Under the pieces are notes generated by a model that had not been told where the DNA came from, ran no database searches, and saw nothing but the letters and a program-made list of their open reading frames with translations. A stretch of 33,363 nt of DNA, from the NCBI GenBank assembly GCA_023954745.1, contig JAGSHC010000045.1:1-33363 (forward strand), read 5' to 3'. The position numbers and the translations under genes were made by a program. Positions 1 through 33,363 of the stretch are shown piece after piece (position 1 is the first letter of the stretch; each line of letters opens with the position of its first letter). The stretch comes from Deltaproteobacteria bacterium (GTDB taxonomy: Bacteria > Myxococcota_A > UBA796 > UBA9615).

Positions 1-664
1 CCTCCCCCTCCGCTCCCGACGCCAGGGCATTCTTCGCTTCGGCGAGGCCGGCGTCGTTTCGGCCCGCGAAGAGAAGAAGGCGCGAGCGATCGGCCAGCTC
101 CGCGGCGGTCGTGCCGTCCAGGATCTCGAGGGCGTCGTCCACCGCTCCGCACCGAGCGAGCTGCTCGGCGAGGCGGCGGCGCGCCGGGGCACCCCGCCCC
201 GGACGGTGCAGTCTGCGCAGCTGATCCACCGCTTCCTCGGGGTGCCCCAACTCCCGGAGCACCGCCGCGCGCCGGAGCGGGAGTCGGTCCGCGGACTCGA
301 GCAGCGCGCCCGCGTCCTCCCAGTCTCGGCTCCGAGCGAGGAGATCGACGAGGCGGCGCCGCGGGGCCGGGGCGCTCGGCTCCAGCCGCACCCACTGCTC
401 CAGGGACGCGCGAGCCTCGTGGTTCCACCCCAACTCGCCACAGAGGTCCGCGTGGGTCCGCAGCGCGAGAGCGCGCAGAGCTGGTGACCCGCTCCTGCTG
501 CACTGGGCGAGAAGCCGCGCCGCCTTGTTGGGGCGCCTCAGGAGGAACCATCCGATCCCCTCGACAATGCTCGCGGAGCCCTCGGCCCCCGCCTCGTTGA
601 GATGGCGCGCCGCGAGGTCATCCTCTCCCGCTCGCAGTGCCCGCAGCGCCTTCCGGACGCTCAC
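1..664 (-). CDS. TPR-like helical repeat protein (3' end outside window)
   Basis: An uninterrupted minus-strand reading frame of about 221 residues runs off the left edge, so the C-terminus is missing. It begins with MVSVRKALRALRAGEDDLAARHL when read from GTG at 664. The frame is rich in Ala, Leu, Arg and Glu, with recurring A-x-R-x-L and G-x-x-x-E/D-A patterns such as GHPEEAVDQLRRL, CGAVDDALEIL and GWNHEARASLEQW. This is how tetratricopeptide-type helical hairpins look. No signal peptide is visible. The GTG start overlaps the stop of the upstream TonB-receptor-like gene as GTGA (4 nt), which supports both the start choice and translational coupling. A second GTG lies one codon upstream. TPR proteins usually scaffold protein complexes; the partner here is unknown, though co-translation with an outer-membrane receptor gene suggests a related role. 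The call rests on repeat pattern only. Confidence 0.7.
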   Translation of the reverse strand, partial: MSVRKALRALRAGEDDLAARHLNEAGAEGSASIVEGIGWFLLRRPNKAARLLAQCSRSGSPALRALALRTHADLCGELGWNHEARASLEQWVRLEPSAPAPRRRLVDLLARSRDWEDAGALLESADRLPLRRAAVLRELGHPEEAVDQLRRLHRPGRGAPARRRLAEQLARCGAVDDALEILDGTTAAELADRSRLLLFAGRNDAGLAEAKNALASGAEGE

Positions 665-2895
665 CACTCAGCCTTCAGACCGAGCCAGGGCCTCAGCGGC
701 GGCCAGAACGTCAGGGCCTGGCACTCCGGGGCGAGCCCGTCGACTCCCGTGGCCGGGCAGTTCCGCGCGAACACCCGCCCTCCGAGGTCGGCGTTGAGCT
801 CGAAGGAGGCGCGAAGCCGGAAGAACCGCGTAGGAATGCGGTGCTCCAGTCGCAAGTCCAGCCGGTGAGTGGCCCCGAATCGCTGGTCGTTCACCGCACC
901 GATACTCCAAAGCCAGTCGTCCCCCCCCTGGCTCACCGGGGTGAGGGAGCTGGTGGGTGGACCGCTCGCGCCCGAGTAGCTGACGCCCACAACGAAGTTG
1001 CGCAGGCGTCCCACAAAGAGACGGGTCCCGACCTCGATGTCGTGCCGCTGGTCACCCGCCGTCGGCCCCCCCGTCGCGTCTGAAGCGGTGGGGTTGCGGC
1101 GCGTGGTGCCCAAGAACGACCAGGCGGCATGGGCTTCGAACCGACCCAGCTGCACCAGGCCCGTGGCGTCGAACCCGCCCGCGAGACCCGTGCCTGTGCT
1201 TCGCCACTGCCCATCGGTCCCCAGGTCGGGGACGAGGAGATGGTCGAGGGCACGACCCCAGGCGAGCACCTCCAGCACCGCCACGCCGCCCAACTCCTGC
1301 CCCACTCCGATGCTGGCGGTGAGGGCTCGCTCCGGGCGGTCCTGGGTTGCTCCGAGGAGGTGGAGCTCCGGGCGCCCCTGGTGGGTCAGGGCGACTCCGC
1401 CACGGACCACCGTGCCCGTGGGGAGAGGGACGGTCACGGCGAGGCGAGGGGAGAGCCGAGGGGCCAGCGACGCGTTCAGGAGACTGGTGCGAGCTCCCAC
1501 GCGGAGGTTCACAGGCCCCAGCTGGGCGAACTCCGCTTCGGCGTACAGGTCCAACTCCGCGTGGTCTGCGTTGAACTCCCGGTCGTCGAGGAGCTTGCTC
1601 TCCACGAGGTCGGCCGAGGGGAGCGACGCCCAGCTCGGGAGAGCCCAGGGGTCTTCCAGTTCGCCCCGTGCGCGCTGGAGGACCGGCCCGGCATCCACTC
1701 CGACCCGCAGCGTGTGGGCGGGACCGAAGCCCTGCTCCACCCCGAACAGCGCGCGTCCGCGGTGCACCCCGGACTCCCAGGTTCGCTTGCCGGGGTAGTC
1801 GAAGTCCGTCTCTGGCTCGGCGTTCTGCTCCCAGGCCCAGCTGCCGAGCAAGAACAGCTCAGTGCGCGGGCCCGCCTGCAGGTCCCATCGCAGGGAGCCG
1901 CCGAGCATGCGGTGCCTCAGGTTGACGTCGTCGAGGAGGATTCGGTCGTGCAGGTGGAGGAGCGTGAGTCCCAGCCGGGAGCCCTTGCCCGTCGGCACGG
2001 TGACGCGGGCAAAGGCGCTCCCGAAGTCCACCGTGTCGAGGGCGACGTCGTCCGTGAGCCCCAGCGCGTCGAATCCCGCCAGGTACGCCTGGAGGAAGGA
2101 CCGGCGCACTCCGAGGGTGATGCGTGTCCCTCGGCCCTCCTTGCCGAGGGTCACCGCCCCGTGGGCAGCGGCCCCGAGGAAGGAGAGGTCCACTGCCCCG
2201 TCGAAGCGGTCGTGGGCCCCGTCCTTGTAGCGCGCGACGACCGCCCCACCGTTGCTCTCGGGGACCGACGCCGACGGCACCACGCCCTCGATCCGCACCT
2301 CGTTGACGAGGTCCGGGTCGAGCGCTCCGAAGATTCCATTGAGGTGGGTCGCGTCGACGATGCGGATCCCGTCGACGAGAGTGAGGGTTTCGCCCCGTTC
2401 CGCCCCGCGCACCCGGAAGCGGGCCGATGCGGCGGTGTCGCCGGAGACCCCGGGCGCCGACTGAAGCGAGCGATTGAGGTCGCCGTAGCCGCCCGCGGTC
2501 TCGGCATGCCGGGCGGCGTCGACGGTGGCGCCGCCGAGGTCGAAGCTCCGGTCGGCCTCGGGGACCCGCCTCGCGAGCTCGTTCCAGTGGGGAGCCGAGC
2601 GGGTGACGCTCTCCGACCGTCGCGAGACCCCCCGACGCAGCGTCACCGAGACCTCGGCGGTGTCGGCGTCGACCCGCTGGATGTGGTCGCGATAGCCCCG
2701 GGCGACCACCACGAGGGTCTCTCCTCCGTCCGCAAGGGGCGATGCGCTGGAGAGGACGAAGGCCCCCTCGTCGCTGCACGGCACGAGGAGTTCGCGCTCG
2801 ACCAGAAGCGCCGCTTCGCAGACGACGGGGTCGCCGCGGCGGTTCTGCACCTCTCCTCGCAGAGAGAGACCGGCGGCGCCTGCCCAAGTCGGCAT
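661..2895 (-). CDS. TonB-dependent receptor-like outer-membrane protein
   Basis: The 744-residue frame starts with a carboxypeptidase-regulatory-like beta-sandwich (about residues 10-90, LSLRGEVQNRRGDPV onward). A plug domain follows at about 135-235, with the typical LVDGIRI stretch and an N-E-V-R-I-E-G strand. The rest alternates polar and hydrophobic residues like a beta-barrel and ends in an aromatic residue (Trp) after GLKAE, as outer-membrane barrels do. TonB receptors import bound ligands across the outer membrane using TonB/ExbBD energy; no ligand can be named, and I did not identify a convincing TonB box. The ATG at 2895 lies inside what looks like a signal peptide. The 14 in-frame codons before it read IRLILRALFVCVVA, but no ATG, GTG or TTG precedes them in this frame. 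A GTG at 2953 in another frame would supply MAFSR if one base were removed. The true start is therefore uncertain. The gene overlaps the downstream TPR-like gene by 4 nt. Confidence 0.8.
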   Translation of the reverse strand: MPTWAGAAGLSLRGEVQNRRGDPVVCEAALLVERELLVPCSDEGAFVLSSASPLADGGETLVVVARGYRDHIQRVDADTAEVSVTLRRGVSRRSESVTRSAPHWNELARRVPEADRSFDLGGATVDAARHAETAGGYGDLNRSLQSAPGVSGDTAASARFRVRGAERGETLTLVDGIRIVDATHLNGIFGALDPDLVNEVRIEGVVPSASVPESNGGAVVARYKDGAHDRFDGAVDLSFLGAAAHGAVTLGKEGRGTRITLGVRRSFLQAYLAGFDALGLTDDVALDTVDFGSAFARVTVPTGKGSRLGLTLLHLHDRILLDDVNLRHRMLGGSLRWDLQAGPRTELFLLGSWAWEQNAEPETDFDYPGKRTWESGVHRGRALFGVEQGFGPAHTLRVGVDAGPVLQRARGELEDPWALPSWASLPSADLVESKLLDDREFNADHAELDLYAEAEFAQLGPVNLRVGARTSLLNASLAPRLSPRLAVTVPLPTGTVVRGGVALTHQGRPELHLLGATQDRPERALTASIGVGQELGGVAVLEVLAWGRALDHLLVPDLGTDGQWRSTGTGLAGGFDATGLVQLGRFEAHAAWSFLGTTRRNPTASDATGGPTAGDQRHDIEVGTRLFVGRLRNFVVGVSYSGASGPPTSSLTPVSQGGDDWLWSIGAVNDQRFGATHRLDLRLEHRIPTRFFRLRASFELNADLGGRVFARNCPATGVDGLAPECQALTFWPPLRPWLGLKAEW

Positions 2896-2999
2896 CGCGA
2901 CAACGCAGACGAAGAGCGCTCGGAGGATCAGGCGGATTGCGCGAGAATGCCACGCTCGCCCCCCCGCGCGCCTCCAGTGGCGAGATAGGCTAGGGCTCC

Positions 3000-4298
3000 A
3001 TGCCCGAGGAAGACCCCAGCCAGCCGCTGCTCCTCGCTGAAGAGCGGGAGCGTCGCCAGCGCGCCGAAGCCCGGCTCGCCAGCGCGGAGCGCCTCGCCAC
3101 CGTGGGCACTCTCGCCGCGGGCGTCGCCCACGAGATCAACAATCCGTTGACCTGGGTCATGAGCAACCTCGAGGAGATCGCCCTCGGACTCGAGGACCGC
3201 TCCGTGCCCCGTGCGCATCTGGTGGCGTACGTACGCGAGGCCAACGATGGCGTGGAGCGGATTCGTTCGATCGTCGAGGGCCTGCGGACCTTCATCCACG
3301 GGGACGATGACCGGCGCTCGCCGGTGCGGGTCGAAGACGCTCTCGAGCTTGCTCTGAAGGTGGCCACCGGTGAACTTCGCGGGCGGGCGACCGTCGAGCG
3401 ACGCTTCGGAGACACGCCCGAGGTGCTCGCCAACGAAGGGCGGCTCTCCCAGCTCTTCCTCAACCTCATCATCAATGCAGTGCAGGCCTTCGGTGACGAA
3501 CGAAGCAACACCCTGGTCCTGGTGACCGATGTGGAGCGGGACGACGTCGTGATCGAGGTGCGAGACAACGGTCCCGGGATTCCTCGGGAGTATGTCTCCC
3601 GCCTCTTCGACCCGTTCTTCACGACGAAGCCCGTGGGCGTCGGCTCGGGGTTGGGGCTGTCCATCTGCCTCAACATCGTCCGGACCCTGGACGGATCGAT
3701 CGACATCGAGACGGAGGTCGGGGAAGGCACCACCTTCCGGATTCGGCTGCCTCAGGCCCCAGCAACGCGCTTCAGCGACGTCGACCTGACTCCCCTCGGC
3801 GACACGCCGGTCCCGGATCGTCGCATGCCGACGCTCCCTCTCCGCAGCTCTGGCGACTCCGCCCTCCCTCCTCGTTCTGGCGACTACTCCCTTCCCGCCG
3901 CGACCCCGCTGGAGACGCCCGTCCAGAAGTGGCGGATTCTTCTGGTGGATGACGAGCCGAGTGTGCTCCAGGCGCTGACTCGGGTCCTGCGTCGCACGTT
4001 CGACGTGGTCCCAGCCCGCTCGGGCCGTGAGGCGATGGAGCTGGTGCGCGTGGGCATGAAGATCGACGCGGTGGTGACGGACCTGCGCATGCCCGATGGC
4101 TCCGGGATGGAGCTGCACACGCTCCTCGAAGACGAGGCGCCCCTGCTCGCCGAACGTCTCCTGTTTCTCACAGGCGGAGGGCTCGCGCGCGAGGAGTTCA
4201 TGTTCCTGGACAAGCCTGGACGGCGTTGGGTCTCCAAACCGGTCAAAGCGGCCAACTTGGTGGCGCTTGTGCAGGAACTGATGACCATCGAGCCCTAG
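3000..4298 (+). CDS. Soluble hybrid histidine kinase with C-terminal receiver
   Basis: This 432-residue protein has no membrane segment or recognisable sensor domain. After a short helical lead rich in Glu, Arg and Ala it goes straight into a HisKA domain with H-box GVAHEINNPL, phosphoacceptor His44. The HATPase domain follows: N-box NLIINAVQAF (Asn159), G1 box DNGPGIP (189-195), F box FDPFFTTK and G2 box GSGLGLS (216-221). A Ser/Pro-rich linker (about 258-308) with two similar SGDSALPP/SGDYSLP stretches leads to a receiver domain. The receiver has acidic residues in LLVDDEP, phosphoacceptor Asp361 in VVTDLRMP, and Lys413 in SKP. Autophosphorylation at His44 and transfer to Asp361 or to a separate regulator is expected from family knowledge. 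The nearest candidate partner is the HTH-receiver gene 126 nt downstream. The kinase is divergent from the TonB-receptor gene, with a very short shared upstream region. Confidence 0.93.
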   Translation: MPEEDPSQPLLLAEERERRQRAEARLASAERLATVGTLAAGVAHEINNPLTWVMSNLEEIALGLEDRSVPRAHLVAYVREANDGVERIRSIVEGLRTFIHGDDDRRSPVRVEDALELALKVATGELRGRATVERRFGDTPEVLANEGRLSQLFLNLIINAVQAFGDERSNTLVLVTDVERDDVVIEVRDNGPGIPREYVSRLFDPFFTTKPVGVGSGLGLSICLNIVRTLDGSIDIETEVGEGTTFRIRLPQAPATRFSDVDLTPLGDTPVPDRRMPTLPLRSSGDSALPPRSGDYSLPAATPLETPVQKWRILLVDDEPSVLQALTRVLRRTFDVVPARSGREAMELVRVGMKIDAVVTDLRMPDGSGMELHTLLEDEAPLLAERLLFLTGGGLAREEFMFLDKPGRRWVSKPVKAANLVALVQELMTIEP

Positions 4299-4424
4299 TC
4301 CATCGTTTGCCCCGCCCCGCGCATCTGCTACAAGTCGGGGCAGTCACACGGTTCGGGACCAACTGATCACGGCAGGCAGGAAGCAGCCGCAGTAGGTGGG
4401 TGGCGTCTAGGAAGCGAGGAACGA

Positions 4425-5021
4425 GTGACGGAACGCAAAGCGTTCTCGACCCAGCAGGCTGCTGCCCTCTGCGGGGTTGACCGGCGTTCGATGCTCCGTT
4501 GGGTCAAGGCAGGCGTCCTGCCGAGCTACCAGACCGGTGGCGGTCGATGGCGCATTCAGCCTGACGACCTGGTCGCATTCATGCGCGACCGGGGGATGGC
4601 GGTTCCAGCAGAGCTGGCTCCTTCGTGGCCCACGGTGGTGATCGTCGACGACGACGAGGGCTTCGTGAACGCCTTGCGGCGGGTCGTCTCTGCGCGTCGT
4701 CCCGATGCCCGCGTGCTGACTGCCATGGATGGCTTCACCGGAGGCATGCTCGTCGCAGCTGAGCGGCCGGACCTGCTCCTTCTCGATGTCCAGATGGAAG
4801 GACTCGACGGAGTGGAAGTCTGTCGGCGGATCCGCGCTGACGCGTCGCTGGGCTCGATCAGCATCGTGATCCTCTCGGGTCACCTGAACGAGGAGCTCGA
4901 AGCAGAGCTGCGGGGCCTCGGGGTCCTCCATTGCTTACGAAAGCCCGTCCCTCCGGCCCAGATCCACGGCCTGCTCGATAAGCATCTGCAGGTCGCCCGG
5001 CCGGCAGCCAATGGGGCCTGA
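4425..5021 (+). CDS. Excisionase/MerR-type HTH fused to a receiver domain
   Basis: A 198-residue response regulator in the unusual order DNA-binding domain first, receiver second. Residues 6-56 (FSTQQAAALCGVDRRSMLRW ... GGGRWRI) match the short winged HTH seen in excisionase/MerR-type 'helix_turn_helix_17' proteins. Residues 68-190 are a CheY-like receiver: acidic patch Asp75-Asp77, phosphoacceptor Asp121 in LLLLDVQMEG, Ser151 in the ILSG strand and Lys173 in RKP. The GTG start at 4425 is preceded by AGGA at 4417-4420, and a GTG-to-ACG codon series follows in the expected codon use. The 3' end overlaps the next gene by 11 nt. Phosphorylation would be expected to change DNA binding or dimerisation; the target sites are unknown. 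The kinase encoded just upstream is the natural partner, by position only. Confidence 0.9.
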   Translation: MTERKAFSTQQAAALCGVDRRSMLRWVKAGVLPSYQTGGGRWRIQPDDLVAFMRDRGMAVPAELAPSWPTVVIVDDDEGFVNALRRVVSARRPDARVLTAMDGFTGGMLVAAERPDLLLLDVQMEGLDGVEVCRRIRADASLGSISIVILSGHLNEELEAELRGLGVLHCLRKPVPPAQIHGLLDKHLQVARPAANGA

Positions 5022-5322
5022 CGCTCTCCGAGCCCAGCTCGACGACACATTCGCCTCGTTTCGAGATGCTCCCGGGGCCGAGGAACTCGCAAAGCTCCTG
5101 CGCACCGTCTGCCACGACGTGAACAACGCGCTGGGAACCCTCGCCCTCGAGCACTACTCCGTGGGCGCGATCCTCGACGATGTGTCCGCCTGCGTGCCGA
5201 CCGGCGAGCTGGCGGAGCTCCGAGCGGCCCTGGCGAACGCCGAGGCAGCGAGAGACGCAGGGGAGGCTATCGTCGCCATCCTTCACGGCACCGCGCGCTC
5301 CCTCGACTCCGAGCCAGGGTAG
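5011..5322 (+). CDS. Small protein with a kinase-like H-box but no ATPase domain
   Basis: The protein is 103 residues long and overlaps the end of the HTH-receiver gene by 11 nt, so the two are probably co-translated. Residues 28-50 read KLLRTVCHDVNNALGTLALE, which resembles the first DHp helix of HisKA kinases (compare H-D-x-N-N-x-L). The candidate phosphoacceptor is His35. The remainder is a second long Ala/Glu/Leu-rich helix (GELAELRAALANAEAARDAG). No ATP-binding domain follows: there are no N, G1 or G2 boxes and the frame ends. It could be a dimeric phosphotransfer protein, a decoy, or a phosphatase of the neighbouring receivers, as DHp domains with the HDxNN sequence often have phosphatase activity. 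Function is inferred from the motif and the neighbours only. Confidence 0.75.
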   Translation: MGPDALRAQLDDTFASFRDAPGAEELAKLLRTVCHDVNNALGTLALEHYSVGAILDDVSACVPTGELAELRAALANAEAARDAGEAIVAILHGTARSLDSEPG

Positions 5323-5364
5323 GCGCGCCCAACACCGCGGGGTTCGTCCCCTTCCGGAGCGCGC

Positions 5365-7128
5365 ATGCTCGTCCTCGTCATCAACTGCGGAAGCAGTTCT
5401 CTCAAGCTTGCCCTGGTCTCCTCGGCTGACGGCCGGTCCCATGCTCAACGCACAGTGCAGAGGGTCCCGCGAGGGGGGCACGCCGCAGCCCTGGCGGACG
5501 CCTTGCCGGACCTCCTCGGAGACCACACCCCGGACGTCGTCGGGCATCGGGTGGTGCACGGTGGAGACCGCTTCTCCGCTCCGGTGCGGATCGATCCGAC
5601 GGTGGAGGCGGCGATTGCGGATCTGAGTGCCCTCGCTCCGCTGCACAACCCCGCCAACCTCGCGGGGATTCGCGCGGCCCGCGAACTCTTGCCCGACCTG
5701 CTGCACGTGGCGGTGTTCGACACGGCCTTCCACTCGACGTTGCCGCACCGCGCCCAGCGGTACGCCCTGCCCCTGGAGATGGCCGAGAAGCACGGCGTCC
5801 GTCGGTATGGCTTCCATGGGCCCTCCCATCAGTACGTCTCGGCCGCCGCCGCCCAGCATCTGGGCACTCCCATCGACCGCCTCCGGCTCATCACCTGCCA
5901 CCTCGGCAGCGGGGCCAGCGTGTCTGCGGTGGAGTACGGCCGCTCCGTCGAGACCTCGATGGGGATGACTCCCTTGGAGGGGTTGGTGATGGGGACCCGC
6001 TCGGGCGACGTGGATCCAGGCGCGCTCCTTCACCTCGCTCGGGTGGAAGGGCTGGATATCGACGGATTGGACACGCTCCTGAACCGCGAATCGGGACTGC
6101 TGGGACTCGCCGGCGTGAACGACATGCGGGACATCGAGGAGCGCGCGGCGGATGGGGACGAGCGTGCCCGCGCGGCGCTGCACGCCTTCTGCCACCGTCT
6201 CCGCAAGTACATCGGGGCTTACGCGGCGGTGATGGGCGGGGTCGACGCCATCGTCTTCACGGCGGGGATCGGCGAGAACAGCGCGCTGGTGCGGCACCGT
6301 GCGGCGCAGCGCCTCGAGTTCCTGGGGGCCGTCCTCGATGAGGATCGCAACCGAGACGCCCGCGTGGGACCGGACACTCCGGTGGCCGAGATCGGGGCGT
6401 CGCACGGTCGCTGTCGGCTGCTGGTCGTGGCGACCAACGAGGCTCACGCCATCGCCAAGGCGGCGAGCCGGATCGCTCAGGAGCTGGATCGGGTGCCGAT
6501 CGAGGCGCCTCCCATCCCGGTCGCGATCTCGGCGCGCCACGTGCACCTCACCGCGGACGCCGTGCGCGCGCTCTTTGGGGAGGGCCACAAGCTGACGCCG
6601 CGTACCTGGTTGTCCCAGCCCGGCCAGTTCTCCTGCGAGGAGCGGGTCACCCTCATCGGGCCCAAGCGCACCATCGAGCGGGTGGGGATCATCGGGCCCG
6701 TGCGTCGGGCGTGTCAGATCGAGATCTCCCGGACCGACGAATTCCACCTCGGGATCGACGCGCCCATCCGCCGCTCGGGCGACGTCGAGAACACCCCAGG
6801 GATCACTCTGCAGGGTCCCGCCGGCCGCCTCACCCTGGAGGATGGAGTGGTCCAGGCCTGGCGGCACATCCACATGCAGCCTGCGGACGCCGCCATCTAT
6901 GGCGTAGAGGACGGGGACGTGGTCTCGGTGGCCGTCGACAGCAACGGACGGGACCTCGTCTACGGCGACGTGCTGGTGCGGGTGAAGGGCAGCTATCGCC
7001 TCGAGATGCACATCGACACGGACGAGGCCAACGCGGCGAACCTCTCACGAGGGGACGTGGGCATGTTGGCCGCGACCTCGGGGACCGTACGCGTCGTGAG
7101 GAAGAACGTGCGGTGGAAGCCCGCCTGA
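5365..7128 (+). CDS. ackA-pduL: Acetate kinase fused to PduL-type phosphate acyltransferase
   Basis: Residues 1-375 are a full acetate kinase. Visible motifs are the N-terminal ASKHA phosphate loop NCGSSSLK (7-14), HRVVHGG (61-67, with the substrate Arg62), FDTAFH (Asp119), the RYGFHG stretch (147-152), CHLGSG with His179, GIGENS (301-306) and ATNEAHAIA near the end. After a short linker, residues 384-580 are a PduL-type phosphotransacylase. Its metal-binding set is present: His392/His394 in ARHVHL, Glu425 or Glu426 in CEERV, His501/His503 in RHIHM, and His549 in EMHIDTDEANAA. Together the two halves would convert acetyl-CoA (or propionyl-CoA) and phosphate to the acyl phosphate and then to acetate plus ATP, or run in reverse. 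They are normally separate proteins of about 400 and 200 residues. The ATG at 5365 has GGAG just upstream. The gene follows the small H-box gene by 42 nt, so it is probably in the same operon. No microcompartment genes are nearby. Confidence 0.95.
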   Translation: MLVLVINCGSSSLKLALVSSADGRSHAQRTVQRVPRGGHAAALADALPDLLGDHTPDVVGHRVVHGGDRFSAPVRIDPTVEAAIADLSALAPLHNPANLAGIRAARELLPDLLHVAVFDTAFHSTLPHRAQRYALPLEMAEKHGVRRYGFHGPSHQYVSAAAAQHLGTPIDRLRLITCHLGSGASVSAVEYGRSVETSMGMTPLEGLVMGTRSGDVDPGALLHLARVEGLDIDGLDTLLNRESGLLGLAGVNDMRDIEERAADGDERARAALHAFCHRLRKYIGAYAAVMGGVDAIVFTAGIGENSALVRHRAAQRLEFLGAVLDEDRNRDARVGPDTPVAEIGASHGRCRLLVVATNEAHAIAKAASRIAQELDRVPIEAPPIPVAISARHVHLTADAVRALFGEGHKLTPRTWLSQPGQFSCEERVTLIGPKRTIERVGIIGPVRRACQIEISRTDEFHLGIDAPIRRSGDVENTPGITLQGPAGRLTLEDGVVQAWRHIHMQPADAAIYGVEDGDVVSVAVDSNGRDLVYGDVLVRVKGSYRLEMHIDTDEANAANLSRGDVGMLAATSGTVRVVRKNVRWKPA

Positions 7129-7170
7129 CACGGTGGCAGCCCGAATGAGACGGTGGAAGCCCACCTGACG
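7111..7170 (+). repeat. Three 20-bp tandem repeats across the ackA-pduL stop codon
   Basis: Three consecutive 20-bp units begin at 7111, 7131 and 7151. All start CGGTGG(A/C)AGCCC and all carry a TGA near the end. The first unit contains the last codons and the stop of the acetate kinase fusion; the other two are downstream. Because 20 is not a multiple of three, the extra TGA triplets fall in different frames. The differences between units (2-4 bases) show this is an old or drifting duplication. Confidence 0.85.
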
Positions 7171-7207
7171 CCGTGCTAAACCCCGGCCGCCCTTGCTGGA
7201 GGCCCTC

Positions 7208-8404
7208 ATGGCGCGACATCACCGACTCCTCGTTCTTCCCTTTCTCCTCGGCTCCTTCGTGGCTTGCGCGTCACCGGATCTCGATGAGCCCGAGGGGGAC
7301 ACGAACCCTCTCCCGGCCTTCGAAGAGGACTGCGGCAATCCGCGGAACGACACCCTGGAGACCGCATCGGGTCTGGAGGCCGAAGACGAGGCAGCGTGGG
7401 AGGGCGTGCGTCTGTGTACCGACGACGTCGACTACTACCGGCTCGACGTGCCGCCGGGACGTTGGGCGTCCCTCAAGGTGACCATCGACGGAGAGGGTGC
7501 CGGCCAGACCGACCTCGATCTCCACGAGGTGGATGAGGACGATGAGGTCGTCTGGTCGAGCGCGGCGAGTCAGGTGTTCGAGCGCCTGGCCTGGTTCAAC
7601 CCCACGGACGAGCCCGTCTCGCGCTTCGTGCGCCTGGAGGGCTACGCCGGAGCGCGCGCGGACTACGACATCCTCGTGCGGGTGGACCGCTACCACGAGG
7701 ACTTCGACTGCGACGACCTGTACCCCGACGAAGACCCCGACGACGAAGACGGGCCGTGCAACCGCATCATGCAGTTCCCCCAGACGAACTACGACGACGA
7801 GGGGTACTTCGTCGAGCACCAGCCGCACTACAGCAACCTGCGACGCGAGGTGCAGTATCTGGTGCGCTACGCGTCGGAGCGGGTGAGGAAGCAGTTCCCC
7901 GACACCGAGCCCCTGGGCTTGCTGGACATGTCCCAGTGGGATGGCGACACGCCGGGCCGCATGGTCGGGCAGCTGCGGCACCCCGAAGGCACCCATGCCA
8001 CGGGCAACGACATCGACATCTCCTACTACAGCCTCAGTGAGAACAACGGCGGCAAGATCGTCTGCCCGAACCACGATGGCTACTTCTGCACCGGGCCCGC
8101 CTCGGACCTGGACGTCGACCGCACCACCTACTTCATGGCCCAGCTCGTCGACAACATGAACGTGCGCGTCATGGGGGTGGACCCCGCGGTGGCCGCGCTG
8201 TTGGGCCCGAGGGCCTTGGAGATGGAAGACGAGGGCTTGATCACTCGGGAGCAGCGCCAGCGCGTGCAGGGCTTGATGGCCTACGGCGACGGCTGGCCGT
8301 TCCACCACCACCACATCCACCTGAGCTGGCAGTTCGAGGATGGCCACGAGGAGCGTGGTGGTGTCCCCGACGGCTGCATGGTCGGACCCGGCCTCGCTCC
8401 CTAG
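7208..8404 (+). CDS. Lipoprotein LAS/MepA-like murein endopeptidase with PPC-like domain
   Basis: The 398-residue product starts at ATG 7208, which has a perfect GGAGG (7198-7202) five bases upstream; a TTG 15 nt earlier is less likely. Residues 1-20 (MARHHRLLVLPFLLGSFVAC) are a lipoprotein signal with Cys20 as the lipidation site. Residues about 40-160 resemble a bacterial pre-peptidase C-terminal domain (NDTLETA ... DVDYYRLDV ... ADYDILVRV). An Asp-rich linker follows (165-182). Residues about 195-380 match the LAS metallopeptidase fold used by penicillin-insensitive murein endopeptidases (M74). The first zinc motif is His263-x6-Asp270 in THATGNDID, and His369-x-His371 in HHHHIHL is the second. 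This predicts a membrane-anchored, zinc-dependent enzyme that cuts peptidoglycan cross-links. The substrate bond is inferred from the family. The gene converges with the lipoprotein gene at 8431-8865. Confidence 0.85.
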   Translation: MARHHRLLVLPFLLGSFVACASPDLDEPEGDTNPLPAFEEDCGNPRNDTLETASGLEAEDEAAWEGVRLCTDDVDYYRLDVPPGRWASLKVTIDGEGAGQTDLDLHEVDEDDEVVWSSAASQVFERLAWFNPTDEPVSRFVRLEGYAGARADYDILVRVDRYHEDFDCDDLYPDEDPDDEDGPCNRIMQFPQTNYDDEGYFVEHQPHYSNLRREVQYLVRYASERVRKQFPDTEPLGLLDMSQWDGDTPGRMVGQLRHPEGTHATGNDIDISYYSLSENNGGKIVCPNHDGYFCTGPASDLDVDRTTYFMAQLVDNMNVRVMGVDPAVAALLGPRALEMEDEGLITREQRQRVQGLMAYGDGWPFHHHHIHLSWQFEDGHEERGGVPDGCMVGPGLAP

Positions 8405-8420
8405 ACGGCTCTCATCAGCC

Positions 8421-8437
8421 GCGCTGGGGCTCAGCGC
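8421..8437. terminator. Weak hairpin between convergent genes
   Basis: GCGCTG (8421-8426) pairs with CAGCGC (8432-8437) across a five-base loop in the 26-bp gap between two convergent genes; the right arm reaches into the end of the minus-strand gene. There is no T-tract on either strand, so a bidirectional terminator role is only a possibility. Confidence 0.3.
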
Positions 8438-8865
8438 GCGCTGTCGTCGTCGTCGTCGTCGTCGTCGCCCAGCTCGGTGCAGGTCAAGGTGACCGTGCTG
8501 AAGTTCAAGGCGGCGAGGGTGCTCTGAGTCCCCTCGCAGCGCCCTTCGGGGTCGAGCAGGGTCAACGTGTTGCAGCGCTCCGTCCCGCAGCCGGGACTCA
8601 CCCGGGTGTCGAAGGTCTGCATCAGCTCCCCGTCGCCATTGGTGGTCGCGACCGGGGCGTCTTCGTTGACGCAGATGGCCCGCACTCCGTCGACACCATC
8701 GCCGAACTGGTCGACCACCGTCATCTCCAGCGAGACCGTGAAGTCCTCCCAGCAACCACAGATGGACTGGGCACAGTTGGTGGCGTTGCAGCCAGCAAGC
8801 ATCGCCGCGGCGGCCAGGGCGGCGAGCGTCGTCGAGAGGAAGGGCCAGGTTCGGTGCTCAGCCAT
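8431..8865 (-). CDS. Cys-rich lipoprotein with poly-Asp tail
   Basis: A 144-residue secreted protein. Residues 1-26 are a lipoprotein signal ending in the lipobox LAGC (Cys26). The mature part holds about ten cysteines (NCAQSICGC, AICVNED, SPGCGTERC, EGRC, TLTC), suggesting a small disulfide-stabilised domain. The V-V-D-Q-F-G-D-G-V-D-G-V stretch looks like a carboxypeptidase-regulatory or Ig-like beta-sandwich. The C-terminus is eight consecutive Asp residues followed by SAR. Poly-Asp endings of this kind are common in lipoproteins of myxobacteria-like genomes. The start codon overlaps the end of the FHA activator gene by 8 nt, so it is the last gene of the sigma factor/activator operon. No enzymatic function can be assigned. 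Confidence 0.82.
   Translation of the reverse strand: MAEHRTWPFLSTTLAALAAAAMLAGCNATNCAQSICGCWEDFTVSLEMTVVDQFGDGVDGVRAICVNEDAPVATTNGDGELMQTFDTRVSPGCGTERCNTLTLLDPEGRCEGTQSTLAALNFSTVTLTCTELGDDDDDDDDSAR
8443..8466. repeat. GTC trinucleotide repeat, 8 units
   Basis: Eight GTC units in a row encode, on the minus strand, the eight Asp residues at the C-terminus of the lipoprotein. Unit number could vary by slippage and would change tail length without shifting the frame. Confidence 0.9.
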
Positions 8866-10243
8866 CGTCGCGATACGCCTCTGCGTCGAGCTCGTGCCGG
8901 CGCAACCACCGATAGATCTGGGCGCGCTCCTTGCCGAAGAACGCTGCCACCTGACTCACATTGCCCTTGTGCCAGCGAAGCAGCCGTTCGAGATCGTCGC
9001 GGGTGGGGGTGCGGTCGCGCGGGACGCTCAGCGTGGGCGGGACCGGAGCGGTCATGGAGACCGACGGCAGGGAAGGGGAACTCAGTCGTTTGCGCGCCTC
9101 GATGGGGGCGCGCAGTGGCTCCGGGAGGTGGCGCAGCGTCAGGGACGCGCCGCCGGCCCTGACCTTGGCCGCATCGAGGACCTGGCGGAGTTCGCGGACG
9201 TTCCAGGGCCAATCGTGCAAGAGCAGGGCCTCGGCGACGTCCGCATCGAGGCGGAGCGAGCCGCCTTCGAGGGCGTGAGCGATCCCGAGGATGTCCGAAG
9301 GGCGCTCACTGAGCCGGGGAAGCTCAATGGTCCAGCCGCGCAGTCGGGCGAGCAGGTCGCCGCGAAAGCTCTCGTCGACCACGCCCCTCTCGAGATCGCG
9401 GTGGGTGGCCGCCACGATGCGCGCCTTGACGTGGGTCGCCTTCGCCGAGCCCACGGGGCGCACTTCGCCGGTGGCGAGGACGCGAAGAAGCTTCGCTTGG
9501 AGCTCTGGGGGGAGCTCACCGATCTCGTCGAGGAAGAGCGTTCCGCCGTCTGCGGCCCGGACGAGCCCTGGGGCTGCCTTCGCCGCGCCCGTGAAGGCGC
9601 CGGCTTCGTGGCCGAACAGCTCGCTCTCCGCGAGATCGCGCGGGAGCGCGCCGCAGTTCACCGGCACGAACGCGCCCGATCGCCCCGACTGGCTGTGAAG
9701 CTCCGAGGCGACGAGCTCCTTTCCCGTCCCAGAGGGGCCGAGGATGAGCACCGGGATGTCCGACGAGGCGACCTCGGCGATCTGACCCCGGACCCGCTCC
9801 ATCGCGAGAGACGGACCGAGGAGCACGCCACTCTGGGGAACGAGGCGTTCGTCGGGCCGGACCGTCAATGTCTGAAAGAGCAGGATGGTCTCGCCCACGC
9901 GCAGGACATGCCCATGTTCGAGAACCGCCCGCTGGGACCGGCGCCCGTTGACGATCGTCCCGTTGCGGCTCCCGTCGTCGACGGCGAACCAGGAGTCTCC
10001 GGCGCGTTGCACGCTTGCATGGGCGCGGGAGACGGCGCTGTCCGCCAGGGCCAGACCCGTCGAGGAGCGGCTGCTCCGACGGCCGATGGTGAGGCCCATG
10101 CCCTCCACGATCAGCGCGCGGCCCTCCTGCGCCGTGTCGGGGCTGGACGCCACGAGCAAACGCGCCACCGTGAGGTCGCGCGGGAGCTGGGCGTGAATGG
10201 ACCGGGTGTGTCCCAGGTCGAATGTGTCTTCGAAGGTCGCCAC
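8858..10243 (-). CDS. FHA-domain sigma-54-dependent transcriptional activator
   Basis: A 461-residue enhancer-binding protein. Residues about 40-125 are an FHA domain (LTIGRRSSRSS, SAVSRAHASV, DDGSRNGTIVNG), which binds phosphothreonine peptides and so would link the activator to Ser/Thr kinase signalling. Residues 140-370 are the AAA+ domain: Walker A GPSGTGKE (169-176), the sigma-54 contact loop GAFTGA intact at 215-220, Walker B GGTLFLDE (233-240) and the WPWNVRELRQV sensor region. The last 45 residues (DDLERLLRWHKGNVSQVAAF ... RAQIYRWLRRHEL) are a Fis-type HTH. With GAFTGA present it should remodel sigma-54 polymerase. The gene lies 53 nt downstream of the sigma factor gene and overlaps the following lipoprotein gene by 8 nt. 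Targets are unknown; the two sigma-54 promoters in this window are candidates. Confidence 0.95.
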   Translation of the reverse strand: MATFEDTFDLGHTRSIHAQLPRDLTVARLLVASSPDTAQEGRALIVEGMGLTIGRRSSRSSTGLALADSAVSRAHASVQRAGDSWFAVDDGSRNGTIVNGRRSQRAVLEHGHVLRVGETILLFQTLTVRPDERLVPQSGVLLGPSLAMERVRGQIAEVASSDIPVLILGPSGTGKELVASELHSQSGRSGAFVPVNCGALPRDLAESELFGHEAGAFTGAAKAAPGLVRAADGGTLFLDEIGELPPELQAKLLRVLATGEVRPVGSAKATHVKARIVAATHRDLERGVVDESFRGDLLARLRGWTIELPRLSERPSDILGIAHALEGGSLRLDADVAEALLLHDWPWNVRELRQVLDAAKVRAGGASLTLRHLPEPLRAPIEARKRLSSPSLPSVSMTAPVPPTLSVPRDRTPTRDDLERLLRWHKGNVSQVAAFFGKERAQIYRWLRRHELDAEAYRDDG

Positions 10244-10296
10244 GCCGCCGATGATACGTGGGCTGGCAGGAGCGTGGACCCCGGGGGCCCGTCAGG

Positions 10297-11154
10297 TCAC
10301 GCCTGGGCGAAGTCCGAGAGGTAATGGTTGCGCTTCGTGCCACGCAGCTTGGCCAGCGCCTTGAGCTCGATCTGGCGGATGCGCTCGCGCGTCAGGCTGA
10401 ACTCACGCCCGATCTTCTCGAGCGACATGCCGTCTCCGCTGTCCATGCCGTAGCGAAGGCGAAGCACCTTCTCCTCGCGAGGAGTGAGGGTCGCCAAGGC
10501 GCGCTGCACCTGGTCGTTGAGAGCGTCGACGACGAGCTGGCGGTCTGGGAGCTCCGAGCTGGCGTCGGCGATGAGGTCACCGAGGGAGGTCGTGCCGTCC
10601 TCACCGACGGGCTTGTCCAGGCTGACGGGGTCACGGCCCATGCGGAGCAGGTCTTCGAGCTCCTCGACCTCCATCCGCATCTCCGCGGCGAGCTCCTCCC
10701 GGGAGGGCTCTCGTCCGAGGGATCCGGCCATCTCCTTGGCGGTGGACCGGATGGAGTTCATCAGGCCCACCTTGTAGACAGGCACGCGGATGGTGCGGCA
10801 GGAGGACTCGATGCCGCGCACGATGGCTTGGCGAATCCACCAGGTGGCGTAGGTGCTGAACTTGAAACCCCGGTGGTACTCGAACTTCTCCGCCGCCCGC
10901 ATGAGACCGATGTTTCCCTCCTGGATGAGGTCGGACATGGGAACTCCGCGGTAGCTGTACTGCTTGGCGATGTGCACCACGAGGCGGAGGTTGCAGTTGA
11001 TCATGCGCTCGCGGGCTCGCACCTGTTCGTCAGGGGTGCCCTCCAGGATCAACTTCCCGACCTCGTATTCCTGTTCGCGGGTCAGCAGCGGGTGCTGTCC
11101 CATGAGCTTGAGGTAGTGGTCGAGGATGCGGTTCTCGCTGCGGCTGCCGGCCAT
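10297..11154 (-). CDS. Group 2 sigma-70-family RNA polymerase sigma factor
   Basis: The product is 285 residues from ATG 11154, chosen because GGGAG lies 8 nt upstream and the protein then begins [20 protein letters not shown] like its relatives; an in-frame ATG at 11247 would add 31 unlike residues. Region 1.2 ([16 protein letters not shown]), region 2 ([52 protein letters not shown]) and region 3 ([14 protein letters not shown]) are all present. So is region 4, with the promoter-recognition HTH ([35 protein letters not shown]). Region 1.1 is missing. This is the layout of a non-essential group 2 or RpoH-like factor, such as the RpoS, SigB or SigC types of myxobacteria. It probably directs a stress or developmental regulon. 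The candidate promoter and palindrome at 11223-11269 suggest repressor control. Confidence 0.93.
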
Positions 11155-11222
11155 GTTCAGGTCTCCCAGTGGAGTCGTGCTGTCTCGTGAGCTGCCTTGC
11201 CGTTTCACGGCGACAGACAATA

Positions 11223-11239
11223 TGGACCAATTTGGTCCA
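11223..11239. promoter_or_regulatory. Perfect 17-bp palindrome (candidate operator)
   Basis: TGGACCAA-T-TTGGTCCA is a perfect inverted repeat with 8-bp arms and a one-base centre. It lies about 70 nt upstream of the sigma factor start codon and just downstream of a candidate -10 element, so a bound protein would block transcription initiation. Autoregulation by one of the local regulators is possible but not shown. Confidence 0.55.
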
Positions 11240-11240
11240 G

Positions 11241-11269
11241 ATTTCACGCCCCGATCGCATCGACATCAA
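11241..11269 (-). promoter_or_regulatory. Candidate sigma-70-type promoter of the sigma factor operon
   Basis: On the minus strand TTGATG (11269-11264) and TGAAAT (11246-11241) are separated by exactly 17 bases. Each matches four of six consensus positions. It lies in the most AT-rich part of the window, upstream of the sigma factor gene. The 17-bp palindrome covers the expected start point. Confidence 0.35.
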
Positions 11270-11426
11270 AATGTTGACAACTCTCGTGGTCGCTTTGGAC
11301 CGTTCGAAATTGAATCTAGGGAGGTTTGGACGAATTAACAAGGCCTAAACCGACAAAAACGACCAAATACACCTCCCCGATCGGTCAGGTCGACCGCCGA
11401 GGGGGGTACGCACCGAGTGGGACCGG

Positions 11427-11648
11427 TCAGCGTCGAGTGCGCCCCGCCAACCGCCGAAGTCGATCGAAGGCGGACTCGAGGTCGTCATTGGCGACGAGCT
11501 CTGACTCGAGAGCCGCGGCGAGCGCACGGCCCTGATCGCTCGATAGCGGGGTGTTGGCGGGGGGGAGGGCTGGGACGCGAGCTGGCTTGCGGGGCACGGC
11601 TCCGCTGAGGCTGGCGACGGCGCGGGCGAATGCGAGTTGACTGTTCAT
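11427..11648 (-). CDS. 73-residue protein downstream of a sigma-54 promoter
   Basis: The frame reads MNSQLAFARAVASLSGAVPR at its start, has a Pro-rich middle (KPARVPALPPANTP) and ends in a predicted amphipathic helix pair (GRALAAALESELVANDDLES, AFDRLRRLAGRTRR). ATG 11648 has a full GGAGG five bases upstream and sits about 20 nt after the predicted start point of an exact sigma-54 promoter, which strongly supports the gene despite its size. No signal peptide or membrane segment is seen. I do not recognise a family. The acidic-then-basic helix at the C-terminus could be an interaction surface. It is divergent from the GAF-type sigma-54 activator gene, the obvious candidate regulator. Confidence 0.72.
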   Translation of the reverse strand: MNSQLAFARAVASLSGAVPRKPARVPALPPANTPLSSDQGRALAAALESELVANDDLESAFDRLRRLAGRTRR

Positions 11649-11657
11649 TGGGTCCTC

Positions 11658-11697
11658 CGATGGCACGGAAGGAGTAAGAGCAATGGCCGTGCCATCG
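11658..11697. repeat. 11-bp perfect inverted repeat over the sigma-54 promoter
   Basis: CGATGGCACGG (11658-11668) is repeated in inverted orientation as CCGTGCCATCG (11687-11697), with an 18-nt spacer. The right arm contains the -24 element of the minus-strand sigma-54 promoter; the left arm covers the predicted first transcribed bases and abuts the ribosome binding site. Confidence 0.8.
11679..11694 (-). promoter_or_regulatory. Exact consensus sigma-54 (-24/-12) promoter
   Basis: Read on the minus strand the sequence is TGGCACG-GCCA-TTGCT, identical to the published consensus TGGCACG-N4-TTGC(A/T). The predicted transcription start is near 11668, about 20 nt before the ATG of the 73-residue gene. 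A short inverted repeat CTGCG-N6-CGCAG at 11776-11791, roughly 110-125 bp upstream, is at a suitable distance for an activator site but is weak. Confidence 0.85.
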
Positions 11698-11853
11698 CGC
11701 CGCTGGTCCAGCGACCACCGCCGCGAATAGGCCATCAACGATGGACGTCGCTGTCTGGACTCCCCGACCGGGAGGCTGCGAGGCGCCGCAGTGGGTGGGA
11801 GTTTGCGAGGACCGATGCGATCCAAATCAGGGCAGCTGATCCATAATGGAGCA

Positions 11854-13359
11854 ATGGCAGACACGACTGAGTCAGATTGGATCAGGGGCCGGGCGCAGGC
11901 CCTACGCCGGGACCGGGCGCCCATCGATCTGGAAGCATTGCTGGACCTCGTCGTCGTCGGAGTCGCGGGGCAGCTCGAGGCAGAGCGAGCCACGCTCTAT
12001 CTCCTCCACGCGGCGCGGGGGGAGCTCGTGAGTCGTGTGGCCACCGGGCTCACGGACCTCACCATCCGGCTCGCGGTGGGCGAGGGGGTCGCTGGGCGGG
12101 TCGCCATGACCGGGGAGTCGGCCCGCTTGCTCGCGATGGAGGAGGAGTCCGTCACCATCAGTCGCTTCGATGCTCTCACCAACTTCGACACGCGCTCGCT
12201 GCTGGCGGTGCCTGTGCACGGAGGGGACGGAGTGCTCCTGGGGGTGCTCCAGGTGTTGAACGCGGACTCGGGCGGCTTCACGCCGGAGGACGAGGAGTCA
12301 CTGTTCGCCTTGGCGACGCAGGTGGGCGCTCTCCTCGACGCCACCTCCTTGCGATCGCAGCTCCAGACCGGTCAGCAGCCGCTCGCGTTCCGCTTCAACG
12401 GCATCGTGGGCGAGTCCAACGTGATGCAGCGGGTCTACGACCGGGCGGCCCGGGCAGCGCGCACCGACGCCACGGTGCTGATTCGAGGAGCGAGCGGGAC
12501 AGGCAAGGAGCTCGTCGCGCGGGCGGTCCACGCCAACTCCGAGCGGAGCGAGGGCCCGCTGGTCAAGGTCGACTGCGGAGCGCTCCCCGAGCAGCTGGTG
12601 GAGAATGAGCTCTTCGGTCATGAGCGCGGAGCGTTCACTGGCGCGAGCACTGGCCAGGACGGAAAGATCGCGGCGGCGGACGGAGGGACACTGTTCCTCG
12701 ACGAGATCGGGGAGCTGCCCCTCGTCGCGCAGACGCGCTTGTTGCGCTTCCTGCAGGACCGCTCCTGGTTCCGCGTGGGCGGCACAAAGCTCCACAGCGC
12801 GGACGTCCGGGTCGTGGCTGCGAGCCACCGCGACCTTGAAGACGCCGTCGCGCAGGGGGCCTTTCGGCAAGACCTGTACTACCGCCTGCGCGTGGTGGAG
12901 ATCACGCTCCCGGACCTGAGGGCGCGTGGACACGGCGACCTGGACCGCCTCATTGATCACTTCTTCTGGGAGGCGACCCGTCGCTACAACCACCCTACTC
13001 TGAGCCTCTCAGGCGAGGCACGCGCGCTGCTCCACGCCCACTCCTGGCCGGGGAACGTGCGTGAGCTCGAGCACGTGATCACGTCCGCGGTCGTCCTCGC
13101 GCCAGGCACGCGCGTGCTCGCAGACGGGCTGGAGCTCGGGCCGGGGACTCCGGGAGCTCCTGCAGGTTCGGGGCCGGCTCTGACCCCGCGGGCCCCGTCC
13201 ACGGAGCAGGATGTGCGTCCTCTGGCGGAGATCGAGCGGGAGTACCTCGTCGCCGCCCTGAGAGCTTGCGGTGGGAACCGCTCTGAGGCCGCGCGTCGAT
13301 TGGGGATCGGCAGGAACACCCTGCTGCGCAAGCTCAAAGGTCCCGCCAGCGTTCCCTGA
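11854..13359 (+). CDS. GAF-domain sigma-54-dependent transcriptional activator
   Basis: The 501-residue protein has a GAF domain (about 25-165), an AAA+ domain (about 180-412) and a C-terminal Fis-type HTH (456-495, [34 protein letters not shown]). In the AAA+ part, Walker A is GASGTGKE (212-219), the sigma-54 contact loop GAFTGA is intact (259-264), Walker B is GGTLFLDE and the [12 protein letters not shown] stretch is typical. GAF domains bind small ligands or cyclic nucleotides; the ligand is unknown. ATG 11854 was chosen because the codons before it (from ATG 11815 and GTG 11791) have unusually A/T-rich third positions, whereas GC-rich third positions start at 11854. However, GGAG is only two bases away, and ATG 11815 has a better spaced GAGG. 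It is divergent from the sigma-54-driven 73-residue gene. Confidence 0.93.
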
Positions 13360-13427
13360 ACTTCGGCTCGGGCGCTGGGCCTACCCAAGAGGTGCCAACC
13401 GTGGCGCGACGCCGGTACCGTCAGTCC

Positions 13428-15275
13428 ATGCGTTCCAAGGAAGCCATCCTGACCCTCCTCGTCGTCCTCGGCGTCGCTTCCCTCGCTCACGCCGCGAAGG
13501 CCATCGTCTGGGTGCCCGCCGACAACAACGTCGTCAAGTTCTTCAATCAAGCGGTGGACGCGCTGAACAACAACGACCCGGCGCGCGCCGAGGCGCGGGC
13601 GCGCAAGGCCATTGAGCGGCAAGACAACTATGGGCACGCACACAAGGTGTTGGGCATGGCGCTGGCCCGTCAGGGCAAGCTCGACGAGGCGATCAACGTC
13701 CTCGGCACCCTCGACCAGCGCGCCCCGGGTCGGGCCGCGGTGCTCTCCGAGATCGCGATGGTCTGGTTCGCCAAGCAGGACTTCGAGCGAGCGGGTGCCT
13801 ATGCCCTCGACGCCGTGGGCCGCAATCCAGACCACGTCATGGGCTGGCAGGCGTTGACTCTCGTGAGGCGGAGGACCGGGGAGACAGACGACCTCGCCGA
13901 GGAGTTGGCGCAGGAGATGGGTCGTAGTCAGCGCCCAGAGATCGCGTGCCTCCAAGTCTCCAACTTCGCCGACCTCGGGAGGCTCGACGATGCCGAGGAG
14001 GCCATGCTCACGTGTGAGGGAGCCGAGGACTCGTCCTTTCTTCAGAACGCGCGGGCCACGCTCGCGCACGCCGAGGGCACGCTGCAGCCGGACGACCTGA
14101 GCACCGGCCACAGCCCGACGGAGCTTCTCAACAAGGGCGTCGTGGCCTACCGCGAGGGGGACAGCGCGAAGGCGGAGCGCCTGGCCACTCGGGGGCTCGA
14201 CGCTGGAGCGCCTCGGGTTCCGGGGCTCCTGCTCCGAGCCCAGGTGCGGTACGACCGCGCCAACTACGAAGGCGCCCGAAAGGACATCGATGGCGTGCTC
14301 GGCGAGGGAGGCTCGTGGGTCACGCTCTCCTCGAACGGGAGCCTGTCGGGGATCCTCACGAAGCAGCACGAGATCGACCTGGAGGAGAGGCTCCGCGGCG
14401 CCGCGGGGGTCTTGGTGCTCCTCAACGCCCGCGAGGGGGACTCCGCCGCTGCCACCCTGGCTCTTCAGGACGCGCGGGAGGCCCTCGGCGACAGCCCGGA
14501 GCTTCGGGCCGCGGAGGCCACGGCCCTGCACCTCCTCGGGGACTCGGGGAAGGGGTGGAGCGTGCTCGTCGCCGCCCTCGACGGCGGGGATGACCCCAAG
14601 CTCCTGTCGGTCTCCGCCAGCCTGCTGGGCACCCAGGCGGTCCTGGTTGCCTCCGACGAGCACGTGGGGGTGGTCCTGTCCAAGGCGGCGCCGACCCCCA
14701 TCTACAACCTGGCTGTGGGCGCGTTGAACGGCAACGCTCCCGAACGCTGCGCCCTCGCCTTGGCCGCCTTGCGCGCTCCCGAGGGGGCCAACGTGGCGAC
14801 GTCGCTGGCCTTTGCCGCCGAACTCGTGCCCCTGCTTCCAGCCGTGCGTCGGCTCCAGTACTCCTGCGCAGTTCGCGGTTCGGACTTCGCCGGGGCCATG
14901 GCACTGGCCAAGGAGCTGGGCTGGGGCGAGTTCGACGAGTCGGACAAGTGGAACCACATCGTGGCGCTCTACAAGGCGGAGAATCACAGGGACCTCCTGG
15001 TGGTCGCGCGGGCGAGCGGTCTCCTGGAGACTCCACGGGTCGACCAGCTGCGGGACGTGATGGTCTTTGCGCACTTGGAGATCGCGGAGTTGGATGAGGC
15101 TCTGGCCATCGCCAACTTGCCTGGGGTCAAGGACCAGACTCGCCTCGAGGTGGGCATCGAGCTCGCGCGGGAAGGGCGGCCCGAGGCCGAGGCCCTGCTC
15201 ACCAGCACGTGCGGCAAGGTGAAGGGCGAAGACAAGGAGCGCTGTCAGCAGGCGCTTCGCTACCTCCGCCAGTAG
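13428..15275 (+). CDS. Exported TPR-type repeat protein
   Basis: From ATG 13428 the product is 615 residues and starts with a clear Sec signal (MRSKEAILTLLVVLGVASLA, cleavage near HAAKA). In-frame GTG codons at 13392 and 13401 would only lengthen the n-region. The mature protein is built of helical hairpins of TPR type: NQAVDALNNNDPARAEARARK, GHAHKVLGMALARQGKLDEA, AAVLSEIAMVWFAKQDFERA, and further degenerate copies to the end. Several Cys residues (such as EIACLQ, LTCEGAED, RRLQYSC, TSTCGK) fit a periplasmic location. The gene starts 68 nt after the GAF activator and may be co-transcribed with it. TPR proteins of this size usually organise envelope complexes or count as outer-membrane assembly factors; nothing more specific can be said. 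Confidence 0.82.
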   Translation: MRSKEAILTLLVVLGVASLAHAAKAIVWVPADNNVVKFFNQAVDALNNNDPARAEARARKAIERQDNYGHAHKVLGMALARQGKLDEAINVLGTLDQRAPGRAAVLSEIAMVWFAKQDFERAGAYALDAVGRNPDHVMGWQALTLVRRRTGETDDLAEELAQEMGRSQRPEIACLQVSNFADLGRLDDAEEAMLTCEGAEDSSFLQNARATLAHAEGTLQPDDLSTGHSPTELLNKGVVAYREGDSAKAERLATRGLDAGAPRVPGLLLRAQVRYDRANYEGARKDIDGVLGEGGSWVTLSSNGSLSGILTKQHEIDLEERLRGAAGVLVLLNAREGDSAAATLALQDAREALGDSPELRAAEATALHLLGDSGKGWSVLVAALDGGDDPKLLSVSASLLGTQAVLVASDEHVGVVLSKAAPTPIYNLAVGALNGNAPERCALALAALRAPEGANVATSLAFAAELVPLLPAVRRLQYSCAVRGSDFAGAMALAKELGWGEFDESDKWNHIVALYKAENHRDLLVVARASGLLETPRVDQLRDVMVFAHLEIAELDEALAIANLPGVKDQTRLEVGIELAREGRPEAEALLTSTCGKVKGEDKERCQQALRYLRQ

Positions 15276-15352
15276 CCCGCACTGGCCCTCTCCCCTTGCA
15301 CTCTGGGGGGGGAGCCCATACGGTTCCGGCCGGTTCGACTCGAGGAGTGCAG

Positions 15353-15649
15353 ATGCTGAGAACGTCGCAGTACCAAATCGTGAAGGGGAGCGTGTCCGCG
15401 CTGACCTGGACTCACAACGGCGTCTTTCGCCGCGGGACCACGTTGAAGTGGCGCTCGTTCACCCTCGATCCCGGCATCGGGACTCCCTACGTATGGATGG
15501 TTGCAACCTGTCCGTCGTCGAACCGGCTGTTCATCCAGCCACCCCGTTTCCCCCAGCCCGAGGTACGGGACACGCTGCGCGAGGCTGTCGTGAAGTCGAC
15601 GAGCCGCGAGCACCTGGACTTCCGGTGGCCGGAAGAGACGGACGCGTAG
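15353..15649 (+). CDS. Hypothetical 98-residue basic protein
   Basis: ATG 15353 is preceded by AGGAG at six bases, and the frame has the usual GC-rich third positions. The product MLRTSQYQIVKGSVSALTWT... has no signal peptide or membrane segment. It mixes beta-like stretches (GTTLKWRSFTLDPG, PYVWMVATC) with one helix (EVRDTLREAVVKS). I do not recognise a family. The strong terminator 40 nt downstream suggests it ends a transcription unit. Confidence 0.65.
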   Translation: MLRTSQYQIVKGSVSALTWTHNGVFRRGTTLKWRSFTLDPGIGTPYVWMVATCPSSNRLFIQPPRFPQPEVRDTLREAVVKSTSREHLDFRWPEETDA

Positions 15650-15687
15650 GCGGTTCGGCTGCCCGCACGCCGGGCAATGAGATTCTC

Positions 15688-15719
15688 GAGGAGAGGAAGC
15701 CACATGGCTTCCTCTTCTT
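15688..15719 (+). terminator. Rho-independent terminator
   Basis: AGAGGAAGCC (15692-15701) and GGCTTCCTCT (15706-15715) form a perfect 10-bp stem with the loop ACAT. Flanking bases extend it to about 14 bp with wobble pairs. The 3' arm runs into TTCTT. It closes the transcription unit ending with the 98-residue gene. Confidence 0.85.
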
Positions 15720-15832
15720 GCTTGGGTCAGTTGAGACGCGCGAACCTCAACCCTGCGCAAACCTGAGCAAACCAATCGATACAGTAGTTGTGTGGACGTC
15801 CAAGGACGGACCGAAATGGAGGGGTTGAGCAC

Positions 15833-16687
15833 GTGTCGAGCGACGACTTCGAGGTGGAGTTCTGGGGAACGAGGGGATCGATTCCCTCGCCAGGGCCCGA
15901 CACCGCGCGCTTCGGGGGAAACACCTCCTGTGTCGAGGTTCGTGTGGGCGGTCAGCACATCATCTTCGACGCGGGCACCGGCATCCGCCCCCTGGGCACG
16001 TCGCTCCTCCTTCGCGGGGTGCGCGACCTGCACCTCTTGATGTCCCACTACCACTGGGACCACATCATGGGGCTGCCCTTCTTTCCTTGCCTCTTCGACT
16101 CCGACGTCAGCCTCGCCCTGTACGGGGAGCCTCGCGGCGAGGAGAGCGTGGAGCAGGTCCTGGCTGGGCAGATGGTGCCTCCCTACTTCCCGGTCCCCTG
16201 GGACGTGGTGCAGGCGAGCGTGAGTAGCCACAACGTACGGCCAGGCATGACGTTCACCATCGGAGAGGTCGTGGTGCACACCTGCCGGTTGAACCACCCT
16301 CAGGAGGCTCTGAGCTACCGGGTGGAGTACGACGGCCGTTCGGTGGTGTACGCCACGGACCTGGAGCATGGGACCGAGCTGGACGAGGCGTTCCGTGACT
16401 TCATCCGCGGCGCCGACATGCTGATCATGGACTGCAGCTTCCAGGACAGCGAGTACCCGAAGCACATCGGCTGGGGGCACTCCACCTGGGAGACCGGCGT
16501 GAGGTTCGCCGACGCGGCCGGCGTGGGTCAGCTCGTGATCTTCCACCACCTCCCGCAGCGGACCGACGCCGAAGTCGAGATCATCGAAGCGGCCGCGGCC
16601 CGTCTCCGTCCAGGCACCGTGGCTGCGGCGGAGGGGCTGGTGCTCCCGGTTCGTGGCGGGGCCCGCCAGCGGAAGACCGGGACCTGA
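15833..16687 (+). CDS. Metallo-beta-lactamase-fold hydrolase
   Basis: The 284-residue product carries the full two-metal signature: His72-x-His74-x-Asp76-His77 in SHYHWDH, His155 in LNHPQEA, Asp176 in YATDLEHG, and His239 in IFHHLP. The N-terminal FWGTRGSIPSPGPDTARFGG and the NTSCVEV strand are typical of the PhnP/RNase Z-like phosphodiesterase branch rather than of beta-lactamases. His216 in GWGHST resembles the general-acid His of that branch. The substrate is probably a phosphodiester or cyclic nucleotide, by family inference. GTG 15833 was chosen since the conserved start FEVEFWGTRG follows closely; GGAGG lies 10 nt upstream. The gene follows the terminator at 15688 and its stop codon abuts that of the convergent dehydrogenase gene (shared TGATCA). 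Confidence 0.9.
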   Translation: MSSDDFEVEFWGTRGSIPSPGPDTARFGGNTSCVEVRVGGQHIIFDAGTGIRPLGTSLLLRGVRDLHLLMSHYHWDHIMGLPFFPCLFDSDVSLALYGEPRGEESVEQVLAGQMVPPYFPVPWDVVQASVSSHNVRPGMTFTIGEVVVHTCRLNHPQEALSYRVEYDGRSVVYATDLEHGTELDEAFRDFIRGADMLIMDCSFQDSEYPKHIGWGHSTWETGVRFADAAGVGQLVIFHHLPQRTDAEVEIIEAAAARLRPGTVAAAEGLVLPVRGGARQRKTGT

Positions 16688-17695
16688 TCAGACCGCGCGG
16701 CGGTCCTCACCGTCCAGCGCGCGTCGCGCCAGCATCACGGCTTCGGTGAGCGTGTCGAGGGGCTCCCGCGGCGCGAACTCCAGCTCCTTGCGGGCGCGGG
16801 TGCTGTCGGCCCACCAGAAGTGCGACGCCATCTCCAGCTCCACGGGGCTTGCGGGCAGTCGGTCTTGCGCGATCTTCGGCAAGAACGAGAGCAGCCGTGC
16901 ACCGAACCGGGGGGCCTTGAGCCCGGGGCCCCGGACCCCTGCGGCCCGTCCGGCGCGGGCGTAGAAGTCGGCGAAGGTCCAGTTCGCACCGACGAGCAGA
17001 TAGCGCCGGTTGGGGTGTCCGTGGCCGAGGGCACGCACCACGGTGCGCGCGACGTCCCGCACATCCACGAAGGAGATGCCTCCGCCGGGCGCCACGGGCA
17101 GCTGACCGCGCAGGAGCGGCAGGAGGACGTCGTCCCCAGCCGATGGGCTGGAGCCAACGTCGAAGGGTGCTGGAGCCGTGGGCCCGAGGAGCAGGGAGGG
17201 GTTGAGCACCACGACGTCGAGCGTGTCGCTGCTCGCGGCCAGGGCAGACTGCTCGGCGAAGAGCTTCGCCCGGTAGTACGGCCAGCCCTTTGTGAAGGAC
17301 AGAGGCGAGGGCGCGGTCTCGTCGAGGGTCTCGTCGCGGTCGCTCACCGCGATGGTGCCGGAGCTGGAGAGCACGAGGAGGCGACGGACGCCCGCCTCCT
17401 GGGCGGCGGCGACAGTGTGTTCGGTGGCGCGCACATGTGCGTCGTACATGGCACCTGCATCGCGAGCCTCGTGACTTACGCTCCCTGCGGCGTGGACCAC
17501 AGCATCGAAGCCGGCGAAGTGCTCGGCGAGTCCGTCGGGCGCGAGCAGGTCGCTGCGCAGCACGGACACCGGCACGTCGCCGAGCCTCTCCGGCCGGCGG
17601 CACAGTCCCACGACCTCGTGGGCAGGGCTCTCGTGCAGTGCCGCGAGGAGGTGTCGCCCGAGAAAGCCCGAGGCTCCAGTGACGAGGACCTTCAT
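16688..17695 (-). CDS. NAD(P)-dependent epimerase/dehydratase-type reductase (last gene of elb-like operon)
   Basis: An extended short-chain dehydrogenase of 335 residues. The Rossmann motif is TGASGFLG (6-13), the acidic DLL strand is at 49-51, and the catalytic set is Ser110-Ser112 with Tyr140-x3-Lys144 in WPYYRAK. It resembles the dihydroflavonol reductase/3-beta-hydroxysteroid dehydrogenase branch. The start codon overlaps the stop of the megasynthase gene as TGATG (1 nt), so it is translationally coupled to it. In Myxococcus xanthus, as I recall, a dehydrogenase (ElbE) sits at the same place after ElbD, and a role in reducing or oxidising an ether-lipid intermediate is a reasonable inference. 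Substrate unknown. Confidence 0.9.
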   Translation of the reverse strand: MKVLVTGASGFLGRHLLAALHESPAHEVVGLCRRPERLGDVPVSVLRSDLLAPDGLAEHFAGFDAVVHAAGSVSHEARDAGAMYDAHVRATEHTVAAAQEAGVRRLLVLSSSGTIAVSDRDETLDETAPSPLSFTKGWPYYRAKLFAEQSALAASSDTLDVVVLNPSLLLGPTAPAPFDVGSSPSAGDDVLLPLLRGQLPVAPGGGISFVDVRDVARTVVRALGHGHPNRRYLLVGANWTFADFYARAGRAAGVRGPGLKAPRFGARLLSFLPKIAQDRLPASPVELEMASHFWWADSTRARKELEFAPREPLDTLTEAVMLARRALDGEDRRAV

Positions 17696-20600
17696 CAGGA
17701 GCCCTTCGCCCGGGCGTCGGTGTCGCCTTCGTCGGGGCCGAGCCGGAAGCAGCGCGCGAAGCTCATGAGGAGGTCGAGGTCGGACGTCTTGATGTTCCCG
17801 CCCATGAAGTCGGAGACGTCGGGCGCCCAGGCTTCACGGACCATACGGGTCCAGATCGTGGGGGACGTCTTCACGACGCAGTCGGCGGTCCCCTCCGGGC
17901 GGCCCTCACGCACCACGCACTCGGCGGCTCCGGGACTCACGCTCACTGTCCAGCGCCCGCGGTCTCCTCCCAGGGAGAAGTACCAGGTGGTCGCGTCCTC
18001 GACGCCATCGGGGGTGTAGCGAGTCGGGAGCTCGGCGAACAAAGAGACCAGAGGGTCCTCGAGCACTTCGCCCGGGAGCTCCCAGCTGGTCACCCGGTCG
18101 AGCATGAGCACGTCGCCCTTCGACAGGGCCTTCACGGCGGCGTGGAGGACCGAGGACACCACGCGGGACTCCTGCCCTCGGGTGCGCCCCTCGCCGGCCG
18201 CCAGGGCGCGGAGGCGGGCGTTGGAGAGGGGGGGCCCAATGCGGACGTGGATGGGGCGTCGTGGACGCGGGAGGAAGCCTCCCTTCGGCAGAACCCCGTG
18301 GGAGCCATCGATGTGCAGGGGCAGCACGTCGACCTCCGTCTCCAGGACGAGCTTGCCCACCAGCGGCTTGAAGTCCTTGAGCACGCCGTCCACCTGGCGG
18401 CCGCCCTCGGGGAACAGCGCCACGACGTGGCCTCCACGAATGGTGCCCACAGCCTCGCGTAGGCTCTGCCGGAAGCTGGTGCCCCGGTCGAACGGCTGGA
18501 GGTTCGTGAGCTGCTCGAAGTAGGCAACCCACAAGGAATTGCCTTCGAAGAAGTAGTCCTTGGCGGCGAGCCCGACCATGCCCTCGCCGTAGCTGCCCAG
18601 CGCGGTCTTCACCAGACCGAAGTCCAGGTGGGAGCAGTGGTTGCTCACCACAATGACGTTGCGGTTCTGCGGGATCAGCGCCTGCCCGCTCACGCTCACG
18701 TCCAGCGCCTGCTCGTAGATGGCTCGTTGGCCCCGGCGGAGCGCGACCTTGAGCGGGTTCACCAGCGGAGCCGGAATCGAGATGGGCACGCTCGTGTCGG
18801 CGTCCTCCTCGCGTCGTACAGGGACGAGGTCGGTGCGGTCGGCAGCCACGAGCACCTCGAGCTCCGCGACGGTGCCGCACCCAGCGAGGGCGTCGGACGC
18901 AGGCCGCCCGCCCGGGAGCTGGTCCAAGGCGGCCGCGAGCTCGACCCACATGAGGGAGTCGAAGCGCAGGTCCTCCACGAGGCGCGTCGAGCCGCTGACC
19001 TTGCTGATGGCCACCCCGGCGACTTGCGACACGGCGTGCCGCACGGCAGGGACCGCTTCACCGTCCTCGCCCCTCGGCACTGTGGCCGCGGACTCGATGA
19101 GGGCAAGGACCTCCCGCACCTCGCCCCGCTTCACCTTGCGGGTGGCCGTGCGAGGGAGCGGAGCGTCGACGAGGTGCACCACCGACGGGCGGGACCAGGC
19201 GGGGAGGCGTGCGGCGGCGTCCCGTAGAGCCTTCCGGGCGCGGGTGTGAGCGGCCTGGCGAGCCAGCTCGCTGTCGCTGTCCTCCGGCACGGCGAGGAGT
19301 CCGAGACGCTCACCCCCGGCGGGGTCCGGCAGTCCGACGAGCGAGAGCTCCGCCACGCCGGCGATGACCCCGAGGCGGCTCTCGACATCGTCGAGATGCA
19401 CGTTCTCGCCGGCTGAGGTCACGACGACGTCCTTCGCCCGGCCCACGAGGTTCAGACGACCGCGTCCGTCCAGGCGACCGAGGTCGCCCGTCCGCAGCCA
19501 GCCGTCCTCCGTCATCACGGCATCGGTGGCCTCCCGGTCGCGGAAGTAGCCCGCCATGATGTTGGGGCCCCGGGCCACCACCTCGCCCACCCCATCCCCA
19601 TCCGGGGCTTCGATGCGGAGCTCGACACCTGGGAGCGCCTGCCCCACGGATCCGGGCTTCGCGCCAGGACGCGCGGGGTCCACGGTGAGGACCGGCGCCG
19701 CTTCGGTGAGCCCGTACCCCTCGGCGAGGGGGAGGCCAAGCCCCGCGAAGAAGCGGTGCGTCGACTCGGGCAACGCTGCCCCGCCACTCACGAGCAGCCT
19801 CACGTTGCCACCCAGCTGCGCGTGCACGACGCCGAACAGCAAGCGACCCAGGTCGAGGCCTGTGGTGCGCCCGAGCATGCGGTTGAGCTCGAGACCCGCG
19901 TCGAACACCGTGGTGAACATCGCACCGCGCGCCTGAACCTGAGCCTGAATGCGGCGCTCCAGCAGCTGCCAAAGCGCCGGAACGCCGACCATCGCAGTGA
20001 TGCGGTCGTCGGCCAGGGAGCTCGACAGGGCGTCGGCCGTGAGCTCGTCGAGATAGGTCACCCGAGCCCCGCGAGAGAGCGGAAGGAGTAGCCCGCAGGT
20101 GAACTCGAAGGTGTGGTGCAGCGGCAGCACCGACAGCACTCGGTCCTCCTCCGTCAGCTTGAAGACGCGGGAGATGGAGGCGAGCATCGAGCAGAAGTTG
20201 GCGTGCGTGAGCATCACCCCCTTCGGTGTGCCCGTGGTGCCCGAGGTGAAGAGCACCGAGGCCACAGCAGAGCCATCGGGGCGCTGCCCCAGACGACCCT
20301 GCTCCACATGCCCGAGCCAGTCATCCCCGCGACTCACGCTCACGTGGTCGAGGGAGAGGATGGTCAGTGAACCGTTCGCAAAGGCCTTCTCGAGGGTCTC
20401 CACGGAGTCGTCATCCACGAGGGCAGCCGTGGGCTCCGCCGCCAGCGCGATGTTGCCGACCTCGTCGGACGCGAGGCCCGGGTCCACGGGGACGACCGTG
20501 GCACCCGCCGCGAGGATGCCGAAGTAGCCCGCGACCCAGCGGGGGCTGTTCCGCCCCGTGAGGATGACTCGGTCGCCGGCGCTCACGCCGCTCTCTACGA

Positions 20601-22434
20601 GCTGCACCGCGATGCTGCGCGCATGTTCCTGGAGGTCGAGGTAGCTGATCTGGGCGAAGCCATCGACGTGGCGAAGCTGGAGCGCGGGGGCGTGCCCGTG
20701 GCGCTCGGCGACTCCGTCGAGGAAGTCCACGAGGTTCTCGTAGGCGGCCAGCGGCGCCTTGGGCCGCGCCAGTCGGGCCTCGATGCGGGGCCAGACGAGC
20801 TTCTCCACGCCGGGCAGGTGCACCTCCATGAGGTAGTGCCGCCAGTCGATGGAGGTGGGGGTCCAGTCGAAGAGGGCCTGCTGCTCATCGGGCAGTCGCG
20901 CGTGGGCGTCACGCACGTTGCGACACACGAAGGTGTAGCTGTTGAGGGCCGTGAATGGCACGTACTGGTCGATGACCCGGAAGGTGCCAGCGGACGCCTT
21001 CGCCACCTCCTCGATGCCCTTGGCGGCGGGCTCGGCGAGCGCCGCGAGGGGGCCCAGCTTCGTCGACGCCTTGCGCAGCATCCCCGCGATACCGCGCAGG
21101 CGGTCGCGCGCTTGCGCCGGGCCCTTGTTGGCCCAGGTGTCCGCGCTCACGGGCACCGTCTCGTAGCGGGACTGGAGCCAACTCCAGAGCGGATTCTTGC
21201 CCGCCTTGCTCGAGTAGTGACGACGCTTGTAGAGCCCTGTGAGCTCGATGAGCCGCTCCATGGGCAGCGGGTTCACGTCCGAGCTACCCAGGTGATAGAC
21301 GGCGCGGTGGGTGCCCTCGATGAGCTCCCCGAGGGTGAGGACCATCCCGGCGGCGACCATGTCGACGGGGATGACGTCGAGCACAGAGTCCGGCGAGCTC
21401 GGCATGCCGGTCATGCCCTGCATGGACAGGTACATGATGGGCGCCGACGTGGTGATGCCTTCGTTCCATCCGGGGATCGGGAAGGACACCGAGGACTCGA
21501 TGACGGCGGGGCGAGCGATGCACCAGGTGAGGCCCGAGTTGGCGAGGATCTGCTCGCCGATGGACTTCGTGTAGGTGTAGGTGTTGGGCCAGCCCCAATG
21601 GTTCGCTCGCTCAGTACCGGCCCGGGCGAGCTCCTTCTCTTCGTACTTGCGACGCACCTTGGCGAGCTCACGGTCCAGGGGACCTCCGAGCTCCGGCTCG
21701 CCGCGCTCGCGCAGGGACTGCTTCGCCGAGTCGAGGAACGCCGACTGGCGGAAGGCATCGCTGGCGCGGTGACGCACGTGCTCCACCAGGTCCACGCACT
21801 CCCGGATCTCCTGCTCGGGGGACCAGTGGGATCCTTCGAGGTGCCCCGCCCGAGGGAAGGGGTGCTCCCGCGGGTCCACCTCGCCGATCCAGCCGGTGCG
21901 GTTGCCGGCCACGTAGGCCGTCGACGTGTGCAGTACCGGCACGTCGCCGAGGTCCTGAGCGAGCGCTACGAGGCTCTGCATGCCGAAGGCGTTGACGTCC
22001 AACGCCTCGTCCAGGGGGGGATTGAAGTCCACGACGCCCGACGCGTTGAGCAGCGCCGAGAGCTTGCCGCGCAACCGATGGCGGACGTCGGCGGGCACAC
22101 CGGCGAAGGGCCGGGACACGTCGCCGGGGATGGGGCGAATCTTGTCCCGAAGGAAGGCTTCGTACTCGGTGCCGGGGTGGGCTTCCCGCAGAGGGTCGAA
22201 CACCTGCGATGTCGCGATCTCCGCCCAGAACCGTGCCTCACTGTCGAGGCCGCCCTTGGGCCGGACCACCAGGTGGATCCTCGCGATGTTTGGCGCTCGA
22301 TGGAGCAGGAGAGAGAGGAACACCTTGCCCAGGAAGCCGGTGCCTCCGAGCACCAGAATCTCGGCGTCCTGGAGCTGTCCCAGCAGGTCCAGGGGACCGC
22401 GGGCGTCGACGATGCGGCGGGGAGGGGAGGGCAC
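17695..22434 (-). CDS. elbD: ElbD-like five-domain ether-lipid megasynthase (FAR-AMP ligase-ACP-PlsC-SCP2)
   Basis: A 1579-residue fusion. Residues 25-540 are a fatty acyl-CoA/ACP reductase: NAD(P) motif GGTGFLG (30-36) and catalytic Tyr286-x3-Lys290 in NTYTYTK. Residues 565-1115 are an acyl-adenylating ligase: LFTSGTTGTPKG (728-739), YGLTE (907-911), RTGDLG, and Lys1100 near the end. Residues 1120-1200 are an acyl carrier domain with phosphopantetheine Ser1160 in RFDSLMWVEL. Residues 1225-1440 are a PlsC acyltransferase: His1266-x4-Asp1271 in SNHCSHLDF and FPEGGR (1341-1346). Residues 1465-1560 resemble an SCP2 sterol-carrier domain. The first four domains match the ElbD enzyme of M. xanthus, which activates, reduces and transfers acyl chains to make alkyl ether lipids. 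It starts at GTG 22434, overlapping the previous stop as TAGTG, and overlaps the next gene by 1 nt. All catalytic residues I looked for are present. Confidence 0.92.
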   Translation of the reverse strand: MPSPPRRIVDARGPLDLLGQLQDAEILVLGGTGFLGKVFLSLLLHRAPNIARIHLVVRPKGGLDSEARFWAEIATSQVFDPLREAHPGTEYEAFLRDKIRPIPGDVSRPFAGVPADVRHRLRGKLSALLNASGVVDFNPPLDEALDVNAFGMQSLVALAQDLGDVPVLHTSTAYVAGNRTGWIGEVDPREHPFPRAGHLEGSHWSPEQEIRECVDLVEHVRHRASDAFRQSAFLDSAKQSLRERGEPELGGPLDRELAKVRRKYEEKELARAGTERANHWGWPNTYTYTKSIGEQILANSGLTWCIARPAVIESSVSFPIPGWNEGITTSAPIMYLSMQGMTGMPSSPDSVLDVIPVDMVAAGMVLTLGELIEGTHRAVYHLGSSDVNPLPMERLIELTGLYKRRHYSSKAGKNPLWSWLQSRYETVPVSADTWANKGPAQARDRLRGIAGMLRKASTKLGPLAALAEPAAKGIEEVAKASAGTFRVIDQYVPFTALNSYTFVCRNVRDAHARLPDEQQALFDWTPTSIDWRHYLMEVHLPGVEKLVWPRIEARLARPKAPLAAYENLVDFLDGVAERHGHAPALQLRHVDGFAQISYLDLQEHARSIAVQLVESGVSAGDRVILTGRNSPRWVAGYFGILAAGATVVPVDPGLASDEVGNIALAAEPTAALVDDDSVETLEKAFANGSLTILSLDHVSVSRGDDWLGHVEQGRLGQRPDGSAVASVLFTSGTTGTPKGVMLTHANFCSMLASISRVFKLTEEDRVLSVLPLHHTFEFTCGLLLPLSRGARVTYLDELTADALSSSLADDRITAMVGVPALWQLLERRIQAQVQARGAMFTTVFDAGLELNRMLGRTTGLDLGRLLFGVVHAQLGGNVRLLVSGGAALPESTHRFFAGLGLPLAEGYGLTEAAPVLTVDPARPGAKPGSVGQALPGVELRIEAPDGDGVGEVVARGPNIMAGYFRDREATDAVMTEDGWLRTGDLGRLDGRGRLNLVGRAKDVVVTSAGENVHLDDVESRLGVIAGVAELSLVGLPDPAGGERLGLLAVPEDSDSELARQAAHTRARKALRDAAARLPAWSRPSVVHLVDAPLPRTATRKVKRGEVREVLALIESAATVPRGEDGEAVPAVRHAVSQVAGVAISKVSGSTRLVEDLRFDSLMWVELAAALDQLPGGRPASDALAGCGTVAELEVLVAADRTDLVPVRREEDADTSVPISIPAPLVNPLKVALRRGQRAIYEQALDVSVSGQALIPQNRNVIVVSNHCSHLDFGLVKTALGSYGEGMVGLAAKDYFFEGNSLWVAYFEQLTNLQPFDRGTSFRQSLREAVGTIRGGHVVALFPEGGRQVDGVLKDFKPLVGKLVLETEVDVLPLHIDGSHGVLPKGGFLPRPRRPIHVRIGPPLSNARLRALAAGEGRTRGQESRVVSSVLHAAVKALSKGDVLMLDRVTSWELPGEVLEDPLVSLFAELPTRYTPDGVEDATTWYFSLGGDRGRWTVSVSPGAAECVVREGRPEGTADCVVKTSPTIWTRMVREAWAPDVSDFMGGNIKTSDLDLLMSFARCFRLGPDEGDTDARAKGS

Positions 22435-24083
22435 TAGGCGCCGCCCGGCAGGAGTCGTAGCCCCCGTGATGCCTCGTCGTCCTCATCCAGGGGATTCACG
22501 TCCGCCATGAGCATCGGGCAGATGTGCAAGCACGTCAGGGAGGGGTCCGGGGGCGCTGTCTCCCGGGCCATCTGCAGCGCCTCGGCGAAGGTGCTGGCCG
22601 TCTCGTAGCCGAGCAACGACGGGATGTACTCGTTGTCCGCGCCCACGATGATCACGCGACCGATGTGCTGGCGCCCGTTCTCGCCCCAGTACCACATGAA
22701 GAAGGGGTGGGCGGGGTGGTAGGCGTTGCCGGTGCGGTACAGCTGCACGTAGGCAGGGTTGCTCGCGAAGTCGCGCTCGTACTTCTTGTGCAGCTCCATG
22801 GCGTCCCGCGTCTTCGGGAGCAGCTTGTGCACGAACTCGACGTACGACAGGTGCTGGTCCCGGTCGAACTGGTCGGTGCAGGGGTGGAACGCGATGACGG
22901 TGCCGCCCTTCTTCACCAGGGGTGCGCCGCGATACAGGTTGAAGAGGTAGCCCTCGATGAGCACCGACACGAGCAACGGGTTGAGGAACGCGTTGACGTT
23001 GTAGGGCGAGATGTAGGGGACGCCCGTGACGACGATGTCCGCCTGGCCATCGATGGGCACCGCGTACTGCTCGAAGCAGGCCTGCAGCGTCTTCTTGTGC
23101 GCCGCTTCGGTCTCACCGGCGAACACCCCGGTGACGCCATAGGGCGCGGGCACCTTCTCGAAGACTGCTTGCCGCGCCTTCTGGGGCAGGGCGTCCAGCG
23201 TGCGAACCAACGCCTTGGCGGCGAGCTCCTCCCGCGGGCTCCAGTCGTCCTCGTTCTTGGACAGGAAGTTCAGCTCGTTGCCGAACATCCGGTTGTTCAC
23301 CGTGGTCTCGATGGTGAACACGTCCAGGTGCTGGTTGAGCAGGCGGCCCATGCGGACGACGCGGTGGTTCAGCTCGCTCGCCTCGGGGTCCATGTAGCTG
23401 TCGGACGCGCGGATGGCGCCGGGTGTGTGGTGCGCCCGCAGCGAGCGGTACCCGCAGAGTCCCACGGCCGCGGACTTGTGGCCGCCGTCCATGGGCACGA
23501 AGTTGAGGTTCACGTAGATGAGCAGGTCCGACGTGGCGGCGCGGGTGCTGATCTCTACGACCTCGCCGGCGTCCGTGACGCCGATCTCCGTGAGCCCACC
23601 AGGCTTCTCGGCGTCGTGGTTGTACAGCCGGTCGGGCCAGTAGGTGGCGAACGTGCGCTCGCCCACCATGCGCTCGACCTCCTTGGCCGTCATGGGGCGG
23701 TGGAAGCACGTCGCGACGATGAGGTGCACGTCATCGACGCCGTAGTCCTTGAGCATCGGCAGCACGATGTCGAGGACGCGCTCGCGGATGTCGGGCCGCT
23801 GCATGGGGGGCAGGGGCAGCGAGATGTCGTCCAGCGCGATGGTGACCTTCATCCCGGGGCGCAGGCGCGCGTGCAGGGGCTCACCGCCCTCGGGGTGGTC
23901 AATGGCGTAGCGGATGGCGGCGTCGACGTCCGGGAGGCCCTTCATGGGCGGCTTCGGGTAGATGACGCGGCTGCCGACGGGCAGGTCCACCTCCACCAGC
24001 TTGCTGCCGCTGAAGAGAACGCGGGGCTTGCTGCGCCCGTGGATGGTGACGACGCACGGGTGCGGACTCTGGGAAGCGCTCAT
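22434..24083 (-). CDS. LarA-like (DUF2088) protein of the elb-like operon
   Basis: The 549-residue product starts at ATG 24083, overlapping the HAD gene as ATGA; in-frame sequence further upstream is antisense-like and rejected. Residues about 75-250 resemble the catalytic N-domain of nickel-dependent lactate racemase LarA: LDDISLPLP (84-92), VATCFHRP with His128, and DGGHKSAAVGLCGY with Lys203. His219 lies 16 residues after Lys203, as LarA His200 does after Lys184. The position expected for LarA His174 seems to be Leu/Asn in NLNF (192-195), from a by-eye alignment. It is therefore probably not a plain lactate racemase. A protein of this family lies next to elbD in M. xanthus as I recall (ElbC). 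The role in ether lipid synthesis is inferred from operon position. No Lar cofactor genes (LarB, LarC, LarE) are in the window. Confidence 0.85.
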   Translation of the reverse strand: MSASQSPHPCVVTIHGRSKPRVLFSGSKLVEVDLPVGSRVIYPKPPMKGLPDVDAAIRYAIDHPEGGEPLHARLRPGMKVTIALDDISLPLPPMQRPDIRERVLDIVLPMLKDYGVDDVHLIVATCFHRPMTAKEVERMVGERTFATYWPDRLYNHDAEKPGGLTEIGVTDAGEVVEISTRAATSDLLIYVNLNFVPMDGGHKSAAVGLCGYRSLRAHHTPGAIRASDSYMDPEASELNHRVVRMGRLLNQHLDVFTIETTVNNRMFGNELNFLSKNEDDWSPREELAAKALVRTLDALPQKARQAVFEKVPAPYGVTGVFAGETEAAHKKTLQACFEQYAVPIDGQADIVVTGVPYISPYNVNAFLNPLLVSVLIEGYLFNLYRGAPLVKKGGTVIAFHPCTDQFDRDQHLSYVEFVHKLLPKTRDAMELHKKYERDFASNPAYVQLYRTGNAYHPAHPFFMWYWGENGRQHIGRVIIVGADNEYIPSLLGYETASTFAEALQMARETAPPDPSLTCLHICPMLMADVNPLDEDDEASRGLRLLPGGA

Positions 24084-24808
24084 TGTCGGGATTCGCCGGG
24101 GGATGTGCGGTTCAGGTCGAGGACAGCCCAGTCGTAGGCGCGGGCGAGGTCGCGCAGGCGCCAGTCTGGGTTGATGCAGAACGGATGGCCCACCACCGAC
24201 AGCATCGGGACGTCCGATGCGGAGTCTGAGTAGGCGTGGCATGAGCCGAGGTCGTGACCGACGGCGCGGGCATCGTCGGCGATGAGGCGCGCCTTGCCGG
24301 GGCCGGCGACGACCGGGCGCAGAAGCTTGCCCGTCGCCTTTCCCTTGCGCATCTCGAGGCGGTTCGCGATGACCGCGTCGGCGCCGAGCTCTTTGGCGAG
24401 GGGGCCTACCGTGATGTCGAGGCTGCCGGTGACGAAGACCACCCTGAGACCCGCGCGGCGACACTGCGCCACGAGATCGCGGGCGCCCTTGAAGATGCGC
24501 GGCACGATGACGCGCTCGTGGGTTTGCTGGGCGAGCACCACGAGGCGGTCCTCGCTCATCCCTTGGTAGTGGGAGAAGAGCAGCTCGTTGAACCGTCGAC
24601 GGTCGCGGAGCTCGGCTGCCGCGAGGGCTGGCGCGGCGAGCAGCGCCTTCCCGATGCGCTTCGCCGACTGCAGCGGCGTCGGCTGCTGCGTGAGCAGGTG
24701 CAGCATCGGGTGCAGCAGGTTCGTGCCGACGAGGGTGCCGTCGACGTCGAAGTAAGCCGTTGCGCGGTAGGCCGGAGCGGGCGCGCTGTGGGGTGAGGGT
24801 TCTCCCAT
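24080..24808 (-). CDS. HAD-IB family phosphatase (first gene of elb-like operon)
   Basis: A 242-residue HAD-superfamily hydrolase of the phosphoserine-phosphatase-like IB group. Motif I is FDVDGTL with Asp21 and Asp23, motif II is VTGS (126-129), motif III is Lys172 in GPGKARL, and motif IV is YSDSASD with Asp195 and Asp199. The helical cap lies between 35 and 110. It overlaps the LarA-like gene by 4 nt (ATGA), so all four operon members are translationally linked. Members of this group remove phosphate from serine, lysophosphatidate-like or other phosphomonoesters. In the operon it may dephosphorylate a lipid intermediate. No strong ribosome binding site is visible in front of ATG 24808. Confidence 0.9.
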   Translation of the reverse strand: MGEPSPHSAPAPAYRATAYFDVDGTLVGTNLLHPMLHLLTQQPTPLQSAKRIGKALLAAPALAAAELRDRRRFNELLFSHYQGMSEDRLVVLAQQTHERVIVPRIFKGARDLVAQCRRAGLRVVFVTGSLDITVGPLAKELGADAVIANRLEMRKGKATGKLLRPVVAGPGKARLIADDARAVGHDLGSCHAYSDSASDVPMLSVVGHPFCINPDWRLRDLARAYDWAVLDLNRTSPGESRQ

Positions 24809-24896
24809 GGGGAAGGGAGGATCCCGGGGCTTGGCCTTCTGGTCAACCCTCGGCCGACTTTGCCCGGCTCATTGCGCCGGTCAGAACACTGGAAAG

Positions 24897-25499
24897 TCAG
24901 ATGCGGCGGAGAACCTGCTGGCAAAGGTTCTGGAAGCTCCGCTCGTCGGCCAGCTTGCTCCAGTGACAGCTCACCTCCACCGCTCCTCCGTCCGGGCTGC
25001 TTCCCACGGCGAGGAACAACGTCTCTTCCACGCCCGCGGCGCTGCGGCCGAGGACCCGGGTGCAGTCGACGGGCTCCTCCTGCACGGTGCAGGTGGGCTC
25101 TCCGAGGAGAACCATGGGCATCCCGCCGCTCTTGAGGGAGGCGATGGTCTGATCGGTCCAGGTATCGAGGCGGTCCGGCGCCGGGGGCTCGTGGTCCCAC
25201 TGCACCTCGAGCCCGCCATCGGGGCAGGTGACCGTCAGGGTGCTCCCCTCCTCGGCGGCGGTGCAGCCGTCAGGGAGCCACATGCGCTCTGCCGTCGGGC
25301 GGGGCGGCGGGGCCGGGGCTGGGGGCGGGGCGTGCGCCGGCGGGGGAACCACCTCGACCGTCACCTGGGGAGCCACGGCCCACACGTCTCCCGAGGTGGC
25401 AGGAGCGGTCGCCTTCGTGGGGATGGCGTGGCAGCCGGCGAGGGTGCTGAGGGCGAGGGCCCAGAGGAAGGTTCTTTGGTGAGTGCTGGAGTCGGCCAC
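24897..25499 (-). CDS. Lipoprotein of unknown function
   Basis: A 200-residue secreted protein with a lipoprotein signal (FLWALALSTLAGC, Cys23). A Pro/Ala-rich linker (PPPAHAPPPAPAPPPRP) follows, then a compact Cys-containing domain (about 73-200: DGCTAAEEGSTLTVTCPDGG, PTCTVQEEPVDCTRVLG, NLCQQVLRRI). The Pro-rich stretch would span from the membrane into the periplasm. The GTG start at 25499 has no strong ribosome binding site. It lies 88 nt upstream of the HAD gene on the same strand, so co-transcription with the elb-like operon is possible. I do not recognise the domain. Confidence 0.78.
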   Translation of the reverse strand: MADSSTHQRTFLWALALSTLAGCHAIPTKATAPATSGDVWAVAPQVTVEVVPPPAHAPPPAPAPPPRPTAERMWLPDGCTAAEEGSTLTVTCPDGGLEVQWDHEPPAPDRLDTWTDQTIASLKSGGMPMVLLGEPTCTVQEEPVDCTRVLGRSAAGVEETLFLAVGSSPDGGAVEVSCHWSKLADERSFQNLCQQVLRRI

Positions 25500-25544
25500 C
25501 TACAGAAGCTACCGGTTGTCTGCCAACCAATCACGCACGAAATG

Positions 25545-25579
25545 AGGGTCTTGTCTTACAGACCCTTTCGGCCAGGGTC
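25545..25579. repeat. Three alternating AGGGTC half-sites
   Basis: AGGGTCT (25545-25551), its inverse AGACCCT (25560-25566) and a further AGGGTC (25574-25579) lie between the divergent lipoprotein and acyltransferase genes. The middle arm can pair with either neighbour, giving two mutually exclusive hairpins of 6-7 bp, or the set could be two overlapping operator sites. Confidence 0.6.
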
Positions 25580-25601
25580 GCTCTGATCCGAGCGGCCGGG
25601 C

Positions 25602-26471
25602 ATGATGCCCTGGATGACGACTCCACCCTCCTCGGACCCCTCGTCCCCAGAGGCCCGTCTCGGGCGCCCGGTCGAGCCGAGCCGCAAGCCTTTGCCGCTG
25701 TTGCTCGCGACGGTGCGCCTCCTGTCCGTGGGCTTCGTCATGGTGCCGATCAGCATCCTCTACTGGGTGCTCTGCGTGCCCCTGCTTCCGTTTCGGGAAC
25801 GCCGGATCGAGCTGGGGAACCTCTACGGGAAGATCATCGGACGCACGGTCCAGCGCCTCACGGGGATCATCCCCGAGATCCACCACCGCGAGCGCATGGA
25901 GGAGTATCGGCCGGCCATCTACGTGATGAACCACACCGCCACCATCGACATGTGGATCGGCATGTGGCTGTGCCCCTATCGCGGCTGCGGCATGGCAAAG
26001 AAGGAGATCGTCCGGGTGCCGATCTTCGGTCAGGCCTACTGGCTGTCGGGCCATCTGCTGCTCGACCGCGGGAATCGGGAGAAGGCCATCGCGTCCATGG
26101 ACGCTGCCCGCCAGGTGGTCCAGAAGCATCAGCTGTCGATGTGGATCTGGCCCGAGGGCACCCGGAGCCGGTCGGGCCGGCTGAAGCGGTTCAAGAAGGG
26201 CTTCGTGCACATGGCGATCGCCACGGGCCTGCCCATCGTCCCCTGTGTCGCCCACAACGCGCACCTCTACTGGCCTGGCGGTGGCATCAAGGCGCGGCCT
26301 GGTCGACTCCAGATGGAGATTCTGCCGGCCATCTCGACCGACGGCTGGTCGTCCGAGACAGTGGAACAGCACGTGGACGAAGTCATGGACGCGTTCCGCG
26401 CCGTGCTCGGTGAGAACCAACAGGAGCAGCTGGAGCCGCCCGCCCCCGCCGAGGCCCCGCCTCAAGGCTGA
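25602..26471 (+). CDS. PlsC-family 1-acylglycerol-3-phosphate acyltransferase
   Basis: The 289-residue product has one or two N-terminal membrane segments (LLLATVRLLSVGFVMVPISI and the following LYWVLCVPLL). The LPLAT motifs come next: motif I His111-x4-Asp116 in MNHTATIDMW and motif III WPEGTRSRSG (183-192). RGNREKAIASM is in the motif II position. This is the classical PlsC pattern for acylating lysophosphatidate at sn-2, placing the enzyme at the inner membrane. It is separate from the PlsC domain inside the megasynthase and divergent from that operon, and so may finish the same lipids. Start ATG 25602 or the in-frame ATG 25614 cannot be told apart, as neither has a clear ribosome binding site. 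The C-terminal tail is Pro/Ala/Glu-rich. Confidence 0.92.
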   Translation: MMPWMTTPPSSDPSSPEARLGRPVEPSRKPLPLLLATVRLLSVGFVMVPISILYWVLCVPLLPFRERRIELGNLYGKIIGRTVQRLTGIIPEIHHRERMEEYRPAIYVMNHTATIDMWIGMWLCPYRGCGMAKKEIVRVPIFGQAYWLSGHLLLDRGNREKAIASMDAARQVVQKHQLSMWIWPEGTRSRSGRLKRFKKGFVHMAIATGLPIVPCVAHNAHLYWPGGGIKARPGRLQMEILPAISTDGWSSETVEQHVDEVMDAFRAVLGENQQEQLEPPAPAEAPPQG

Positions 26472-26616
26472 CGCCGCGCTGCTGCGCTGCGCCTCGAGAA
26501 CCCCATCGCGGGGCAGGCCGCCAACGAGGAGGTCCTGCCCGAGGGCCGGCGGTGACACTCATGGGGCATCTGCACGAGTCGGCAGCCTGACCGGCGACGA
26601 GCTGGCTCGCCTCTTC

Positions 26617-26637
26617 GGCCGAGGTCAGGCCTCGGCC
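26617..26637. terminator. Hairpin between convergent genes
   Basis: GGCCGAGG (26617-26624) and CCTCGGCC (26630-26637) form a perfect 8-bp GC-rich stem with a five-base loop, between the convergent acyltransferase gene and the small exported-protein gene. There is no long T-tract, so it is a candidate bidirectional terminator only. The rest of the gap (26472-26616) shows nothing recognisable. Confidence 0.45.
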
Positions 26638-26647
26638 GCGGTCGGCC

Positions 26648-27034
26648 TCAGCGGCTGGCGTTCTTGATGGAGACCGCGGAGGACGGCGCGCGCTCTCGGG
26701 CAACCACCACGCGGGCGCTGTTGCGGAGACGCTGCGACTTCTTGGCGGCGACGATGACCTGACGCTTCTGACGCACGGCGGTCACCTGGATCTCGATGAG
26801 GGTGAGGTGCGCCTGCAGCTGCTCCATGCGTGCCTGGCCGTCGTCGGTGCCCAGCCGACCCTCTTCGTGCAGGGCCGACATCTGGTCGCGGGTGACGCGA
26901 GCCTCGGCGTACAGCTCGTTCTGCAGGGTCATGAGACGACCCAGCTCCATGTCGCTCTTGGGAGGAGCGGCCATCGCCGGGGCGGCGGTGAGGAGGGAGA
27001 GGGCGATGATGGTGAGAGTGATGATGCGGTTCAT
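26648..27034 (-). CDS. Small exported helical protein behind a sigma-54 promoter
   Basis: From ATG 27034 (GGAGG eight bases upstream) the product has 128 residues. The N-terminus MNRIITLTIIALSLLTAAPA plus MA is a good Sec signal. The mature part is almost all helix with high Glu, Gln and Arg content: SDMELGRLMTLQNELYAEAR, GQARMEQLQAHLTLIEIQVT, AVRQKRQVIVAAKKSQRLRN. This would make a periplasmic helical hairpin or coiled coil; the short mid-part EEGRLGTDDG may be the turn. The C-terminus is basic and Ser/Ala-rich. No family is recognised. Its promoter is a near-exact sigma-54 site, so expression probably needs an enhancer-binding protein. It is divergent from the radical SAM gene. Confidence 0.78.
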   Translation of the reverse strand: MNRIITLTIIALSLLTAAPAMAAPPKSDMELGRLMTLQNELYAEARVTRDQMSALHEEGRLGTDDGQARMEQLQAHLTLIEIQVTAVRQKRQVIVAAKKSQRLRNSARVVVARERAPSSAVSIKNASR

Positions 27035-27073
27035 TTTGTTGGCCTCCTTGCCACGATGCTTGCCCAATGAGAT

Positions 27074-27089
27074 TGCAGGGGCCGTGCCA
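27074..27089 (-). promoter_or_regulatory. Near-consensus sigma-54 (-24/-12) promoter
   Basis: The minus-strand sequence is TGGCACG-GCCC-CTGCA, differing from TGGCACG-N4-TTGCA in one base, with the invariant GG and GC at the correct distance. The predicted start point is near 27063, leaving about 29 nt of leader with the GGAGG of the 128-residue exported protein. Confidence 0.75.
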
Positions 27090-27134
27090 GATCGCTGATC
27101 GCACGACGGAGCCGGATCGGGGGTCCTTGGGGAC

Positions 27135-27191
27135 GTGTCCGGCGCGAGGGTCGGACGCTCCTCGAGGTGTCCGCGGACACTCGCGGACACT
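27135..27191. promoter_or_regulatory. Cluster of GTGTCC/GGACAC half-sites (candidate activator site)
   Basis: GTGTCC occurs at 27135-27140 and 27167-27172, and its inverse GGACAC at 27175-27180 and 27185-27190. The middle pair makes the perfect 14-bp palindrome GTGTCCGCGGACAC (27167-27180), and CGCGGACACT is tandemly repeated at 27172-27191. The palindrome is about 105-115 bp upstream of the start point predicted for the sigma-54 promoter, a normal enhancer distance. Confidence 0.5.
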
Positions 27192-27238
27192 CGGTGCGCG
27201 CGTCCCGGCGTCCCGGCGAACTGCAGGGGGAGCCGCCT

Positions 27239-27256
27239 ATGCTGAGTCCGCTGTGA
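27239..27256 (+). CDS. Five-codon leader ORF overlapping the radical SAM start
   Basis: ATG CTG AGT CCG CTG TGA follows a strong GGGGGAG (27225-27231) at seven bases. Its stop overlaps the GTG of the radical SAM gene as GTGA. The large gene has no ribosome binding site of its own at normal distance, so ribosomes may load on the leader and re-initiate. Confidence 0.45.
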   Translation: MLSPL

Positions 27257-28866
27257 TTCGCTCCTTCTTCCGGCCTCCCGAGATCCCTGCTCCCGTCGAG
27301 CGCACCCCCGTGGTGTTGCTGGGCGGACACCCGGGCTCCCATGACGCCAGAGCCCTTGCGGCGGGGCTCCCTCCCTGGCGCGAGGTGATGGGTGCGCTGG
27401 CGTCGGGTGCCGACGGCGTGCGGCTGCCCGTGACGCGAGACACCTTCTGGGACCTGCATCGCATCGCGGCGACCGCCGCTTACCTGGTGGGCGCCGGGCG
27501 CAAGGCCCCGGCGCTACCGCCCTTCGTTCCCAACCCACTGCCCGACGCTCCGGCGGCCCTCGAGGGATGGCTGGGGGAGTTGAGGGGAGCGCTCGAGGGC
27601 TTCGCTGTCCAGATCGACGCCCCGTCTGACGAGCTGATGGCCCTGCTCGCGACGGTGGCAGGGGCGGCCGACCCGCTGAACCGCGGGATCCTGCTTCGGC
27701 TGTTGGGGGCCCTGACCGGCGGAGTGTTTCGGGGGCCGGCGACAGTGCACGTGGACGTAGCGAATGCCTGCAACGTGAACTGCATCTACTGCTGGTTCCA
27801 CAGTCCGCTCAGCGCCGACCGGGAGGACGCCGCCGAGTTCGACACCGCGTGGCGGTCGGAGATGCTGGATTGGGCCACCTTCGAGAAGCTCATCGATGAC
27901 CTCGATGGGCTCGACGCGCGGGAGGACGTGCTGCTCTCGGGGAAGGGGGAGCCGCTGCTCCATCCCCAATGCTTGGACATGGTGCGGGCGGTGAAGGCGC
28001 GGGACCTGGGCTGCACTCTCTTCAGCAACGGCGTCCTCGTGCGAGAGGAAGCGCGGCGCGCCGTGGTCGAGGCAGGCCTGGACCTGCTCTACGTGTCTCT
28101 GAGCTCGGCCTCCCCCGAGGTCTACGAGGCGATTCATCCCGATCACGATGGCGTCGCCGAGCTCGAGGAGGTGCGCGCCAACGTGCGTGCGCTCACGCAG
28201 TTGAAGGCCAATCGAGGAACCCCGACTCCGCGCGTGATGATGGTGGACGTGGTCAATAGCCTCAACGCCCACGAGGTCCTCGACTTCTACGAGCAGGCGC
28301 GGGATCTGGGGGCGGAGCACGTGCGTTATCAGCTCCAGCACGTCCAGCCTTACAACGCCCAGCTGCGCATTCGCCCCGACCAGGTGGAGCAGCTGCGCCT
28401 GGACATCGCCGAGGCGCACCGTCGAGAGGCGGAGGGCGGGCCGAGCATCGTCCCCAACATCGACTGGCAGCTCGCGACGCTGGAGGTGAGCTCGGGGGTG
28501 TGGGGGCACGGGCGGACGCCGGATGAGGGCTGCTACGTGGGCTGGACGTTCTCCCGCACCTGGACCAACGGAGACGTCTCCTTCTGCTGCTCGCCGAAGG
28601 TCGTGGACTCGCTGCACGAGCGGAGCTTCAGCGAGATCTGGCAGGGCGAGCGGTACGCCAAGTTCCGCAACGCGGCCCGGGACTTGGCCACTCACGGCGA
28701 CATGACGTTCAGCAACGGCGCGAAGCTGTTGGGTGACCACTGCGTCGGCTGCCCGAACTACGAAGGCATCGGCAAACTCGCCGAAGACCTTCGCCGCTAC
28801 GGGCTCGAGCAGTTCGTGCGCGGCCGCGACCGCCAGCGCCTGAGGGACGCCTCCCCGGACTCCTAG
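27253..28866 (+). CDS. Radical SAM protein with SPASM-type C-terminus
   Basis: With GTG 27253 the product has 537 residues; the frame is open further upstream to 27067, but that part covers the divergent promoter and operator-like sites and is unlikely to be translated. The 4Fe-4S/SAM motif is C173-N-V-N-C177-I-Y-C180, followed by a GEPLLHP stretch of the SAM-binding core. The C-terminal cysteines C427, C445/C446, C497 and C500 (GCYVGW, SFCCSPK, DHCVGCPNYEGIG) fit a SPASM or twitch auxiliary cluster. Residues 1-165 are a helical domain without a motif I know. SPASM proteins modify peptides, proteins or small molecules by radical chemistry, or act as twitch-type enzymes in cofactor and sugar pathways. 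No RiPP precursor or transporter is obvious, so the substrate is open. Its stop codon shares CTAG with that of the convergent acidic-repeat protein gene. Confidence 0.9.
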   Translation: MIRSFFRPPEIPAPVERTPVVLLGGHPGSHDARALAAGLPPWREVMGALASGADGVRLPVTRDTFWDLHRIAATAAYLVGAGRKAPALPPFVPNPLPDAPAALEGWLGELRGALEGFAVQIDAPSDELMALLATVAGAADPLNRGILLRLLGALTGGVFRGPATVHVDVANACNVNCIYCWFHSPLSADREDAAEFDTAWRSEMLDWATFEKLIDDLDGLDAREDVLLSGKGEPLLHPQCLDMVRAVKARDLGCTLFSNGVLVREEARRAVVEAGLDLLYVSLSSASPEVYEAIHPDHDGVAELEEVRANVRALTQLKANRGTPTPRVMMVDVVNSLNAHEVLDFYEQARDLGAEHVRYQLQHVQPYNAQLRIRPDQVEQLRLDIAEAHRREAEGGPSIVPNIDWQLATLEVSSGVWGHGRTPDEGCYVGWTFSRTWTNGDVSFCCSPKVVDSLHERSFSEIWQGERYAKFRNAARDLATHGDMTFSNGAKLLGDHCVGCPNYEGIGKLAEDLRRYGLEQFVRGRDRQRLRDASPDS

Positions 28867-31800
28867 CGCAGGGTCAGGGGCAGCGCGCCGAGAGCGAGGT
28901 CGATCTTGTCCTCGTTCGGCTTGCTCTGGATGGCGAGCAGCGTGTTGAGCAGCGGCTTCGCCGTCTCCGGCAAGCGCTCCTCCAGCTGGCGCAGCGAGGA
29001 GCGACGCCCCTTGGGACGACCCTCTTCCATGCACGCGGACACGGTCTGGAACGTGGCCACCCGCAGGCGGTCGGCCGTGGCCTTGCTCTCTCGCGCGGTC
29101 TGCACAGCGCGGGAGACGCACTTCCGGGCGTCCCGGTCCTTGCCGGCCATGAACAGCAGCAGGCCGCGGTAGAGCTCCACGTCCGGGGACGGGTGCTGCT
29201 CACCGAGGTTGGTCGCCTTGAGGTATGCCGTCTCGACCTCGGAGAGGTCCTCACGGGCCCACAGGAGGTGGAGGAGCATCGCGTGCTCGCCGGGACGCTC
29301 GTTGGTCTTCGCCAGCTCGACGGCTGCCTCCTCGAGAGACTCCCCACCCAGAGCGGTGAGCACGAGGTCGAGGGCGGCTTCGCCAAGCTGCTCGCGCGGC
29401 CCGGCGTTGCGGATGGGCTCCGGGGCGGCGGCCACCTCTTCTTCGGCAGCTTCGGCGTCTTCGGCCTCGGCGTCCGCGGTCTCCTCGGCCGGGGCGCCGT
29501 CGGCCTCGTCGGCAGGAGCGGCGTCTGTGTCCTCGGTGGGCTCGTCGGCGTCCTCGGCCGAGGCCTCTTCGGTGGCTTCGTCGGCCTCTTCGGTGGCCTC
29601 GTCGGCCTCTTCGGTGGCTTCGTCAGCCTCGGCAGGGGCCTCGTCGGCCGCGGCCGCGGCAGGCTCCTCGGCGGCGTCATCTGCGTTGGCGGCGGTCTCG
29701 GGCTCTTCCTCCGCCGGCTCGGGCTCAGGCACGGGCTCGGGCTCGATCACCTCGGTGGGCAGGTCCGCGTCGGGGTCCGCGTCGCGGTGCAGGCGCGCGT
29801 CGATGGCGTTCATGGCCCGGAGGCGGAGCAGTTGCTGGCGGCGGGTGGTCTTGGTGTCGTCGTCGGCCTCGGAGCCTTCGAGCCGCTCCAGGGCGGCGGC
29901 GAAGCGGGCGTCGGCGGCGAGGCGGAAGCCACACGCGGACTCGGTCAGGGCGAGATGAGCGATGACCTCGCTCCGCTCGAGCAGCGGGAGGTTTCCGAAG
30001 CCTTCGTGGACGACGATGTCGTTGAGCAGCTCGCGAGCCGTCGCATGGTCGACGCGACCGCACAAGGCAGCCGAGATCCCGAGGGCCACGTGCACGGCCA
30101 AGGAGGCATCTTCGGTGAGCAGCGCGTCCCGTGCCTCAGACCAGGCAGCGGCGATCTCACTCAACTCTTCGTGACGCCGCGCGTCCCTCGCCTGGGTCAG
30201 CAGCCACAGGCCGCGGACTCGCGGGGGCGTCGCGCCAGGCAGCTCACCCAGGAGCGGCCGGCTCGTGCGCACCAGCCGCTCGAGGACGTCCGTGTCGCGG
30301 GGGTCCTTGCGGGCCTGGGCGTCCAGACCGAGCAGGAGCTTCAATTGGAGTCCGGCGTTGGCGCCGATGCGCTTCCGCGCGCGATGAAGCAGCGGGTCGG
30401 CGAGCACGGTCCCGGCCAGACGCGGGATGAGCGCGAGGAGCTGGTCGGTCGCGGCCGTGCGATCGATGGCGGCGATGCTCTCGAGCGCCTCCAGCGAGTC
30501 GGTGCCGATGGGGAAGGCGCCGTCGAAGTGGGGAGTGCGCAGGTGCTTGTTGGCCGCGTCCGCCGCGGGGCCGCCGTCGCGAGTGGCTGCAAGGAGCCGG
30601 GCGTAGGCGAGGTACCCCTGAGCCTGCAGGCGGGCCGCAGAGACATCGGCGGGGGCGCTGCCGTCGGCGCCGACCAGGACTGCGGAGTCGAGCTCCCAGC
30701 GGGCGAACTGATCGGCGAGGGCCTCGCCGCTGTCCTGAAGCGCGCTGGTCAGGGCGTCGGTGATCACGGTGGGCTCGGCGAGCTCGAGCTCCACGGGGCC
30801 TGCGTCGGCAGGCGGGGCGTCCACGGCCTCGGCGGCCTCGGTGGTCTCGCCGGCTTCGGATGCCTCGCCGGCCTCGGATGCCTCGGCCGCTGCGCCCTCA
30901 GCGTCAGCTGCGTCTCCCTCGGACGCCTCAGTGGCCTCGGTCTCGTCGACGCTTGCCGCCGCCTCGTCGGCCTCTGCGGGGGCCTCTTCGTCGCTCGCTT
31001 CGGGGGCCGCCTCGGCGGCTTCTTCCTGGGCGGGCTCGTCGACCACAACCACGGGCTCCGGCACGACCAGAAGGCCGGGGTGGGAGAGCACGACGCGCAC
31101 GTCGGTCTTGTCGCCTTCCGGGAGCAGCCAGCCAAAGGTCAGGCGGAGCGCGTCGCGGGCGGCCTCGACAGGATCGGTCTGGGTGGTGGGCACGCGGAAC
31201 GGGAGGGCCTGTCCGCACCGCTCCAGGCTCGCGAGGTGCGCGAGCACCGTCGCTTCGGCGTCCTCGGCCGTGAAGTCGACGAAGGGCGGGATGGGCAACT
31301 TCTCGGTGTCTGCGTCCCAGCCGGTCCAGAGCACCCCGGCCACCGCGCCAGGGACGTCATCGCTGGCTGGCTCGAACCACACGAACGCGGTGATCTCGTC
31401 TTCGTCCCGAGCCCAGTTCCGGGCGGGAGCGCTAGCCCACTTGCCGGTGGGCACGCTGGGGCGGCGGGAGCGTCGTGACCGGCGGCGCTTGCGGTCTCCG
31501 CGCTCCTTGCGGTCTCCGCGCTCCTTGCGGTCGCGACCGCTGGGCTCGCTCTCCTCCGGTGAGGCCTGGGCTCGACCGTCTCGGTCCCGCCCACGGCCGC
31601 GGCTGCGCCCCTTGCGGCCACGACGTCGGGCCGGCTCGAGCCCTGCGCGACGCGCTGCAATCCAGGCCTCAGCCAAGCTGGTGAGCTGCGCCCACACCGG
31701 CGTCTCACCGCCGAGGTCGGCGCGGACGCGCTCCACGGCCTGCTCGAGCTCCTGCGCGGGATCACACGCGGAGTTGACGGTGCGGCGGGAGCGCTCGAGG

Positions 31801-32342
31801 CGGGAGCGCTCGTCGGCGGTGGGAACCCACACGGCCAGGGCGTCCACGGTGGCGCCGAGGTCCGTCAGGGACTTCGCGGCCGCAGCCATGTCTGGATGGG
31901 GCTGGCCTCGATCGGTTGCGCTGACGAGGAAGCCGCGAAGCTGACCCCACCCGTTCCACCAGGCAGACACACCCTCAGGGAGGTCGTTGCCGTCAGCCGC
32001 CGGTGCGGCGTCCTCGGTGGGGGCGTCGTCAGGTGACTCTGGTGCCGTCTCCGCGTCCTCAGCCGCTGGCGCGGCCTCGAGTGTCTCGGCGGGGACCTCG
32101 GGCTCAGCAGCCTCGACGGCGTCGGGCTCAGCAGCCTCGACGGCGTCGGGGGCAGCAGCCTCGACGGCGTCGGGGGCAGCAGCCTCGACGGCGTCGGGCT
32201 CAGCAGCCTCGACGGCGTCGGGCTCAGCAGCCTCGACCGTCTCGACTTCCGGGGCAGCGGCCTCGACCGTCTCGGTCTCTTCGGGCGTGGGGGCGGGGAC
32301 AGCGTCCACCGTCGGCTGGGTCGTCTCGTTCTCGTTGTTCAT
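28863..32342 (-). CDS. Large acidic-linker/Arg-rich repeat protein with TPR-like segments
   Basis: The 1159-residue protein starts at ATG 32342, preceded by AAGGCGAG. Residues 1-115 are Glu/Ala/Pro-rich and contain 8-residue repeats (VEAAEPDA and variants). Residues 116-230 form a helical domain. Residues 234-300 are an Arg/Lys/Gly-rich block (RGRKGRSRGRGRDRDGR, RKERGDRKERGDRKRRR) with an 18-bp DNA repeat at 31491-31526. About 305-430 look folded (AFVWFEPASDD, VLWTGWDADTEKLP). Then come a second acidic linker (about 430-515), a helical TPR-like region (about 515-840), a third acidic linker with EADEATE repeats (about 840-965), and a final helical region to the end. No signal peptide is seen, so it is probably cytoplasmic. 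The alternation of folded parts, strongly acidic disordered linkers and one basic block would suit nucleic-acid binding or a scaffold. The SNF2 helicase gene lies 171 nt upstream on the same strand. No family is recognised. Confidence 0.85.
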   Translation of the reverse strand: MNNENETTQPTVDAVPAPTPEETETVEAAAPEVETVEAAEPDAVEAAEPDAVEAAAPDAVEAAAPDAVEAAEPDAVEAAEPEVPAETLEAAPAAEDAETAPESPDDAPTEDAAPAADGNDLPEGVSAWWNGWGQLRGFLVSATDRGQPHPDMAAAAKSLTDLGATVDALAVWVPTADERSRLERSRRTVNSACDPAQELEQAVERVRADLGGETPVWAQLTSLAEAWIAARRAGLEPARRRGRKGRSRGRGRDRDGRAQASPEESEPSGRDRKERGDRKERGDRKRRRSRRSRRPSVPTGKWASAPARNWARDEDEITAFVWFEPASDDVPGAVAGVLWTGWDADTEKLPIPPFVDFTAEDAEATVLAHLASLERCGQALPFRVPTTQTDPVEAARDALRLTFGWLLPEGDKTDVRVVLSHPGLLVVPEPVVVVDEPAQEEAAEAAPEASDEEAPAEADEAAASVDETEATEASEGDAADAEGAAAEASEAGEASEAGETTEAAEAVDAPPADAGPVELELAEPTVITDALTSALQDSGEALADQFARWELDSAVLVGADGSAPADVSAARLQAQGYLAYARLLAATRDGGPAADAANKHLRTPHFDGAFPIGTDSLEALESIAAIDRTAATDQLLALIPRLAGTVLADPLLHRARKRIGANAGLQLKLLLGLDAQARKDPRDTDVLERLVRTSRPLLGELPGATPPRVRGLWLLTQARDARRHEELSEIAAAWSEARDALLTEDASLAVHVALGISAALCGRVDHATARELLNDIVVHEGFGNLPLLERSEVIAHLALTESACGFRLAADARFAAALERLEGSEADDDTKTTRRQQLLRLRAMNAIDARLHRDADPDADLPTEVIEPEPVPEPEPAEEEPETAANADDAAEEPAAAAADEAPAEADEATEEADEATEEADEATEEASAEDADEPTEDTDAAPADEADGAPAEETADAEAEDAEAAEEEVAAAPEPIRNAGPREQLGEAALDLVLTALGGESLEEAAVELAKTNERPGEHAMLLHLLWAREDLSEVETAYLKATNLGEQHPSPDVELYRGLLLFMAGKDRDARKCVSRAVQTARESKATADRLRVATFQTVSACMEEGRPKGRRSSLRQLEERLPETAKPLLNTLLAIQSKPNEDKIDLALGALPLTLR
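29563..29625. repeat. Three 21-bp tandem repeats (in-frame)
   Basis: Three near-identical 21-bp units start at 29563, 29584 and 29605, each GCCTCTTCGGTGGC(T/C)TCGTC(G/A). On the minus strand they encode the seven-residue unit E-A-D-E-A-T-E in the third acidic linker of the large protein. Length changes would stay in frame. Confidence 0.88.
32101..32244. repeat. Six 24-bp tandem repeats (in-frame)
   Basis: Six consecutive 24-bp units start at 32101, 32125, 32149, 32173, 32197 and 32221, all containing CAGCAGCCTCGAC. They encode the octapeptide VEAAEPDA with A/E variation near the N-terminus of the large acidic protein. Five units are nearly identical, so expansion or contraction is likely recent. 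Confidence 0.9.
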
Positions 32343-32513
32343 GATCTCGCCTTCGCATCGAGCGTGTGGCGGCCTCGACTTGGGCCACGTCCACCGCTCG
32401 GCGGTCTGTGAATCCACGCTGGCGCCTCGAATCGGGCCACGCGCAGCGCCGCACTCTAACGCGGATTGGGCCTGTGTGCCGATCGAAGGCCAAACCGCGC
32501 AGCACGTGGTCTC

Positions 32514-33363
32514 TCAGGCGCCGAGAAGCTCCATGATCTCGTCCACGCCCAGAGTGGCTGCTTCGGCGGTGCCGGCGAGGACTCCAGCCACCAGAGACCG
32601 CTTGTGGTCATGCAGAGCGAGAATGCTCTCCTCGATGGTGTTGCGCGTCACCAGTCGGTAGACGGTCACCGGCTTGGTCTGGCCGATGCGGTGCGTGCGG
32701 TCCGTGGCCTGATCTTCCACAGCGGGGTTCCACCAGGGGTCCAGGTGGATGACGTAGGTGGCCGCGGTCAGGTTCAAGCCCGTGCCGCCGGCCCGCAAGG
32801 AGATGAGGAAGACGTCGCCGTCCCCATCCTGGAACGCATCCACCTCGCGGCGCCGCGCCCGCTCGGGCGTGGACCCGTCCAGGTACCGGTAGGAGACACC
32901 CTCCTCTTCGAGGACCTCACGCACGAGGGCCAGATGCCGCACGAACTGGCTGAACACCAGGGCGCGGTGTCCCTCCTCCCTGAGCTCTGCGACCAGCTCG
33001 CGGAGCCGGCTGAGCTTGCTCGACGTCACCGCCGAGGCTTCGTCCACCAGCCGCGGGTGGCACGCGGCCTGACGCAAGCGGGTGAGGGCCGTCAGTGCCT
33101 GCAGTCGTCGTTGGGCCGGACCCGCCGCCGAGGCCTGCAGCTCCGAGACCGCCGCCAATCGCAGACCCTCGTAGAGCTCCCGCTCCTCGCGGCTGAGCGA
33201 CACGGGGACCTCGACTTCGGTCCGGGGGGGGAGCTCCTTGGCCACCTCCTCCTTCACGCGTCGCAGCACGAAGGGCCGAATCAGGGCGGAGAGCGCCCCA
33301 CGCCGCCCGGGATCGCGGTCGCGCTCCACGGGGAGGGCAAATCGCTGACGGAACTGCTCCGCC
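32514..33363 (-). CDS. SNF2-family helicase, C-terminal part (5' end outside window)
   Basis: The frame runs off the right edge, so only the last 282 residues are visible. They contain the second RecA-like lobe of a SNF2 ATPase: EQFRQRF-ALPVERD just before the RPFVLRRVKEEV motif, then TALTRLRQAACHPRL, RALVFSQFVRHLALV (motif IV region), motif V in SLRAGGTGLNLT, and motif VI in QATDRTHRIGQ. The short tail after RNTIEESIL is typical of bacterial stand-alone SNF2 proteins, which translocate on double-stranded DNA and strip or remodel proteins. The gene is followed by 171 nt without features and then the acidic-linker protein gene on the same strand. Confidence 0.95.
   Translation of the reverse strand, partial: AEQFRQRFALPVERDRDPGRRGALSALIRPFVLRRVKEEVAKELPPRTEVEVPVSLSREERELYEGLRLAAVSELQASAAGPAQRRLQALTALTRLRQAACHPRLVDEASAVTSSKLSRLRELVAELREEGHRALVFSQFVRHLALVREVLEEEGVSYRYLDGSTPERARRREVDAFQDGDGDVFLISLRAGGTGLNLTAATYVIHLDPWWNPAVEDQATDRTHRIGQTKPVTVYRLVTRNTIEESILALHDHKRSLVAGVLAGTAEAATLGVDEIMELLGA

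Follow-up and report, generated by a model that had tools for sequence, protein, structure and literature searches.

The reading frame at positions 5365-7128 (plus strand) of the window, by which we mean the whole 33,363-nucleotide stretch of contig JAGSHC010000045.1 analysed here, joins an acetate kinase (AckA) to a PduL-type phosphotransacylase in one chain, and is a genuine, well-conserved and ordinary example of an old, widespread and already published architecture. Sequence and predicted structure together make it very probable that the protein is bifunctional, catalysing acetyl-CoA + Pi + ADP <-> acetate + CoA + ATP and standing in for ackA-pta. The PduL half, with a dizinc site, would convert acetyl-CoA + Pi to acetyl phosphate + CoA and back, the AckA half would do likewise between acetyl phosphate + ADP and acetate + ATP, and the fusion would fill the role of the classical pair ackA-pta. 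We infer both activities from sequence, and likewise that the main acyl group would be acetyl rather than propionyl and that the net direction would be either overflow of acetate, gaining ATP, or uptake of acetate alongside Acs, which the source genome encodes on contig C279. The features of the locus are collected in Table 1.

Table 1. Features of the fusion gene and of the genes upstream of it (G001 is a genome of the same genus; rPduL is the R. palustris enzyme)
Feature	Position	Strand	Basis or remark
Histidine kinase/receiver hybrid, upstream	3000..4298	+	Pfam; order common to G001 only
HTH_17 + receiver-domain regulator, upstream	4425..5021	+	Pfam; same position in G001
103-aa ORF overlapping regulator gene	5011..5322	+	no Pfam family; 41% identical counterpart likewise placed in G001
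AckA-PduL fusion gene	5365..7128	+	587 aa, ATG start, GGAG ~7 bases upstream
Acetate kinase half, residues 1-372	5365..6480	+	Pfam/NCBIfam, Foldseek; complete fold
Linker, residues 373-383	6481..6513	+	pLDDT, divergence from G001
PduL (PTAC) half, residues 384-566	6514..7062	+	PF06130, alignment to 5cuo, Foldseek
H392-V-H394, predicted Zn1 ligands (rPduL His48/His50)	6538..6546	+	alignment
R447, predicted phosphate-contacting Arg (rPduL Arg103)	6703..6705	+	alignment
E453, predicted Zn1 ligand (rPduL Glu109)	6721..6723	+	alignment
H501-I-H503, predicted Zn2 ligands (rPduL His157/His159)	6865..6873	+	alignment
H549, predicted Zn2 ligand (rPduL His204)	7009..7011	+	alignment

Two complete halves in one frame

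A preliminary description of this DNA had placed AckA and PduL in one intact 587-residue chain with both halves complete, and this is borne out by a translation with zero stops, by Pfam domains far above their cut-offs and, for each half, by profile scores, fold, retained residues and purifying selection. AckA comes first (~1-372), followed by a linker of ~11 residues and then by PduL (384-566). The copy in G001, of the same genus, is 73% identical and uninterrupted, and its start codon aligns with the one here. In comparison with that copy, dN and dS are 0.23 and 0.93 in the AckA half (dN/dS ~0.25) and 0.16 and 0.89 in the PduL half (dN/dS ~0.18), ratios which indicate that each half is under purifying selection.

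The AckA half matches PF00871 over residues 57-365 (430.6 bits against a cut-off of 22) and TIGR00016 (408.7 bits against 293.4), and its predicted model superposes on the acetate kinases 4ijn/4dq8 with a TM-score of 0.91 of the target (Foldseek). The four motifs expected of it were all found (NCGSSS 7-12, HRVVHGG 61-67, CHLGSG 178-183 and GIGEN 301-305), and the retained residues comprise N7, S10, S12, K14, R62, H94, D119, H151, R212, D253, R255 and E359. The catalytic residues of the Methanosarcina thermophila enzyme, which we take to be N7, R91, H123, D148, H180, R241 and E384, all have their counterparts here (N7, R62, H94, D119, H151, R212 and E359). Asn211 of the same enzyme is replaced by S182, at a position that is Asn in 106 of 123 fused AckA halves and in every standalone AckA examined. 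The region ahead of HRVVHGG falls short of that in most AckA by ~20-30 residues, the spacing from N7 to R62 being 55 residues here, against 52-95 across fusions and 79-85 in the majority of standalone AckA; since one group of other fusions has a spacing of 52-60, the short N-terminus is not peculiar to the window protein.

The PduL half matches PF06130 over residues 385-560 (247 bits against a cut-off of 25) and NF011652 (251.3 bits against 209), and its predicted model covers R. palustris PduL (5cuo_B) with a TM-score of 0.95 of 5cuo (Foldseek), fold and metal ligands being alike at ~42% identity by structure alignment. In the solved PduL, Zn1 is bound by His48, His50 and Glu109 and Zn2 by His157, His159 and His204 (Erbilgin, Sutter and Kerfeld, 2016, PMC4784909). 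Of the metal set first proposed for the window protein, HVH (392-394), HIH (501-503) and the later MHIDTDEAN (548-556) stand, while CEE (424-426) is present but is no metal ligand, because Glu109 of rPduL aligns with E453 instead. Across 125 fused and 12 standalone proteins the ligands of metal and phosphate vary little or not at all (both His at 392/394 in 125/125 and 12/12), and N556 is retained alongside the zinc ligands and R447.

Distribution, ancestry and exclusivity

The fusion is far from rare. A scan of representative genomes gave 80 loci, of which 77 cover nearly the whole query in an intact single frame, and together with whole-genome searches and plasmid records this amounts to 126 distinct single-frame fusions once duplicates are removed. 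They occur in at least six phyla by record title, with MAG contigs assigned as deposited (Myxococcota, Bacteroidota, Planctomycetota, Acidobacteriota, Pseudomonadota and one Actinomycetota MAG), and the gap between the AckA and PduL matches is 10-24 residues among the matches listed. Carriers include cultivated organisms such as Plesiocystis, Enhygromyxa and Neolewinella. No viral contig encoding the fusion was found in the search. Open stretches upstream of L006, L023, L048 and L055, considered as a possible third domain, look like GC-rich DNA translated into low-complexity sequence.

The phylogeny of single-chain relatives, suggested as a check in the preliminary description, places most of each half in one group without standalone proteins (115/123 AckA halves, 121/124 PduL halves), in trees of moderate support that include few standalone proteins (13 and 11, respectively). 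Outside the main group of the AckA tree lie plasmid and distant fusions (L122, L123, L124, L214, L215, L233, L236 and L238). With so few outside and support moderate, a main single origin of the fusions, plus some extra events or misplacement, is a fair statement of what the trees suggest. A standalone AckA nested among fusions (L102) was considered as a fission and is probably a cut fusion, since its contig stops 86 bases beyond the match. Some copies are interrupted or reduced: on a plasmid of Sinorhizobium meliloti RU11/001 (L124, 5530-7417) a frame break splits off the PduL end and two genes are annotated; an AckA on an Acidovorax plasmid (L248) clusters with a fusion from Polaromonas and could be a copy from which PduL was lost; and two copies in draft genomes (L087 in G005, L094 in G036) have one in-frame stop each, from sequencing error or decay.

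A profile search of the source assembly returned a single AckA and a single PduL, both of them the fusion gene, which is the assembly's only AckA and only dedicated phosphotransacylase. Two PTA_PTB matches were weighed as Pta and rejected, the strong one being the C-terminal part of a MaeB-type malic enzyme and the weak one looking like PlsX by sequence. PduL occurs in 18 of 50 genomes of the class, and in 18/18 it is fused, always in a long frame; the rarity first implied was overstated, since within this class PduL normally comes fused. From the class and phylum searches 43 PduL frames were retrieved, and every one also contains AckA. In a wider phylum sample a PduL match was found in 92 of 285 genomes, with only four standalone full-length PduLs (G288, G237, G286 and G203), whose short frames do not lie at a contig end; two of these four genomes have the fusion as well.

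Among the 50 class genomes none has the fusion together with a separate AckA (G012, where AckA is truncated at a contig end, was left unscored). A separate AckA adjoins Pta in G008, G015, G025 and G041, and this Pta is a true one by its N-terminal part. The exclusivity applies to AckA and is not strict for Pta, because two genomes with the fusion, G013 and G051, carry an additional true Pta elsewhere.

Channelling, microcompartments and alternative readings

That the two halves have an acyl-phosphate as common intermediate, as first proposed, is supported, and it raises the question of whether they are tethered for tight channelling, with acetyl phosphate passed between the sites, little accumulating free and response regulators shielded. 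Such channelling was proposed for Ack fusions by Erbilgin, Sutter and Kerfeld (2016, PMC4784909), and the long retention of the fusion across phyla is in its favour. In the predicted monomer (AlphaFold2, mean pLDDT 84), however, linker residues 374-380 fall below 50 and are probably flexible, and 18 sites around the linker are only 28% identical to G001 with a dN/dS of ~1.2, which by this simple counting method and small sample means that the linker evolves without visible constraint. A rigid tunnel is thus unsupported, although simple proximity may play a part, and co-expression with fixed stoichiometry would be enough to explain the fusion; we regard tight channelling as unlikely. More doubtful still is the further step that acetyl phosphate might be kept between the sites, which would allow AckA-Pta flux without a free acetyl-phosphate pool and spare the carriers unwanted acetyl-phosphate-driven phosphorylation or acetylation.

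The order of the three upstream genes is kept in G001 and not in the other relatives examined, so that a tie between the fusion and acetyl-phosphate signalling through these genes is only a hint. Clustering of neighbours at 95 loci revealed no conserved metabolic neighbour of the fusion common beyond close relatives, and the source genome has no match to phosphoketolase as a source of acetyl phosphate. Elsewhere in the window (17695-22434, minus strand) is a 1579-aa chain in which NAD_binding_4/Sterile (fatty acyl reductase-like), AMP-binding, PP-binding and acyltransferase domains are joined. Its neighbours include a LarA-N-like protein, a HAD hydrolase, a second acyltransferase and a radical SAM/SPASM protein.

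The preliminary description saw no microcompartment. This is true of the window, where no shell gene was found among the proteins scanned, but contig C52 of the same genome (G000) carries shell genes together with an aldehyde dehydrogenase gene. The locus there (L269, 1164-19991) encodes one BMC-H, two BMC-T and two BMC-P proteins, the aldehyde dehydrogenase and a class II aldolase, and is similar to what has been described, in Haliangium among others, as a 'metabolosome with an incomplete core' (PMC4207490). VWA and FGE-sulfatase-like proteins are also encoded at this locus. No phosphotransacylase was found at it, and the fusion is the sole PduL of the genome, which could make the fusion the enzyme that fills this gap in the genome's own microcompartment. 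Against this, the fusion is unlinked to the shell locus and has no encapsulation-type extension in the translated frame, either before AckA or ahead of PduL, where there is only the short linker. Across the 50 class genomes, moreover, shell and fusion are each often found in the absence of the other (shell genes in 10/18 genomes with the fusion and 28/32 without it), and none of the 38 genomes with shell matches has a standalone PduL. Since the presence of shell genes does not follow that of the fusion, there is no sign of the fusion serving a shell, and we consider a microcompartment role improbable.

It is similarly improbable, and slightly more so, that in this lineage catalysis by one half (PduL being the likeliest) is impaired, leaving what is in effect an acetate kinase. 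The reason for raising it lies in the CoA contacts, given for rPduL as S45, K70, R97, L99, H204 and N211 (PMC4784909): S389, H549 and N556 are retained and L99 becomes I443, while K70 and R97 are substituted by T414 and G441, respectively. Both sites vary in other PduLs too; Gly at 441 is found in G001, Gly or Ala occurs there in some other fusions, and both S182 of AckA and G441 of PduL recur among relatives. The metal and phosphate ligands are all retained, and the PduL half is more constrained than the AckA half (~0.18 against 0.25). As for an assembly join or frameshift, named at the outset as what would refute the fusion, the source genome is a draft of 481 contigs, but no support for such an artefact was found, and it is excluded in practice because the same architecture is unbroken in 126 distinct and independent proteins, including the G001 orthologue.

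Relation to known systems and significance

The predicted bifunctional enzyme has close precedents. PduL domains in multidomain proteins, mostly annotated as Acks, have been reported, with the suggestion that in Ack fusions PduL may take over from Pta and that channelling may be aided by the joining of the two (Erbilgin, Sutter and Kerfeld, 2016, PMC4784909). As the relevant passages of that paper describe them, these fusions have the same two domain families per chain, no encapsulation peptide and the same proposed Pta-replacing role, and no difference in kind from the window protein is seen. Those passages offer no survey of how the fusion is distributed, of its exclusivity with ackA-pta or of its phylogeny. 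The literature searched contained no further account of an AckA-PduL fusion. As architecture and channelling idea were both already in that paper, the gain is one of distribution and exclusivity rather than of kind: what is added here is the count of fusions, the finding that in one class they and a separate AckA exclude each other, and their separation from microcompartments.

The classical ackA-pta operon (AckA with a long Pta, PF01515) has the same net reaction and replaces the fusion in some genomes of the class, but is made of two proteins where the fusion is one chain, and Pta is unrelated to PduL and lacks a metal site (PMC4784909). Microcompartment PduL is standalone and shell-associated, whereas the window protein has AckA where the encapsulation peptide would be. 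The acetate/propionate family kinase model (TIGR00016) matches the N-terminal half of the fusion, and its name hides the C-terminal PduL domain; plasmid copies are annotated only as 'acetate/propionate family kinase'. Under such a kinase-only name, an organism that carries the fusion can appear to be without Pta.

A phosphotransacylase best known from microcompartments is thus, in this class, always found within a two-enzyme chain that replaces ackA-pta. If acetyl phosphate were indeed retained between the sites, the two-component genes directly upstream in this genus would make the link testable, and the fusion offers a natural candidate bifunctional enzyme in which acetyl-phosphate channelling may be measured.
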